DNA from: Rhizobiaceae bacterium
Lineage (GTDB): Bacteria; Pseudomonadota; Alphaproteobacteria; Rhizobiales; Rhizobiaceae
Direction: 5' to 3'
Length of the DNA: 64,000 bases
NCBI GenBank assembly: GCA_017644105.1
Contig: JAEPMD010000006.1
Coordinates: 62,001 to 126,000, forward strand
Positions 1 through 64,000 of the stretch are shown one piece after another (positions within the stretch are counted from its first letter, which is position 1; each line of letters begins with the position of its first letter). The notes below the pieces were generated by a model. The model was not told where the DNA came from. It saw nothing but the letters and a program-made list of their open reading frames with translations, and ran no database searches. The position numbers were made by a program, and so were the translations under genes.

Positions 1-1
1 T

Positions 2-964
2 ATGACAAATAACGCAGCGCTCGCAGCGTTGCAGACAATGCGTTACATAAATATGGAACTCGAAACGACGCAGTCGCGTATTTCTTCGGGTCATAAAGTA
101 GAAACAGCTAAAGACAATTCAGCCTATTGGTCAATCGCAACAACAATGCGTTCTGACAATCAAGCACTTTCAACAGTTCAAGATGCTTTGGGTCTTGGTG
201 CTGCGAAAGTTGATACCGCATATACCGGTATGAACTCTTCGATGGAAGTGGTGTCTGAAATTAAAGCAAAATTGGTGGCAGCTCGTGAACCTGGTGTTGA
301 TAAAGACAAGATCAACAACGAGTTGACAGAACTAAAAAACCAACTTCAAAGCATCTCTGAATCAGCTTCCTTCTCCGGTGAGAATTGGTTGAAGAATGCA
401 GCAACTGCAACGGCTTCAGATAAAGATATTGTTGGTAGTTTCAACCGAGCTGCTGATGGAACAGTTTCTGTCACAAAGTTGAGCGTTGACGTATCAAGCA
501 TGATCTTGATTGATACGGTTGGTGCACAACGCGGGGTGTTAACCGGCGCTTATCTCGGTGCATCACCAAGCGGTACACTTGGCACTGCTGGTGACAACTG
601 GGTCTTGATCGATGTCCCAGCTTCAACCGGTGTGACCACAGCCGTTGGTACGGAAATTACCCTCGACAATACTACAGCTGACAGTGATATCGATGAGATG
701 ATCAGTGTTGTGGATCACATTTACTCTCTTATGACAGATTCAGCTTCTAATCTTGGTGCGGTGAATAAACGTATCGAGATGCAGGAGAGTTTCGTTGGCA
801 AGCTGATGGATTCCATTGATAAAGGTATTGGCCGATTGGTTGATGCGGATATGAATGAAGAATCGACGAGATTGAAAGCACTTCAAACCCAGCAACAGCT
901 AGGTATTCAGGCGCTTTCAATTGCAAACTCTTCCTCACAAAACGTGATGTCACTATTCAGATAG
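2..964 (+). CDS. Flagellin, 5'-incomplete
   Basis: Filament subunit, exported by the flagellar type III apparatus and polymerised outside the cell. Both conserved ends are present: the helical N-terminal D0/D1 region (about residues 1-130) and the C-terminal D1/D0 helix (about 235-320, ending SLFR). The variable centre is only about 100 residues, which is usual for compact rhizobial flagellins. The paralogue at 1224 starts with MTSIM before the same TNNAALAAL stretch, so the real start is probably about four codons before the window edge. The two copies are nearly identical at the ends and differ mostly in the centre, so they look like a tandem duplication. A hairpin terminator follows at 1019. 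Confidence 0.95.
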   Translation: MTNNAALAALQTMRYINMELETTQSRISSGHKVETAKDNSAYWSIATTMRSDNQALSTVQDALGLGAAKVDTAYTGMNSSMEVVSEIKAKLVAAREPGVDKDKINNELTELKNQLQSISESASFSGENWLKNAATATASDKDIVGSFNRAADGTVSVTKLSVDVSSMILIDTVGAQRGVLTGAYLGASPSGTLGTAGDNWVLIDVPASTGVTTAVGTEITLDNTTADSDIDEMISVVDHIYSLMTDSASNLGAVNKRIEMQESFVGKLMDSIDKGIGRLVDADMNEESTRLKALQTQQQLGIQALSIANSSSQNVMSLFR

Positions 965-1018
965 GAAAAAGATTCGATGCACTTGGTGCATTCTTAAAAT
1001 CTTTTACAAAATTAAGAA

Positions 1019-1046
1019 GGTCGCATTTAGATGCGGCCTTTTTTGT
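1019..1046 (+). terminator. Rho-independent terminator after flagellin 1
   Basis: An 8-bp stem (GGTCGCAT at 1019-1026 with ATGCGGCC at 1031-1038, one G-T pair) has a TTAG loop and is followed at once by a run of six T. It separates the two flagellin genes into independent transcripts. Confidence 0.85.
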
Positions 1047-1081
1047 TTTTTAAAATCAATAATTTATTGATCAAACTTGCG

Positions 1082-1100
1082 TTAACCTGACGTTAACCAT
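1082..1100. promoter_or_regulatory. CtrA-type box before flagellin 2
   Basis: TTAA at 1082-1085, seven bases, then TTAACCAT at 1093-1100. This matches the CtrA consensus TTAA-N7-TTAA exactly, and the second half extends to the TTAACCAT form. It lies about 125 bp before the flagellin start, between the terminator of the previous gene and the 5' leader. That CtrA would bind here is inferred from the motif alone. Confidence 0.6.
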
Positions 1101-1204
1101 ACTTGTTTATATTTAATTTACCAACAGAGTACTGAGCACATATTGTTTGCGTCAGTTGCATGAAGCGTAACTCTTGTAGCCTTTTCTGGCATGTCAGCAG
1201 AAAA

Positions 1205-1223
1205 TTGAAGGGGCAATCTTCAA
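1205..1223 (+). promoter_or_regulatory. Hairpin over the flagellin 2 ribosome binding site
   Basis: TTGAAG (1205-1210) and CTTCAA (1218-1223) are perfect complements around the loop GGGCAAT, and the start codon follows directly at 1224. The Shine-Dalgarno-like GAAGGGG is split between stem and loop, so folding would hinder ribosome entry. FlbT, encoded at 13369, belongs to a family known in Caulobacter to act on the flagellin mRNA leader. A link here is inference. Confidence 0.5.
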
Positions 1224-2198
1224 ATGACAAGTATCATGACAAATAATGCGGCGCTTGCTGCATTGCAGACAATGAGATCCATCAATATGGATCTTGAAAT
1301 GACTCAATCTCGGATTTCTTCGGGTTATAAGGTTGAAACAGCCAAAGACAATTCAGCTTATTGGTCAATCGCAACAACAATGCGATCCGACAATCAAGCA
1401 CTTTCAGCAGTTCAAGATGCATTGGGTCTTGGTGCTGCGAAAGTTGATACCGCTTATACTGGTATGAATTCAGCTTTGGATGTTGTGTCCGAAATTAAAT
1501 CAAAATTGGTCGCATCTCGTGAGCCAGGTGTTGATAAAAATAAAATCAACAACGAGCTGACAGAGTTGAAAAACCAGCTTCAAAGTATTTCTGAATCAGC
1601 ATCCTTCTCCGGTGAAAACTGGTTGAAAAACTCAAATACTGCGACCGCTTTGGATAAAGATGTTGTTGGAAGTTTCAACCGCGCGTCAAATGGCACCGTC
1701 TCGGTGACGACTTTGAGCGTAGATGTATCTAACATGATCTTAATTGATACAATTGGCGCGCAACGCGGCTTGTTAACCGGAGCCTATTTAGGTGCCTCCC
1801 CAAGCGGAACGCTTGGTACGGCCGGTGACAACTGGGTCTTGATTGACATTCCAGCCTCAACAGGTGTGACAACCGCCGTCGGCACAGAAATCACAATCAA
1901 CGATACGACGGCTGATGCGGATGTTGATGAGATGATCAGTGTTGTTGATCATATTTTCTCACAGCTTACGCAACAGGCTTCCAATCTCGGTGCAATCAAT
2001 AAACGTATCGAAATGCAGGACAGTTTTGTGGGCAAATTGATGGATTCAATTGATAAAGGCATCGGGCGACTGGTGGATGCCGATATGAATGAGGAATCGA
2101 CCCGACTTAAAGCGCTGCAAACCCAGCAACAATTGGGTGTCCAGGCATTATCGATCGCTAACTCTAGCGCTCAAAACGTCATGCAGTTGTTCCAGTAA
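1224..2198 (+). CDS. Flagellin
   Basis: Filament subunit of 324 residues, full length. The conserved N-terminal coiled-coil region (1-135) and C-terminal helix (240-324, ending MQLFQ) flank a short central domain. It is a close paralogue of the gene at 2. Differences lie mainly in the middle and in scattered substitutions such as the SLMTDS/QLTQQA position near residue 245. The start is chosen from the SD-like GAAGGGG ending nine bases before ATG. The gene has its own leader with a CtrA-type box and an RBS hairpin, and ends before an imperfect terminator at 2278. Confidence 0.97.
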   Translation: MTSIMTNNAALAALQTMRSINMDLEMTQSRISSGYKVETAKDNSAYWSIATTMRSDNQALSAVQDALGLGAAKVDTAYTGMNSALDVVSEIKSKLVASREPGVDKNKINNELTELKNQLQSISESASFSGENWLKNSNTATALDKDVVGSFNRASNGTVSVTTLSVDVSNMILIDTIGAQRGLLTGAYLGASPSGTLGTAGDNWVLIDIPASTGVTTAVGTEITINDTTADADVDEMISVVDHIFSQLTQQASNLGAINKRIEMQDSFVGKLMDSIDKGIGRLVDADMNEESTRLKALQTQQQLGVQALSIANSSAQNVMQLFQ

Positions 2199-2277
2199 TA
2201 GGCACTGAACAACTCTCTGGATTTCTATAATATCTAAAATTCTGCGGAGTGCCGCCGGTCAGCGCATTCTCAGATCA

Positions 2278-2312
2278 AACGACCGCATTGGATTGCCCCC
2301 AATGCGGTCGTT
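2278..2312 (+). terminator. Strong hairpin after flagellin 2
   Basis: A perfect 14-bp stem (AACGACCGCATTGG at 2278-2291 against 2299-2312) with a seven-base loop. No T run follows, so it may act as an mRNA 3'-end stabiliser or a factor-assisted terminator rather than a classical intrinsic one. Confidence 0.65.
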
Positions 2313-2438
2313 CTACGTTCATGTTCGCGCAAGTTTGAAATCCTAAAATGGCAATGAATTTGACGTTGAAATAAGTGCCTAAAAAATTGATAGGAAATTG
2401 ATCTGATTAGGTGCAGAAAATCTATGAGTGAGTAATAG

Positions 2439-3062
2439 ATGAGTTTTGCATTTGCGCAGCATTTGGAAGATTTTGGACAGCCAAAAGGGCTAGCGCCAGT
2501 ATCGATGTTTGAGACGTCGCAGCCAACCGTAGTGACCACTGAACATGAACCAGAAGTCGATATTGAAGCAATAAAATCAGATTCTTATCAGGAAGGTTAC
2601 AAAGCGGCAATCGCTGAATTAGAAGCGCAGCACAAGGCCGCAGAGGAGGCACTTCGTGCAGTTCATGCACAGGAACTTGCTGCTTTAGATGCACAACTTG
2701 GTGACAAGATGGCACAACAGATTGCGGAAAAAGCAAAGCAACAAATAGATGCAAACTGTGAGATGATGTCCCACCAAGTGGGACAGATATTAACCCAGGT
2801 GGTTTCAAGCGAACTCGTCACGCAATCAATCTCGCAACTTAAGGAACTAATACTTGGTGCTTTTGCAGATGATGAGACAGCTCAAATTCGCATCGATGGA
2901 CCAAAGGCCTTGGTTGAAAAATTGCAAGAGGCCGTCGGAGAACACTTTGCAAAAATTGATGCACATACAAATGAGAATATTGAATTGAGCCTTGAGGTTG
3001 ATCAGGCGCTTATGGTGACCCGTCTTCATGAATGGCGCCAGATATTTGGAGATAATTCGTAA
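2439..3062 (+). CDS. FliH-like flagellar export regulator
   Basis: 207 residues. The N-terminus is unstructured and acidic, a long charged helix spans about residues 45-110, and a C-terminal domain spans about 115-205. This is the layout of FliH/SctL proteins, which hold and restrain the export ATPase FliI at the base of the flagellar secretion apparatus. I recognise no catalytic motif. It sits between the flagellins and motB and overlaps the motB start in TAATG, so the two are translationally coupled. Rhizobial clusters often carry an unnamed gene here. The FliH assignment rests on architecture and context, not on a diagnostic motif. Confidence 0.6.
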
Positions 3063-4789
3063 TGGCTGATGAAACATCTACCCATCAAGGGCAAGGTGAA
3101 ATCATTATTGTTAAAAAGGTGCAGGGCGGCGGTGGCGGTCACCACGGTGGCGCCTGGAAAATCGCTTATGCCGACTTTGTGACTGCCATGATGGCATTCT
3201 TTCTTGTGATGTGGCTGATCAATGCGGCCAATGAAGACACAAAGGCATCTGTTGCGAGTTACTTCAACCCGATTAAGTTGACCGATCAGCAACCGTCTGA
3301 AAAAGGCGTGAAAAAAGTTGGTGAAACAGCTGAGGGTGAACAAACATCTGCAAAATCCAAGTCCGAAGGTGAAGAAGAAACAACTGGTGACGGAAAATCA
3401 GATGGCAATCAGGAAACGTCAACTGCGGGCGAAGAATCAGAAAATTCTGAAGCAGACTATTTTGAAAATCCATATGCCGTTTTGGCGGAAATCGTTATGG
3501 AGGCCGCCGAAGAATCCAACATTTCAGAAAAAGGTGACGGAGGCGCGCAAAATTCAGGTTCTGCAACTGGTGCATCGGGTGGTGAAGCTTATCGAGACCC
3601 GTTTGATCCGGATTTTTGGAATAAACAAGTTACCGCAAACCCTGATGCGAGCGCTGCTCCTGAAGGTGCGCTTGAGGGTGGCGCCGAATCCTTACTTGCT
3701 GAAAATACAGGTGAATCTGACCTTGATATGGGTGCAGGTGATGTCTTTGGCAAAACCGCAGGCGCCGGTGATATCGTCGCAAAAGGTGCTGGATTAAGTG
3801 ATCATTATACCGGTGGTGATAAAAGTGGATTATCACCCTTTGATGGTGAGCAGGGCGGCAAAATGCATGACTTTGAAACTGAAGGTCAGCATATCAGTAA
3901 TTTGCCAGATGAAGGCAAAACTTCTGATACGCTTCCACCGGGTGATACACCGGTTGACGAAATTGACCCTACAAAGCTTGCAACTCACTTCAGAGAGGGT
4001 ACGTTAAAACTGGATGACCTTCGTCAGAAAGGTATGAAAAAGCGCCTGTCAGGTGAGGAAGCTGAAGAGCTGCAAAAGCTTGCCAAAAAAGCAAAAGGTG
4101 AAGGTTTAACTGAAGAAGAAAAACGCAAGCTTGATGAATTACGGGCAAAGAATGATGAAGCCAGAAAAGCGGTTATGGAAACTGCTGAAATGGAAAAAAA
4201 CCTGAAAGAGTTTGAGGAGCAGCTGGGTAAGGGCGAATTTTCAGAGGAAGGCAAAGAGTTTATCAAACAGCTCCTCAACAATAGCGATATTGATTTAGCG
4301 CAACTTGAGGCAGAAGATGAAGGTCTTTCCGAGGCTGAAGCCCTTGAAAAACGGATCATGTCAGCATTGGGTGGTAAGCTGGGCAAACTCGCTGAGGGGT
4401 TGGAAGTCTACCCAGCAGAAGGTGGTTTGTTGTTGTCTCTGACGGATCAGCGCAATGTTGGCATGTTCAATGTCGGTTCAGCTATCCCGCGTCGCGAAAT
4501 GATCCTTTTGATGGATGAGATTGGCGAAGTTCTAAACGAGCGAGAAGGTGTCATCGCCATTCGTGGTCACACAGATTCCCGACCCTTCTCATCCGGTGGA
4601 AATGACAACTGGAGATTGTCGATGGCACGGGCGCATAGCGCCTATTTCATGCTCGTTCGAGGCGGCATTCCCGAGGAGCGAATTACCCAAGTATCGGGGT
4701 TTGCGGACCGTCGGCTTAAAACGCCAAATGACCCATATTCTGAGGTCAATAGACGCATCGAAATTCTCATTCAAGCTCAGGGCAGTTAG
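3062..4789 (+). CDS. motB: Flagellar stator protein MotB with a long acidic insert
   Basis: Stator subunit that couples proton flow to torque and anchors the stator to peptidoglycan. A single membrane helix (about residues 33-55) carries Asp38 in [15 protein letters not shown], the counterpart of the proton-binding Asp32 of E. coli. The C-terminal OmpA-like peptidoglycan-binding domain (about 445-575) includes RGHTDSRPF and ends in NRRIEILIQ. Between them lies an unusual stretch of nearly 400 residues: first Gly/Ser/Glu-rich low complexity (about 80-300), then a highly charged coiled-coil-like part (about 310-430). The protein is 575 residues, against about 300-400 for familiar MotB proteins. 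It heads a motB-motC-fliK unit. Confidence 0.93.
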
Positions 4790-4835
4790 GCGTGTTCATG
4801 GCAAAAACTTCGCTTGATATAAGAAGTGGCAAGGC

Positions 4836-6128
4836 ATGATGAAAAAGTTTAAAAAGAGACTTTTGGTCAGTGCCTTATGCGTAAGCACCCTATTACCAAT
4901 ACAATTGGTTCAAGCTCAGAACTTGGATAGTGCGGCCCCTTTATATACGCTTGTCAGATCGCTTCAATATGTTCAGGACACTGTTATATCGGGTGATTTT
5001 TCTGCGATGGAGATGCAGAGATTCCTGCTTGAACAAGTGGACCGAAAATTAAGAGAAGCGCAGCCTGAAGATTTTGATGACCCGCGAAACGTTGATGCTG
5101 CACTTATATATGCCATGAGTGGTGGCAATCCAAAAACGCTGGATCTTGTTGTGGCGCAAGACAAATATGGTTATTTCGATGAAGAAATAACCGGCATTAT
5201 GCGCGCATATCTCAATGGTCTCATTCCCACGACAAAGAGGCCAATTGAAGAGATTGTTGATGACTACCTTAATACTGCTATCGGGCCTTATGTCGCGTTG
5301 ATTGCTGCGAATGTGAAAGCAGCGGCCAAAGATATCAAATCTGTTGAATTATTTAATCTTGCACGTCTTGTCGCGCCAGGCTCTTTGATTGAGGAAGCTG
5401 CGTTAAGACGTTCTATCCTTATTTCGATAAATCACACCGAATTTGATCAGGCGCTTAGCCTTGCGCATATTTATGCAAGACGATTTAACAAGTCACCCTA
5501 CAATGTGCAATTTTCGCAACTGATCATTGAGATGATTGTACAAAACCTTGATAATATTGATGAAATCCTTGTTGATGAAGTGATTTCATACCTGCCAGTA
5601 AAGCAGCAGAAAGCCATATATCTTCGTATTGCGCGCACCGGTGTTGTGAATGGCAATGATGTCATGGCGATAAAGGCGAGAGAAAAAGCGCATCTATTTG
5701 AGGGTGAGAGAAACGCTTATTACAATATGATGGCCGATCTTTATGCCAGCATCAACGAAATGCCCAAGGGTGAAACGAAGAAACTGCTGGAAGATATTAC
5801 AAATATCAAACGCCGCAGTTTAGCACCCATTGATCGCCCGCTTTATGACGCGGCGATGCTGCTGGCAGAACAAATATTAAGTTTGCCAGACGAGAAAAGC
5901 CTCACACAAGTCATGGAAAGCAATATGGAACGTAAGCTACAAGAAGCTGCGGAACTTAAGTCAGTCAATTTGAAGGAACTCATCGAAACGGGTGTCAACG
6001 AAGAGGGACGCGATGAAATTGAGTTGCCAGGTGACGAGGAATTTGCGGAATATATGCAAGGCAGGTCAACGACGCTCGAAGACGTAGATGCGATGCTTGC
6101 ATTAGAGAGTAAGGATGAAGATAGTTGA
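4836..6128 (+). CDS. motC: Periplasmic motility protein MotC
   Basis: 430 residues with a signal peptide (basic start MMKKFKKR, hydrophobic core to about residue 24, cleavage near VQA-QN). MotC is a periplasmic protein of rhizobial flagellar motors that works with MotB and is needed for rotation. The mature protein is mostly helical and ends in an acidic tail. The gene lies 46 bases after motB and overlaps fliK by four bases (TTGA). Start choice between the two adjacent ATGs at 4836 and 4839 is open. An AAGG lies just upstream. Confidence 0.85.
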   Translation: MMKKFKKRLLVSALCVSTLLPIQLVQAQNLDSAAPLYTLVRSLQYVQDTVISGDFSAMEMQRFLLEQVDRKLREAQPEDFDDPRNVDAALIYAMSGGNPKTLDLVVAQDKYGYFDEEITGIMRAYLNGLIPTTKRPIEEIVDDYLNTAIGPYVALIAANVKAAAKDIKSVELFNLARLVAPGSLIEEAALRRSILISINHTEFDQALSLAHIYARRFNKSPYNVQFSQLIIEMIVQNLDNIDEILVDEVISYLPVKQQKAIYLRIARTGVVNGNDVMAIKAREKAHLFEGERNAYYNMMADLYASINEMPKGETKKLLEDITNIKRRSLAPIDRPLYDAAMLLAEQILSLPDEKSLTQVMESNMERKLQEAAELKSVNLKELIETGVNEEGRDEIELPGDEEFAEYMQGRSTTLEDVDAMLALESKDEDS

Positions 6129-7531
6129 ATAGTATAAGCCCAGCTCTTGCGAGTATGCCCACTCCGGTTAAATCTGGTCAGGGTGTAGAACAAAACTCAA
6201 AACGCGACAATCAAAGTGATGCAAAATTCGAATTGCCCAATAAAAATTCCAAGGGCAAATCAGAAACGGTCGCCAATCAAAATGATAAGGGTGAGGAAAC
6301 CGTTGCAAAAGATAATGCGGTGAAAGCGAACGCCGAACCAGCTGAGGATGCAAAAGCTGTTCGAAATGCTGAAACTGTTTTACTGGAATTGATTAATTCC
6401 TATCAGCCCAAGAATGCTAAAAAATCCGAAGATGCAAATGACGAGGATCAGTTACTTCTTGATGAAGAAATTGACCCAATTGATGAAACCATTGATGCAT
6501 CGGAAGACGATACCAATGTGGCAGGTGTAAATGCGCCTGTTGCCGTCTTGGCGGATCAACCCAGATCAAATGGCGCTCAAAAAGCAAAGCCTAAATCGGC
6601 TTCGGCGGATGGGACTGCAAAATCAGTTGATGTTAAACCAGATGACAATTCAATGAAGGCAGAGAAGCCCGATCAAGATAATTTGTCGTTGAAAGATGCA
6701 AAAATTGCCGATGAGACGGTGAAATCTTCCACTGTTTTAACAAGTGGTCTTCAGGACAAAGACGTGAACGCACGTAGGGAAGTTCAAAACACATCTCTTG
6801 TGAGTGTTGATGGAAAAAAAGCCACAGCTACGGTTCAAGCTGAAAAAGCTATGAGCGACGGTGCAAAGGATCAAGGGTCCAGTCAAAAAGATGATCGTGG
6901 CGCGGCCGCAAATATTTCAATGACGGATAAATCTGGTAACCGCATGGCAGGCGTTGAGGTGCTGGAAGCAAAAACCTTCATTGCACCTTCAAATGCATCC
7001 AATAATGCAAATAATATATCACAAGCAATTTTAAAGTCTCAGCAGATCTCAAGTGCAGCAGCTGCACAAAGTTCGGAACCTGTTTATCAAACAGCGCAGC
7101 CAAAAGCTTTGAATACGCTCAAGATTCAATTAAATCCAGCTGAGCTTGGCGTTGTCACGGCAACGATGAAGTTAAACGGCGACAATCTTCAAGTCCAACT
7201 TCGCGTGGACAATATTGAAGCCTATCGCATGCTCAGTGAAGATAGCTCTTCCATTGTCAAAGCATTGAAAGGCCAAGGTTTTGGAATTGACCAGATCAAT
7301 CTGACGTTGGCCACATCAGATCGCGGAGCCAACCAGCAGCAAGGCAATCCACAAAACGGTCAATCATTTCAATCTCATACGGAGCAAGAGCAGATGAGAA
7401 ATCAAAATGATAGCGATCGAAACAGCAATCCAGAGAATAACAATGGTGCAGAAGGATTGATCCCAGCAAATGAATTGGCGCAATCAGAATCCGGTCAAGA
7501 CGCTACTTATTCTGACGGCGTTTATCTCTAG
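6125..7531 (+). CDS. fliK: Flagellar hook-length control protein FliK (MotD)
   Basis: 468 residues. A long, polar, low-complexity N-terminal part (1-310) serves as the molecular ruler region in this family. The C-terminal Flg_hook domain (about 325-405) carries LKIQLNPAELGVVTATMKL, typical of FliK. It measures hook length and switches export from hook to filament subunits. In rhizobia the gene was first called motD. It probably starts at a TTG that overlaps the motC stop, so translation should be coupled to motC. The 3' end overlaps the next gene by 62 bases in another frame. Confidence 0.85.
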   Translation: MNSISPALASMPTPVKSGQGVEQNSKRDNQSDAKFELPNKNSKGKSETVANQNDKGEETVAKDNAVKANAEPAEDAKAVRNAETVLLELINSYQPKNAKKSEDANDEDQLLLDEEIDPIDETIDASEDDTNVAGVNAPVAVLADQPRSNGAQKAKPKSASADGTAKSVDVKPDDNSMKAEKPDQDNLSLKDAKIADETVKSSTVLTSGLQDKDVNARREVQNTSLVSVDGKKATATVQAEKAMSDGAKDQGSSQKDDRGAAANISMTDKSGNRMAGVEVLEAKTFIAPSNASNNANNISQAILKSQQISSAAAAQSSEPVYQTAQPKALNTLKIQLNPAELGVVTATMKLNGDNLQVQLRVDNIEAYRMLSEDSSSIVKALKGQGFGIDQINLTLATSDRGANQQQGNPQNGQSFQSHTEQEQMRNQNDSDRNSNPENNNGAEGLIPANELAQSESGQDATYSDGVYL

Positions 7532-8048
7532 CATTTCTGTAAATTTAGGATTTGCGAGCGAAACCTGTGAAGAGCATATAATTCAGGCCGCACAGAAATA
7601 TAACATCCCGGTCGGCATCCTTTATTCTGTCGGATTAACAGAGACCGGGAAGAATGGAACACTTCACCCTTTCGCTTTAAACATTGCGGGAAAAGCAGTT
7701 TATGCGCGATCCAACGCCCATGCTATTGAGCTCTTTCATAATGCGAAACAGCGAAATGTGAAGCTAATCGATTTGGGATGCATGCAGATAAATCATCACT
7801 ACCACCACAGCGAGTTCTCATCCTTATCGGCCATGCTTAACCCCAAAACTAATGTTAATTACGCCGCAAAATTCTTAGCGCGATTGAAACGTCGTCATAA
7901 GAATTGGACAATGGCTGTTGCGCGTTATCATGCTGGACCAAATAACAATCCGGCGCACAAACGATATGTCTGCCGGGTGATATCCAATTTAGTGGCAACA
8001 GGCTACGGAAATTGGACCCCTCAAGCGCGCCAATTTTGTCAATCATAA
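7470..8048 (+). CDS. Lytic transglycosylase, SltF-like, exported
   Basis: 192 residues with a signal peptide (positive N-terminus, hydrophobic core residues 11-25, likely cleavage before SETC). The SLT fold is visible: the catalytic Glu in SVGLTETG (about residue 57), LGCMQINHHYHH (about 110-121) and AVARYHAGPNN (about 150). It would cut peptidoglycan so the flagellar rod can pass. The window's FlgJ-like protein at 17973 lacks a muramidase domain, so a separate enzyme is needed. The first 62 bases overlap fliK in another frame. The start fits the signal peptide well, though the nearest SD-like sequence is rather distant. Confidence 0.85.
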   Translation: MNWRNQNPVKTLLILTAFISSISVNLGFASETCEEHIIQAAQKYNIPVGILYSVGLTETGKNGTLHPFALNIAGKAVYARSNAHAIELFHNAKQRNVKLIDLGCMQINHHYHHSEFSSLSAMLNPKTNVNYAAKFLARLKRRHKNWTMAVARYHAGPNNNPAHKRYVCRVISNLVATGYGNWTPQARQFCQS

Positions 8049-8349
8049 CGAGTGCTGTAACACAAGTTGAATTCCCCGCCCTAATTTCGGCATAATTTCA
8101 TTAGATTAACCAGCGTTAAGACATCCAAACAAATAGTTAACGCGGTTTTTTGGCGTTAACCTTTTGTTAATATTAATTTAATCGTCTTGTGTCATTTCGA
8201 GTGACGGCATACTATATATGGTATTTTGGGCGGTTTTATAGTAAATTTTCTATTAAATATTATGGTTAATATAAGGTAATTGTTTGGAAACAGGCAGATT
8301 CGTACCGTGTAATTGTAGAAATTAATAACTACGATTCGGAGGCGGACGA
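8049..8349. other. AT-rich promoter region of rem
   Basis: 301 bases without a convincing gene. It is rich in TTAA words (8106, 8116, 8137, 8156, 8167, 8173, 8178, 8253, 8266), including two overlapping CtrA-type boxes annotated separately. A good SD, GGAGG, ends nine bases before the rem start. I cannot place a -35/-10 pair with confidence. Confidence 0.6.
8156..8181. promoter_or_regulatory. Tandem overlapping CtrA-type boxes before rem
   Basis: TTAA at 8156, 8167 and 8178, each separated from the next by exactly seven bases, giving two overlapping copies of TTAA-N7-TTAA. A further TTAA-N6-TTAA lies at 8106-8119. The boxes are about 170-195 bp before the rem start codon. Binding by CtrA is inferred from the consensus only. 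Confidence 0.6.
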
Positions 8350-9030
8350 ATGATTGTAGTAGTAGACGACAGACAATTAGTAAAAGATGGATATACATCG
8401 CTATTTGGACGCGAGGGTGTTCCATCAGCGAGCTTTGATAGTTCGGAATTTGGCGAATGGGTCAACACAGCGGCAGACGGGGATATCGACGCTGTGGAAG
8501 CCTTCTTGATCGGCCAAGGAAGTGAATCGCTTAATCTTCCAAAAACTATTCGCAGCAGAACGACAGCACCGGTGATCGCGGTAAGCGATTCACCTTCGCT
8601 TGATGCAACACTGGCATTTTATGACAGTGGCGTCGATGATGTTGTACGCAAGCCAGTTCATCCGAAAGAAATTCTAGCACGGGCCGCTGCTATTCGTCGT
8701 CGCCTTAAAGCGTTGAACAATTTCACCGATATTGGACCTATTCGCGTTTATTCAGATGGTCGCGATACGGAAGTGAACAATGAGGTTTTCCCGCTTCCAC
8801 GTCGCGAACGCCGTATCTTGGAATATCTGGTTGCTAATCGCGGCCGCCGTGTGACAAAGCAGCAGATCTTTAATGCGATCTATGGGATCTTTGATGAGGA
8901 TGTTGAGGAAAATGTGGTAGAAAGCCACATCAGCAAGCTTCGGAAGAAACTCCGTAAACGCCTGGACTTCGATCCGATCGATTCAAAGCGCTTCCTTGGA
9001 TACCGCATTGATTGGGCGACAGCCGATTAA
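8350..9030 (+). CDS. rem: Flagellar transcription activator Rem/FtcR
   Basis: 226-residue OmpR-type regulator, the flagellar master regulator of Rhizobiales (Rem in Sinorhizobium, FtcR in Brucella). The N-terminal receiver-like domain (1-115) keeps the acidic pair Asp6-Asp7 and the late Lys in VVRKPVHP. At the end of the third strand, however, it has DAVEAF, so the usual phosphoacceptor Asp appears to be Phe52. The C-terminal winged helix (about 140-225) contains [17 protein letters not shown], the recognition helix. The start follows a clear GGAGG. A terminator at 9061 ends the gene, making it a single transcription unit placed inside the structural genes it would control. Confidence 0.93.
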
Positions 9031-9036
9031 CCTTAG

Positions 9037-9051
9037 TTAACAACATCTTAA
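9037..9051. promoter_or_regulatory. CtrA-type box between rem and flgE
   Basis: TTAA at 9037-9040, seven bases, TTAA at 9048-9051, an exact consensus match. A third TTAA, which includes the rem stop codon, lies six bases earlier at 9027. The box precedes the rem terminator and lies about 130 bp before flgE, so it may belong to the flgE promoter or be fortuitous. Confidence 0.4.
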
Positions 9052-9060
9052 TATGTGATT

Positions 9061-9096
9061 ATGGCCGGCTTGGAAATAAGCCGGCCATTTCTTTTT
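9061..9096 (+). terminator. Rho-independent terminator after rem
   Basis: A perfect 11-bp stem (ATGGCCGGCTT at 9061-9071 with AAGCCGGCCAT at 9078-9088), a six-base loop and a T-rich tail (TTCTTTTTT). Confidence 0.92.
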
Positions 9097-9179
9097 TGTC
9101 GCAATTTTTGTTGAAACAGACAGTTTCACGCAAGGCAGTTGAACTACGTTTTAAGAATGTAAAAAGCGAGGGAATTGCT

Positions 9180-10439
9180 ATGAGTCTATATGGAATGATG
9201 CGCACAGGTACTGCCGGTATGAATTCGCAGGCCAGCCGCTTAGGAACAGTTGCCGACAATATCGCGAATGCCAATACAACAGGTTATAAGAAGGCGATGA
9301 CAGAGTTTTCTTCTCTGGTACTCCCCGCAACCACAGGTGCATATAATTCAGGTAGTGTTACACCCAATGTCAGATATGCGATTTCGCAGCAGGGTGCGCT
9401 TGAATTTACGTCATCTGCAACTGATTTAGCCATTAGTGGCAGCGGATTCTTTGTTGTTGCAGACGAAAACGGAATACCATTTCTAACCAGAGCTGGGTCA
9501 TTCACCGCCGATGGTGATGGCTTCTTGGTCAACGCAGCCGGCTACAAACTACTCGGGGCCGACTATTCAAATGGTACTCCGGTTCCGGTTGTGAACGGAT
9601 TTGATGGTCTTGTCCCTGTGAATGTAAACTCAACTGGCCTTACCGCAGTGGCATCCACAAATGGTATTTTCACAGCCAACCTTGATTCACGCGAAACGAT
9701 CAAAACAACCAACCTTCCATCTGCAAATGCCAATACAAGTGTGGAATATGACGCGAAGAGTTCGCTTGTCGTTTATGACCATAAAGGTGCAGAAGTCCTT
9801 GTTGATTTTTATTACACGAAAACAGGCGCCAATACTTGGGAAGTTGCCGTATTTGATCAATCTACGGGTGCTGCAGGAACTTCTTTCCCCTATAGCTCAG
9901 GCCCATTGGCAACAACAACTCTTACCTTTGATGCGACATCTGGTGCATTAACCGGTGCAAGCCCAAATTCAATTGGTTTCAATGTTCCCAATGGTGACGC
10001 CATCACCATTGATTTGAGCAATATGACCGAGCTCGCCTATGACTTCTCAGTTGCCAACGGTACGGTGAACGGCCAGCCGCCAAATGAAGCAACACGAATT
10101 GAAATTTCCGAAGACGGCACGATTTACGCAAACTATGCCAATGGTGAGCTTGATCCAATCTATAGAATTGCGATGGCCGACGTGCCTAGCCCTGATCGTT
10201 TGCGACCACTTTCAGGCAACGTTTACTCCCAAGGTGTGGACTCTGGTGTTGTGACCACCGGTTTTGCTGGCTCCAACAATTTTGGCTCGATCCAATCTGG
10301 TGCGCTTGAAGGTTCAAACGTAGATATCGCCGAAGAATTGACGTCCATGATTGAAAGTCAACGCAGCTACACAGCCAATTCAAAAGTGTTTCAGACGGGT
10401 TCCGACCTGATGGACGTTCTTGTGAATCTGAAACGATAG
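9180..10439 (+). CDS. flgE: Flagellar hook protein FlgE
   Basis: 419 residues from the ATG at 9180, chosen because MSLYGMMRTGTAGMNSQ is the normal FlgE start; an open frame runs further upstream but crosses the terminator. The N-terminal rod/hook signature ANTTGYKKA (about residues 35-45) and the C-terminal helix LTSMIESQRSYTANSKVF (about 382-400) are typical. It forms the curved hook joining rod and filament, and is exported by the flagellar type III system. It begins the long flgE-flgK-flgL-flaF-flbT-flgD-fliQ gene run. Confidence 0.96.
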   Translation: MSLYGMMRTGTAGMNSQASRLGTVADNIANANTTGYKKAMTEFSSLVLPATTGAYNSGSVTPNVRYAISQQGALEFTSSATDLAISGSGFFVVADENGIPFLTRAGSFTADGDGFLVNAAGYKLLGADYSNGTPVPVVNGFDGLVPVNVNSTGLTAVASTNGIFTANLDSRETIKTTNLPSANANTSVEYDAKSSLVVYDHKGAEVLVDFYYTKTGANTWEVAVFDQSTGAAGTSFPYSSGPLATTTLTFDATSGALTGASPNSIGFNVPNGDAITIDLSNMTELAYDFSVANGTVNGQPPNEATRIEISEDGTIYANYANGELDPIYRIAMADVPSPDRLRPLSGNVYSQGVDSGVVTTGFAGSNNFGSIQSGALEGSNVDIAEELTSMIESQRSYTANSKVFQTGSDLMDVLVNLKR

Positions 10440-10459
10440 TCGGCTAGGATACTAAACCC

Positions 10460-11923
10460 ATGAATCTCGGGTCAGCTCTCAACATTGCACAACGGTCTCT
10501 GTCGAATACTTCGACACAGACCACCGTTGTTTCGCAAAATGTTGCAAATGCTGAAAATCCAAATTATGCGCGCCGATCAACGCATCTGGAATATGATTCA
10601 CTTGCTGGTTCGCAAATTGCATCCATTCAACGCACAACCGATAGCGTCCTTTATCGCCAATCTATCGCAAGTATTGCATCGGCTGATGCACAAAGTACGC
10701 TTGTGGCCGGCCTCGATCAGCTCAAAACCATTTTCGGCACGAATGATTATGAATTGTCACCTGCTGTGATCGCCGGTCAGCTTCGTGATAATTTGAGTGC
10801 CTATGCGGCAAAACCAAATGAGCCGACACTTGCTGAAACAGCTGTAGCCAGTGCGCAAGATTTGGCTCTTTCACTTCGTTCGTCGACTGAATCTGTCCAA
10901 CAGGTTCGTGCTGAAATGGACGTCGATATTGAAGCGCAAATCGCACAATTAAACGATATGCTCGCGCGTTTTAAGACGATTAATGATGAGATTGTTCAGG
11001 ACAGTTACGGCAATACAGACGTTAACAATTATTTGGATGAACGAGATACACTTGTTAAAGAAATTTCATCGATCATTGAAGTGAGACCCGTGACACGCAG
11101 CGGTAATGACATGGTATTATACACCATGGATGGGACAACTTTATTTGAGAAAACACCGCGCTCCGTCACATTTACAAAAACACCAGCTTATGACGCGAAC
11201 ACGACAGGTAACCCGATCTATGTTGATGGTGTGCCATTAGAAGCAGGTTCTGGATCCAATTCATCTGCCGGCGGCTCTTTGCAAGCCATGTTGCAAATTC
11301 GCGATGATATTGCACCTATGTTGCAAGGCCAGCTCGACGAAATTGCACGCGGAGTGATCACTTTATTTGCTGAACAGGACCAATCCGGTGGCGGCGGCGC
11401 AGATTTACCAGGCCTATTTACCTGGACGTCTGGAACCATACCAGCGGCGGGCACACGCGTTGATGGTATTGCCTCAAGTATTGTGGTCAACCCTGCGGTG
11501 CTATCCAGCCAGGGTGGCGATCCAACCATGCTCCGTGATGGTGGCATCAATGGTGCCGCTTATGTTTATAACACCACAAGTGCTGCAAGTTATTCTGAAC
11601 GTTTGGATGGTCTCGTTACCTCCATGGATGAACCGATTGCTTTTGATGCAACATCACTATTGGGTGCTTCTAAAGGTTTGATCAACTTCGCGGCCGATAG
11701 CCTCGGTTGGTTGGAGTTAACACGAAGTGATGCGACATCATCTTTAGAGACAAAAGAAGCTTATGCTGCTGAAATTGAAAGAACATTTTCAAATGCCACC
11801 GGTGTGAGCATCGATGAAGAAATGTCGCTCCTCTTAACACTTGAGCAGTCATACAAAGCAGCCACTCGGATCATCTCCGTCGTCGATGAACTCCTTCAAA
11901 CTCTACTAAGTGCGGTGAGGTAG
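10460..11923 (+). CDS. flgK: Hook-filament junction protein FlgK
   Basis: 487 residues. It forms the first junction ring between hook and filament. The N-terminal helix with SQNVANAENPNYARR (about residues 25-40) and the C-terminal MSLLLTLEQSYKAATRI (about 454-470) match the FlgK family. The gene starts 20 bases after flgE and ends four bases before flgL, consistent with one transcript. Confidence 0.95.
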   Translation: MNLGSALNIAQRSLSNTSTQTTVVSQNVANAENPNYARRSTHLEYDSLAGSQIASIQRTTDSVLYRQSIASIASADAQSTLVAGLDQLKTIFGTNDYELSPAVIAGQLRDNLSAYAAKPNEPTLAETAVASAQDLALSLRSSTESVQQVRAEMDVDIEAQIAQLNDMLARFKTINDEIVQDSYGNTDVNNYLDERDTLVKEISSIIEVRPVTRSGNDMVLYTMDGTTLFEKTPRSVTFTKTPAYDANTTGNPIYVDGVPLEAGSGSNSSAGGSLQAMLQIRDDIAPMLQGQLDEIARGVITLFAEQDQSGGGGADLPGLFTWTSGTIPAAGTRVDGIASSIVVNPAVLSSQGGDPTMLRDGGINGAAYVYNTTSAASYSERLDGLVTSMDEPIAFDATSLLGASKGLINFAADSLGWLELTRSDATSSLETKEAYAAEIERTFSNATGVSIDEEMSLLLTLEQSYKAATRIISVVDELLQTLLSAVR

Positions 11924-11927
11924 TTTC

Positions 11928-12983
11928 ATGAAAACAAGTTTCGTTTCAAGCTATGCCACCCAAACTTCCATGCGACTGATCGTTAAGCAAGCGCAAGCGG
12001 AGATTCAGCAATTACAAACCGAAGTCGTGACAGGACGTCACGCCGATATTGGTGTTGCACTTGGAGGGCAAACTTCCAACGCAGTGCGATTGCATCGGGA
12101 TTTTGAGCAATTTTCAACAATCCAAGATACAAATTCATTGGTTGAGAATCGATTGTCGTCTGCACAAGCTGCGTTGGAGCAATCCTCAACGAGCGCGCTG
12201 GATCTACTTGAGACTCTCATCATTGCAAAAGATGCGACGGATGACGGATTGCGTAGTGTTGCGGTATTGGAAATATCTGATTCACTTCGCGCCTTCACCG
12301 ACGCTGGAAATTTGACAGCTAATGGTGAACATCTATTTGCCGGCATCGACACAGATACAAAGCCCCTGGTTGATTACTTTGAGCCGGGCAACGCTGCAAA
12401 AACAGCCTTTGACAATGCGTTTTCGACCTATTTTGGCTTTACCCAAACCAGTGCGGCTACATCAACGATTACAGCCGCACAAATGACGGATTTCTTGAAC
12501 AATACCGTCGAGCCCATGTTTACCGGGACAGATTGGACAACCAACTGGTCTTCGGCGTCGGATACAAATATTACCAGCCGCATTGCGCGTGAAGAACTGG
12601 TGCAAACTTCGGTCAACGCCAATGGTGATGGATTTCGAAACGTTGCCTTTGCGGCCACAATTTCAATCGAGATGATGAATATTGGCCTTGGTGAAGAAGC
12701 CCAAGCGGTGCTCGTTGACAAAGCCATCGATGCTGCAGGTCAAGGTGTTTCCGCCGTCGATGATGACCGCACAAGACTAGGGATTTCACAAGCACGATTA
12801 GAAAAGGCCAATAACCTTTTGCAAGTTCAGGCTGATCTTACAAAAATTCATGTAAGCGAGATGGAAGAAGTGGACATTTATGAAGCTTCCACCCGCGTTA
12901 ATGCGCTTATGGCACAAATCGAAACTTCGTATTCAATTACGTCTCGATTACAGCAGCTCAATTTAATTGACTACCTGAGGTAA
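11928..12983 (+). CDS. flgL: Hook-filament junction protein FlgL
   Basis: 351 residues. Flagellin-related junction protein that sits between FlgK and the filament. The N-terminal coiled coil (about 1-110) and the C-terminal region with MEEVDIYEASTRVNALMAQIE (truncated here at about residue 330) resemble flagellin ends. It starts just four bases after flgK stops, so translation is probably coupled. A short 11-codon frame lies between it and flaF and is probably noise. Confidence 0.92.
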   Translation: MKTSFVSSYATQTSMRLIVKQAQAEIQQLQTEVVTGRHADIGVALGGQTSNAVRLHRDFEQFSTIQDTNSLVENRLSSAQAALEQSSTSALDLLETLIIAKDATDDGLRSVAVLEISDSLRAFTDAGNLTANGEHLFAGIDTDTKPLVDYFEPGNAAKTAFDNAFSTYFGFTQTSAATSTITAAQMTDFLNNTVEPMFTGTDWTTNWSSASDTNITSRIAREELVQTSVNANGDGFRNVAFAATISIEMMNIGLGEEAQAVLVDKAIDAAGQGVSAVDDDRTRLGISQARLEKANNLLQVQADLTKIHVSEMEEVDIYEASTRVNALMAQIETSYSITSRLQQLNLIDYLR

Positions 12984-13024
12984 TTGAAGATGACAGATAG
13001 CAAGCAGATAAAAAGGGCTATGTA

Positions 13025-13372
13025 ATGTATCAATTTTCTTATGCAGATGTTCAAGAGGATGATGTCACAGAATCTAAAGATCGTGAACGTCAGGTTCTGG
13101 ATCGGTCGATTGATATGTTGCGCAATGCAATGAAACTCGGGGGGGATTCTCAAGAGGCAATTGAAGCGATTTATTACACAAATCGTGTCTGGATACGCCT
13201 CATTGAAGACCTGGGTTCTGAGGACAATCAACTGGATGAAGAATTGCGTGCAAATCTCATCTCAATAGGCATTTGGATCATTAAAGAATCCGAACGGATA
13301 CGCCATCGGGAATCTGACAATTTCCAAGGTATTATCGATATTACAACCATGATCAGGGACGGTTTAAAATGA
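13025..13372 (+). CDS. flaF: Flagellar biosynthesis regulator FlaF
   Basis: 115 residues, the normal size of FlaF. The FlaF-like features are an N-terminal [10 protein letters not shown], a central helix with [11 protein letters not shown], and [11 protein letters not shown] (about residues 57-67). FlaF is required for flagellin production or secretion in alphaproteobacteria and acts together with FlbT. The SD-like AAAAGGG precedes the start. The stop overlaps the flbT start by four bases (ATGA). Confidence 0.93.
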
Positions 13373-13818
13373 AGAATACACTCCGCATTTCGCTCAAAGC
13401 AGGAGAGCGCATTTTTATTAATGGCGCGGTGCTACGGGTCGACCGAAAAGTTTCCCTGGAATTTCTAAATGACGTGACTTTCTTACTCGAAAACCACGTT
13501 ATGCAGCCTGAAGAAGCAACAACGCCTCTGCGCCAACTCTACTTCATCGTTCAAATGATGTTGATCAACCCAGCGGGTGTTGAGCAGTCCATGGATATGT
13601 TCCGCAAATCTATCATAATGTTGCTCAGTTGCTTTAATGATGAGGAAGTGCGTTCCGAACTCAAGCATATTGATGGCATGGTTATTCAAGGAAAAGCATT
13701 TGAATCGTTAAAAGCTATTCGCGGTCTTTATCCGATTGAAGAGAAAATTTTAAATACACCGCAAATGCCGGCAACAACGATTGATGAAATTCGCAGGGAG
13801 TTGGCACCATGGGCGTAG
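13369..13818 (+). CDS. flbT: Flagellin expression regulator FlbT
   Basis: 149 residues, usual for FlbT. Typical features are [27 protein letters not shown] at the start (only part of the match is diagnostic), [21 protein letters not shown] in the middle and [10 protein letters not shown] at the end. In Caulobacter FlbT destabilises flagellin mRNA by acting at its 5' leader; in other species it promotes flagellin synthesis. Coupled to flaF upstream (4-base overlap) and flgD downstream (10-base overlap). The flagellin leader hairpin at 1205 is an obvious candidate target. Confidence 0.93.
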
Positions 13819-14219
13819 AAACAGTTGCCTCAGCAACCAGTACGACAACCCAGTCAAATGCCACCACAGCCGCAAACAAAGCGGCTCTGGATTACGATAC
13901 ATTTCTGCAATTGCTGATCGCTCAGATGCAAAATCAGGATCCGACGGAACCCATGGATTCAAGCGAGCAAATCGCGCAATTGGCAACATTCTCGCAAGTT
14001 GAACAAACGATTGAGACGAATAAAAACCTGGAGGCGTTGCTGCAATCTAACTCACTATCTCAGGCTGGTGCCATTATTGGGAAAACTGTGAGTTCTCTAG
14101 ATGGTGAAGTCAGCGGTATTGTCAAACAAGTTCAAATCATGTCTGATGGGGCTGTCGCCGTACTTGAAGATGGTACGAAAATGGTTGTTGGCCCTGGGAT
14201 GGTTATCGAAGATACATGA
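13809..14219 (+). CDS. flgD: Hook cap (hook assembly) protein FlgD
   Basis: 136 residues. It forms the temporary scaffold on which hook subunits assemble. The family signature [20 protein letters not shown] (about residues 30-49) and [16 protein letters not shown] (about 52-67) are clear. The protein is short because the Ig-like C-terminal domains found in enteric FlgD are missing; this short form is common in rhizobia. Overlaps flbT by ten bases and fliQ by four. Confidence 0.93.
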
Positions 14220-14482
14220 ATGAAGCTGATGCTTTAGACCTAGTTCAAACAGCAATATGGACGATTTTGGTTTCCGCGGGACCAGTCGTGTTTTTTTGCA
14301 GGGGTATTTGTGTAATCAAAGCCAATGTTAAAGCGCTCACGCAAGTTCAGGAAATTACTCTTACATTTGTGCCAAAAATCGTCACCGTCTTGATCACGGT
14401 AGCCGTTGCAGCGCCATTTGTAGGTGCGCAAATTTCTTCATTTACTAATCTCGTGTTTCAACGAATTGAAAGCGGATTTTGA
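14216..14482 (+). CDS. fliQ: Flagellar export gate protein FliQ
   Basis: 88 residues with two membrane helices (about 13-33 and 50-72), the size and shape of FliQ, a part of the FliPQR export gate. The N-terminal EADALDLVQTAIWTILV motif is characteristic. ATGA overlap with flgD. Ends before a 190-base gap leading to flhA. Confidence 0.92.
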   Translation: MNEADALDLVQTAIWTILVSAGPVVFFCRGICVIKANVKALTQVQEITLTFVPKIVTVLITVAVAAPFVGAQISSFTNLVFQRIESGF

Positions 14483-14678
14483 TGCGCGTTTTGCGCAATT
14501 GCGGATAATTTCATTTACAAATTGTTAAGTTTTCAAGCGCGACCCTAACTTCGCGCAAGCTTGGGGCTTTAGACTTACAAATTGAGCCTGGCGTACATTA
14601 GGTGCTGCCATCTCAAATTGATAACTAGAACCACACTAGCGTTTTTCCTAAAACGTCAATGAATAGACGGTATTGAAA

Positions 14679-16766
14679 ATGGCTCAGCCCGAAGTCGCAG
14701 TCTCTCCCATCAAGCTAACATTTGGCAAGGATATGGGCTTTGCGCTCGGTATCATTACCATTTTGTCAGTTCTATTTTTGCCAATTCCGGCATTTTTGAT
14801 TGATATTGGCCTGGCTTTTTCAATTGCGTTTTCGGTTCTCATCTTAATGGTGGCATTGTGGATCCAAAAGCCACTTGATTTTTCATCATTTCCAACAATT
14901 TTGCTAATCGCAACAATGACGCGGCTTTCGCTCAATATTGCGACGACCCGTGTGATTTTATCCGACGGTAATTCCGGAACAGAGGCTGCCGGAAATGTCA
15001 TTGGTGGTTTTTCAAGACTGGTGATGGGTGGTGATTTTGTCATTGGTGTGATTGTGTTTTTGATCTTGGTCGTGGTGAATTTCATCGTTATCACCAAAGG
15101 TGCAACGCGTATTGCGGAAGTGGGCGCCAGATTTACTTTGGACGCCATTCCCGGCAAACAAATGGCGATTGATGCAGATTTGTCAGCAGGTTTGATCAGC
15201 GAGCAAGATGCGCAAGCCAGACGAAAAGAACTTGAGCAAGAAAGCTCATTTTTCGGTTCCATGGATGGTGCTTCGAAATTCGTGCGCGGCGATGCGATTG
15301 CCGGTTTGATCATCACAGGGATTAATATTTTTGGTGGCGTGATTATTGGTTACGCACGACATGGTATGGAAATTGGACAAGCAGCTGATGTCTTTGTCCG
15401 TTTATCTGTTGGCGACGGTCTTGTTTCTCAGATCCCAGCACTTATTGTGTCTTTAGCAGCAGGCCTTTTGGTATCTCGTGGCGGTCAAGTTGGCACCACC
15501 GATCATGCTGTTATTACACAGCTGAGTTTTTATCCGCGCGCATTATTTGCTGCATCCGGTTTGCTATTCTTACTCGCCTTAATGCCTGGATTGCCATTCA
15601 TTCCATTCATGTTACTCGGTGGTATTTTGGCCTTTGGTAGCTGGATCATTCCGCGCCAACGCATGGTTGTCGAACAACAGGAATTGGCGGAAAAACAACG
15701 CCAATTAGCCCAAAAAACCGAAACAGAGCAGGATTCGGTTAAACAGGTTCTTAAAACGGCTGAAGTCGAATTGCTGCTTGGCAAACAATTGTCGAGTGAG
15801 CTGCTCAATTCCCACGAAGAATTGGCATTTCGCGTCAGTAAAATGCGCAAGAAATTCGCAACGCAATTTGGTTTTGTCGTGCCTGAGATCAAAGTTTCAG
15901 ACGATATCTCAATTGATGAAAAATCCTACCATATCCGTATTCACGGCACGACAATCGCTGCCAATAAATTGCGTGTTGGCGAGTTGATGGTTGTCGTTGG
16001 AAATGGTCGCAAACCTTCTGTACCTGGAGACGAATTGCGCGAACCTGCATTTGGCATGCCAGCTATTTCAGTTCCGGAGGCGTTCGCCGATGATCTCCGC
16101 CGTGAAGGGTTCCAACCGATTGATAATGTCTCTGTTGTACTAACCCATTTGAGCGAAGTTATTCGTAACAACTTACCGCAGCTTTTGTCTTATAAAGATA
16201 TGAAAGTATTGATCGATCGGCTTGATCCAGAATATCGCAAACTGGCCGATGAAATCTGTTCAAATCATATGTCTTATTCTGGATTGCAGGCAGTGCTGAA
16301 ATTGCTTTTGGCAGAACGTATGTCCATCCGCAATCTTCACCTTGTTTTGGAAGCAGTAGCAGAACTTGCGCCACATATGCGCAAAACAGAACAGATTGTC
16401 GAACATGTGCGGATCCGAATGGCGCAGCAATTATGCGGTGATTTGGCACAAAACGGCACGCTCAATATCTTGCGCTTAGGCAGCCACTGGGATTCGGTTT
16501 TCAATCAAGCGTTAAAACGTGACACCAAGGGTGAAGTCATCGAATTCGACATTGATCCCAAACTTTTAGAAGAGTTTACTGAAAAAGCCACAGATATCAT
16601 CCGGACCCATATGGACAAAGGTATTCCATTTGTGCTCGTGTCGTCACCAGACGCACGCCCATATGTGAGGATGATTGTGGAACGCATATTTGCAACATTG
16701 CCGGTTCTTTCGCATGTCGAAATCGCCAAAGGCATTGAGATCAATATATTAGGTTCGCTGTCGTGA
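14679..16766 (+). CDS. flhA: Flagellar export apparatus protein FlhA
   Basis: 695 residues from the ATG at 14679, favoured over a TTG two codons earlier because GACGG sits nine bases upstream of the ATG. The membrane half (about 1-330, roughly eight helices) contains the FHIPEP-family stretch [14 protein letters not shown] (about residues 80-93). The cytosolic half (about 335-695) forms the ring that docks substrates and chaperones. It lies after a 190-base gap and probably starts a second transcript, flhA-fliR-fliJ-like-flgJ-like. The fliR start overlaps its stop by four bases. Confidence 0.96.
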
Positions 16767-17512
16767 TTACCGATCCGGAGGGCACCATTCTCGCCCTCTT
16801 TGCCACCTTTTGTCGAATTGGTGGCTGCTTTATGGTGTTGCCAGGTATCAGCACAGCGCGCGTGTCCTTAAGGATCAGATTATTTTTATCAATCGCCATA
16901 TCGATCGCGATCATACCGCTGATGTGGGAACCCATTTATGCTGCAACCCGCGTGAGCAACAGCGCTTATATCGTTCTCATAGCTGGTGAAACTTTTATCG
17001 GTGTGACGCTTGGGCTCATCGCCCGCTTTATCACGCTCGGTTTGCAATTTTCAGGCGCGGCACTATCAGCCTCGATTGGATTTAACGCAGCGCCTACAGC
17101 GGCGATCCTTCAAAATGAAGCGCAAGGTGCGATTACCAACCTCATCACTGTAACAGCAATTGTCTTGCTCTTTATCTCAGATTTTCATCATCTGGTGATC
17201 CAGACAATCGTGAATTCCTATAAATTTATGCCGATTGGCACTGGTTTTGAAGTGCGTATGGCGTTGGTTACTTTAACCGACACGCTAAGCGAGACATTTA
17301 TCCTGATGTTGCGTTTGGCAAGTCCATTTATTGTTTATGGCCTCATATTCAACCTCGCCATTGGCATGGTCAATAAACTCGCACCTCAAATTCCGATTTA
17401 TTTCATCTCAATCCCGTTTATCTTGGCGGGTGGGTTGCTGTTGTTGTATTTCGGAATTGCGAACTATCTCACATTGTTCCTGGATGGTTTTATCCAGATA
17501 TTCCAAGGGTAG
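16763..17512 (+). CDS. fliR: Flagellar export gate protein FliR
   Basis: 249 residues with about six membrane helices, the size of FliR. The motif [17 protein letters not shown] (about residues 108-124) lies in the typical conserved loop. Together with FliP and FliQ it forms the export channel. The GTG start overlaps the flhA stop (GTGA), so translation is coupled. It is followed after nine bases by a FliJ-like gene. Confidence 0.94.
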
Positions 17513-17521
17513 GGTGGTCCA

Positions 17522-17923
17522 ATGGCAGAGAAAAAGTCCCAACGTTTGCAGCGCCTTGTTAATATTCAGCGGCAAAAAGAAAAGATGGCAGAGATCGAAT
17601 TGGCCGATGTCGTAAACGCTCAAAGATACAATCAGGATTCAACGGAATCCGTTTTGGATGCGTTGAGCACCTTTGATCCCATTCATATGGTTTGTTCTGG
17701 ACATTACTCAAAACGATTATCCAATTTAGAGGTTAAAAAACGCCAGCTCCAATTGCATCGTGAGATACAGGAAAAAAATATGATGAAGGAGCGCGTGAAA
17801 GCTGACCGGTTAGAAGAAAAGGTCGACGCTTTTAAAATGGATGAAGCGCGCGATGCTGAAGATGAAGGCTTGCAAGATCTGATCGATACAATCGGTGGCA
17901 TGAAAAAATCCAGCCTCTGGTAA
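17522..17923 (+). CDS. FliJ-like coiled-coil flagellar protein
   Basis: 133 residues, almost wholly charged helix, with few hydrophobics beyond heptad positions. FliJ proteins are short coiled coils that link the export ATPase FliI to FlhA. Size, composition and position directly behind fliR fit this. Sequence motifs in FliJ are weak, so the name is tentative. SD GGGTGG-type sequence lies just before the ATG, in the short gap after fliR. Confidence 0.6.
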   Translation: MAEKKSQRLQRLVNIQRQKEKMAEIELADVVNAQRYNQDSTESVLDALSTFDPIHMVCSGHYSKRLSNLEVKKRQLQLHREIQEKNMMKERVKADRLEEKVDAFKMDEARDAEDEGLQDLIDTIGGMKKSSLW

Positions 17924-17972
17924 GCCTGACGTGAGATAATTTTAAATATAATTATTTCAGTCAGGTAGTTAA

Positions 17973-18482
17973 ATGGCCGTTTCCGTTAATACAGATTTGA
18001 TCATGGGTGTTCTCAATGCAGCTCAACCAGCCAGCATTGCCGCAGCGGATGCCAAACTTAATGCAAAATCAATGTCAAAAATTGAAATCGCAGCCGCAGG
18101 TGATGACTTTGCAAAAGAATTACTGAATTCTCAGAGCCAACCCGCTTTGGCGAAAGACTTATCGGATCTGAGGAGCGCATTTAGCAAACCCAGTGAGACA
18201 GACGCGCACAAGAAGTTTGAAGCCATGGTGCTACACCAATTTGTCCAACATATGTTGCCAAGTGACACGAGTGTTATCTTTGGTGAGGGCATGTCGGGGG
18301 ATGTTTGGAAGGGTATGATGGCGCAGCAAATTGGTGATGCAATAGCAAAAGGTGGCGGAATTGGCATCGCGGAGCAGATGTTGGCAGATAACAGCCCCAG
18401 TAATGCTAATCCACTTGGGACCGCTGCAAATATCATTAATGCACGGCAGCGCGATCTACTTGATAGCTTAAACGATAACTAA
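17973..18482 (+). CDS. flgJ: FlgJ-like rod-binding protein without muramidase domain
   Basis: 169 residues. The core (about 75-135) has the rod-binding signature KFEAMVLHQFVQHMLP followed by GMSGDVWKGMMAQQIGDAIA and GGIGIAEQML, as in the N-terminal half of enteric FlgJ. It caps the growing rod in the periplasm. The C-terminal glycosidase domain of enteric FlgJ is absent, as in most alphaproteobacteria, and the transglycosylase at 7470 probably supplies that activity. Confidence 0.85.
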   Translation: MAVSVNTDLIMGVLNAAQPASIAAADAKLNAKSMSKIEIAAAGDDFAKELLNSQSQPALAKDLSDLRSAFSKPSETDAHKKFEAMVLHQFVQHMLPSDTSVIFGEGMSGDVWKGMMAQQIGDAIAKGGGIGIAEQMLADNSPSNANPLGTAANIINARQRDLLDSLNDN

Positions 18483-18508
18483 TCCTAAGACGGCACGAGG
18501 AAGTTCAT

Positions 18509-18901
18509 ATGACACAAGCGGCACATTCAACACAGCCAAATGAAGTTCGGTTTGGAAATGTATTGGGGCGTTTGGAAGCTCTTTTGGATCTGGAAAACGC
18601 AAAAATTGGCAAGGATTCAAGTTTTGATATCGCTGCTTCCAGTACACATAAATCGCGTTGTCTTTATGAAATGACAACTCTGCTTAAGGGGTTTCGCACT
18701 GATCAAATCAGACCAGATCATCAGAAGAAACTGGTGACAGTGCAGGAAAAACTTGCCGTTAATAAGCGTAAACTTGAAACGCATATGGAGGCAGTCCGCG
18801 GTATCGCAGAACTTTTAAAGGATGCGCACAAAGATGCTGAGGATGATGGTACTTATTCAATGAACCAATTTGGTGGATACGGCGCTTACGGATTGTCATG
18901 A
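18509..18901 (+). CDS. FlgN-like flagellar chaperone candidate
   Basis: 130 residues, mostly helical and polar, with a Gly/Tyr-rich tail (GGYGAYGLS). FlgN-type chaperones bind FlgK and FlgL before export and have similar size and helical make-up. The pattern RLEALLDLENAKI near the N-terminus and the central long helices fit, and the place at the end of the flagellar run supports it. No diagnostic motif is visible. Overlaps the next gene by four bases (ATGA). Confidence 0.5.
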   Translation: MTQAAHSTQPNEVRFGNVLGRLEALLDLENAKIGKDSSFDIAASSTHKSRCLYEMTTLLKGFRTDQIRPDHQKKLVTVQEKLAVNKRKLETHMEAVRGIAELLKDAHKDAEDDGTYSMNQFGGYGAYGLS

Positions 18902-19413
18902 TAAAAACATTGATCATCGGCGTTTGGGTCGCAGCTGTGGCACTTGGCTCTGTATATGGGGCAATCAAATTGGCAAAACCATCGCCACCGCAAGAAGAAC
19001 TTGACCGAGCAGCTTTTTATGCAAAACTGGAGCGCGTTGATAGCGATGTGATATCCGTGCCTGTGATCAGCGGCGGCAAAGTTCATGGTTATTTTTTAAC
19101 GCAAATTAGCTTTTTGATTGAACCGAAAGATATGGAAGTCTTTCCAGTCAAAGCGCAGGAAATGCTCAACGATATTTTGATCACTCAATTTATCGGAAAT
19201 CGCATCATTGATTTCCCTAACATGACCAACTTCAATCTTGAAGAGTTTCGTCAATTGGTGGGCAATGCGCTGAACGAGCGTGTAGGCCGCGAAGTTTATC
19301 ACGATATTCTAATCGGTCGTCTCGATTATCTTGGCAAAGCTGATATCAGATCTAATATTCGTCAGAAGCGTTACTCGATGAGTGAGGGTGGTGAAGGTGT
19401 TGGTGACGAGTAA
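18898..19413 (+). CDS. Single-pass membrane protein, possibly FliL-related
   Basis: 171 residues. An N-terminal membrane helix (about residues 4-22) is followed by a periplasmic domain with QISFLIEPKDMEVF and FRQLVGNALNERVGREV. This layout (one N-terminal helix, then a periplasmic domain of about 130 residues with a strand-rich start and a helical end) resembles FliL, the stator-associated ring protein. I cannot confirm the family by eye. The gene is translationally coupled to the FlgN-like gene and ends the flagellar run. It may be a rhizobial-specific flagellar protein without a name. Confidence 0.5.
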   Translation: MIKTLIIGVWVAAVALGSVYGAIKLAKPSPPQEELDRAAFYAKLERVDSDVISVPVISGGKVHGYFLTQISFLIEPKDMEVFPVKAQEMLNDILITQFIGNRIIDFPNMTNFNLEEFRQLVGNALNERVGREVYHDILIGRLDYLGKADIRSNIRQKRYSMSEGGEGVGDE

Positions 19414-19443
19414 GTAATAACTTACCCAACCAAAACGTCGCCT

Positions 19444-20406
19444 CTAATTTACCTCAGGGTTTCGGTATTGTTCATTGACGATGCCGAATTCTGCGAGCAA
19501 ACGTCCAAAAGCGATCTGCATGTGGTAAAGACCAATAATTACAGACTTTTGCTGAATAGCATATTTAAATGATCGAAATGGTGATGCCGCGAGCAAAAGA
19601 AATGATTTAAAGATTGTCTTAGCGCGGTTGTTATGAAGGCGCGTTTCAATAATCGCTGAGATCGCGCCATTTCTATAGCTTCGTGCATTCACCCAGCGGA
19701 AGGTCGCGCGACGCTCAGGCACATCCTCAAATACGGGTGCTTCATTGCACCATGCAAAAAGAAAACCTTTCGCTTCGCATCGTCTATAAAAATCACTGTC
19801 CCCACCACCGATAAAATTAAACTGCGGATCTAAGAAAGGTCTCGGCATGGCGTCAATGACGGCTCGCGAAATGACAACGTTGCCGGAAGAATATAGGATA
19901 GGCACAGGCCCGGTTTGGTTGTAATGAGGTTGAAAAACCGGATGCCGCTTCCAAATTTCGGCCGTGCCTTCATGAAATTGCTGAAGTTGTGGTCCGCCAA
20001 CAATATCGCAATTGGTACCTTCCAGAGTTTTAAGGTGGTTTTGCAACCAATTCTCATCGGCAATTTCATCATCGTCAATAACAGCAAGCCATTTGAAATT
20101 TTTAAACTCTTTAAGCGCGGTCGTCCAACCGGCATTGTAAGCGTGGCAATTCCCACGATCATGCGCGATGATCACCACGCCATCTAGATCATGATCCGCC
20201 ATGAATTTCGCTGAAGATTCAGCACCTTCGCCATCATCGTGATTGTCCATGACAATCACTGCATATGGTTTTCCAACAGTCTGCGCTGCTAATGACTGGA
20301 GTGTAAGCAATACTTGTTCGGGACGTTTGAATGTCGGTAACGTGACGACAATTTCTATGTCATCCGCCTTTAGTCCATCCGTACGATAAAAATCTGAAAT
20401 ATTCAT
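19444..20406 (-). CDS. Family 2 glycosyltransferase
   Basis: 320 residues with a GT-A fold. The nucleotide-binding start VVTLPTFKRPEQVLLTLQSL (about residues 20-39), the metal-binding DDDE at 111-114 and the later GGGDSDFYRRC (about 200-210, acceptor/catalytic site) match inverting family 2 enzymes. It would add a sugar from a nucleotide donor to a growing surface polysaccharide at the inner face of the cytoplasmic membrane. Oriented against the flagellar genes and divergent from the next GT gene. The donor and acceptor cannot be told from sequence. Confidence 0.88.
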   Translation of the reverse strand: MNISDFYRTDGLKADDIEIVVTLPTFKRPEQVLLTLQSLAAQTVGKPYAVIVMDNHDDGEGAESSAKFMADHDLDGVVIIAHDRGNCHAYNAGWTTALKEFKNFKWLAVIDDDEIADENWLQNHLKTLEGTNCDIVGGPQLQQFHEGTAEIWKRHPVFQPHYNQTGPVPILYSSGNVVISRAVIDAMPRPFLDPQFNFIGGGDSDFYRRCEAKGFLFAWCNEAPVFEDVPERRATFRWVNARSYRNGAISAIIETRLHNNRAKTIFKSFLLLAASPFRSFKYAIQQKSVIIGLYHMQIAFGRLLAEFGIVNEQYRNPEVN

Positions 20407-20546
20407 TTTCTACGACCCATATGCCCATGAGCCTTTAAGTTACAACAATCCTCTAAAGATATTATTGATGATTATCTTCGATTTTAATCATCTCATTTAA
20501 CTCTGATTTGACCTTTTGGCGTTATACAAACGTGAAAGGACGATTT

Positions 20547-21728
20547 ATGAAACTTGTATTTCTAACATCACTGGTGCCGGTTCAAAAACCAAAATCTGGC
20601 TACGACATCGCCAATCGCGTGGTCGTTGACGGGCTTCGAGCGCTTGGAATTCAAGTTAGAATCATCGGTTATCTCACGCCGGGCCAGGCGCCTGCATATC
20701 CAGACGAAACGATTGTTTTAGACGAATTGGAAGTTACCAATTCCAAAGTCGGGAAACTTCAAAAACTGAAATGGTTGTGGCTTGCTTTATCTACCGGAAC
20801 TCCTGTTTCCGTAGCTAAGATGCTTCAAACATCACCTGAAGATTTTCGATCAGCGTTGGAAGAATGCCGGCCCTTTGATGGTGTTTTCCTCAACTCAGTG
20901 CAATTGCCGGGCGCGTTTCTCGGCCAGTTGAGTGAGGAAAATTCTGTCTTTCTGGCTCATAATGTTGAGTCCGAAACCGCCTATAAGAACGCTATGAATG
21001 CCACGAATGTTCTTTCGGCTTTGCTGTTCAAGCGCGAAGCAAAACTTCTTAAAGGCGTTGAAGATCAGCTATGTCGTCAAGCGCAGCATGTATTCACATT
21101 AGCAAATAGCGATCGACAAGGTCTGGGCGTTGAAGATAAATCATCTTATCTGCCTTTGGTGACCACTTTTGAGCCCAGATCACAGACCGAGACGAAAGAC
21201 TATCAATATGATCTGGGAATGATTGGGTCCTGGAGTTGGGCGGCCAATCGATCGGGCCTGGATTGGTTCTTGGCCGAAATAGCGCCCGAGATACCTGATA
21301 TGAAAATTGCGGTTGCTGGTAACATTTCAAACATACCATCTGATGCGCCCAAAAATGTTGAGTTTCTTGGACGTGTTGAGGACGCACAAGACTTTGTGAA
21401 TTCTTGTAAGATCATTCCGCTGATCAGTCGCGAAGGTACAGGTGTTCAGCTCAAAACCCTTGAGACTTTTGAAATGGGTTTGCCAACCGTAGCAACGGAA
21501 AGTTCCTTGCGCGGCATTGACCAACTGCCGCCCAATTGCGTGGTTGCTGATGAGCCCGGTGAATTTGCAGCTGCACTTAAAGACTTGATCAAACGTGCTG
21601 AAAATGGCGAGACCTTGGTGATAGATGGTCAGGATTTTCATCAAGAACAACGTAAGAAACTACTTACATATCTCGAATTTGGTTTGAAGCCACTCCAACC
21701 TTCCAGCAAGGAGCTTCAGCCATCATGA
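20547..21728 (+). CDS. Family 4-type glycosyltransferase
   Basis: 393 residues from the ATG at 20547, which has the SD GAAAGGA seven bases upstream; an open frame extends 13 codons earlier but lacks such a signal. The GT-B fold shows in the N-terminal MKLVFLTSLVPVQKPKSGYD, the second-domain start MIGSWSWAANRSGLDWFL (about 220-240) and the donor-site stretch SREGTGVQLKTLETFEMGLP (about 298-317). It overlaps the next gene by four bases (ATGA), so the two enzymes probably act in one pathway. Confidence 0.87.
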   Translation: MKLVFLTSLVPVQKPKSGYDIANRVVVDGLRALGIQVRIIGYLTPGQAPAYPDETIVLDELEVTNSKVGKLQKLKWLWLALSTGTPVSVAKMLQTSPEDFRSALEECRPFDGVFLNSVQLPGAFLGQLSEENSVFLAHNVESETAYKNAMNATNVLSALLFKREAKLLKGVEDQLCRQAQHVFTLANSDRQGLGVEDKSSYLPLVTTFEPRSQTETKDYQYDLGMIGSWSWAANRSGLDWFLAEIAPEIPDMKIAVAGNISNIPSDAPKNVEFLGRVEDAQDFVNSCKIIPLISREGTGVQLKTLETFEMGLPTVATESSLRGIDQLPPNCVVADEPGEFAAALKDLIKRAENGETLVIDGQDFHQEQRKKLLTYLEFGLKPLQPSSKELQPS

Positions 21729-22483
21729 CCCAGCAGCTAACACTCGATAATTCGCAGCTGGATGTCCTTGGTATCAAGGTTGAAAACTGGGGATGGGCAG
21801 AAGGTTTGGCCAATATCACTGGCCGCTATGAAGCTGATGATGAGCAATCGATCTTTGCCTTTATCAACGCTCATAACGCAAATATTTCCATGCGGGATAA
21901 TCAATACAGAAATTGCATTGAACAAGCAATTGTCCTGCCTGATGGCGTTGGGGTGGATCTAGCAACGAAAATTGCCAGTGGCGAGACATTTAAGGCCAAT
22001 CTTAACGGAACGGATCTTATTCCTGCGCTTATGGTGTATTTCCAAAAACCATTGACAGTCGCAATGATTGGTGCGGAAGAACAGACCGCTAAACGAGCGG
22101 CAGAAAAATTCAAAGCTGCAACCCCATGGCACAATTTTGTTCTGGTTTCAGATGGTTATTTTGACCGTGATGATATACCCGACATTCTTGCGAAGCTAAA
22201 AGATACAAAAGCTGATATTTTGTTGGTTGCGATGGGTAGTCCCATGCAGGAGAAATGGGTTGAAGAATATGTCACCATTGAACATGCAAAACTTGTTTTT
22301 ACAGTTGGAGCCTTGTTTGACTTTGTATCACAACGCGTTCCCCGCGCTCCAGATTCGTGGCGAAAATACCGTGTAGAATGGATATACCGACTTTCGCTTG
22401 AACCGAGGCGATTATGGCGTCGATATATTCTTGGCAATCCGCTCTTTCTCTGGCATGTCGTTCGTAGACGTTTTTTTAAGTGA
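21725..22483 (+). CDS. WecG/TagA/CpsF-family glycosyltransferase
   Basis: 252 residues, the usual length. Diagnostic motifs are LPDGVGV (about residue 73), NGTDLIPALM (about 96), LVAMGSPMQEKWVE (about 165-178) and VGALFDFVSQRVPRAPDSW (about 194-212), then a conserved basic C-terminus. The family transfers N-acetylmannosamine-type sugars to a lipid-linked acceptor in teichoic-acid, enterobacterial-antigen and exopolysaccharide synthesis. Coupled to the GT4 gene by a 4-base overlap. Confidence 0.93.
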   Translation: MTQQLTLDNSQLDVLGIKVENWGWAEGLANITGRYEADDEQSIFAFINAHNANISMRDNQYRNCIEQAIVLPDGVGVDLATKIASGETFKANLNGTDLIPALMVYFQKPLTVAMIGAEEQTAKRAAEKFKAATPWHNFVLVSDGYFDRDDIPDILAKLKDTKADILLVAMGSPMQEKWVEEYVTIEHAKLVFTVGALFDFVSQRVPRAPDSWRKYRVEWIYRLSLEPRRLWRRYILGNPLFLWHVVRRRFFK

Positions 22484-22493
22484 TTGTTGATTA

Positions 22494-23372
22494 ATGACAA
22501 CAGCGATAATTACAGCAACCTATACTGCCGATTTTGAGCGCTGCGCTTTTTTATGTGAAACCATGGATCAGCGCTTGCTCGGTGATTGGAAGCATTATCT
22601 TCTGGTTGCCGATATAGATCGAGAAAAGTTTAGCGCGTTGGAAAGCGACCGCAGAAAAGTGATCACCGAAAGCGAAATATTTCCGATTTGGTGCCGATCT
22701 TTTCCAGATCCAATCAGCAGGCGTCATGCGCGTATTTGGCTCACACCGTTTTCACGACCGTTGCGTGGTTGGCATGCGCAACAATTACGCAGAATGGCGA
22801 TCGCGCGACACATAAATGAAGACATTATGCTCACCCTTGATTCAGATGTAGTCATTGTTCGAAACTTTGATCTTGATGATTTAGGTGATGCAGATGCAAT
22901 GCGTTTCTATCGTAAAGAAGACGCGTTTACGGATCAAATGCAGGAGCATCTTTTATGGTCTGAAAATGCAGCTCGTTTGCTTGGTATATCTGCGCCCAAA
23001 ATATCTAGAACAGATTATATCACCACATTCATTGCTTGGCGTCGGGAAACCGTTTGCGATCTTCTCGATCATATTGAAAAGCAAAATAACTGCCATTGGA
23101 TGCGTGCTGTTGTTCGATATGCGCCGATGTCAGAATGTATGATCTATGGACGCTATGTGGATGAAATTCATTTGGGTAAACACCATCTCCCAACTGAGCA
23201 TTCACTATGTCATGTACTATGGGACGAAAATACAGCTGAACCCAATCAAGACGGATTGCGTAAATTCCTTCGTAAAATGACCAATGAACAGGTTTCAGTG
23301 GGTATTCAATCTTTTGTTGGGATCCCGATGGAGGATATCCGCAATGTAATTGAAGAAACTTACCCTTCTTAG
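22494..23372 (+). CDS. Glycosyltransferase-like protein of unclear family
   Basis: 292 residues. It starts with a strand-turn stretch ITATYTADFERCAFLCETMD, has a GT-A-like metal motif LTLDSDVVIVRNF (about residues 112-124) and later GxxxVDEIHLGKHH (about 215-228). The general fold looks like a GT-A transferase of the DUF6492 type, but I do not recognise a close family. It lies ten bases behind the WecG-type gene and is likely cotranscribed. A role in the same polysaccharide is inferred from context. It converges with the flippase gene, with only eight bases between the stop codons. Confidence 0.6.
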   Translation: MTTAIITATYTADFERCAFLCETMDQRLLGDWKHYLLVADIDREKFSALESDRRKVITESEIFPIWCRSFPDPISRRHARIWLTPFSRPLRGWHAQQLRRMAIARHINEDIMLTLDSDVVIVRNFDLDDLGDADAMRFYRKEDAFTDQMQEHLLWSENAARLLGISAPKISRTDYITTFIAWRRETVCDLLDHIEKQNNCHWMRAVVRYAPMSECMIYGRYVDEIHLGKHHLPTEHSLCHVLWDENTAEPNQDGLRKFLRKMTNEQVSVGIQSFVGIPMEDIRNVIEETYPS

Positions 23373-23376
23373 GGTA
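23361..23376. terminator. Short hairpin at convergent gene ends
   Basis: TACCCT (23361-23366) and AGGGTA (23371-23376) around TCTT. The hairpin overlaps the stop of the + strand gene, with the - strand flippase ending five bases further on. No T run on either side, so termination ability is uncertain. Confidence 0.3.
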
Positions 23377-23380
23377 GAGC

Positions 23381-24667
23381 TTACTCCGCGGCGGCTGCAG
23401 GTTTTCTCAAAATTGGTGCGACGCGACGCATTGCTGGATATGTCAGTAAAAGTGATGTGACATATAAAAAACCGAACACAAAATTGAGCATAATGAACCA
23501 ATTTTCATTGTCGCCGAACATTGCCAAGACCCACATCAATAAACATGCTTTCATGAAGCCAATAATCGCTGCATTGGTGGTGCGCAGCATAGTTCTGTTC
23601 ACCGCGTAAAGCAGTTCAGAGTGGTATTCGGTTAAGTTTCTAAAGCACGGCACCAGCGCGACCAGAACCAAATATGGTGCGATCTCTGCAACATTATCAC
23701 CAAGAATATTTGGGAATATCCAGGTAAATATTGCGAGAGCGATAATCCCGCCAAATGAGATAAATGCAATCGCCGCCTCAAAAATAACTCGTTTTTTCAA
23801 AGACTGGATTGTGGCTTTGGATTTCATGATTTCTTGAATAATAAGCATGAACAACGAGCGTACCGGAAGTGCTGTAAGGTCAACTAATCGCATCAAGATC
23901 GCGTAAACACCCGCGATCTGGGGTCCTCCAATTGCCAACACCAAGATTTTATCGAGTTCCGCTTGCGCGTAATAAACAATTTCGGCCGCAGCAACTGCGA
24001 GTGAATCCAACCAACGTGCCAAATATAGTTTCGGGCTCCACTGCAATTTGACGCGTGGATAATAAAAGATAAGTGCGATCAAGGCGGAGGATGCATTTGC
24101 AAAAAGGTAATAAAATCCCCATTGCTCAATAGAGCTATCGGACATGACTGCAAAAATCAATGCGCCTAACATTTTCATAATTGTTGCGATGATCACGAGG
24201 ATTGATCCTGCTGCAAATCGGTAAAGACCGTTGAGAATAATGGTTGTGATTTCCATAATTCGCCAAAAAATTACTTCAGCAAATACAATGCACACAAAAG
24301 CCATCAATGACATTTCAGCATCGAAAATGAGCAGATAGACCGCATAGGCAACAAGACCAATTATCGGCAGAGATAAGATGCCGCCTGCGATAAGGCCAGG
24401 GGTATAAGTCCCCAACAATCGTCTTTTGGAGGTCGCGATCCTGTACATGGGCGAGGCAAAGCCAAATGCCACCATACGCGACAAAATAATACCGGTCGCA
24501 GAAGCTGTAGCAAAGAGACCAAAATCGTTCACCGCCAAAGAATTGGCAATGGCAACGAAATAAACGAGGGATATGACCAATCGACCGGCGGATCCACTGA
24601 CCAACGTCATATAATCTTTTATGCGTCCGATATTCTGTCGAACTAAGAGATTTAGATTTCCGAACAT
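23381..24667 (-). CDS. Polysaccharide flippase, Wzx/MATE type
   Basis: 428 residues with about 12 hydrophobic helices spread over the whole length and few charged residues in them, as in the lipid-linked oligosaccharide flippases of the MOP superfamily (Wzx). It would move the lipid-linked repeat unit across the cytoplasmic membrane. The neighbouring glycosyltransferases and the Wzz-type protein support a Wzx/Wzy-type polysaccharide system, but no polymerase (Wzy) is in the window. It is divergent from the wzz-type gene, with about 250 bases between. Confidence 0.78.
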   Translation of the reverse strand: MFGNLNLLVRQNIGRIKDYMTLVSGSAGRLVISLVYFVAIANSLAVNDFGLFATASATGIILSRMVAFGFASPMYRIATSKRRLLGTYTPGLIAGGILSLPIIGLVAYAVYLLIFDAEMSLMAFVCIVFAEVIFWRIMEITTIILNGLYRFAAGSILVIIATIMKMLGALIFAVMSDSSIEQWGFYYLFANASSALIALIFYYPRVKLQWSPKLYLARWLDSLAVAAAEIVYYAQAELDKILVLAIGGPQIAGVYAILMRLVDLTALPVRSLFMLIIQEIMKSKATIQSLKKRVIFEAAIAFISFGGIIALAIFTWIFPNILGDNVAEIAPYLVLVALVPCFRNLTEYHSELLYAVNRTMLRTTNAAIIGFMKACLLMWVLAMFGDNENWFIMLNFVFGFLYVTSLLLTYPAMRRVAPILRKPAAAAE

Positions 24668-24771
24668 TGGGGTTTTAAAGGCCTTTTAAGTGGTTCACGC
24701 CATTCCAGCTATAGCGTGAATTAGGAAACTTATTACTAAGATAAGGGTAGATATACGGAGAAATAGGAGAA

Positions 24772-24819
24772 ATGATGAAGAAAATATTTCAATTTTTCCG
24801 TACATATGTCTCTTGTTAA
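24772..24819 (+). CDS. Candidate 15-codon leader peptide before the wzz-type gene
   Basis: A short frame MMKKIFQFFRTYVSC with a strong SD (AGGAGA at 24765-24770, immediately before it). It is basic and aromatic, and lies about 100 bases before the wzz-type start, in the same direction. It may be a leader peptide, a small membrane peptide or simply chance. I see no clear attenuator hairpin after it. Confidence 0.3.
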   Translation: MMKKIFQFFRTYVSC

Positions 24820-24917
24820 TATTTTGTTACCCATAACTGCTTACTGTGCGTTAATAACTGCAGTTTTGCTGTGTTGTGTCGCACTGCGCAGCGCTTAATT
24901 TATCTATTTGGAATGTT

Positions 24918-27152
24918 ATGCGTCAGAAAAGGCAATCTTTGTTGGATCTAGCACCAGGTTCGCCTCAACAAGTGGACCGCGAACCCATGCGTGAAAAATC
25001 CAAAATTGCGGGCAAAATCCGATCAAAAGTTCCGCCTAAGCGCATCAGACTGTCTCAGCCTATTGCCAATAATTCGGCAAATGATCAGATCGAACCAGCA
25101 GCAGATCGTAATGAGGTTGGTCGTATTGGCATTTTTGGTCGCAAAGCCGAACCAAGATCATCGCAACCCGCTTCACCACCGCGTGCGGTAAACCATACTC
25201 CAGAATATGCAAATTCTTACGAGATTGATCCGGATAAACCGCTTTTAGATCTCTTCATTATTGCCAAACATATTTGGGCTAAAAAATGGATGATCGTCGC
25301 CTTTGGTTTTCTTGGGGCTGTTTTGGGCGTCCTCGTCGCATTATCAACACCACATAAATATTATGCAGATAGCAGATTGATCCTAGATCCGCGCGATGTA
25401 CAGGTTACAGATACAGTTAACAGCAACAATCAGGCAAGTTCGCAAGTTCTGCTTGCTGTGGTCGATAGCCAAATGCAGGTGGCGCGCTCGACAAGTGTTC
25501 TTGAACGCGTCGTCGAGAAACTCCGACTGGATCAGGATCCTGAGTTTAATGGCGACGATGATTCCGGAATATTCTCGAAAATAAAGGGGATATTATCGTC
25601 GAGTTCGACATCAAATGACCCATTTGAAAATGCTGTGACTTACTTGCGGAAAAATATGGGGCTGGCCCGAGATCCAGAAACGTTCCTGGTTTATATTGGC
25701 GCGACCACAAATAATGCGGAGAAATCAGCACTTGTGGCCAATACGATTGTTGAAGAATATTTGGTTGAATATAAAAATCAGCAATCCGGGATTTTTGCTA
25801 AAACATCAACATCGATTGAAGCGCGGTTGGAAGAGTTGCGTTTGAAATTGGATGCGGCTGAAAAAGCAATCGTCGATTATCGTGCAGAAAATGACATTAT
25901 CGATGTCGGCGGCGGCGTCATTAATGAGAAAGAAATGCTGGCATTGAGCAATGAGCTAGCCAAGGTTCGTGCCGATCAGGTGGCAAAAACCGTTCTTGCG
26001 AATGAATTACGAAATGCCGACGTCAATGGTGTGGTTTCTGGATCATTTCCGCAAGCCGCATTGACGACAACGCTCACTGAGTTGCGCAAACAATATACAG
26101 AAGCCAAATCAAACAGCGATTCTTTGGCAGTTGGATTAGGCCCACGGCATCCTCAATATATCGCTGCAAAAGCATCAGCCGACGCGATTGCCGTCGAGAT
26201 CAGCAATGAGTTGACGCGAATTGTTGCTTCGACACAAAAGGAAGTGCAGCGTGCCAGCAATTCAGAAGCTCAGCTTGCCGATAAGTTGGCTGTTTCAAAA
26301 ACGCGCGCATCTAGCCAATCAACTGAAAATGTGGGATTGCGCGAGTTGGAGCGCAAGGCTGAGGCCATCCGCCAAATTTATGAAAGCTTGTTGCGCCGTG
26401 CACGTGAAACAACAGAACGCGGAAATCTTGAGACATCAGTTATTCAAGTCATCGCAAAAGCAGATCCGCCGCAGCAACCTTCTACGACGTCTCGCAAAAC
26501 GACCGTTATCTTGTTCGGTATTTTGGGCGGCATGCTAGGTTTGGCTATCGCATTTATTTTCGGTTCTATTGAAAGCCTCAAGCAGCATAGCAAAGGTAAC
26601 AACTCGCAACTTCGCTCTTCACGGGCATCTGTTCAAAATTATCAAGACCATGATCAGTTCAGTGAACGAGAGAGAGACAATATTTCAAATCAATATATGC
26701 GAGATTTGAAACATGGCGACCGAGAGGAAGTACCAACTGCCCGTGAATATGTTGGTTCTGCCACTTCATCTATACCAGAGCAACCATCCCCGCAAACACC
26801 GCTGCACCATCCTGTTTACCCACCACAATTTAATCCAGTGGCGATGGCACCTCAATATCCTGTGGCTCAGCCGACAATGCCACAACCTATCATGCCGCAA
26901 CCTGTTGTGCCAAACGCATATCCGGTTCAACAAGCGCCATGGCCGCAACAAAATATGACCTTTGGTTATCCGCCGCAGGTGCATCCTCAGCAATCAGCAC
27001 CAATGGCTGCGCAGAACCTTGAGCAAAACAATGTGACGGCTCAGGAAAAAGCTGCGCGCAATGAAGATCGTGAAAAAGTGATGCGTTTAAAAAGCGATGT
27101 TCAACGTCTTCGCGCTGAGCTTGAAGACTGGGCACAGCAACGCAATCGCTAA
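24918..27152 (+). CDS. Wzz/GumC-type polysaccharide chain-length protein
   Basis: 744 residues from the ATG at 24918 (GGAA five bases upstream). An earlier GTG at 24876 is in frame but has no good SD. After a basic, disordered N-terminus of about 100 residues come the Wzz domain with its first membrane helix (about 118-142), a periplasmic coiled-coil region (about 270-500), and a second membrane helix near ILFGILGGMLGLAIAFIFGS (about 533-552). A cytosolic tail of about 190 residues follows, rich in Pro and Gln with repeated PQP words, ending in a charged coiled coil. The tyrosine autokinase domain often fused in this family is absent. It governs polymer length in the exopolysaccharide assembly. 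Confidence 0.85.
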   Translation: MRQKRQSLLDLAPGSPQQVDREPMREKSKIAGKIRSKVPPKRIRLSQPIANNSANDQIEPAADRNEVGRIGIFGRKAEPRSSQPASPPRAVNHTPEYANSYEIDPDKPLLDLFIIAKHIWAKKWMIVAFGFLGAVLGVLVALSTPHKYYADSRLILDPRDVQVTDTVNSNNQASSQVLLAVVDSQMQVARSTSVLERVVEKLRLDQDPEFNGDDDSGIFSKIKGILSSSSTSNDPFENAVTYLRKNMGLARDPETFLVYIGATTNNAEKSALVANTIVEEYLVEYKNQQSGIFAKTSTSIEARLEELRLKLDAAEKAIVDYRAENDIIDVGGGVINEKEMLALSNELAKVRADQVAKTVLANELRNADVNGVVSGSFPQAALTTTLTELRKQYTEAKSNSDSLAVGLGPRHPQYIAAKASADAIAVEISNELTRIVASTQKEVQRASNSEAQLADKLAVSKTRASSQSTENVGLRELERKAEAIRQIYESLLRRARETTERGNLETSVIQVIAKADPPQQPSTTSRKTTVILFGILGGMLGLAIAFIFGSIESLKQHSKGNNSQLRSSRASVQNYQDHDQFSERERDNISNQYMRDLKHGDREEVPTAREYVGSATSSIPEQPSPQTPLHHPVYPPQFNPVAMAPQYPVAQPTMPQPIMPQPVVPNAYPVQQAPWPQQNMTFGYPPQVHPQQSAPMAAQNLEQNNVTAQEKAARNEDREKVMRLKSDVQRLRAELEDWAQQRNR

Positions 27153-27208
27153 TCTCAATTTAGCGGAAACATGAATTCTAATATCAAATTGCGAATTAAG
27201 GAGCTGGC

Positions 27209-29023
27209 TTAAAAGACGCCAGCACCTTCATCTGCAGTTCCAGCCAATTGACGGAAAGCGCCAAATAGTTCACGGCCCATACCAAAGTGATTTGCAGAGA
27301 AATCAATGGTTTGCGCTTCTCGTGCTGCGAACTCATCAGCATCCATCAGAACATTCAATGTTCCTTCAATTGCATCGAGGCGGATCATATCACCATCACG
27401 CAAACGAGAAATATTACCTGCATCTTTTGCTTCCGGTGTCATATGGATAGCAGCAGGTACTTTACCAGATGCACCAGACATACGGCCATCTGTTAATAGT
27501 GCAACTTTCTGACCGCGATCGAGCAAAACACCGAGTGGCGGCGTGAGTTTATGAAGCTCAGGCATGCCATTGGCTTTTGGCCCTTGGAAGCGTACCACGG
27601 CGACAAAATCGCCAGTAAGTTCACCAGCTTTAAACGCAGCCTGAAGTTCAGCTTGATCGTTAAAGATTTTAGCCGGCGCTTCAACCACCATGTTTTCAGC
27701 TTTCACAGCGGACACTTTGATCACGGATTTACCGATATTTCCTTCAAGGACTTTCAGGCCACCATCTTTGCGGAATGGCTCAGCTAAAGTGGCGATCACT
27801 TTTGGATCCGCGCTTTGCTTCGGTGCTGCAACATGATGGATATTACCTGTTTCACCGAGCTTTGCTTCGACGCGATAGGCAGACAAACCATCACCCCAGA
27901 CGGTGCGTACATCATCATGCAGCATACCATTGTCGAGGAGTTCACCAATGAGATAGCCTAAGCCACCGGCGGCGGCAAAGTGATTAACATCTGCTGGTCC
28001 GTTTGGATAAACGCGAGCGAGTAGTGGGATTGTGTCTGACAAATCAGAAATGTCTTGCCATGTCAGCTGAATACCGGCAGCTTTTGCCATCGCGACAAGG
28101 TGCATGGTGTGGTTGGTTGAACCACCTGTTGCATGAAGACCAATCACACCGTTGACGATTGAGCGTTCATCGATCATTTCACCGGCAGGGGTAAATTCAT
28201 TGCCTTGCGCGGTAATCGCAATTGCGCGTTTGGTGGCTTCTGCAGTCAGAGCATCACGCAAAGGCGTGCCTGGATTAACAAAGGATGCGCCTGGGATATG
28301 AAAGCCCATAATCTCCATCAGCATCTGATTGGAATTCGCAGTCCCGTAGAAGGTACATGTGCCCGGACCATGATAGGATTGAGATTCAGATTCAAGCAAT
28401 TCAGCGCGGCCAACTTTGCCTTCTGCATAAAGCTGACGTGTACGTGCTTTATCTTTGTTGGACAATCCGCTCGTCATCGGCCCCGCAGGTACAAAGACGG
28501 CTGGCAAGTGGCCAAATGTGAGAGCTGCAATGGTCAAACCCGGTACAATTTTATCACAAACACCTAAGTAAAGTGCAGCATCAAACATGTCATGCGATAA
28601 GCCAACAGCTGTTGCCATAGCAATCACATCGCGGGAGAAAAGCGACAATTCCATGCCCGGTTCACCTTGGGTAACACCATCGCACATAGCTGGTACGCCA
28701 CTAGCAACTTGTGCCGTGCCGCCAGCTTCGCGCGCGGCATTTCGGATAATGTCCGGAAACTTTTCAAATGGTTGGTGCGCGGACAACATGTCATTATAGG
28801 CGTTGATGATCGCTAAGTTTGGCGTATCACTGCCTGCCAAGTTTAATTTGTCTTCAGGCGTGCTTGCAGCAAAGGCGTGCGCTAGGTTTGTGCAGCCAAG
28901 TTTTGAGCGATGTGGGCCCTTTGAACTCGCAGCTTTAACGCGGTCAAGATAAGGTTCACGGGTTGGTTTTGAGCGTTCAATAAGTCGATGTGTTACATCC
29001 AAAATACGCTTATCAGCGGACAT
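27209..29023 (-). CDS. edd: 6-phosphogluconate dehydratase (Entner-Doudoroff)
   Basis: 604 residues, normal length. It converts 6-phosphogluconate to 2-keto-3-deoxy-6-phosphogluconate. The IlvD/Edd family features include [20 protein letters not shown] (about residues 108-127) and [10 protein letters not shown] (about 153-162), whose cysteines bind the Fe-S cluster, and the C-terminal [17 protein letters not shown] (about 512-528). It is the last gene of a zwf-pgl-edd operon, 38 bases after pgl. The aldolase eda, the next step of the pathway, is not in the window. Confidence 0.96.
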
Positions 29024-29061
29024 GGTTCTCTTCTTTCCGATCGGCTAGTTGCCAGGTTAGA

Positions 29062-29769
29062 TTATGGTGCCCAATATAAATTTATTGAGCCATTCAATGC
29101 TTCGATAACAGTGCGAATTGGAGGTGCGCCTTCCAATTCTGAATTCAGCGCTTCATCAAGAACAGAACGTTTTCCGTCTCCCTCGATATGCAGCACCAGG
29201 TAGGATGAATTTACAATAACAGGTAATGTCAGCGTCAAACGCGGTTCACCAGCGCCCTCAGCTTCCATCTGGATAATAGCACGTTCGCATGACATCATTG
29301 TGGCGGCTTCCAAATTATTGCCGCCAGGGAAAAAGGATGCTGTATGTCCATCCATACCCATGCCAAGAACCGTGATATCAATATAGGGGGCGGCTTTCAA
29401 AACACCATCAAGCGTTGCTTCTGCCTGAGTGATGTCCTGACCTTCCTGCCAGAAACTAATAAGCGTTGCCTTTGCCGCATCGCCTTGTAACAGGTTTTCG
29501 CGAATGAGCTTTTCATTGGAGCGATCATCGCCGGGATGGACATAACGCTCATCCACCATAATGACAGTTACTTTCTCCCAATCAATCTCTTTCTGAGAGA
29601 GTTGCTGAAAGAAAGCTTTAGGCGTTGAGCCACCGGATACGGCGATACTTGCAGCACCATTTGCATCGATCTTGCTCTGCAGACGTTTTGCAACATCATC
29701 GGCAAGGCCGGACGCGAGTTCGTCTTTGCCGTCAAAAATATGCGGTACTACTTTACTAGTCATTGTCAT
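29062..29769 (-). CDS. pgl: 6-phosphogluconolactonase
   Basis: 235 residues. It hydrolyses 6-phosphogluconolactone, linking zwf and edd. The family motifs are AASIAVSGGSTPKAFF (about residues 38-53), VDERYVHPGDDRSNEKL (about 70-86) and VLGMGMDGHTASFFPG (about 138-153). The start is either of two ATGs at 29769 and 29763, inside the end of zwf, giving a 14- or 8-base overlap. A further in-frame ATG at 29784 is less likely. Translational coupling to zwf is implied. Confidence 0.92.
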   Translation of the reverse strand: MTMTSKVVPHIFDGKDELASGLADDVAKRLQSKIDANGAASIAVSGGSTPKAFFQQLSQKEIDWEKVTVIMVDERYVHPGDDRSNEKLIRENLLQGDAAKATLISFWQEGQDITQAEATLDGVLKAAPYIDITVLGMGMDGHTASFFPGGNNLEAATMMSCERAIIQMEAEGAGEPRLTLTLPVIVNSSYLVLHIEGDGKRSVLDEALNSELEGAPPIRTVIEALNGSINLYWAP

Positions 29770-31228
29770 ACCAAGTACGTCCATCGCGTTCGATCAAACC
29801 AATGGCTTGGCTTGGACCGGAAGTTCCGGCTGTATAAGTTTGCGCAAGCTGTCCGGTTTGCTCCCAAGCCGTGAGGATTGGATCAATCCATTCCCAAGCC
29901 GCTTCCACCTCATCACCACGCATAAACAGCGTCTGATTGTTACGAATGACATCAAGCAGAAGTCTCTCATAGGCATCAGGATGGCGTACATCAAAATTCT
30001 CGGCAAAGCTCATATCAAGCGGCACATGACGCAGACGCATTCCGCCCGGGCCTGGATCTTTAATCATGATCCATTGCTGCACGGCTTCGTCAGGCTGCAA
30101 GCGAATAACCAGTTGGTTGGCATGCACGACTTGATCAGCATCACCAAAGATTGAGTGCGGCACAGCTTTGAAATTGATCACGATTTCAGAAACACGGTTT
30201 GGCATGCGTTTGCCGGTGCGCAGATAAAACGGAACACCATTCCAACGCCAGTTTGAAATCTCAGCTTTAATCGCAACATATGTTTCAATGTTAGACGGTT
30301 TACCAAGCTCTTCAAGATAACCAGCAACTGGGCCACCATCAGAAGCACCCGCTTTATACTGTCCGCGAACGGTGAGCTTATCTGTATTGCCAGCATCAAT
30401 GCGTTTAAGTGACCGAAGAACCTTAAGCTTTTCATCGCGCACATTCTCAGCATCCATAGAGGCTGGCGGCTCCATCGCAACAAGACACATAAGCTGCACA
30501 AGGTGGTTTTGCACCATGTCGCGCAACGCGCCAGCATTGTCATAGTAACCGGCACGTCCTTCAAGCCCAACAGATTCAGATACATTGATCTGAACATGGT
30601 CGATATGAGCTGAATTCCACAATGGCTCATAAAGCACATTGGCAAAGCGCAAAGCCATGAGGTTTTGCACGGTTTCTTTGCCGAGATAATGGTCAATACG
30701 GAAAACTTGTTCCTCTTTGAACACTTTGGCGATCGTCGCGTTCAATTCACGTGCTGAGGCAAGATCGCGTCCGAGCGGCTTTTCAACAACGACACGTGTC
30801 TTATCGGTAATCAAGCCATGCTGGCGGATATTCTCAGAAATATCGCCGAACAAAGATGGCCCAACCGCCATATAAAAAGCGCGAACACGGTCTTCGTTGC
30901 CTTTGAGACGTTCAACAAGGCCATCCCAGCCCTTATCTGACTTCGCATCGAGCGCAACGTAATCAAGACGGGCGACAAATTTATCCGCTTCCGCTTGATC
31001 AAACTCTTTCGGTTTGACGTGCTCTTTCAAAGCCGCCATAGCAAAAGCTTGATATTCTTCCTGCGATTTTTCCGACCGCGACGCACCTATGATGCGGGTT
31101 GGCTCAGAAAACTGTCCGGCGGCCTGCCGATGATAAAGTGCGGGAAGAAGTTTACGCTCGGCGAGGTCGCCGGTTCCACCAAAGACAATATAGTCAAAGG
31201 GATCTACGGGTATGATCTGACTGCTCAT
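29756..31228 (-). CDS. zwf: Glucose-6-phosphate dehydrogenase
   Basis: 490 residues. NADP-dependent entry enzyme of the Entner-Doudoroff and pentose phosphate routes. The N-terminal coenzyme-binding FGGTGDLAERKLLPALY (about 15-31), the active-site RIDHYLGKETVQNLM (about 177-191) and the later NVSESVGLEGRAGYYD (about 225-240) are typical. Start at 31228 is preferred because the reading MSSQIIPVDPFDY matches rhizobial Zwf starts. An ATG three codons earlier is possible. It leads the operon zwf-pgl-edd, the usual rhizobial order. Confidence 0.96.
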   Translation of the reverse strand: MSSQIIPVDPFDYIVFGGTGDLAERKLLPALYHRQAAGQFSEPTRIIGASRSEKSQEEYQAFAMAALKEHVKPKEFDQAEADKFVARLDYVALDAKSDKGWDGLVERLKGNEDRVRAFYMAVGPSLFGDISENIRQHGLITDKTRVVVEKPLGRDLASARELNATIAKVFKEEQVFRIDHYLGKETVQNLMALRFANVLYEPLWNSAHIDHVQINVSESVGLEGRAGYYDNAGALRDMVQNHLVQLMCLVAMEPPASMDAENVRDEKLKVLRSLKRIDAGNTDKLTVRGQYKAGASDGGPVAGYLEELGKPSNIETYVAIKAEISNWRWNGVPFYLRTGKRMPNRVSEIVINFKAVPHSIFGDADQVVHANQLVIRLQPDEAVQQWIMIKDPGPGGMRLRHVPLDMSFAENFDVRHPDAYERLLLDVIRNNQTLFMRGDEVEAAWEWIDPILTAWEQTGQLAQTYTAGTSGPSQAIGLIERDGRTWYDND

Positions 31229-31321
31229 GATTTTCATCCATATTTGGTATAGCTGTTACATAATCTAATCGATTTAAAAATGCTAGTATTAATGTTGAAA
31301 ATTATCAAAATTCGTCATGAT

Positions 31322-31351
31322 AAAAAAATAGCCCCGTAGAAAACGGGGCTA
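31322..31351 (-). terminator. Rho-independent terminator for the small gene at 31375
   Basis: Nine-base-pair stem (31329-31337 against 31343-31351, core GCCCCGT) with a five-base loop. Read on the - strand it ends in a run of T (A7 on the + strand at 31322-31328). Confidence 0.92.
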
Positions 31352-31374
31352 TGGAGCGTGAATGAAATCAAGAT

Positions 31375-31611
31375 TTAGTTGTTGTTTGCAACAATAACAG
31401 GAACCAGCAGATCGCCCCAGTTTCCGTTGCCGCCATGGTGACGGGCAGAGCGGATAAGCTCAACAGATACACCCTCGTCAACGGCCTTCATGATAGAGTT
31501 GTTGAGGCGGTGCAGATCATTTGCAAGACGGTGAATAGATGCTTGCTGATTTTCCGGCATTGAGTGTGATTGCTCTTCTGCTCTTTCTTTAACGCGTGTC
31601 TTAGGTGCCAT
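31375..31611 (-). CDS. Small conserved-looking protein of unknown function
   Basis: 78 residues from the ATG at 31611, chosen because GGAG lies six bases upstream; a further ATG four codons earlier (31623) contains that SD. The sequence is polar with two short amphipathic helices (IHRLANDLHRLNNSIMKAV) and a hydrophobic C-terminus with LVPVIVANNN. I recognise no family. Support for a real gene: good SD, and a strong terminator just 24 bases after the stop. It is divergent from the ScfR-type regulator. Confidence 0.65.
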   Translation of the reverse strand: MAPKTRVKERAEEQSHSMPENQQASIHRLANDLHRLNNSIMKAVDEGVSVELIRSARHHGGNGNWGDLLVPVIVANNN

Positions 31612-31655
31612 GATGGTCTCCATTAATAATACTGTTTGATCTTAAAGATCATCGA

Positions 31656-31876
31656 TTTGTAAATTTTAGTCACAGACCGAAATCAACTCTTTTACTTGTT
31701 GCTCAAATCCATGCTGGCTTGTGACTAGATTTACAGAGAAGAGGACTTTCGGCGAGTGATTTGTTCAAAATAGCGCTTAAAACAGGGTAATGCTGTATAA
31801 AATTTGACAATCTGTTCTTGTAAACTTGTCAATTTTGTAAAATTCTGTATGGGTATATTTAGTAAAAAATTGTAAA
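31656..31876. promoter_or_regulatory. Repeated TTGTAAA words in the scfR promoter region
   Basis: TTGTAAA occurs at 31657, 31818, 31835 and 31870 (as TTTGTAAA at 31656 and 31834). An inverted repeat TTGACAA (31804-31810) and TTGTCAA (31826-31832) overlaps the area. The related regulator RamB of Corynebacterium binds a TTTGCAAA-like word, so these may be autoregulatory sites. This is inference from similarity of the words. Confidence 0.35.
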
Positions 31877-31887
31877 ATGAGGCGAAA

Positions 31888-33303
31888 TTGGCTGAGCAGA
31901 AAGTATTTTTGGGTCCGCGGGTCAGGCGCATACGCAACTCCTTGGGCTTAACGCAAACATCAATGGCGGCAGATTTGGATATTTCGCCGTCTTATTTGAA
32001 TTTGATTGAGCGTAATCAGCGGCCTTTAACCGTGCCACTGATCATCAAATTATCCTCCGTTTACAAAATTGATCCCCAAGAGTTGCAAGTTGAAGGGGCA
32101 GGAACTCTAAGTGCGTTGAAAGAAGTCTTTGCCGATCCACTTCTTTCAGGCGAATTGCCGGGTGATCAGGAACTGGTCGAGATCACTGATGCTGCACCCA
32201 ATGCCGCCTCGGGCATAGTTAAACTTTATCGAGCCTACCGAGAGCAGCAGGAACGTTTGAGCGATTTATCGTCCATGCTGGCAAAAAATGAAGGCGGCCC
32301 GCAAATTTCTGGATCAAGATTACCCATTGATATTGTGCGTCAGGTTTTTGAAGAGCGCCCAAATTACTATGGCCGGATAGATGAAGCGGCTGAAAAATTT
32401 AGCGAAGAATTTATTTCATCTGACGAACCCACAGCGTCGTTACGTGACTGGCTAAAATCTAAACATGGTATCAGCGTTAAAATTTTGCCGGTAAAAACCA
32501 TGCCGAATTTGCGCCGGCGTCTGGATCGCCATTCCATGCGATTATTTTTGTCGGCAAGGCTATCGCCGCAAGATCGATTACGCGAGATTGCAATAGAAGT
32601 TGCGATGCTTGCACTTGCAACCCCCATTCAGTCCGAACTGGAAGGTTTGAACTTGCAAGGGGATGAAGCCATTCGTTTGGCGCGATATGAACTTTCGCGC
32701 TATGCCGCACTTGCTATGATGATGCCTTATGGAAAATTCTATGCCAGTGCAAAGCGTGATATGTTTGATGTTGATGCGCTAAGCGCCCAATTTAGTGTTT
32801 CTTTTGAACAGGCTGCAACGCGATTAACAACCATGCAGCGAGCGGATCTACCACTTATTCCATTCTTCATGCTGGAGGTTGATAACGCTGGGAATATTGT
32901 CAGACGCGCCGGTGCGAAAGGTTATCCCCGCTCTCAATTTGGTGGTAGTTGTCCAAAACACAGCATTTATGGCGCATTTTCACTGCCAGGTCAGGTGTTT
33001 GTTGACGAGGTGGAATTGGTTGACGGTGCAAATTTTGTCACCATGGCGAGAACAGTTGATGGGCTAAAGGGATCGATGAAGGATCCTATACGTCGCACGG
33101 CTATTATGTTGTGCTGCGCTTCTGAACATAGCTATCAGCTCAGCTACTTCTCCGATCGTACAACAGATACGAAATTAGAAGTTGGTCCGGCCTGTCGCGT
33201 CTGTGAACGGCAAGGCTGTGTCTATCGTGCAGAACCTTCCATTACCCGACCACTTGGCTTGGACGAGATGGTAACAGGCTTAAGCGCATTTGATTTTCAG
33301 TAA
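31888..33303 (+). CDS. ScfR/RamB-type short-chain acyl-CoA responsive regulator
   Basis: 471 residues. The N-terminal Cro/CI-type helix-turn-helix (about 8-63, with RNSLGLTQTSMAADLDISP and NLIERNQRPL) is followed by an IrrE/ImmA-like and C-terminal domain. The latter includes FGGSCPKHSIYGAF (about 351-364) and Cys-rich VGPACRVCERQGCVYRAEP (about 432-450). This matches the ScfR/RamB/PrpC-activator family, which controls acetate, propionate and related carbon metabolism. The start is TTG at 31888, with GAGG five bases upstream. The cysteines suggest metal or thiol binding. Its targets in this organism are unknown; the CoA-transferase nearby at 35758 is a possible one. Confidence 0.8.
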   Translation: MAEQKVFLGPRVRRIRNSLGLTQTSMAADLDISPSYLNLIERNQRPLTVPLIIKLSSVYKIDPQELQVEGAGTLSALKEVFADPLLSGELPGDQELVEITDAAPNAASGIVKLYRAYREQQERLSDLSSMLAKNEGGPQISGSRLPIDIVRQVFEERPNYYGRIDEAAEKFSEEFISSDEPTASLRDWLKSKHGISVKILPVKTMPNLRRRLDRHSMRLFLSARLSPQDRLREIAIEVAMLALATPIQSELEGLNLQGDEAIRLARYELSRYAALAMMMPYGKFYASAKRDMFDVDALSAQFSVSFEQAATRLTTMQRADLPLIPFFMLEVDNAGNIVRRAGAKGYPRSQFGGSCPKHSIYGAFSLPGQVFVDEVELVDGANFVTMARTVDGLKGSMKDPIRRTAIMLCCASEHSYQLSYFSDRTTDTKLEVGPACRVCERQGCVYRAEPSITRPLGLDEMVTGLSAFDFQ

Positions 33304-33329
33304 AAAGCAGAATTGCCTTGCTAAGTGCT

Positions 33330-33572
33330 TTAACTGCGTGGTGGTCTAAACAAGAATGCGACCAGCCAAATGGGGATAACCACAATCGAGCCCAATACTA
33401 AATTGGGAATAGCCCATTCCGCACCGCGCTGTAAAAGCGCAAAAACGTCTTCTGGCGTCAAACCAATATCGGATAAAAGGTCAGCAGCCGAAATATTCAA
33501 TGCCGATAAGATCGCGCCCGCAACTAAGGATGCCAAGCAAATTTTAAATATCGCAGATAGTATCTGAAGCAT
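33330..33572 (-). CDS. Small membrane protein, DUF6460-like
   Basis: 80 residues with two hydrophobic helices (about residues 6-24 and 54-73) separated by a short polar region with LLSDIGLTPEDVFALLQRG. The layout and the ending IPIWLVAFLFRPPRS match small Hyphomicrobiales membrane proteins called DUF6460. Start at 33572 preferred (GGTGG five bases before it); an ATG four codons earlier is possible. Function unknown. It follows asmA on the same strand, 66 bases after its stop, and converges with the ScfR-type gene. Confidence 0.7.
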   Translation of the reverse strand: MLQILSAIFKICLASLVAGAILSALNISAADLLSDIGLTPEDVFALLQRGAEWAIPNLVLGSIVVIPIWLVAFLFRPPRS

Positions 33573-33638
33573 TAAAACCACCATTTCCTAGTCTGATTGT
33601 CGGCGCAATTTCGAAATTTCGCAAGTTTTTTCTGTAAT

Positions 33639-35531
33639 TTACTGGAAGTCAATCTCAGGTATCGGTGGAGACATAATTGGTTTTGGCCACGAGCCACCAA
33701 TAAACAGCGAAAGAGGAGGAGGCGCCGCAATCGATGCCTCGACCGCGTCGTTGTCTGCAACTTTAGCATCATCGATGGGCTTGTTACCCAGCGTCGCGAG
33801 AAGAGCCAAGCTGCCTTTGGCAAAGGGAACAATGCCACTTAAAGAAAGCATCTGATCGCTTGTTTTTACTTCTGCTTTTTCGATGCGCGCGATGCCGCCG
33901 TCAATGTCTGCTCTTAGCACAGATGTTTCAAAGCTGACCGACCCACCTTCAACATCTTCAAGTGTGAAAAATTGGCGCTTTTCCGCAAGCTGCTTTACCA
34001 AATCAAGATCAAGGCCTGGTATCTCACCTTCGCTCATATCGACGGATATACTGCCCTTGATATCTGATACGGTTGTTGCCCATAATGGCGTTTCAGAACG
34101 TAATTTAAGATCAATATTGCCAACGCCGTGTGGCAAAGGACCATTGATCGCCAAAGTTTCCAAAACATCACCCAAATTAACTCCGCGGGATGAGAAAGAT
34201 ATTTCGCCACCACCATCAATGCCTTTTTCAGATATGGAGACTTTGGCAAAGATCTGTCCATCATAGGCATTTGCATCACCAATATTGAAAGTGGCAATCT
34301 CCTGATTAACCTGAACGCCAGCAGCAAGGTTAGACATGTCGATCGGACCGAAATTGGCAGATTGCGCAGATAAACGCAGATCTAGTCCGACTTGCTTCAA
34401 AAAACGGGTGTCTATGGTGTCGGCAATATCATCACTCGATTCCGGGATGGGGGTAAATGCGCGCAGGAATGTACCAATATCAAGATTGTTAAATGCCAGC
34501 GTACCATTGATCATGGGTGGTGCATTTTCTGGCAATGTAAAATCCAAAATGCCCAAACCTCTATTGGCGCCAATTCGAATGATTAAATCGTTGAACTTTG
34601 CTGCATTTAACGAACCCGACACGTCCGCTTCAAATTCAACCTGCCCAAGGGCCGCACCTGGAATAATTTCACTGCCAGACCATTCTAATACCCGTCGGAC
34701 CGAAGGACTGTCTGCAACAACATTGCCCATAATGAAGACTTGTCCACCAAGTTCAATATCACCGACGTAATTGAGGTTAAACATGTCCGATTTCATGTTG
34801 ACGTTGACCGCAACATTTTCACCGGCCAGAAATGAAAGTGGCTTTTCATTTCGCCCATCCAGGTTCACTTCCTGGCCGCGAAGAATGGCGCTTAGATTAA
34901 AATTCATGGGCGTATCATCACCCGTCCAGGTGATCTGACCATTGATTGAGGTAATGCGTTCCGGCTCAGAACCTGGATTGGTGATAACCGACAAGCTGCC
35001 ACCTTCAATCGCAAGATTACCAATATTCAAAAATTGACGAAGATTTTCGCCGGTGGCACTAGCAATATCGACATCCAAATCGGATTGTTGCGTTTCAAGC
35101 GTGCCGCTTAATAAGTTTTTTGATGGAAGCCAGTTTGAACTGCCATTGGGATATAACTCGAAATTGATTGATGGACGTACCAATTTATAATTGGAAAAGT
35201 TTGGCTCGCCCAAAATCGCAGACAAAAGGCTGACATCGGCCGAGAAAATGTCTGCTTGCATTAAAGCATCGCCTTTAGAATCTGAAATATCGCCAATTGT
35301 AATATTATTTAGCTCAATGCTGGCGCGCGGCCAGAGGTTAATGATTGGATTGCTTTCGAAGGTGACCGGATGCCCAACAATATTGGATATCTCGGTTTTA
35401 AATCGCTCCCTGACAAGATCCGTGGACACCATATAGGGTAAAGCAAGCCAAACGATTGCCGACAAAACGAATAAGCCGGCAATGATTATGCCCAATCGTT
35501 TAAGCAACTTGCTTTTTCTCCAAATCGGCAA
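33639..35531 (-). CDS. AsmA-family protein
   Basis: 630 residues. The N-terminus has a basic stretch and a membrane helix (about residues 10-30), with the AsmA pattern LVRERFKTEISNIVGHPVTF (about 38-57). A long repetitive beta-rich periplasmic part with alternating short strands follows, as in AsmA/YhdP-type lipid-transfer bridge proteins. AsmA-like proteins take part in phospholipid transport to the outer membrane. It probably starts at TTG 35531 with GAGG eight bases upstream. No internal partner gene next to it suggests a more precise role. Confidence 0.82.
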   Translation of the reverse strand: MPIWRKSKLLKRLGIIIAGLFVLSAIVWLALPYMVSTDLVRERFKTEISNIVGHPVTFESNPIINLWPRASIELNNITIGDISDSKGDALMQADIFSADVSLLSAILGEPNFSNYKLVRPSINFELYPNGSSNWLPSKNLLSGTLETQQSDLDVDIASATGENLRQFLNIGNLAIEGGSLSVITNPGSEPERITSINGQITWTGDDTPMNFNLSAILRGQEVNLDGRNEKPLSFLAGENVAVNVNMKSDMFNLNYVGDIELGGQVFIMGNVVADSPSVRRVLEWSGSEIIPGAALGQVEFEADVSGSLNAAKFNDLIIRIGANRGLGILDFTLPENAPPMINGTLAFNNLDIGTFLRAFTPIPESSDDIADTIDTRFLKQVGLDLRLSAQSANFGPIDMSNLAAGVQVNQEIATFNIGDANAYDGQIFAKVSISEKGIDGGGEISFSSRGVNLGDVLETLAINGPLPHGVGNIDLKLRSETPLWATTVSDIKGSISVDMSEGEIPGLDLDLVKQLAEKRQFFTLEDVEGGSVSFETSVLRADIDGGIARIEKAEVKTSDQMLSLSGIVPFAKGSLALLATLGNKPIDDAKVADNDAVEASIAAPPPLSLFIGGSWPKPIMSPPIPEIDFQ

Positions 35532-35757
35532 AGAAAACCTCTTTTAAATACGCTACGTATTGTTGGACCATCTTCTAGCACGACAAAACGCAAAAGTTCA
35601 GTTCAATAAAAAATAAATTTTGCACACGGTTGCAATTAATCGATTTAGGACTAGAAATACGAAAAAAAACCTCTATGCATACTAAAATGTTCCGGTTGTG
35701 AGCCGAAACATGACGTTGGTATAGGTAATTGACCTGTTGGAAAACTGAGGAAGACGA

Positions 35758-36453
35758 ATGAAGAAAATATATAAAACAGCCAGTGACGCTCTAGACGGCG
35801 TGCTAGAAGATGGCATGACAATCGCTGCGGGCGGTTTTGGTCTATGTGGCATCCCAGAACTCTTAATCCAGGCCATTCGCGAGGATGGTGCAAAGGATTT
35901 AACATTTGCATCCAACAATGCAGGTGTAGATGGTTTTGGTCTCGGCATTTTGCTTGAATCTCGTCAGGTCAAAAAAATGATCTCGTCCTATGTCGGAGAA
36001 AATGCCGAATTTATGCGCCAATATTTGTCCGGCGAGTTGGAACTCGAATTTGCTCCACAGGGAACACTGGCAGAGCGTATGCGCTCAGCTGGCTGTGGTA
36101 TTCCAGGTTTTTACACAAAAACCGGCGTGGGCACTGTGATTGCTGATGGCAAAGAACATAAAGAGTTTAATGGTGAGACATATATTCTTGAAGAAGGAAT
36201 TTTCGCAGATCTATCCATTGTTAAAGCGTGGAAAGCCGATGAGACAGGAAATCTTGTCTTCAGAAAAACAGCGCGCAATTTCAATCCACCTGCAGCTATG
36301 TGCGGCAAAATTTGCATTGCGGAAGTTGAAGAAATTGTCCCAACTGGTTCACTCGACCCAGATTCAATTCACTTGCCGGGTATTTATGTCCATCGCCTTA
36401 TCCAAGGTGAACATGAAAAACGTATTGAACAACGCACAGTGAGCGCAGCTTAA
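35758..36453 (+). CDS. scoA: 3-oxoacid CoA-transferase, subunit A
   Basis: 231 residues. One half of a family I CoA-transferase that moves CoA between succinyl-CoA and 3-oxo acids such as acetoacetate. The CoA-binding glycine stretch IAAGGFGLCGIPELLI (about residues 22-37) and TFASNNAGVDGFGLGILL (about 51-68) are clear. A good AGGAAGACGA-type SD lies just upstream. The second subunit follows after 20 bases. Together with the phasin downstream this fits use of polyhydroxybutyrate or ketone bodies. Confidence 0.92.
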   Translation: MKKIYKTASDALDGVLEDGMTIAAGGFGLCGIPELLIQAIREDGAKDLTFASNNAGVDGFGLGILLESRQVKKMISSYVGENAEFMRQYLSGELELEFAPQGTLAERMRSAGCGIPGFYTKTGVGTVIADGKEHKEFNGETYILEEGIFADLSIVKAWKADETGNLVFRKTARNFNPPAAMCGKICIAEVEEIVPTGSLDPDSIHLPGIYVHRLIQGEHEKRIEQRTVSAA

Positions 36454-36473
36454 TTTAAGGTAAGGATATTATT

Positions 36474-37097
36474 ATGTGGGATCGTAATCAAATGGCTGCG
36501 CGCGCAGCACAAGAACTTCAAGACGGTTGGTATGTTAATCTAGGTATCGGTATTCCAACGCTTGTTGCGAACTATATTCCTGAAGGCATTGAAGTGACGC
36601 TTCAATCAGAAAACGGCATGTTGGGCATGGGACCATTCCCGACGGAAGATAATATCGATGCTGATTTGATCAATGCTGGTAAGCAGACAATTACTGAATT
36701 GCCGCAAACCGCTTATTTTGACTCCGCCCAAAGCTTTGGCATGATCCGTGGAGGTAAAATTGCTATGGCTATTCTTGGCGCAATGGAAGTTGCGGAAAAT
36801 GGCGATCTGGCAAACTGGATGATCCCAGGCAAACTCATCAAAGGCATGGGCGGTGCAATGGATCTGGTTGCAGGTGTTGGTCGCGTTGTCGTGGTGATGG
36901 ATCATACCAACAAAAAAGGTGAATCAAAACTGCTTAAAAGCTGCACGTTACCCCTGACCGGGCAGGGCGTTGTGGACCGCATTATCACAAATTTGGGTGT
37001 GTTCGACGTGGTTGAAGGCGGCTTGAAGTTGGTTGAACTCGCCGATGGTGTCACGGAAGACGAAGTCAAAGCGTCAACAGAAGCTAATTTGGTGTAA
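36474..37097 (+). CDS. scoB: 3-oxoacid CoA-transferase, subunit B
   Basis: 207 residues. It carries the catalytic glutamate, Glu46 in [14 protein letters not shown], which forms the glutamyl-CoA thioester. Other conserved parts are [13 protein letters not shown] (about residues 22-34) and [20 protein letters not shown] (about 120-139). The gene is 20 bases downstream of subunit A. A strong terminator follows at 37231. Confidence 0.93.
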
Positions 37098-37230
37098 AAA
37101 TTTAATTAAAACAACAAGATAGATGGGTCGCTCAAATTTGAACTATTATGTTAGCGGCTTTATAAGGTCTAGCTTGTATATTCATCGTAGTATTTATAAA
37201 AATGCTGTCATGAATGCTTGTAAAATTTTT

Positions 37231-37258
37231 AAGGGTCCAGTGATGGACCCTTTTTTTT
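37231..37258 (+). terminator. Rho-independent terminator after the CoA-transferase operon
   Basis: Nine-base-pair stem (AAGGGTCCA at 37231-37239 with TGGACCCTT at 37244-37252), GTGA loop and a long T run. An A/T-rich flank on the other side means it may also serve the convergent kinase gene. Confidence 0.92.
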
Positions 37259-37280
37259 ATCCGCTGAAAACTGAGCTGCA

Positions 37281-40200
37281 CTATTCTGTCAAAACACGTT
37301 GCGGCGGGAAGTTGATGGTCACAAGCGTGCCTTCACCGGGAGCTGATACAATGTCAAAATTAGCGCGATTGGCCTCGGTCATAGCGCGCGTGAGTGGCAG
37401 GCCCAAACCTGTACCTTCCCCGCGCTGGCGCGTTTCATGTCCAACTTGACCAAATGGCTGCATGGCACGTTCGAGCTCAGCACGGCTCATGCCCACACCA
37501 TTATCCCGAATACGCAGTAGCACATTACCTGAAGCTTCCAGCGAACTTGAAACAACGATCTGCCCACCTGCCGGCGTGAACCGTATTGAGTTCGATAAAA
37601 TATTGAGCAAAATCTGTTTGATAGACCGCTTATCAGCGACAACAGAAGGCACATTGGCCGGTAAACTGGAGCGTACGATCACACGATTTTCGTTTGCGAT
37701 TTGCTGCATCAGGGATAAAGATTCTGTAATTTCATCGTTGAGAGAGACTGCTTGAAAATCAAGGTCTTGTTGGCCCGCTTCAATCTTTGAAATATCCAGA
37801 AGATCATTGACGATATCCAAAACATGACGCCCGGATTTGCTAATGTCATGCGCGTATTCGTGATAACGAGGATGCCCCACAGGACCAAAACGTTCTTGAG
37901 CGATCAAATCTGAGAAACCGATAATGGCATTCAGCGGTGTTCTAATCTCATGGCTCACACGCGCAAGAAAATCGCTTTTATGTGAACTTGCAGATTCTGC
38001 TTCAGATTTGGCTGATTGAAGCTCTTCTTCAGTATGCTTGGCATGGCTGATATCGCGCAAAACTGCACAATATCCGTCGGTACCGGTCAGCCGCCCCATT
38101 GTCATGGAAAGTGGCATAGTACCACCCGTTGACACACGACCAATAATTTCGCGTCCATCGTTTAACAGGCTTGATACGCCAGGACCGGACATTGCGTTAA
38201 CATAGTCAAGAACAGAATTTTGGCTTTCCGCTGCAAACAACATAGCAAATGGTTTGCCAATCGCATCATCAGCGTTGTAGTCAAACAATGCAGATGCAGA
38301 CGCGTTTAACGACTGGATCTTGCTGTCATGATCAATGATAACCACGCCGTCGGTTGCAGTTTCTAAGATGGAAGCGAGATCTGAAATTTTCAGCTTTAGA
38401 CGTTCGTATTCATCAACAAGGTCAGGATCCATATCCTTAACAGGCGAAATCTCATCCGGTGATAATTCATCAGCTTGCGGCAATAGGACAAAACTCAGCT
38501 CAAGAACCTTTTCGTCATTCCAGCCGGTGGAGCGCAGTTTCAATTCCACAGGAATGAAAACGTCTTCTGCTGTTCTAATTGAATGAGCCGTTTCTATTGG
38601 ATCCGTATCAAGATCATCGACATCGTGCGTAGTTTCATCGCCCAGCAAAAAGTCGATCCCACCAAGATTTTTCAACTGCGCAAGATCTTCGTAACCCGCC
38701 ATGTCAAAAAACGCCTCATTGGCAAACAAGAGATCATCGCTGTTATAGATGATCAAAGGTGTCTCATGCTGGTCGTGGTCGGCACTGTCAGGATTGATTA
38801 AATCATCCTGATCATCTGCTTCCGACGCGAGATTCTCATTGAAACCATCTTGATCGTTGGAAGCCAGCTCTTGCGTTTCATGACCATCAATTGGCAGCAC
38901 TGGGTCACCATTGGATGAAGTTTCATCTTCCAAATCAGCTGAAAGTTCTGGATCTGCTTGCGCAATATTATCGTCTATCGGATCAATTTCATCTGATGAA
39001 AGCTCGTCCGACGGATCCATAAAGCTTGATGTAATTTCGCTGTCAGCTTCGCTGAAATCAGAAAATGCACCGCGCTTTTTAACGTCATCAGATTTATCAC
39101 TTAAACCGCCAAGTTGCTTTCTAATTTCAAGGAAAGCATCTTTTTCTTCTTTTGTCAGCTCGGCACGGGCTTCCTGATTAAGCTCATCCAATTGGATGAT
39201 TTTATCTGCAGAACGTCGTTTCGGATTGTTTTTCGTGTCTATCGCTGGAACTTCCCCTCGATATGGATCGTCATCAAGATCAATCGGTGTGTCCGATTGA
39301 ACATCTTGATCAATGCCACTTATCTCATCAGTAGAACTTACCTCAGCATCTTCTTGCGGAATGTCGTCTTCTATGATCGATTTCGGTGTTGTTTCCAATG
39401 TTTCAAGTGTTTCATCATAAGAACCCTTGGTCAGGGCAAACCCAATTGATTGTGGATCAGGTGTTGCCTCCTGAAGACGTGCAATACCAAAGCCCCGATA
39501 TCCATCAAACAAGCGATCCCGCGTATAAGTCGGCAACGCCGCAAGATCTACAGGAACCGATAAATCAGTGCCCTGGACTGGCCACATCACGGTTTTACCT
39601 GACCAGGTGTCACGTCGGCGAATGAGATCGATAATTTCTTCGCTCGGATTGAGATTAAAAACCAAAGCAACATCGGCAAAACGGCGGCCTAATATATCGG
39701 CTGCATTGGGGCCGATTGCCTCACCCAGTTCCGGTGATATTTCGGTGAAAATACCTGCAGCATCAGTTTTCCAAACAAAACGAACTGCTCGCTTTTGCTT
39801 ATCGAATGTAAAGTCATCAGACGCGCCAGATAAATCGTCGCTTGCTTCATCTGAACCGTCATCATCTGCGACAGTTTCGCTTTGTGTTTCAACGATCCGT
39901 AACTTTGTTTCCTTTGACGGTTCCGCCTCTTCACCATCGTCTCTTTGCAAGAATGCATCGATGGGATCTTCGGCATCACGGTAAATATCAGATGGCAAAG
40001 GAGCATCTTCAACCAGCTCGTCAGTTAGGTCTTCAGCAATTACTGATGTCGCTGAAATATCGTCCGCATCGGAATCTTCGATGACATTATCTTCATGATC
40101 AGCCGAGGAGTCATCGATTGCGAACAATAAATACATGTCAGGATTTTCAGACAAGTGACCAATAGCGGCTGGCAAATTGCCTTTTGCGGTTTTCAAACGA

Positions 40201-40769
40201 CGTTTGATGAGGCGATCGTCTTCTGACGAAACATCTTCACTCATGCTACGACGCTCTGAAAGGGAAACATCCAGCGCATAGAACTGCTCAGTTGCACCCA
40301 GAATTTGGCCTTGCTTGCCCAGAACGGCGACACATGTTTCTTCGTCGTCAAAACCGGAGACGATATGATCCACATCGAAAATACCGCGTGCGGATGCTTT
40401 ATCCGTATTCACGATCACCAAAACCGCTTGTTCGCCGAGTGGCAGGGTGATCAATTCAAGCGTTAAATCAAGCTCATTGCCTTTTTTGGTTGGCAAAATC
40501 TGCAAATTCGCACTCTTGATAACGTCGTTGGCAATGAGTTGCTGGGCAGTTTCACGTAGTTTTTTGCGCGTCTTCTTGCTGTCGATAAAACCATCATCCA
40601 TAAAATCGTAGATGGTTTTATGATTAAAAAGCTTCGCTGCGGGACCGTTTGTCCAGATTATATTATTAAAGTCGGTTGAAACGATGGCCAGCGCATCTCC
40701 GTCGGTAAAACGATCGCGAATTGCAGCATGTACAGCCAAATCGATGAATGGATACAAAATGTCCGTCAT
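37281..40769 (-). CDS. Large PAS histidine kinase of the PdhS/PleC/DivJ type
   Basis: 1162 residues. The C-terminal core is clear: HisKA with His940 in FLARVSHEIRTPLNAIIGFS, and a HATPase_c domain with N box NILSNSIRFTP, G1 RDNGVGM and G2 GEGTGLGLPL. The H-box region through RYHEYAHDISKSGRHVLDIV resembles the PdhS/PleC/DivJ kinases that adjust DivK and thus CtrA. At least two PAS-like segments lie before it (about 680-760 and 815-915). A PAS-like domain lies near 330-410, and a large acidic, low-complexity part spans roughly 200-300 and 430-660. No membrane helix is visible, so it is probably cytosolic. A CtrA-type box sits in its promoter region at 40879. Confidence 0.82.
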   Translation of the reverse strand: MTDILYPFIDLAVHAAIRDRFTDGDALAIVSTDFNNIIWTNGPAAKLFNHKTIYDFMDDGFIDSKKTRKKLRETAQQLIANDVIKSANLQILPTKKGNELDLTLELITLPLGEQAVLVIVNTDKASARGIFDVDHIVSGFDDEETCVAVLGKQGQILGATEQFYALDVSLSERRSMSEDVSSEDDRLIKRRLKTAKGNLPAAIGHLSENPDMYLLFAIDDSSADHEDNVIEDSDADDISATSVIAEDLTDELVEDAPLPSDIYRDAEDPIDAFLQRDDGEEAEPSKETKLRIVETQSETVADDDGSDEASDDLSGASDDFTFDKQKRAVRFVWKTDAAGIFTEISPELGEAIGPNAADILGRRFADVALVFNLNPSEEIIDLIRRRDTWSGKTVMWPVQGTDLSVPVDLAALPTYTRDRLFDGYRGFGIARLQEATPDPQSIGFALTKGSYDETLETLETTPKSIIEDDIPQEDAEVSSTDEISGIDQDVQSDTPIDLDDDPYRGEVPAIDTKNNPKRRSADKIIQLDELNQEARAELTKEEKDAFLEIRKQLGGLSDKSDDVKKRGAFSDFSEADSEITSSFMDPSDELSSDEIDPIDDNIAQADPELSADLEDETSSNGDPVLPIDGHETQELASNDQDGFNENLASEADDQDDLINPDSADHDQHETPLIIYNSDDLLFANEAFFDMAGYEDLAQLKNLGGIDFLLGDETTHDVDDLDTDPIETAHSIRTAEDVFIPVELKLRSTGWNDEKVLELSFVLLPQADELSPDEISPVKDMDPDLVDEYERLKLKISDLASILETATDGVVIIDHDSKIQSLNASASALFDYNADDAIGKPFAMLFAAESQNSVLDYVNAMSGPGVSSLLNDGREIIGRVSTGGTMPLSMTMGRLTGTDGYCAVLRDISHAKHTEEELQSAKSEAESASSHKSDFLARVSHEIRTPLNAIIGFSDLIAQERFGPVGHPRYHEYAHDISKSGRHVLDIVNDLLDISKIEAGQQDLDFQAVSLNDEITESLSLMQQIANENRVIVRSSLPANVPSVVADKRSIKQILLNILSNSIRFTPAGGQIVVSSSLEASGNVLLRIRDNGVGMSRAELERAMQPFGQVGHETRQRGEGTGLGLPLTRAMTEANRANFDIVSAPGEGTLVTINFPPQRVLTE

Positions 40770-40878
40770 ATTAAAAACCTAACCGACTTTCTTTCTTATT
40801 ATTACGCGTTACTTCGGCAATTTGTATCGTGTTGTTACCACAAGGTCTATAATTACCGGGTTAGGCGGGCCTCATTTA

Positions 40879-40893
40879 TTAAAAAAAGGTTAA
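40879..40893. promoter_or_regulatory. CtrA-type box between kinase and phasin genes
   Basis: TTAA (40879-40882), seven bases, TTAA (40890-40893), an exact consensus match. It lies about 110 bp upstream of the kinase start and 116 bp upstream of the phasin start, so either gene could be the target. Confidence 0.45.
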
Positions 40894-40895
40894 TT

Positions 40896-40929
40896 TTGTG
40901 CAGTGCAATAAAAATGTTGCAATGCACAA
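40896..40929. promoter_or_regulatory. TGCA-rich inverted repeat at the phasin promoter, PhaR/AniA-like
   Basis: TTGTGCAGTGCAA (40896-40908) and TTGCAATGCACAA (40917-40929) are inverted copies with one mismatch and an eight-base spacer. The right arm contains a possible -35 (TTGCAA, 40917-40922), with TATATG 17 bases later at 40940. PhaR/AniA regulators of polyhydroxyalkanoate granule genes bind TGC-rich inverted sites before phasin genes. The identity of the regulator is inferred. Confidence 0.55.
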
Positions 40930-41008
40930 TAAAATATACTATATGACAATCAAGTTGATGAGAGCAGGTTGCTCTTCAGGACCGTAAAACACACTTATGG
41001 AGCATATT

Positions 41009-41485
41009 ATGGTTGCTAAAAAAGCCACAAAAACAGTTGAAGCAAAAGTAGAAACACCAGCAGCAACAGACAATGTTGTCGCATTTGACCTTAACAAAGT
41101 GTCAGAAACATATCGCAAAGCCGCTGAAACAAACCTTGAGCAAGCAAAAGAAAACTTTGAGAAAATCAAAGTTGCTTCTGATGATGCAACAAAGGCAATG
41201 GAAGCTGCAATGGAAACAGCGAAAACAGAAGGCGCTGAGCTTGGTCTAAAAGCAATTGACGTTGCACAAACAAACCTTAAAAGCTCAATCTCACACTTCG
41301 AGAAATTGATGGGTGTTAAATCTGTCGCTGAAATGATTGATTTGCAGTCGACTTTTGTTCGCGAGCAAACAGAAGTTGTGACAACACAGCTTAAAACTTT
41401 CCAGGAAGCATCAACAAAATTGGCGCAGGACGTTTCTGCACCAGTGAAAGAAGTTGCTGAGAAGTCTCTTAAAACTTTCAAGTAA
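41009..41485 (+). CDS. Phasin (polyhydroxyalkanoate granule protein)
   Basis: 158 residues from the ATG at 41009, chosen because GGAG lies six bases upstream; an ATG at 40997 four codons earlier contains the SD. The protein is one long, Ala/Lys/Glu-rich amphipathic helix, with the family core NFEKIKVASDDATKAMEAAM and ISHFEKLMGVKSVAEMIDLQ. Phasins coat PHB granules and control their number and size. Operator-like repeats precede it and a terminator follows. No PHB synthase gene is in the window. Confidence 0.9.
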   Translation: MVAKKATKTVEAKVETPAATDNVVAFDLNKVSETYRKAAETNLEQAKENFEKIKVASDDATKAMEAAMETAKTEGAELGLKAIDVAQTNLKSSISHFEKLMGVKSVAEMIDLQSTFVREQTEVVTTQLKTFQEASTKLAQDVSAPVKEVAEKSLKTFK

Positions 41486-41536
41486 GTTTTAAACCAAGTT
41501 TCTTGTACCTAGTCGTTTTGAGTATGAGTAATGCGT

Positions 41537-41567
41537 AAGGGTGGGATCAATTTATCCCGCCCTTTTT
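41537..41567 (+). terminator. Rho-independent terminator after the phasin gene
   Basis: Eleven-base-pair stem (41537-41547 against 41554-41564, one G-T pair), six-base loop and a T run. Confidence 0.9.
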
Positions 41568-41687
41568 CTATTCAATGGTAAAAGTCGGTATCTTTCTAAA
41601 GTTTTCTTCAAGAAAATAAATTGAAGACTTGCAAATTTCATACGAGAGACGTATGTCACCAAAGTTCGCAACAAAAGTGAACCTCGT

Positions 41688-41764
41688 GCGGTTGTAGCTC
41701 AGCTGGTTAGAGCGCCGGATTGTGGATCCGGAGGTCGGTGGTTCGAACCCACCCAACCGTACCA
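41688..41764 (+). tRNA. tRNA-His (GTG), 3' CCA encoded
   Basis: 77 bases fold into a full cloverleaf: acceptor stem GCGGTTG with CAACCGT (first pair G-U), D arm with AGCTGGTTA loop, anticodon stem CCGGA/TCCGG around TTGTGGA (anticodon GTG), T arm GGTGG/CCACC with TTCGAAC. The discriminator is A73 and CCA is genomic. Position -1 is T, so the extra G-1 that marks tRNA-His in most bacteria is missing, as known for a large group of alphaproteobacteria that use an atypical HisRS. It appears as a lone gene, without an integrated element beside it. Confidence 0.95.
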
Positions 41765-42047
41765 TTTATTAACAGCTTCCCTTAAATCTCATCGGTTATG
41801 AGCACCATCGTGGTTAACATATTCTATATGGATTTGTTAAAATGCGCCAAAATTAATCATATTTTTCAATAAGAAGCCCGATTTTCCGGCGAATTTACAA
41901 ACAGTTAACCATGCAATTGGTTTTGTTAAATGTAAATGAAGTGTTTAGGAAATCGGCAACCTTTTAACTCATATATTAGCCACGTTCCATGAGGGGCAAA
42001 CCGCATGATGCGGGGGTATTGTTGTATTATTGTGAGGTCACAGCCAC
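41765..42047 (+). promoter_or_regulatory. Upstream region of the cellulose operon
   Basis: 283 AT-rich bases. They hold a TTAACCAT CtrA-type half-site at 41905-41912, several other TTAA words without N7 spacing, and a 13-base palindrome CCGCATGATGCGG at 42001-42013. A short 20-codon frame from 41989 ends overlapping the bcsA start but has no SD. I cannot locate a sure promoter. Confidence 0.35.
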
Positions 42048-44303
42048 ATGAATTTGGCATGGGTTTCGGCTGTCATTGCTGGCGTATTAGGTATTTTTCT
42101 GCTTTGGCTCCCTATGAGTCTACAGGCGCAATTAGTGCTAAGTTTTGCTTCTCTAGGCGTCATGTTCTTCGCAATGAGCAGACCAGACAATAAAGTTTTC
42201 CGGTTAGTTACATTTACATTTTGCGCGATTTTAGCTGTTCGCTACGGTTTTTGGCGCACCACGGAAACTTTGCCAAGTATCTCTGAGCCAGCCAACTTTA
42301 TTCCTGGATTCATTCTTTATGTGGCGGAAATGTATTGCCTGTTAATGCTCGGCATTAGCTTCTTCATGCTCGCGGATCCTTTGAAGCGAAAAACACCACA
42401 GCTGAAAAAGATTGAAGACCTGCCGACCGTTGATGTCTTTGTACCAACCTATAATGAAGATCCCGAATTGCTTGCCGGCACACTAGCTGCAGCAAAGTCA
42501 ATGGTTTATCCAAAAGATAAGATCAAGATCTGGTTGCTGGATGATGGTGGCTCGGAGCAGAAACGTGCGGACAAAGATCCGCAAAAAGCGATTGCTGCAA
42601 CACGTCGTCATGAGCAACTCAAGGCTTTGTGCGAAGCTATGGGCGTCAATTATCTGACACGAAAAAGAAACGAGCATGCCAAAGCCGGTAATATGAATGA
42701 GGCGCTTAAAGTCACCGATGGCGATCTTGTTGTCGTTTTTGATGCAGATCACGCGCCGGTTCGCACTTTCCTGCGCGAAACAGTGACCTATTTTTTAGAT
42801 GATCCGAAATTATTTTTGGCGCAAACACCGCACTTTTTCCTAAATCCAGACCCGCTTGAGAAAAATCTGCAGACATTTAAAAATATGCCGTCAGAAAACG
42901 AGATGTTTTATTCCGTTGTTCAAACAGGTCTTGATAAATGGGATGCGTCTTTCTTTTGTGGTTCAGGTGCTGTCTTGCGGCGCGAAGCACTGGATACAAC
43001 AGGTGGATTTGCTGGTCAGTCGATCACTGAGGATTGCGAAACAGCACTCGCGCTTCACTCAAATGGTTGGCATTCTGTTTATATCAACAAGCCATTGATT
43101 GCTGGTCTTCAACCTGAGACTTTCGATGCCTTTATCGGTCAGCGTGCGCGCTGGTGTCAGGGTATGTTGCAGATCCTGATCTTGAACCGTCCATTTTTGG
43201 CGAAAGGTTTGAAGATGTCTCAGCGTATCTGTTATGCGGGCATCAACCTTTTCTGGTTGTTCCCGATTTCGCGTCTTATTTTCATGTTTGCACCACTTTT
43301 ATATATCTTCTTCTCGCTCGAAATTTATCAGGCGAATATTCAAGAATTTTGTGCTTATGCCTTGACCTATCTGATTGCATCCTTCGGCATGCAAAGCTAT
43401 CTGCATGGCAAGGTTCGTTGGCCGTGGATTTCCGAGTTATATGAATATGTTCAATCAGTTATGCTGTTTGGTAGTATCTTGTCGGTGATCAGAAGTCCTA
43501 GAAAGCCCACTTTTAATGTGACGGCAAAAGGCATCACACTGGACAACAATTTTATCTCGCCATTAGCGCGACCCTATTTTGCGATCTTCTTCTTGTTAAC
43601 CGGCGCTGCGCTCTATTCATTCTGGCGTTTGCTCACTGAACCTGTGGCAAGTGACTTGTTGTTAATGGTTGCAGGATGGAATGCTATTAACTTGAGCATC
43701 GCAGCATTGGCTCTAGGTGTTGTGGCAGAACGCAGAGAGCTTCGTCGCAATCAGCGTTTACCAGTTCAACGCCACGGTTTGATGCGCCAGGGTGAAAAAA
43801 CCTGGTCTATTCTGATAAAAGATGCGTCTAGCGGCGGTATTGGTGTGCAATTCTTGGATGAAGTGCCAGAGATTGAACATGATTCCAACTGGCAGGGCGA
43901 AGTTGAAGTGCGTCGCGCCGGCAAGCAGGTAAAATTCCCTGTCATCATTCGCAGCGGCAGCGTTGTGGATGGTGAAAACCACTATGGGTTTGCCTATACG
44001 GTGCGCACGCCGGAAGTATTCATGGCTATTGCTGAGGTCATGTATTCGGATCAAGAAATTCTGCAAGAACGCATTAACCGTCGTCAGGTTCGTCAAAATA
44101 TCCTGACTGGCTCTTGGGTCTTTGCACAGCGAAGTGTGACAGAAACCATTAGAGCATTTGCCTACTTAGTGGGATTGGGCAAAACAGCACCGGTTGAATC
44201 AGCGGAAGATGCGCCGATCACTGTAAAAGAAAATAATGCGCAAATACCGGGCAAAGTCATGCCAATGCCGCATGTTATGGGGGCAAGTCGTGTCGCAGCT
44301 TAA
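42048..44303 (+). CDS. bcsA: Cellulose synthase catalytic subunit BcsA
   Basis: 751 residues. It is an inner-membrane processive GT2 that makes beta-1,4-glucan from UDP-glucose and secretes it. The motifs in order are DDG (165-167), DAD (232-234), TED (327-329) and QRARW (365-369). The C-terminal PilZ domain has RRELRRNQR and DASSGGIGV, so c-di-GMP activation is expected. Several membrane helices lie before and after the catalytic domain. The start at 42048 has GAGG 11 bases upstream and fits the first membrane helix. It heads the operon bcsA-bcsB-bcsK-like-bcsN. Confidence 0.97.
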   Translation: MNLAWVSAVIAGVLGIFLLWLPMSLQAQLVLSFASLGVMFFAMSRPDNKVFRLVTFTFCAILAVRYGFWRTTETLPSISEPANFIPGFILYVAEMYCLLMLGISFFMLADPLKRKTPQLKKIEDLPTVDVFVPTYNEDPELLAGTLAAAKSMVYPKDKIKIWLLDDGGSEQKRADKDPQKAIAATRRHEQLKALCEAMGVNYLTRKRNEHAKAGNMNEALKVTDGDLVVVFDADHAPVRTFLRETVTYFLDDPKLFLAQTPHFFLNPDPLEKNLQTFKNMPSENEMFYSVVQTGLDKWDASFFCGSGAVLRREALDTTGGFAGQSITEDCETALALHSNGWHSVYINKPLIAGLQPETFDAFIGQRARWCQGMLQILILNRPFLAKGLKMSQRICYAGINLFWLFPISRLIFMFAPLLYIFFSLEIYQANIQEFCAYALTYLIASFGMQSYLHGKVRWPWISELYEYVQSVMLFGSILSVIRSPRKPTFNVTAKGITLDNNFISPLARPYFAIFFLLTGAALYSFWRLLTEPVASDLLLMVAGWNAINLSIAALALGVVAERRELRRNQRLPVQRHGLMRQGEKTWSILIKDASSGGIGVQFLDEVPEIEHDSNWQGEVEVRRAGKQVKFPVIIRSGSVVDGENHYGFAYTVRTPEVFMAIAEVMYSDQEILQERINRRQVRQNILTGSWVFAQRSVTETIRAFAYLVGLGKTAPVESAEDAPITVKENNAQIPGKVMPMPHVMGASRVAA

Positions 44304-46674
44304 ACAAAAATTGGCGATCGCTGGCACTTATGCCGCGATAGCATTTGGTGCAGCTGTATCACCCAACATGGCGCAAAGCCTGTTTTCCAATGAAGCAGGG
44401 CCGAAAAACACATTTACGCAGCCTTCGTTCTCGAAAGCTGAAAACTTTATTATGACAACGCGTCAACCAGCCTTAGCGCTTGAAGATGCGGTGGCAAACC
44501 CAACTCTGATTGCCTTTGATCAACCTCGTTCTCGGTTTAAACTTGAGGGCGAAGATGCGCTTGGTCAGTTTACATTTCAACATGACATGGAGAAAGCCGG
44601 CACGATTGGTGAGTTGGTTATCGCCTACAAAAATGCTGTATCAGTCATGCGGGAAGCTTCCAGCTTGAATGTTAAGGTCAATGGTTATCCGGTAGGCAAA
44701 TTCCCAATCTCATCATCTTCTGAGTATGCGTCACACAAATTCCTGGTGCCCGCAAATGCACTTGTCGACGGCACAAATATCGTTGAAGTCCACGCCATAC
44801 AGCGTCATCGTGTTGATTGTTCGCTTGAGGCAACTTATGAGTTATGGACTGAAATTGATTTCATGAACTCCGGTTTTTTAACTGAAGATGAATTCACATT
44901 TTCCGATTTAAAATCACTTAAAATGATCGGTCGATCTGAAAATGGTCTTACTGATCTCCGATTGGTTTTGCCTAAAAACTCAGGCATAGGCGATTTAAAT
45001 GCAGCTCTGCCACTCGTACAAACGCTTTCGCTCGCTTTAGGCCGTGACGATATTGCTGTTACTGTATCAGATCGGTCTGGAATTGGACCAGGTATTGATG
45101 TGTATTTGGCCGCGATGGACCGGCCCGATCAGAATTATCCTATCGCTTTAAAAGCAAAACACGGCCTGTCTGTTGTACAAACCCAAGATGCCAGACGCGT
45201 TGCGGTGGTTTTAAAAGCGCCAAGCATCGGGCAGGCGACAGCGCAATTGTTAGCCGGTATTCGAGGTGAACTAAAACCTTTACTTGACGAAGCGATTAAC
45301 CGCGAAAATCATTTGGAAATTAAGGCCGATGCTGGTGGAGTTTATACGCTTGGTGAAGCAGGTTACACCGCGCGGTCATTTTCGGGACGCTTATTCAGAA
45401 CAAATTTTGATCTCGTTATGCCCGCAGATTTTTATCCGGCGGAATATGCGACCGTGGATTTGGGTCTTCATGCTGCGACTTCGCCAGGACTAAATCCGCA
45501 ATCTCAGCTTCTGGTGCGCGTGAATGGCCAGATCGTAACGAGCCTTCCCATGCGCGATACAGATGGTGAAGTCTTTGAAGATCGCCGCATCGAGCTGCCT
45601 ATGCGTGCTTTCAGACCCGGCCGTAATCAGATCGAAATCTTGGCGGAGCTTGAAAAAGCAAGCGATGAGGCTTGTGTTTATAGCGAACGCGATGAAACCG
45701 CGCCGCGCTTCATTTTGTTGGAAAACACAGAAATCAGAATTCCACAGCTCGCGCGCATTTCTCGCCTTCCTGACTTGTCGGTATTTGCTGGTACCGCTTA
45801 TCCATATCGCAATGATGAGCGATTAAATATTTATGTCGTTCATGCCGATAGTCGCACATTATCGGCAGCCATGACAATGATGACAAAAATGAGCATTGCA
45901 TCTGGGGCTCCGTTGAATGCGCAGGTCATATTAGGTCGACCGGACAATTCGGATCGTGAAAACAAACTTGTGATTGCTCCGCGACGTGCTTTTGTTCAAT
46001 CAGGTCCAAATGTGACCGATGAGCATCAGCAGATGTCACATCGCATTAAATTTCACGACGCGGATTGGCTTCCCGATCTCATCACAACAGCAAGTGTTGA
46101 TTCAATTGGTTTGCCAAAGGTGACTCAAGCAACACCCGAGGATTTGCTGCAGGCGTTTCGACATAAGACACAAAAAACTGCGATAGAATTGTCTACATCT
46201 GCTGTTATTAAGCAAAAATTTGACGAACTATCCCACCGTTTTCAGTCATGGCTGAAATATGAGCCTGCCCTTGATAAAAGTGTGACCGGTGATGTCGATA
46301 GTCGCAAAGCAAACCTTGTTCAAACATTGGATGATAAAAATAATTCGGTGGTCACTTGGCTGGCAGCGGACACACCCGAAGATGTTGTACGCGCGTCTCT
46401 CGTTCTTGCTGAGCCCGACACATGGTCTAGGGTAAAGGGGGCAGATGTAACTGTTGATTTGCGTTCAAAACAGATCTCCGCGCAATTGCCGTCGAGCTAT
46501 CAGGTTCATGCGTTTACCAATAAGTCGCCAAGTAATTTGCGGCGCTTAGCGGCTGCCTGGTTCTCTGACAACTTTATTGTCTATATTATATTAATCGTTG
46601 GATTTTTTGCGTTTTTTGCCGTTTGGCTCGGTCGCTCAATACCAAAAGCAGGCGTGAGAACGGATCAAGAATGA
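44290..46674 (+). CDS. bcsB: Cellulose synthase regulatory/periplasmic subunit BcsB
   Basis: 794 residues from the GTG at 44290 (GGGG about six bases upstream), overlapping the end of bcsA by 14 bases. A signal peptide (residues 1-28) leads into the periplasmic carbohydrate-binding and flavodoxin-like domains of BcsB. A single C-terminal membrane anchor with VYIILIVGFFAFFAVWLG (about 765-785) packs against BcsA. It guides the glucan through the periplasm. The stop overlaps the next start in ATGA. Confidence 0.93.
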   Translation: MSQLKQKLAIAGTYAAIAFGAAVSPNMAQSLFSNEAGPKNTFTQPSFSKAENFIMTTRQPALALEDAVANPTLIAFDQPRSRFKLEGEDALGQFTFQHDMEKAGTIGELVIAYKNAVSVMREASSLNVKVNGYPVGKFPISSSSEYASHKFLVPANALVDGTNIVEVHAIQRHRVDCSLEATYELWTEIDFMNSGFLTEDEFTFSDLKSLKMIGRSENGLTDLRLVLPKNSGIGDLNAALPLVQTLSLALGRDDIAVTVSDRSGIGPGIDVYLAAMDRPDQNYPIALKAKHGLSVVQTQDARRVAVVLKAPSIGQATAQLLAGIRGELKPLLDEAINRENHLEIKADAGGVYTLGEAGYTARSFSGRLFRTNFDLVMPADFYPAEYATVDLGLHAATSPGLNPQSQLLVRVNGQIVTSLPMRDTDGEVFEDRRIELPMRAFRPGRNQIEILAELEKASDEACVYSERDETAPRFILLENTEIRIPQLARISRLPDLSVFAGTAYPYRNDERLNIYVVHADSRTLSAAMTMMTKMSIASGAPLNAQVILGRPDNSDRENKLVIAPRRAFVQSGPNVTDEHQQMSHRIKFHDADWLPDLITTASVDSIGLPKVTQATPEDLLQAFRHKTQKTAIELSTSAVIKQKFDELSHRFQSWLKYEPALDKSVTGDVDSRKANLVQTLDDKNNSVVTWLAADTPEDVVRASLVLAEPDTWSRVKGADVTVDLRSKQISAQLPSSYQVHAFTNKSPSNLRRLAAAWFSDNFIVYIILIVGFFAFFAVWLGRSIPKAGVRTDQE

Positions 46675-48875
46675 GAATAAAAACTCTAACATATGCGTTA
46701 AGAGCATCTGTTTTTGCGATTGCGATTTCGACCTTGCCGGTCGCTTTTGTATCAGCAAACGACGGTACGCAGTTAATTGTGCAAGAAAGTTTGTTTGCGA
46801 CCCGTCAGCCGCTTAATCTGCAAGCGCCGATTATGAGTGAACTTTCAAGTCACACGCTCAGTGATCCAAGACTTGAAGATCGCACATTTGGCAATCAAAG
46901 TCTCAGCGGTCATCGCCTCAACGGATATAGTCTTGCACCACAGCCACCTGTTGCAAACGCCGTCCATGCGCAAGAACCGGAAGAACAAACTCCGGTATAT
47001 GCTTATGCAAATGTGGATCTTTCTGCGCTTTACTATTACGCAAAGCAGCGTCAGCATGAACGGGTTGATGCTGAGATCGCACGTCTTCAGGTGCTTCACC
47101 CGGGGTTTATTGCACCGGCGGACCTATATGTGACCGCGCAAAAACTTGTACCAAATGAACAGCCATTGTGGGATATGTTCGCTATTGATGACTTTACGGG
47201 TATAGATGCGGAAATTGTTCGCCGAAAAACTGAAGACCCAAAATGGAAACCCACGGAAGACTTCTCGACGAAACTTGCGCGCAAGAAACAGCGCATTCAG
47301 ATGATCGAACTTGCGCGGGTTGAGGATTGGATTGGAGTTGTCAGTGTTGGTCAATCAATTGACCCAAAGATTGAAACAGATGTTGATCTTGTCTGGACGC
47401 TGATCGATGCATATTCGCATCTTGAAGAAAAAGCGCCACTGGTGCGCGCTTATAAAGGCCTGTTTTTTCGCGAGCCACAACATCGCCTGACCGATGCGCA
47501 TTTATTGGTGACATTACAAAAAGCAGTCCGCGATTTTCCTGCGGTTGAAATCAGAAGAGTTATGACAAACCTTTGGACTGTACCTAGCCAAGTGCCGGGC
47601 ATTGAGATGCTCAAAGTTGATTTGGTGCGGAAATCCATAGCAGACTTTAATGCGAGTGAAAGCGATGTTTCAACGGTTTCAAGTTTTGATATTCGTCAAC
47701 TAACGGATAATGCGATCAAAGGAGAAGTCGCTGCGGATCTGTCGCTTCTGGGTTGGTATCAGCTCAAGCTTGAACAGCCAGGTTTGGCAGAACCATTGTT
47801 TGAAAAAGCGATGAAGGTCGATCCAAACGCACAAAATGCCAAGGGTTATTATCTGTCTTTGTCGCGTCAAAACTTGGATCAAAAAGCCTATAAATTTGCG
47901 CGATCACATTTGCCTAATCTTACGGATGACCCGATCTTTTTGATGAATGTATTGTCGACAAAATTTGCCAAGCCAAAGCGTGGTTCAATCACGGATGACA
48001 TCGTTCTTGCCTATACAACAGCTATTTTGGAAACGAGTTCGCCGGATTATTCCGAAGTTTTGGGTTGGTACGCTTATAATTCGCGGCAATTTGAGGCCGC
48101 TTATGCTTGGTTCTCAAAAGCGATCGAATGGGATGAAAGCTCTGATCGTGTGAAAGGTTTGGCGTTGACACTGTTGCGCCTTGGGCGAAAAACAGAATAT
48201 GCTGAACTGAAACAAGATTACATTGATCTTTATCCAAATATCTGGACGGAAGTTGTGCGTGCAAGCCCGCCAAAAGCTCGAAAAGCCGCGGCGGTTGCAA
48301 AACCAAAACGATCCGTAAAAACGAGCTATATCAAGCATTTCGAACGCAAGGATTACAAATCCTGTTTGCAGGAAATCGATCGCTTGTCACAAAGTGGATT
48401 AACAGCAAATGCATGGTTGATTAGAGGCTGGTGTTATTTGGCAATGTCGCGTGTGACAGAGGCTGAAAACTCGTTCGCGCAAGCCATGCGCGGATCCGGC
48501 AGTGGGCAGGTGATGAAAGATGCTGTCTACGGTCGCGCCTTGTCGCTTTTAAGAACGCGTTTGACAGATGATGCAGAAAGCTTGCTGAGAACGCATCCAC
48601 TGTCAGCAAAACGACAAACTGAGCTATTTTCTGAAATATATTTCCAGCGTGCTCGATCTTCATTTGATTTCAAACAATATGACAGAACGCTCGCAGCACT
48701 TGACGCACGTGCAAAACTCGTCAGTGAACCAAGAGATTTAACCTTGATGCGTGGCTGGGCCTATCACCATCTTGGATATCCAAATGAAGCCAATTCGATT
48801 TTCCGTCGTTTGAACATGCATTTGCGTGACGGGCATGCTTCGCGCGGAATAGTTTTGACGGGAGGGGGAGGTTAA
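46671..48875 (+). CDS. Exported TPR protein of the cellulose operon, BcsK-like
   Basis: 734 residues. The start at 46671 overlaps the bcsB stop by four bases. A signal peptide (hydrophobic core about residues 11-28) and a long series of tetratricopeptide-like helical pairs follow, for example around residues 370-460 and 570-690. Type III cellulose operons of alphaproteobacteria carry a TPR protein, BcsK, that resembles the TPR half of BcsC without the outer-membrane barrel. The end shows no beta-barrel. The name is therefore a family-level guess by position and architecture. Confidence 0.65.
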   Translation: MRIKTLTYALRASVFAIAISTLPVAFVSANDGTQLIVQESLFATRQPLNLQAPIMSELSSHTLSDPRLEDRTFGNQSLSGHRLNGYSLAPQPPVANAVHAQEPEEQTPVYAYANVDLSALYYYAKQRQHERVDAEIARLQVLHPGFIAPADLYVTAQKLVPNEQPLWDMFAIDDFTGIDAEIVRRKTEDPKWKPTEDFSTKLARKKQRIQMIELARVEDWIGVVSVGQSIDPKIETDVDLVWTLIDAYSHLEEKAPLVRAYKGLFFREPQHRLTDAHLLVTLQKAVRDFPAVEIRRVMTNLWTVPSQVPGIEMLKVDLVRKSIADFNASESDVSTVSSFDIRQLTDNAIKGEVAADLSLLGWYQLKLEQPGLAEPLFEKAMKVDPNAQNAKGYYLSLSRQNLDQKAYKFARSHLPNLTDDPIFLMNVLSTKFAKPKRGSITDDIVLAYTTAILETSSPDYSEVLGWYAYNSRQFEAAYAWFSKAIEWDESSDRVKGLALTLLRLGRKTEYAELKQDYIDLYPNIWTEVVRASPPKARKAAAVAKPKRSVKTSYIKHFERKDYKSCLQEIDRLSQSGLTANAWLIRGWCYLAMSRVTEAENSFAQAMRGSGSGQVMKDAVYGRALSLLRTRLTDDAESLLRTHPLSAKRQTELFSEIYFQRARSSFDFKQYDRTLAALDARAKLVSEPRDLTLMRGWAYHHLGYPNEANSIFRRLNMHLRDGHASRGIVLTGGGG

Positions 48876-48879
48876 TTTC

Positions 48880-49782
48880 ATGAAGAAATTGATCATAACA
48901 CTGGCTTTGACGTTGCCATTATCGGCATGCTCGCTGACAACAGATAAAAGCCTGCTAACGAGTTCAACAAGAGCCATTGCACCGACTTTGGCAAGCGAAG
49001 TTGATCCCAATTATGCGGTCGCTTATCTACCAAGCGTGGCGGGGCCCATAACCTCGGTGCGTCAAACATCCGGCAATAATCGCGTTCATCAAACCATTTT
49101 ATATCCAAACTATGGGTATGGAGGTGGAGAAAACCAGATCATTGTTGATGTTGCACAAACATCAAGCAGTAAGGTTTATTATCAAGCCCCAACGCGTCGC
49201 GAAATTGTCAGTGAAATGAAGCGTTTTTTTCCGACAATGAAGATGACAATCGATCAAAATCCGGGCGAAAATTTACACGGGATTTATGGATATGCGTATG
49301 GCAAATCCAAGGTTGACGGTAACTGCATTTATGCCTGGCAGGTCATTCGAAATGTGACCCGAAAGGATCTGGTTGATCTGCAGAGAATACTACAGCCTAA
49401 ATATGCTTCAAAAGTCCGTTTAAGATATTGTCATCCCACAAAAACAACGGAGCAATTATTGGTTTTGATGGATGGTTTTCGCGTAAAAGAAGTCACATCC
49501 TCTTCCTTGGAAATTCTAAGATTTGCGGAAGGTGCGGGTTATTCAAAACCGGTCATTCCAAGGGTGGAGCCGTTCATTGCCAAGCAACCCGTTAAAGTGA
49601 AAACCAGATCCAAAGTGAAAACAACAAAGCGTGAAGCCGTCGTTGTACCTGAAGGTCCGCGGGTCCTGTTGCCAACAGAACTAGATGGGTCGGCACCCGT
49701 GATAAAGAAGAAGACGACGATCAAAGTGGCGGAGACTTTTATCGTCGATCCAAACGCACCAAAAATCCCACTGCCAAATTAA
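48880..49782 (+). CDS. bcsN: Cellulose biosynthesis lipoprotein BcsN
   Basis: 300 residues. A signal peptide with lipobox-like LSACS (residues 15-19) suggests a lipoprotein. The centre (about 50-225) contains VAYLPSVAGPITSVRQTSGN and RFCHPTK-like segments typical of BcsN, a protein found in alphaproteobacterial cellulose operons. The last 70 residues are Lys-rich and low in complexity. It lies four bases after the BcsK-like gene. The exact function of BcsN is not known. The operon ends with two hairpins. Confidence 0.85.
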   Translation: MKKLIITLALTLPLSACSLTTDKSLLTSSTRAIAPTLASEVDPNYAVAYLPSVAGPITSVRQTSGNNRVHQTILYPNYGYGGGENQIIVDVAQTSSSKVYYQAPTRREIVSEMKRFFPTMKMTIDQNPGENLHGIYGYAYGKSKVDGNCIYAWQVIRNVTRKDLVDLQRILQPKYASKVRLRYCHPTKTTEQLLVLMDGFRVKEVTSSSLEILRFAEGAGYSKPVIPRVEPFIAKQPVKVKTRSKVKTTKREAVVVPEGPRVLLPTELDGSAPVIKKKTTIKVAETFIVDPNAPKIPLPN

Positions 49783-49804
49783 TATGTAACCAAGATCCGT
49801 GAGG

Positions 49805-49879
49805 CCAGATGATATAGTCATCTGGTAAACCGGGGAGGCAGATACAGGGCGTCAGATAATTCGATCTGACGCCCTGTAT
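49805..49879. terminator. Two hairpins between convergent bcsN and sitD
   Basis: A short 8-bp hairpin (CCAGATGA at 49805-49812 with TCATCTGG at 49818-49825) and a perfect 16-bp stem (49842-49857 with 49864-49879, six-base loop). Neither has a long T run. The arrangement between two convergent operons suggests bidirectional termination. Confidence 0.7.
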
Positions 49880-49892
49880 GATTTGTGCCAAA

Positions 49893-50741
49893 CTAATGGG
49901 ATGAGGAAGAGCGCAATTGTCTAAGGCGAAATTGCTGGATGAAAAATGCGACGATGAATATGATTGTCAGCAGTAATACAATAGTTGGTGCCGGTGCACT
50001 ATCGATAAAGAAGCTGAGATAAATTCCTAGAAAACTCGATAATGCGGTTACCAATGTCGCAACGATCATCATCTTAGAAAATGTACGGGTGACTAGGAAT
50101 GCAATCGCTCCGGGCGTCACCAAAAGCGCGATGGATAAGATAATGCCGATGGCATCAAGACTTGCAACGATAATTGTAGATAAAGCGATCAGCAGTCCAT
50201 AGTGAAGTATATTCACCGCAAGCCCAATAGCTTGTGCATGTTGACCATCAAAGGAATGCAGCATGAGATCTTTTCGCTTTGCTAAAACGAAACCGCCGCA
50301 AAGCAGCGATAAAAATGCAGAGATTGAAATGTCCTGCCAATTTACCCCAAGCATATTGCCAAACAATATGTGATCAAGATGCACATCTGTTTGGATATTG
50401 ACATATAAAACAATGCCGAACCCGAACATGCCAGAGAACACAATACCCAGAACAGTATCTTCTTTAATACGAGAATTGTCTTTGATATAGCCAGTGGCGA
50501 TTGCGCAAAATAAGCCGGCTGCAAAAGCACCTATAGCAAGTGGAATTGATAGCATATAGGCGAGGACAATACCGGGAAGCACCGCGTGCGAAACAGCATC
50601 TCCCATCAGGGACCAACCTTTGAGCACCACCAGACATGACATAAGCGCCATAGGTATTGAGATGACCAGCGTGATGATGAAAGCTTTTTGCATGAATGAG
50701 AAGGCAAATGGCTCCGACAGGATTGCGAAAAAATCCATCAT
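49893..50741 (-). CDS. sitD: Mn/Fe ABC transporter permease SitD
   Basis: 282 residues, an ABC-3 family permease with about eight membrane helices. The family stretch GWSLMGDAVSHAVLPGIVLAY (about residues 47-67, cytosolic coupling region) and LVTPGAIAFLV (about 210-220) are clear. The start overlaps the end of sitC by four bases. Part of the sitABCD transporter that imports Mn2+ (or Fe2+). Confidence 0.92.
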   Translation of the reverse strand: MMDFFAILSEPFAFSFMQKAFIITLVISIPMALMSCLVVLKGWSLMGDAVSHAVLPGIVLAYMLSIPLAIGAFAAGLFCAIATGYIKDNSRIKEDTVLGIVFSGMFGFGIVLYVNIQTDVHLDHILFGNMLGVNWQDISISAFLSLLCGGFVLAKRKDLMLHSFDGQHAQAIGLAVNILHYGLLIALSTIIVASLDAIGIILSIALLVTPGAIAFLVTRTFSKMMIVATLVTALSSFLGIYLSFFIDSAPAPTIVLLLTIIFIVAFFIQQFRLRQLRSSSSH

Positions 50742-51613
50742 GATTGCACCATATCAGCATTATTCAGACTGTTTTTCTTAGCTTTTCGTCGCTGGTTTAA
50801 TATGCCGTGTTTCGGCGCGAATACCAGCGCGATCAAGAACAAACAGGTTTGCAACACGACAATGATTCCACCAGTTGCGCCATCAAGGAAGTAGCTGATA
50901 TATGCGCCGAAAAAACATGTCGTCGCGCCGATGATCGAGCTTATCGCGACAAGTCTGGGAAAACGATCTGTCAGCAGATAAGCGGTTGCGCCCGGAGTGA
51001 TCACCAGCGCGATGACGAGGAAAGCGCCAACTGTTTGTAGCGCTGCAACGGTTGAAGCACTTAATAATGTAAAAAACAAAACCTTGATCCAAAAAGGATC
51101 GATGCCAATGGCTTTTGCCTGATGTTCATCAAAAAACACCAGCATAATATCTTTCCATTTGAAAAAGAGAACAACCAGTGTCACGCCGCCAATCAGCCCC
51201 AATTGGATGGAATCATAGGTTGATATTGCTAATACATTGCCCAAAATTATTTTTTGAATGTCGATAGACGCGGGAGAGATGGAAATCATAAACAAGCCAA
51301 GCGCAAAAAAGGACGTAAAAATTATGCCGATTATGGCATCCTGCTTGAGCGTGGTTTGCTGATTTAAAAACATAATACCTGCGGCAGCTAATCCACCAGC
51401 AAGAAATGCACCCACCGAAAATGGCAATCCCAGCATATATGCGCCTGCAACACCGGGTACAATGGCGTGCGATAAGGCATCACCGATCAGGGACCAGCCT
51501 TTTAAAATGAGGTAAGAAGACAAAAACCCACAGACCAGTCCAACCAGCGCGCTGATCCAGATCGCATTGACCATATAACGATAGGTGAATGGTTCGAGGA
51601 GGAAGTCCATCAA
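50738..51613 (-). CDS. sitC: Mn/Fe ABC transporter permease SitC
   Basis: 291 residues, a second ABC-3 permease with the same family stretch [21 protein letters not shown] (about residues 41-60) and [11 protein letters not shown]. About eight membrane helices. It is paralogous to SitD, and the two probably form a heterodimer. Overlaps sitB by four bases and sitD by four bases. Confidence 0.92.
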
Positions 51614-52497
51614 TCTTCCCCCAATTTTTTGTCGATATTGGATTTGTGATCACTGGCTTCGCCGTAAATTACGAATGGACGTTCATCATCGGTAAGAACA
51701 GTAACCTGCCGGCTGTCATCATCATCATGCAGGCTTTCCCCACCAAGAATAAAGTGGCGTAACACGCCGCCAAATGCCCTCTCCAAATTCTCGTGGGTAA
51801 ACACATCTTCCGTCGAACCGGAAGCCAGAATTGTCTTATTTATGAGGACTGCGCGGTCACAAAATTCAGGCACACTGCCAAGATTGTGGGTAGAAACCAG
51901 TAAAACGCGACCTTCGTCACGAAGGGATTGTAAGAGTTCAATAATTTGAGCTTCGGTTTTTACATCCACACCGGTAAAGGGCTCATCTAGCAAAATGATC
52001 TGGCCTTCTTGGGCGAGCGCTCGGGCAAGGAATACCCGCTTCTTTTGCCCGCCAGAAAGTTCACCAATCTGGCGTTTGCGATAGTCAAGCATGCCAACAC
52101 GTTCAAGGGCCTGTGCGACCATTTCATGATCTTTTTGCTTTGCGGTGCGAAGCCAATTCATGTGGCCATACCGCCCCATCATCACGACGTCTTCAACAAG
52201 GACAGGGAAATTCCAATCCACATCCTCGCTTTGAGGAACATAGGCAACTAGGTTTTGTGACAATGCTTTCTTGGCGCTCTGACCTAATATTTCAATCTGG
52301 CCGGTAGAAAGAGCAACAAATCCCATAATGGATTTAAATAATGTGGATTTGCCGCTGCCATTAATGCCAACAAGGGCAGTAATAGACCCTTCAGGCACCT
52401 CAAAAGACGCACCTCTCAACGCAGTGTTACCGTTACGATATGTAACGGTAACATCTTCGACTTTAAGGCCAATATGGTTTTGGAATTCCTTATTCAT
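51610..52497 (-). CDS. sitB: Mn/Fe ABC transporter ATP-binding protein SitB
   Basis: 295 residues. ABC ATPase motifs: Walker [10 protein letters not shown] (about residues 43-51), signature [16 protein letters not shown] (about 146-161) and Walker [12 protein letters not shown] (about 165-177). A C-terminal extension of about 50 residues with DDDDSRQ lies beyond the usual end. It powers the SitC/SitD permease. The start overlaps the end of sitA by eight bases. Confidence 0.94.
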
Positions 52498-53377
52498 TAC
52501 CCTTGGTTAAACCTTCCGCAATCGTATCGACAGTGACCTTCAATAAATCCAGATAAGTGGGTACAGGTCCATCTGCCTCGCTCAGCGAGTCTACATATAA
52601 AACACCGCCATATATAGCATCTGTCTCATTTGCAATGGTAACTGCTGGATCTGCTGAAACGGTACTTTCTGAGAAAACCGCTGGAATGTTAAATTCACGT
52701 ACTGTGTCAATCACTTTGCGAACTTGCTGAGGCGTGCCTTGTTGATCGGCATTAATTGGCCAAATGAACAATTCTTTTAGGCCAAAATCTCGGGCTAGAT
52801 AGCTAAATGCGCCTTCGCTCGTCACAAGCCATCGCTTGTCTTCGTCAATGGCTTCAATAGACGCTCTGATCGGTGCTGAAATTGCGCGTAGTTTCTCGAT
52901 ATAAATCATGGAATTTGCATTATAATAGTCAGCATTGTCCGGATCATACTGGGCGAGCGCATCGGTAATGTTTTGAACATAGATGACGCCATCTTCTGGA
53001 GACATCCAAGCATGCGGGTTGGGCTTGCCATTATATAGACCTTCACCGATATTCATAGGTTCAATGCCCTCAGTGATGAGGATGCCGGGAACATCGGATA
53101 GATTTTGGAAAAATTTCTCAAACCATAGTTCCAGGTTCAAACCGTTCCATAAAATGAGATCAGCGCTTTGGGCCCGACGAATATCTCCAGGCGTAGGTTG
53201 GTAATTATGTATCTCAGCGCCAGGACGGGTAATGGACACAACCTCCGCCCTATCTCCAGCTACATTCTTTGCCATATCGGCAAATACTGTGAATGTTGTG
53301 ACAACTTTTAACTTATCCGCGGATGCAGATCCGAGGGTAGCCATCGTCAAAACGAGTGCAATAATGATCGACTTCAT
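52490..53377 (-). CDS. sitA: Manganese-binding periplasmic protein SitA
   Basis: 295 residues, a cluster A-I metal-binding lipoprotein-like/periplasmic protein with signal peptide (residues 1-20, cleavage after ASA). The likely ligands are His57 ([10 protein letters not shown]), His122 (NPHAW), Glu188 ([10 protein letters not shown]) and Asp263 (YVDSLS). Glu at the third place, instead of His, is typical of Mn/Fe rather than Zn binders. It delivers the metal to SitCD. Its promoter is flanked by two palindromic operators. Confidence 0.93.
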
Positions 53378-53391
53378 AGTCAGGTTTACTC

Positions 53392-53416
53392 CTAGTTGCG
53401 ATTAATTCGCAACTAG
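53392..53416. promoter_or_regulatory. sitA operator 1 (Fur-family-like palindrome)
   Basis: Inverted repeat with arms CTAGTTGCGATT and ATTCGCAACTAG around one base (one mismatch). It starts directly after the presumed -10 of sitA and runs into its SD (AGGAG on the - strand). Probably a Mur/Fur-type metal repressor site; the protein is not identified. Confidence 0.65.
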
Positions 53417-53444
53417 GTATGGACTAGATTCAAACGCTCGTCAA
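53416..53444 (-). promoter_or_regulatory. Putative sitA promoter
   Basis: On the - strand, -35 TTGACG (53444-53439), a 17-base spacer, -10 CATACC (53421-53416, weak). It lies exactly between the two palindromes, which supports a metal-repressed promoter. Confidence 0.5.
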
Positions 53445-53445
53445 G

Positions 53446-53470
53446 CTTGTTGCGAATAATTCGCAACAAG
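53446..53470. promoter_or_regulatory. sitA operator 2 (Fur-family-like palindrome)
   Basis: A perfect 25-base inverted repeat, CTTGTTGCGAAT and ATTCGCAACAAG around a single A. The inner TTGCGAAT-A-ATTCGCAA has the 7-1-7 layout usual for Fur/Mur/Zur-type sites. It lies just upstream of the -35 of sitA and about 90 bp before rpe. Same core as operator 1, with centres 54 bases apart. Confidence 0.7.
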
Positions 53471-53562
53471 AAATAATGCCGGACAATGAATCGAGGAACT
53501 TGACGTGGCCAACACAACAACGTAACCGCCCTATTATGATATAGTTCCTTGGGAGAAACTTT

Positions 53563-54228
53563 ATGGGTTCTGATGTTATAATTGCGCCATCTGTCCTATC
53601 TGCAGATTTTTCAAAATTAGGGGATGAGATTGAAAGCGTTGTTAATGCAGGAGCAGATTGGATCCATCTTGATGTCATGGATGGTCACTTCGTGCCAAAT
53701 ATCACATTTGGACCACCGATCATAAAAGCTGTTCGTGACCGGACGGACAAAGTTTTTGATTGTCACCTGATGATCGAGCCGTGTGATCCTTTCTTGAATG
53801 CATTTGCAGATGCGGGTTGCGACATCATCACCGTTCATGCCGAGGCGACAAAACACCTAGATCGCTCGCTTCAGGCGATCCGTGCTTTGGGAAAAAAAGC
53901 CGGTGTTTCGCTCAATCCTTCAACGCCTGAGCATGTTATTGAATATGTGCTCGACCGTCTTGATCTTATTCTTATTATGACCGTGAATCCCGGTTTTGGC
54001 GGCCAAGCATTTATTGATGCTATGGTCGATAAAGTTGCACGTGTGAAAGCAATGATTGGTGACAGACCTATTGATATTGAAATCGATGGTGGCGTTTCAC
54101 CCAAAACCACGCCGCAGCTGGTAAGAGCAGGCGCAAATGTTTTGGTGGCTGGCTCTGCCGTCTTTAAAGGTGGTAGCGAAGAGCACTATCGAAACAATAT
54201 CACTGCAATTCGAGAGGCTGCCGTTTAA
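53563..54228 (+). CDS. rpe: Ribulose-phosphate 3-epimerase
   Basis: 221 residues, normal. It interconverts ribulose 5-phosphate and xylulose 5-phosphate. TIM-barrel motifs: [12 protein letters not shown] (about 9-20), [15 protein letters not shown] (about 31-45), [19 protein letters not shown] (about 141-152) and [10 protein letters not shown] (about 172-181); metal-binding His and Asp residues are in place. SD GGGAGA just upstream. The stop overlaps the stop of the convergent lrp-type gene by four bases, inside a hairpin. Confidence 0.96.
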
Positions 54229-54236
54229 AACGGCAG
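54218..54236. terminator. Bidirectional hairpin at overlapping rpe/lrp stops
   Basis: CTGCCGTT (54218-54225) and AACGGCAG (54229-54236) with the loop TAA, which is the rpe stop codon. No T run; probably a weak bidirectional element. Confidence 0.4.
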
Positions 54237-54683
54237 TGCAGTTGTTTCTTTAATTGTTTCAAGTGAAATGAGCGCGCGGGCAGATTTTACACCTTCTTGT
54301 GCCTCTAAATGGTCGCTGATGACCATCGATAATTCTTCAAGGCTGGAGACAACCACTTTGGCTAAAAAATCCATATCTTCAGTCATCGCATGAGCTTCCA
54401 ACACAAATGGAGAGTTCTTTAGAAACTGCCCAAATTTTTCAGCGGCAGAACGTTCGTGATCGGTCAGAATGATTTGCACAAAAGCAAAGATGTCAAAGCC
54501 CGTTTTGGCTCTGCTTATAAACGCGTTGTAACCGGAAATGATCGAATCGTCTTCAAGTTTTGCCCGACGTTTAGATACATCTTCTTCCGATAATCCAGTC
54601 AACTCGGCAAGTCCAGCATTAGCCAATGCCCCGTTTTCTTGTAGCGCTGCCAGGATTTTTAAATCTATATTATCGAAATGCAC
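54225..54683 (-). CDS. Lrp/AsnC-family transcription regulator
   Basis: 152 residues from a GTG at 54683 (reading [17 protein letters not shown], the usual Lrp start; 150-165 residues is typical). A longer frame reaches an ATG at 54749 and is possible. N-terminal helix-turn-helix (about 15-55), C-terminal RAM/ligand-binding domain (about 65-145) with [15 protein letters not shown]. Lrp proteins sense amino acids such as leucine. It is divergent from the branched-chain amino acid transporter, so control of that operon is plausible. Confidence 0.88.
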
Positions 54684-55152
54684 AATAGACCCACATATTA
54701 TGTTTGAGAGGTTTCCTAATATGGTTGCGACCGCTCGATGATATTTCAAAGACTACTTATATTAATCGGTATAATATTGCAATAATCTCACCGGTTGTAT
54801 TCAAGTAATATTACGTTGCGTGACAGCAGGTTTACGGCAAGATTTTTACGAAGGTATTTTCTGCCCTGATGATGAAAATGATCGAATGTAATTTATCCAA
54901 TTTATTTTGCATCTTGCATTGCTCCTATCGATCAAGAAGTAATAGGCGTCAGATTATACTAAATGAGCCGCAAACTGATATTTTTAGACAGTTTAACAAA
55001 TTATCTGCGCCGTAAAACCACCGTTTTCCTATGAAAGTTAACCCTTTGCTAAGAATCCCACTAGTCAAACGTTCAAATCTTGGCTAGCCTCTGGCCAGAC
55101 GGTAGACATGGAAAATCCAGCTGCCACTATAGTTTTTCAAAGGGAGACATTT
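54684..55152. other. Intergenic region between lrp-type gene and liv operon
   Basis: 469 bases without a convincing gene. A 10-bp palindrome TATTGCAATA (54775-54784) and another GTAATATTAC (54805-54814) have centres 30 bp apart. A frame of about 45 codons near 54868 has no SD and no recognisable product. I cannot place the promoter of the liv operon. The liv start has a strong SD (AGGGAGA). Confidence 0.5.
54775..54814. promoter_or_regulatory. Paired AT-rich palindromes, candidate Lrp operator
   Basis: TATTGCAATA and GTAATATTAC, each a perfect 10-bp palindrome, centred 30 bp (about three helical turns) apart, 90-130 bp upstream of the lrp-type start. The spacing suits a multimeric Lrp-type protein binding one DNA face. 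Inferred from layout only. Confidence 0.35.
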
Positions 55153-56346
55153 ATGAAAAAACTACTACTTGCGACAGCTGCATCTGCAGCTTTGTTGGCA
55201 TCACCAGTTCTAGGTGCAGGTCACGGTCCAGTTAAAATCGGCGTATTTCTAGGATTTACAGGCCCAATCGAGAGCTTGGTTGCAAATATGGCACCTGGCG
55301 CTGAGCTGGCTATTAAAGAAGTCAGCGATTCTGGCAAATTGCTCGGTGGTAAAGCGGTTGAAGCTGTGCGCGCAGACACAACATGTGTGGATGCAGCTGC
55401 TGCAACAACAGCCATGGAAACACTTGTTACGTCTGAAGGCGTTGCTGGCGTTGTCGGTGGTGACTGTTCTGGTGTAACTGGTGCGGCTCTTACAAATGTT
55501 GCTGTTCCAAACGGCATGGTGATGATTTCACCATCTGCGACTTCACCAGGTCTCTCAACAGCAGAAGATAACGGTTTGTTCTTCCGCACAGCACCATCTG
55601 ATGCGCGCCAAGGCGTGGTTATGTCAGACATCATTATGGAGCGCGGATTTAAATCTGTTGCTTTGACATATACAAACAATGACTATGGTAAAGGTTTGGC
55701 TGATGCTTTCGCGACTGCTTACACTGCAGCCGGCGGTACTGTGACAATCAACACAGCTCACGAAGATGGTAAAGCTGATTATGCTGCTGAAGTTGGCGCA
55801 CTAGCTGCTGCTGGTGGCGACGTTCTTGTTGTGGCTGGCTATCTTGACCAGGGTGGTAAAGGTATTATCCAAGGTGCGTTGGACACAGGTGCATTTGACA
55901 CATTCGTATTGCCAGACGGCATGGTTGGTGACGCATTGCCAAAAGCAATTGGTCCAGATCTAAACGGTTCATTTGGTCAGGCACCAGGTACAGACAGCCC
56001 AGGCGCTGGTAAATTGGTTGAAATGGTTGGCGGCGCGTTTGACGCAACAAGCCCATTTGCTGCAGAATCATATGATGCGGCTGCCTTAATCATGCTTGCA
56101 ATGCAGGCTGCAGAATCAACAGATCCTGCTGCATACAAAGACAAAGTCTTTGATGTCGCAAACGCACCGGGTGAAAAAATTCTTCCAGGTGAACTTGGTA
56201 AAGCACTTGAGATTTTGGCCAATGGTGGTGAGATCGACTATGTCGGCGCATCCAACGTTGAGCTCATCGGTCCTGGTGAATCTGCGGGTAACTACCGTGA
56301 GATCGAAATCAAGGACGCAGCTCTTTCAACTGTTGGCTATCGTTAA
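55153..56346 (+). CDS. Branched-chain amino acid ABC transporter, substrate-binding protein
   Basis: 397 residues from the ATG at 55153, which has SD AGGGAGA and begins a standard signal peptide (MKKLLLATAASAALLASPVLG, cleaved near residue 21). The type I periplasmic-binding fold shows in VKIGVFLGFTGPIE (about 26-39) and SATSPGLSTAEDNGLFFRTA (about 135-154). It binds leucine/isoleucine/valine or similar amides. It leads the five-gene liv operon; a hairpin follows its stop, which may favour its mRNA over the downstream genes. Confidence 0.92.
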   Translation: MKKLLLATAASAALLASPVLGAGHGPVKIGVFLGFTGPIESLVANMAPGAELAIKEVSDSGKLLGGKAVEAVRADTTCVDAAAATTAMETLVTSEGVAGVVGGDCSGVTGAALTNVAVPNGMVMISPSATSPGLSTAEDNGLFFRTAPSDARQGVVMSDIIMERGFKSVALTYTNNDYGKGLADAFATAYTAAGGTVTINTAHEDGKADYAAEVGALAAAGGDVLVVAGYLDQGGKGIIQGALDTGAFDTFVLPDGMVGDALPKAIGPDLNGSFGQAPGTDSPGAGKLVEMVGGAFDATSPFAAESYDAAALIMLAMQAAESTDPAAYKDKVFDVANAPGEKILPGELGKALEILANGGEIDYVGASNVELIGPGESAGNYREIEIKDAALSTVGYR

Positions 56347-56368
56347 GCCATACGTTTAATTTAGATGG

Positions 56369-56404
56369 AGCCCAGTTGATAGCATCTTGTTTATCAGCTG
56401 GGCT
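56369..56404 (+). promoter_or_regulatory. Intercistronic stem-loop after the liv binding-protein gene
   Basis: A 13-bp stem (56369-56381 with 56392-56404, one G-T pair, 10-base loop) without a T run. Such hairpins often shield the binding-protein part of an ABC operon mRNA, raising its level above that of the permease genes. Confidence 0.6.
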
Positions 56405-56430
56405 TCATCGCATTCTTGATAAGTATTTAA

Positions 56431-57237
56431 ATGATTATTGTAGAAAATCTATCGAAACAGTTCGGTGGTCTTCGCGCCGTTGATGATGCGTCGCTGAAGA
56501 TTGAAACAGGTTCGATTACCGGGTTGATTGGCCCCAATGGTGCCGGCAAAACCACGTTGTTTAATGTCATCGCAGGTGTTCATAAACCGACAAGTGGTCG
56601 CGTTTTGTTGGATGGCGAAGATGTGACCGGGCTAGCACCCCATGAATTGTTCCATCGCGGCATGTTACGTACCTTCCAAATCGCTCATGAATTTTCAACC
56701 ATGACGGTTCGTGAGAATTTGATGATGGTTCCGCCAAATCAATCAGGCGAAAAAATTTGGGACGCCTGGTTCTCACCTAAAAAAGTTGCAGAAGAAGAAA
56801 TTGCAGTTCGCAAAAAAGCCGACGAAGTGATTGAGTTCTTAGAAATCTCACACGTTGCTGACGAACTTGCGGGCAATCTATCGGGTGGTCAAAAGAAATT
56901 GCTCGAGCTTGGTCGCACCATGATGGTGGACGCAAAAATTGTGTTTCTCGATGAAGTGGGTGCCGGTGTGAACCGAACACTGTTAAACACAATTGGTGAT
57001 GCGATTTTGCGCCTGAATAAAGAGCGTGGATATACGTTCTGCATGATTGAACACGACATGGATTTCATCACGCGGCTTTGTAATCCAGTGATTTGTATGG
57101 CTGAGGGCGCTGTTTTGGCAGAAGGTACTGCCGAAGAGGTCAAATCCAATGAGCAAGTCATTGAGGCTTATTTGGGAACAGGTCTTAAAAACAAGCCCAA
57201 AGCGCATGAAACCAAATCAGATAGCGAGGCAGAATAA
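56431..57237 (+). CDS. livG: Branched-chain amino acid ABC transporter ATPase (LivG type)
   Basis: 268 residues. Walker A GPNGAGKTT (about residues 32-40), signature NLSGGQKKLLELGRTM (about 149-164) and Walker B IVFLDEVGAGVN (about 170-181) are present; note Glu-Val rather than the common Glu-Pro after the Walker B Asp-Glu. The SD before the ATG is weak. The C-terminus is Lys/Glu rich. The stop overlaps the start of the second ATPase gene by one base. Confidence 0.92.
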   Translation: MIIVENLSKQFGGLRAVDDASLKIETGSITGLIGPNGAGKTTLFNVIAGVHKPTSGRVLLDGEDVTGLAPHELFHRGMLRTFQIAHEFSTMTVRENLMMVPPNQSGEKIWDAWFSPKKVAEEEIAVRKKADEVIEFLEISHVADELAGNLSGGQKKLLELGRTMMVDAKIVFLDEVGAGVNRTLLNTIGDAILRLNKERGYTFCMIEHDMDFITRLCNPVICMAEGAVLAEGTAEEVKSNEQVIEAYLGTGLKNKPKAHETKSDSEAE

Positions 57238-57941
57238 TGAGTTTTTTATCTGCTGAAAATATGACGGGCGGTTACGGTGGTGCTGATATTCTTCATGATT
57301 GCGAGATTAAAGCCGAGCGTGGTGAAATCACCGTGATTGTTGGACCAAATGGTGCTGGCAAATCAACCGCCATGAAGGCCGTCTTTGGCATGTTAAACCT
57401 GCGTCTTGGACGTGTTTTACTTGATGGCGAAGACATTACGGGTCTCACACCGCAAGCACGTGTTGCGCAGGGTATGGCGTTTGTTCCACAAACCAATAAT
57501 GTATTTCCGTCAATGAGCGTTGAAGAGAACCTTGAGATGGGTGCTTTCCTTCGGGACGATGATATCTTCGAAACTGTCGATCAAATTTATGAGCTATTCC
57601 CGATCTTGAAGGAAAAGCGCTTGCAGCCTGCTGGTGAATTATCGGGTGGTCAGCGTCAACAAGTCGCTGTGGGTCGTGCGCTCATGACTCAACCAAAATT
57701 ATTGATGCTTGATGAACCAACGGCAGGTGTTTCGCCCATCGTGATGGATGAATTGTTTGATCGTATTATTGAAGTTGCCAAAACGGGTATTTCAATTTTG
57801 ATGGTTGAGCAAAATGCGCGTCAGGCGCTTAACATTGCCGATAAAGGTTATGTTTTAGTGCAGGGTGCAAACAGATTTACCGACACTGGAGAAGCGCTGC
57901 TCGCCAATCCAGATGTGCGTAGAAGTTTCTTGGGGGGCTAG
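57237..57941 (+). CDS. livF: Branched-chain amino acid ABC transporter ATPase (LivF type)
   Basis: 234 residues, the shorter LivF size. Walker A GPNGAGKST (about 36-44), signature ELSGGQRQQVAVGRAL (about 134-149) and Walker B LLMLDEPTAGVSP (about 155-167). It partners LivG to power the LivHM permease. Directly joined to livG (TAATG) and three bases before livH. Confidence 0.94.
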   Translation: MSFLSAENMTGGYGGADILHDCEIKAERGEITVIVGPNGAGKSTAMKAVFGMLNLRLGRVLLDGEDITGLTPQARVAQGMAFVPQTNNVFPSMSVEENLEMGAFLRDDDIFETVDQIYELFPILKEKRLQPAGELSGGQRQQVAVGRALMTQPKLLMLDEPTAGVSPIVMDELFDRIIEVAKTGISILMVEQNARQALNIADKGYVLVQGANRFTDTGEALLANPDVRRSFLGG

Positions 57942-57944
57942 GCA

Positions 57945-58955
57945 ATGGATATTATTAACGCACTTGTTCTCTTTAGTAATTTCGTCGTGGTGCCGGCACT
58001 TGCCTATGGCTCGCAGCTCGCGCTTGGTGCGCTGGGTGTAACACTCATCTATGGGATCTTGAGATTTTCAAATTTCGCCCATGGTGCGACCATGGCATTT
58101 GGTACCATGTGCTGCGTGCTCATTACATGGTGGTTCCAATCGCTTGGCATAAATTTTGGACCTTTGCCGACAGCACTTTTGGCGCTGCCATTTGCCATTG
58201 TTTTATGTGTAGTCTTTGCTTTGGTGACTGATAAAGCAGTTTATAAGTTTTATCGGAATGCAAAATCATCTCCGGTTATTCTAGTGATTGCATCTGTGGG
58301 TATGATGTTCGTCACGGGTGGTCTGGTCAGATTTATCATCGGACCGGATGATCAGCAATTTGGTGATGGCGAACGCTTTATCATCAAAGCACGTGAGTTT
58401 AAGCAATTAACGGGTTTGAGCGAAGGTCTGGCGATTAAAACAAGCCAGGGCATTGCCTTATTCGCAGCCGTTGTTGTGGTGATTGCCTTGTTCTGGTTCT
58501 TAAATAAAACGCGGACTGGTAAATCCATGCGCGCTTATTCGGACAACGAAGATTTAGCCTTGCTATCAGGGATTAATCCGGAACGCGTTGTGCGGGTGAC
58601 TTGGATCTTGGCTGCAGCATTGGCGACCCTAGCTGGGGTGCTCTATGGGCTCGATAAAAGCTTTAGACCCTTTACCTATGATCAGCTTCTGCTGCCATTT
58701 TTTGCCGCTGCGATTTTAGGCGGATTGGGCAATCCATTTGGTGCAATCGGTGGTGGTTTCATCGTGGCCTTTTCGGAGATCATGATGACTTATGCCTACA
58801 AGAAATTCTTTGCCTACCTTCTTCCTGAAGACATGGCGCCGACAGAATTGTTGCAGCTCTTTGCGACAAATTACAAATTCGCGGTAAGCTTCTTAATATT
58901 GGTGATCGTTCTCATCTTCATGCCAACAGGCCTATTTAAGGGGAAATCAGTATGA
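57945..58955 (+). CDS. livH: Branched-chain amino acid ABC transporter permease (LivH type)
   Basis: 336 residues with about eight membrane helices. The LivH signature GLRFSNFAHG-like stretch, here YGILRFSNFAHGATMAFG (about residues 36-53), and AAAILGGLGNPFGAIGGG (about 256-273) mark the family. It forms half of the membrane channel. Four-base overlap with livM. Confidence 0.94.
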   Translation: MDIINALVLFSNFVVVPALAYGSQLALGALGVTLIYGILRFSNFAHGATMAFGTMCCVLITWWFQSLGINFGPLPTALLALPFAIVLCVVFALVTDKAVYKFYRNAKSSPVILVIASVGMMFVTGGLVRFIIGPDDQQFGDGERFIIKAREFKQLTGLSEGLAIKTSQGIALFAAVVVVIALFWFLNKTRTGKSMRAYSDNEDLALLSGINPERVVRVTWILAAALATLAGVLYGLDKSFRPFTYDQLLLPFFAAAILGGLGNPFGAIGGGFIVAFSEIMMTYAYKKFFAYLLPEDMAPTELLQLFATNYKFAVSFLILVIVLIFMPTGLFKGKSV

Positions 58956-60268
58956 CGATAGATGCTCGTGCCCTCACTTATTTTGCCATTATGGCAGGAC
59001 TCTTATTGTTCGTTGGCTTTTTCCAAAGCTGGAACGTGTCACTTTCGATTTTAAACCTTTGTCTCATCTCGGCGGTTATGGCACTCGGCGTTAACATCCA
59101 ATGGGGTTATGCTGGTCTCTTTAACGCAGGGATTATGGGCTTTGCAGCCTTGGGTGGCTTGGCTGCCGTTGTGGTTTCCATGCCTGCAGTGCCAGAAGCA
59201 ATTTCAGCCGGCGGTGGTTTAATTGCCTTATCTTTTGGCATTGCAGCACTGACCATTGCATTGGCTGTGGTTGCGTTTAAAAAACTGCCCAATACCAAGA
59301 TGCGATCCGTTTTGATCGTCGCTATCATAGTGGTTGGTTATTTTACAACGCGCTATTTCTTTGTGCCCGGAACTGCTGCCGTTGAAGCGGTCGAACCTGC
59401 ACGAACAGGTTATCTTGGCGGTTTTGGATTGCCGGTTGTGTTCTCATGGCTGGTGGGTGGTGCCTTTGCCGGGATTGCCGCTTGGTTAATCGGTAAGATC
59501 ACACTTGGTCTCAGGTCTGATTATCTGGCGATTGCAACGCTTGGTATTTCTGAGATCATTGTTGCGATCATTAAGAACGAAGACTGGATGTCTCGTGGCG
59601 TGAAAAACGTCATTGGTATTCCGCGTCCTGTACCATACGAAATTGACTTGCAACAATCTGAGTGGTTCCAGAACCTCGCCACTTCCCTTGGTGCAGATGT
59701 GGTCACATTCTCATCTGTATTTGTGAAGCTTTGCTATGCGGGTCTATTTTCAATTGTCTTGTTGATATGTATTTGGCTTGCGCAACGTGCACTTAATTCT
59801 CCATGGGGGCGCATGATGCGCGCCATCAGAGATAATGAAGTGTCGGCCAATGCGATGGGTAAAGATGTAACTGGCCGTCACTTGCAGGTTTTCGTGCTTG
59901 GCACGATCATTGTTGGTATTGCCGGTGCTATGCTCACGACGCTCGATGGTCAGTTAACACCATCAAGTTATCAGCCATTGCGCTTTACCTTCCTCATCTG
60001 GGTAATGGTGATCGTCGGTGGTTCGGGTAACAACTGGGGTGCCGTATTGGGTGGCTTCCTTGTTTGGTTCTTCTGGACGGAAGCACCGATTGTGGGCCTA
60101 TGGCTGTTGGAGGTCATCACGTCACCACTAGCTGAAGATAATGCATTGCGACTTCATTTGTTGGATAGTGCGGCCTTCATGCGCCTCATTACAATGGGCC
60201 TCTTATTGCTGGTTGTTCTGCGATTTAGCCCAAGAGGTTTGCTGCCGGAAAAATCTGCCCGCAGATAG
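58952..60268 (+). CDS. livM: Branched-chain amino acid ABC transporter permease (LivM type)
   Basis: 438 residues, somewhat long for LivM, with about ten hydrophobic helices. The family stretches SAVMALGVNIQWGYAGLFN (about residues 40-58), DYLAIATLGISEIIVAIIKN (about 190-209) and AIRDNEVSANAMG (about 290-302) are present. An insert of extra hydrophobic helices at about residues 90-165 separates the first two. It is the last gene of the liv operon, followed by a terminator at 60293. Confidence 0.93.
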   Translation: MTIDARALTYFAIMAGLLLFVGFFQSWNVSLSILNLCLISAVMALGVNIQWGYAGLFNAGIMGFAALGGLAAVVVSMPAVPEAISAGGGLIALSFGIAALTIALAVVAFKKLPNTKMRSVLIVAIIVVGYFTTRYFFVPGTAAVEAVEPARTGYLGGFGLPVVFSWLVGGAFAGIAAWLIGKITLGLRSDYLAIATLGISEIIVAIIKNEDWMSRGVKNVIGIPRPVPYEIDLQQSEWFQNLATSLGADVVTFSSVFVKLCYAGLFSIVLLICIWLAQRALNSPWGRMMRAIRDNEVSANAMGKDVTGRHLQVFVLGTIIVGIAGAMLTTLDGQLTPSSYQPLRFTFLIWVMVIVGGSGNNWGAVLGGFLVWFFWTEAPIVGLWLLEVITSPLAEDNALRLHLLDSAAFMRLITMGLLLLVVLRFSPRGLLPEKSARR

Positions 60269-60292
60269 TTCGGTAGCTTGTTGATAGGAACG

Positions 60293-60325
60293 AAAATGGC
60301 CTTGCGATTGTGAGGCCATTTTTTC
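60293..60325 (+). terminator. Rho-independent terminator after livM
   Basis: Ten-base-pair stem (AAAATGGCCT at 60293-60302 with AGGCCATTTT at 60313-60322) and a T-rich tail. Confidence 0.85.
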
Positions 60326-60402
60326 TTGCCTTTTTATTGGTTGATTTGCATGAAATAGATCAATAATTGTGAGTTTGGAGAAAATTTGAATTGGGTGCGA
60401 AA

Positions 60403-61557
60403 ATGTCAAAACCAATCGTGATCATCGGCGCTGGACAATGTGGCTTAAAGGCGGTGGAGACGTTGCGTCAAAACGGCTATGAGGGCGATCTTGTTTTGGT
60501 TGGTGACGAAAGCCAACCACCTTATCAAAGACCACCTCTTTCCAAGGCCTATTTAAAGGGTGAGCTGGAAGAGGACCGGCTCTATCTCAAAGCCGACAAT
60601 TTTTATGATGATCACAATGTCACTACAAAATTCGGCGTAATTGCAACATCGATCAATCGCGCGGGAAAAAGCATCTCACTATCTAACGGCGAAGAAATCA
60701 GTTACGATAAATTGCTGATTTCAACGGGTACGATAGCGCGTCAAATCCCGCTGCAAGGCGCAGACCTTGAAGGGGTATTCACATTGCGTACAATTGATGA
60801 TGTGAAACGATTATCGGCAGCCATTTCACCAAACATGAAGGTCGGCATAATCGGCGCTGGATATATTGGATTAGAGGTGGCGGCATCGCTTAAGGGGCGC
60901 GGCCATGATGTCACAGTGATTGAGGCGGCGCCTCGTGTTCTTGCACGTGTGATGCCGGAAGAAATGTCGGCATTTTTCCAGGGCTTGCACGAAGGTCATG
61001 GGGTCAAATTCCATATCGGCGTGGGCACAAAATCCATCGAAGGCGATAACAAGGTTGAAAAGATCGTTCTAGACGACGGTACTGATATTCCCTGCGACAT
61101 CGTTTTATTGTCGGTTGGCGCAACACCTGTTGTTGACATCGCCGAGGCTGCTGGGCTTGAGATCGACAACGGCATTGCAGTAAATGCTCAGGCACAAACG
61201 TCTGATCCTGATATCTATGCTGCGGGTGATTGCGCTTCATTTTTCTCAGACCGTTATGATCGCAATATCCGGTTGGAAAGCGTTCAAAATGCCATTGATC
61301 AAGGCAAAGTGGCAGCGCAAGCCATGTTGGGGCAGGAAGTTCATTATAATCCGCTACCATGGTTCTGGTCCGATCAATATGATGTCAAACTTCAAATTGC
61401 CGGATTATCGCAAGGTTTTGATCGTTTTGAAATTGAAGGCGATATGTCAGAAAACAGCTTCACCGTGACCTATTTTAAAGATGATAAACCCATTTGTGTG
61501 GACGCGGTTAATCAGCCGCGCGCGCATATGATGGCGCGTCGGTCGCTCAATACGTGA
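60403..61557 (+). CDS. FAD-dependent ferredoxin/rubredoxin reductase
   Basis: 384 residues from the ATG at 60403 (GGGTG five bases upstream); a TTG four codons earlier is possible. FAD-binding IIGAGQCGLKAVETLR (about residues 8-23), NAD-binding VGIIGAGYIGLEVAASLKG (about 148-166) and the C-terminal FAD site DIYAAGDCASF (about 266-276), then a Reductase_C domain. It would pass electrons from NAD(P)H to a 2Fe-2S ferredoxin, for instance for a Rieske oxygenase. No such partner is in the window. Confidence 0.88.
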   Translation: MSKPIVIIGAGQCGLKAVETLRQNGYEGDLVLVGDESQPPYQRPPLSKAYLKGELEEDRLYLKADNFYDDHNVTTKFGVIATSINRAGKSISLSNGEEISYDKLLISTGTIARQIPLQGADLEGVFTLRTIDDVKRLSAAISPNMKVGIIGAGYIGLEVAASLKGRGHDVTVIEAAPRVLARVMPEEMSAFFQGLHEGHGVKFHIGVGTKSIEGDNKVEKIVLDDGTDIPCDIVLLSVGATPVVDIAEAAGLEIDNGIAVNAQAQTSDPDIYAAGDCASFFSDRYDRNIRLESVQNAIDQGKVAAQAMLGQEVHYNPLPWFWSDQYDVKLQIAGLSQGFDRFEIEGDMSENSFTVTYFKDDKPICVDAVNQPRAHMMARRSLNT

Positions 61558-61576
61558 TTGTCTGAAAGCAACTCCA

Positions 61577-62314
61577 ATGCGCGCCAATTTTCGCCTTCAA
61601 CGTCTCTTCATTGATCAGCCTTTAAAACAGGGCAGTATGATTGATCTTGAGCGCGAACAGGCCAATTATCTGTTAAATGTCTTGCGGCTAAAGGATGATA
61701 GCCAACTGCTGGTGTTTAACGGCCAAGATGGTGAATGGCTGACAAACTTGAAACAAGAAGGTCGTAAAAAAGCTGGTCTGACTTTGGTCGAACAAACCCG
61801 CGCGCAGCCTGAGCCATCAGATCTGATCGTTTTATTTGCACCCATAAAAGTTGGTCGCCTCGAATATATGGTTCAAAAAATGGTGGAGATGGGGGCAGGG
61901 ACCATCCAACCGGTTTTTACCGATCACACGCAGCTTCACAAAATCAATGAAAAGCGCTTGTCAGCCAATATTTTAGAAGCTGCTGAACAATGTGGTGTCT
62001 TATCCATTCCAGAGCTCAAATCCGCGATGAAATTATCGCAATTGCTCTCCGACTGGGATGAAACCCGACAGATCATTTTCTGTGATGAAGGAACGGAAAC
62101 CAATAATCCGCTCTCGCAGTTTAGAATACAATCAACAGGAAAATTTGCATTGCTCATCGGCCCTGAAGGTGGCTTTTCAGCACAAGAGCGTGAGACTTTG
62201 CAGTCTTTAAACCATGTAACGCCGATCCCGCTTGGCCCGCGTATTTTACGTGCGGATACAGCCCTAGTTGCTGCCATGGCGGTTCTGCAAGCCACAATAG
62301 GTGATTGGGAATAG
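61577..62314 (+). CDS. rsmE: 16S rRNA m3U1498 methyltransferase RsmE
   Basis: 245 residues, normal. SPOUT-fold motifs: PUA-like start with RLFIDQPL, then LLIGPEGGFSAQERETL (about 192-208) and LGPRILRADTALVAAMAVLQ (about 218-237), which form the knotted SAM-binding site. It methylates U1498 of 16S rRNA. It lies 19 bases after the ferredoxin-reductase gene. Confidence 0.95.
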   Translation: MRANFRLQRLFIDQPLKQGSMIDLEREQANYLLNVLRLKDDSQLLVFNGQDGEWLTNLKQEGRKKAGLTLVEQTRAQPEPSDLIVLFAPIKVGRLEYMVQKMVEMGAGTIQPVFTDHTQLHKINEKRLSANILEAAEQCGVLSIPELKSAMKLSQLLSDWDETRQIIFCDEGTETNNPLSQFRIQSTGKFALLIGPEGGFSAQERETLQSLNHVTPIPLGPRILRADTALVAAMAVLQATIGDWE

Positions 62315-62465
62315 ATCACTATTTTATGACCGCTCTTTAAAAAAAATTACTTGCACCATATTGCGTAAAGGTTCAATCAATGAACCTAAGAATTTTTTAG
62401 ATGTTCGTGATACCAGATGAACATCGGCACTGGTGAAAATCAGTGGAGTTAAAAGGGCGAATAAT

Positions 62466-63839
62466 ATGGCGCGGGATACTACGGATCAGACACCTCTGAC
62501 ATCCTATGAGCAAATGGTGGCGTATCTGGAGGCAGGTAATAAGCCGAAGGAAGATTTCCGCATCGGTACGGAACATGAGAAATTCGCGTTTTTCAAAGAC
62601 GATAACTCGCCTGTGCCTTATGAAGGTGAGCGATCTATTTCTGCGCTGTTAAAAGGCTTAGCAGAAAAGATCGATTGGGAACCTATTACCGATGCAGGCA
62701 ACATTATTGGTCTGGCTGCAAAATCAGGTGGTGGTGCCATTTCTCTTGAACCTGGCGGGCAGTTTGAACTTTCTGGTGCACCGGTTGAAACCATTCATGA
62801 AACATGCGCTGAATCTAATCTGCATTTGAAGCAATTGCGTGAAATTGCTGATCCGATGGGGATCAAGTTTTTAGGCCTGGGTGGCAGTCCAAAATGGACG
62901 TTGGAAGAAACCCCGCGCATGCCGAAAAACCGCTATGACATTATGACCAATTATATGCCAAAGGTTGGCACGCAAGGTCTGGATATGATGTATCGCACCT
63001 GCACAATTCAGGTGAATTTGGATTTTAGCTCCGAGCATGACATGCGCCAAAAAATGCAGGTCAGTATGAAGCTGCAATCATTAGCGACCGCTTTGTTTGC
63101 AAGCTCGCCTTTTACCAATGGCAAGCCAAATGGTTTGCTATCTTGGCGCGGAGATATCTGGCGCGATACCGATAATGCCCGGGCTGGAATTTTGCCAAGC
63201 GTATTTGAAGATAATTTCTCATTTGAAAAATATGTCGAATGGGCGCTGGATGTGCCGATGTATTTCATCCTGCGCGAAGGAAAATATCACGATGTGACGC
63301 ATGTGACTTTCCGACAGTTCCGTGATGGTGCGCTTAAAAATGATATTCCTGATCCTGAGCCAACATTGGGCGATTGGACCAATCATCTCTCAACCGTTTT
63401 CCCTGATGTGCGCCTAAAACAGTTTATTGAAATGCGCGGTGCTGATGGCGGTCCATGGCGCCGAATTTGCGCGCTGCCCGCTTTCTGGGTTGGTCTGCTC
63501 TATGATGATCAAGCTCTGCAGGATGCTATTGAGCTCACTAAGGGCTGGTCATATGAAGACGTGCTTGGTTTGCGTGATCAAGTACCGCGCGATGGTTTGA
63601 AAAGCCACATCGCCGGCCGCTCATTGTTAGATGTGGCGCGCGATACACTCGGTATTGCCAAGAAAGGCCTTAAAACCAGGAACATCTTAAACGCTGCTGG
63701 GAATGACGAGACGCATTTCCTTGAGCCGCTACAAGAAGTGGTGGCCAGAGGCACAACGCCAGCAGAGGTTAAACTTGCGCTCTATCATGGCCGCTGGAAC
63801 AACAGCGTTGAACCAATTTTTGATGAGTTCGCTTATTAA
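62466..63839 (+). CDS. gshA: Glutamate-cysteine ligase (plant/alphaproteobacterial type)
   Basis: 457 residues from the ATG at 62466 (AGGG eight bases upstream); a GTG at 62433 is in frame. It makes gamma-glutamylcysteine, the first step of glutathione synthesis. GCS2-family motifs IGTEHEKFAF (about residues 34-43), ISLEPGGQFELSGAP (about 87-101) and LSWRGDIWRDTDNARAG (about 217-233). Close to plant enzymes, as is usual in alphaproteobacteria. The following 84 bases hold no terminator that I can see. Confidence 0.95.
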   Translation: MARDTTDQTPLTSYEQMVAYLEAGNKPKEDFRIGTEHEKFAFFKDDNSPVPYEGERSISALLKGLAEKIDWEPITDAGNIIGLAAKSGGGAISLEPGGQFELSGAPVETIHETCAESNLHLKQLREIADPMGIKFLGLGGSPKWTLEETPRMPKNRYDIMTNYMPKVGTQGLDMMYRTCTIQVNLDFSSEHDMRQKMQVSMKLQSLATALFASSPFTNGKPNGLLSWRGDIWRDTDNARAGILPSVFEDNFSFEKYVEWALDVPMYFILREGKYHDVTHVTFRQFRDGALKNDIPDPEPTLGDWTNHLSTVFPDVRLKQFIEMRGADGGPWRRICALPAFWVGLLYDDQALQDAIELTKGWSYEDVLGLRDQVPRDGLKSHIAGRSLLDVARDTLGIAKKGLKTRNILNAAGNDETHFLEPLQEVVARGTTPAEVKLALYHGRWNNSVEPIFDEFAY

Positions 63840-63923
63840 GAGCCTTGCCCTCGACTTGCCAAATTGCCGTGTTAATATCACCATGAGGGTGAAACAGATT
63901 GATCTGCAATGGGAGAGATTATC

Positions 63924-64000
63924 ATGATGCCACTATTTGACATGCTCAATAATGCGCAAAACGGTGAGGCAATGATGGGGATGGCCAAACAATTTGGTTT
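63924..64000 (+). CDS. DUF937-family protein, 3'-incomplete
   Basis: Runs off the window end. The first 25 residues, with LFDMLNNAQNGEAMMGMAKQ and a preceding SD (GGGAGAG), resemble the start of DUF937 (YidB-like) proteins, which begin with a short LFD...AQ...ARQFGL repeat. Function of the family is unknown. Start may be either of two adjacent ATGs. Confidence 0.6.
   Translation, partial: MMPLFDMLNNAQNGEAMMGMAKQFG

Follow-up and report, generated by a model that had tools for sequence, protein, structure and literature searches.

Two near-identical palindromes lie on either side of the promoter of a predicted metal-uptake operon in a Rhizobiaceae genome, and they raise the question of which protein reads them and to which signal it responds. 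The operon occupies part of a stretch of 64,000 bases (the window) and comprises four minus-strand genes: sitA (52490-53377; Pfam ZnuA, 280.5 bits), encoding a metal ABC substrate-binding protein and so named both here and in the preliminary description of this DNA; sitB (51610-52497), a manganese/iron ABC transporter ATP-binding protein (NF011630, 455.4 bits against a cut-off of 393); and the ABC-3 permease genes sitC (50738-51613; Pfam ABC-3, 266.6 bits) and sitD (49893-50741; Pfam ABC-3, 257.4 bits). Because the best NCBIfam matches of SitA, all of them Mn/Fe-binding proteins, fall under their curated cut-offs, the word "manganese" for sitABCD derives from the ATPase together with resemblance to relatives, to which SitA is 62-94% identical in a first set of genomes (29 other loci) and 63-85% identical in a second (the best 80 loci among the matches listed). 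A gene with a BcsN cellulose-biosynthesis domain (48880-49782; Pfam PF17038, 125.0 bits) converges on sitD. At the other end, sitA, which starts at 53377, diverges from the plus-strand gene rpe (53563-54228; TIGR01163, 281.2 bits, cut-off 212.6), and the two share a 185-nt intergenic region.

The upstream box within this region is a perfect 25-nt palindrome of 12-1-12 form, CTTGTTGCGAATAATTCGCAACAAG (53446-53470), with the 17-nt core TTGCGAATAATTCGCAA at 53450-53466. The downstream box, CTAGTTGCGATTAATTCGCAACTAG (53392-53416; core at 53396-53412), is a 25-nt palindrome with one mismatched pair, and its symmetric flank extends to 53391-53417. Both had been reported in the preliminary description, as a perfect and a one-mismatch 25-base repeat within 53392-53470, and we recovered both at exactly those positions. 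They have the core TTGCGA(A/T)T-A-ATTCGCAA in common, and both precede sitABCD, with 54 bp between their centres. No other 25-nt stretch of the window is palindromic with one mismatch or none; in 30 dinucleotide shuffles of the same bases, the number of such stretches averaged 0.17 (largest number 2) and none was perfect.

The pair frames a predicted minus-strand promoter consisting of the -35 hexamer TTGACG (53439-53444) and the -10 hexamer CATACC (53416-53421) with a spacer of 17 nt. The upstream box lies one base upstream of the -35, and the downstream box shares the last base of the -10 hexamer and spans the inferred transcription start, so the bracketing of these two hexamers that had been described before holds in the minus-strand sequence. 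When the window is aligned with its three congeneric genomes in our search, TTGACG and the 17-nt spacer are invariant, while the -10 appears as CATACC, CATATC, GATACC or GATAGC, with ATA alone identical in all four. CATACC is a weak match to TATAAT, and a simple promoter scan left this promoter out of its calls because the -10 lacks the final T that the scan requires. The scan called two plus-strand sites instead, against 0.6 expected, and one of them (53450-53477) overlaps the upstream palindrome. Given this promoter-like site and the shared intergenic region, rpe might feel the binding of a regulator, such as the Mur protein considered below, at the upstream box.

We propose that the two palindromes serve as Mur boxes at the promoter of a manganese-uptake operon, where Mur dimers would occupy both sites and occlude RNA polymerase such that manganese sets the expression of sitABCD; we put the probability of this reading at about 0.93. 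At sufficient Mn2+, both boxes would be held by Mur dimers loaded with Mn. Since the boxes abut the -35 and the -10 with its expected start, occupancy would exclude polymerase and sitABCD would be off; when Mn2+ drops, apo-Mur would depart and the importer would be produced. From the behaviour of relatives we infer four elements of this scheme, namely binding by Mur, manganese as the signal, occlusion and the presence of two dimers.

The case for a conserved operator comes from the DNA upstream of sitA in other bacteria. We read a consensus, TTGCRAATNATTYGCAA (an 8-1-8 box of the type TTGC(A/G)AAT-N-ATT(T/C)GCAA), by eye from relatives' upstream sequences, and the sequences scored against it are partly the same DNA; the two boxes of the window score 16/16 and 15/16. 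A first set comprised 61 genomes including the window's own, with a SitA match in 58, and the 400 nt upstream of the best 30 loci (own locus included) were examined. A box scoring at least 12/16 is present at 29 of these 30 loci and one scoring at least 13/16 at 27, whereas L052 has none. Both boxes are present in each of the three congeneric genomes, 54, 54 and 55 bp apart. A second set consisted of the best 80 named loci among the matches listed, with 300 nt upstream and with class assigned from record titles. Here 57 of 59 alphaproteobacterial sitA loci carry a box of at least 13/16, 46 one of at least 14 and 25 one of at least 15, against means of 0.5, 0.2 and 0 in 40 dinucleotide shuffles (largest number 2, at the threshold of 13). 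The two misses are L124, for which 122 nt of upstream DNA are available, and L129. None of the 21 beta- and gammaproteobacterial loci among the same best 80 reaches 13/16 within 300 nt. The two sets are not independent, since at least two loci of the second (L058 and L068) are apparently, judging from the length of their contigs and their place on them, DNA of the first.

These counts change how the core should be viewed. The preliminary description found it unfamiliar and suggested a lineage-specific manganese box, an idea that is not supported and that we rejected in view of the occurrence of the same box at 57 of 59 alphaproteobacterial sitA loci (best 80 among the matches listed). In boxes scoring at least 14 in that set, the half-site TTGCGA occurs 28 times and TTGCAA 54 times, and a natural footprinted Fur operator with TTGCGA appears in the available text of PMC4506495; by these counts, the alphaproteobacterial Mur/Fur box commonly has TTGCGA as a half-site variant. 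Fur- and Mur-boxes had been proposed in a computational paper of 2006, according to the available text of PMC6956336, and that paper is cited by PMC5343134 and PMC2908626 as well.

The genome searched (3.93 Mb, 93 contigs, 99.88% complete) contains three FUR-family matches, which are Mur-like, Irr and Zur-like. The Mur-like protein, encoded on contig C22 at 103616-103972, has its best PDB match in 5fd5/5fd6, which we take to be R. leguminosarum Mur, and is identical to 5fd5 at 105 of 138 residues. It passes no NCBIfam cut-off, its best match being Fur (108.3 bits, cut-off 146), and its gene is accompanied by frames resembling plsC, rimI and tsaB (names assigned here). This similarity and these gene neighbours point to a Mur orthologue, and Mur is the most likely identity of the Fur homologue at C22:103616. 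The second protein (C22, 69731-70075) passes two Irr family cut-offs, and the third (C4, 48031-48381) matches the Zur family best, at 88.8 bits against a cut-off of 167, and adjoins a ZnuB-like permease. The genome has no match to PF02742, the single Pfam model used for the DtxR/MntR family (which matches in 11 of 14 known genomes), and on this basis we rejected control by MntR. Nor is there a match to the single Nramp model, PF01566, which matches in 7 of 14 genomes.

With a conserved box and a Mur-like gene in place, sequence comparison gives good support to a Fur-family operator of the Mur type at sitA. What stands of the preliminary description is its view that the layout fits a dimeric Fur-family (Mur-like) repressor; what does not stand is the new core.

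Searching the 3.93 Mb with the consensus and up to two mismatches returned nine places, against four for a reversed-pattern control. The sitA pair has 0 and 1 mismatches and the other seven places have two. Copies with at most one mismatch occur at sitA alone, and the scatter away from metal genes that the preliminary description had named as a sign against a metal box is not seen among such strict copies. Five of the seven two-mismatch sites are inside reading frames of at least 110 aa. Of the remaining two, L141 is outside such frames and adjoins an IrrE-type regulator gene, and L011 (contig C2) precedes a ferritin-like gene by about 134 bp. We provisionally treat all seven as chance matches. 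The window's own core with three mismatches allowed gives 35 matches on one strand and 45 on the other, where the reversed pattern gives 23 and 24, a mild excess that leaves room for weak further Mur sites; four two-mismatch matches to this core that are absent from the consensus search (L004, L005, L006 and L007) are inside reading frames. These results make the genome annotation firmer, with sitABCD as the sole putative Mur target with strict boxes.

How the box might be read can be considered from a solved homologue. In the available text of PMC4506495, the natural footprint of Magnetospirillum Fur with Mn2+ is TTAATCGCAACTCATTCGCAATTGC, whose half-sites read TTGCGA along one strand and TCGCAA from the other end; the Mn-Fur/DNA crystal was obtained on a symmetrised TTAATTGCAAATCATTTGCAATTGC containing TTGCAAATCATTTGCAA, with one dimer per site. 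PDB entries 4raz/4rb1/4rb3 and 4ray/4rb0/4rb2 are presumably this protein, since one of their two sequences has the paper's three substitutions. The base-reading Tyr-Arg pair of the solved complex is conserved in the genome's Mur-like protein, and the minor-groove Lys15 of Magnetospirillum Fur is replaced by Arg, as it also is in 5fd5. According to the same source (PMC4506495), Arg57 contacts G7 and Tyr56 contacts two thymines. We would place G7 at box position 3 and the thymines opposite positions 6 and 7. At the 57 box-bearing loci among the matches listed, the highest-scoring boxes, whose letter counts lean to the consensus through this choice, all have G at position 3 and A at position 6, and 49 have A at position 7; at position 5, A occurs 39 times and G 15 times. 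Such a mapping of contacts would explain the interchangeability of TTGCAA and TTGCGA, and the cross-species comparison thus suggests why position 5 tolerates both A and G.

A second box scoring at least 12 lies within 70 bp of the first at 31 of the 57 box-bearing loci (best 80 among the matches listed). The spacing is 49-55 bp at 18 of the 57, several of which are close relatives and make the counts non-independent, and 29-30 bp at six (L067, L081, L111, L116, L123 and L136), four of them Rhodobacteraceae-like. In 100 flank shuffles the mean number of second boxes was 1.5 (largest 5), and at 49-55 bp it was 0.28 (largest 2). A distance of 54 bp corresponds to about 5.1 turns of 10.5 bp. Since 49-55 bp is about five helical turns, it is conceivable, though we consider it doubtful, that the paired layout is itself selected and that two Mur dimers bound to the same side of the helix cooperate, or bend or loop the promoter, beyond mere blocking. 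The comparison yields a usable box consensus and a recurrent two-box spacing that is testable.

Among other explanations, the one that survives best keeps the protein and the boxes and changes the signal, such that an iron-responsive Fur, and hence iron instead of manganese, would set sitA expression. The genome's protein has Fur as its best NCBIfam match, under the cut-off; its Magnetospirillum homologue is an iron regulator that binds a box of this type at an iron transporter, though it was footprinted with Mn2+ (PMC4506495, available text); and Rhodobacter Fur/Mur affects iron genes too (PMC6956336, available text). We nonetheless regard iron control as improbable. The sole strict boxes of the genome are at an importer with a manganese/iron-family ATPase, and the genome has Irr, where a review, in its available text, assigns global iron control in Alphaproteobacteria to Irr and RirA. 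Rhizobium 3841, moreover, keeps sitA and mntH on whatever the manganese supply once mur is mutated, as the accessible part of PMC5575495 describes. Mur with manganese as its signal remains the reading that we prefer.

A different binder is more improbable still. The boxes could belong to the Irr or the Zur-like protein, both of which are encoded in this genome. A perfect 17-nt palindrome, TTTAGAATAATTCTAAA, lies about 60 bp upstream of the ferritin-like gene on contig C2 (L011:1428-1444); only 4 of its 17 positions depart from the upstream box, and in sequence it resembles an Irr element. Irr elements have TTTAGAA-type half-sites, which are absent from the sitA boxes, where TTGCGA is read instead. 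At the four differing positions (3, 4, 14 and 15), the sitA boxes among the matches listed keep the Mur letters G in 57, C in 55, G in 40 (T in 15) and C in 54 of 57, position 14 being the least conserved of the four. Irr of R. sphaeroides, moreover, did not bind a sitA promoter fragment, according to the available text of PMC3413700. As for Zur, the best Mur-box scores in the zur-znu stretches are 12/16 (L143) and 13/16 (L027, within an adjoining reading frame), and the znu genes have another palindrome between them. On the grounds of Irr non-binding in R. sphaeroides, the box letters and the weak znu scores, we rejected Irr and Zur as main binders. The znu palindrome, TGATGTAATATAATAACATCA (L143:1913-1933, contig C4), is of 9-3-9 form with one mismatch, lies between a ZnuA-like gene and divergent znu frames and is a candidate Zur operator; the frame overlapping the ZnuA-like gene includes a run of unknown bases.

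That these strong inverted repeats are RNA hairpins or mobile repeat units instead of protein sites can practically be discarded, as the upstream palindrome is outside the inferred transcript, the search for terminator-like sites at the locus found none (our reason for rejecting a terminator or hairpin), the Mur consensus matches nowhere else in the genome at one mismatch or fewer, and conservation tracks the 17-nt core across alphaproteobacterial sitA genes.

The sitA promoter with its pair of Mur boxes thus appears to be an already-described kind of manganese switch, of which it would be an ordinary, clean and symmetric example, and a claim of novelty is not supported. Rhizobium (leguminosarum/johnstonii) 3841 has, like the genome studied here, sitABCD, a homologous regulator and two boxes 54 bp apart, though its boxes are weaker and less symmetric, scoring 13 and 14 of 16 with TTGCAA half-sites where those of the window score 16 and 15 with TTGCGA. 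The sit operon of R. leguminosarum reportedly carries two footprinted Mur sites. In Rhizobium 3841, which we take to be the strain Rlv3841 of PMC5575495, the available text of that paper describes a manganese response of sitA that operates through Mur and is lost in the mur mutant.

Rhodobacter sphaeroides sitA likewise has an almost perfect Mur box in its promoter and, in Rhodobacter itself, shows approximately 50-fold Fur/Mur-dependent induction on manganese limitation; its box lies between the -35 and the -10, whereas two boxes bracket the promoter here (PMC6956336, available text). The Fur-feoAB1 operator of Magnetospirillum gryphiswaldense resembles the sitA boxes in its 8-1-8 form, its TTGCGA half-sites and its homologous protein but differs in that the target is the iron transporter feoAB1, there is one main protected region and the protein is an iron regulator (PMC4506495, available text). 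The E. coli-type Fur box, GATAATGATAATCATTATC, as given in the available text of PMC3788343, belongs to the same family and has the same dyad architecture, with outer bases that differ from those of the alphaproteobacterial box.
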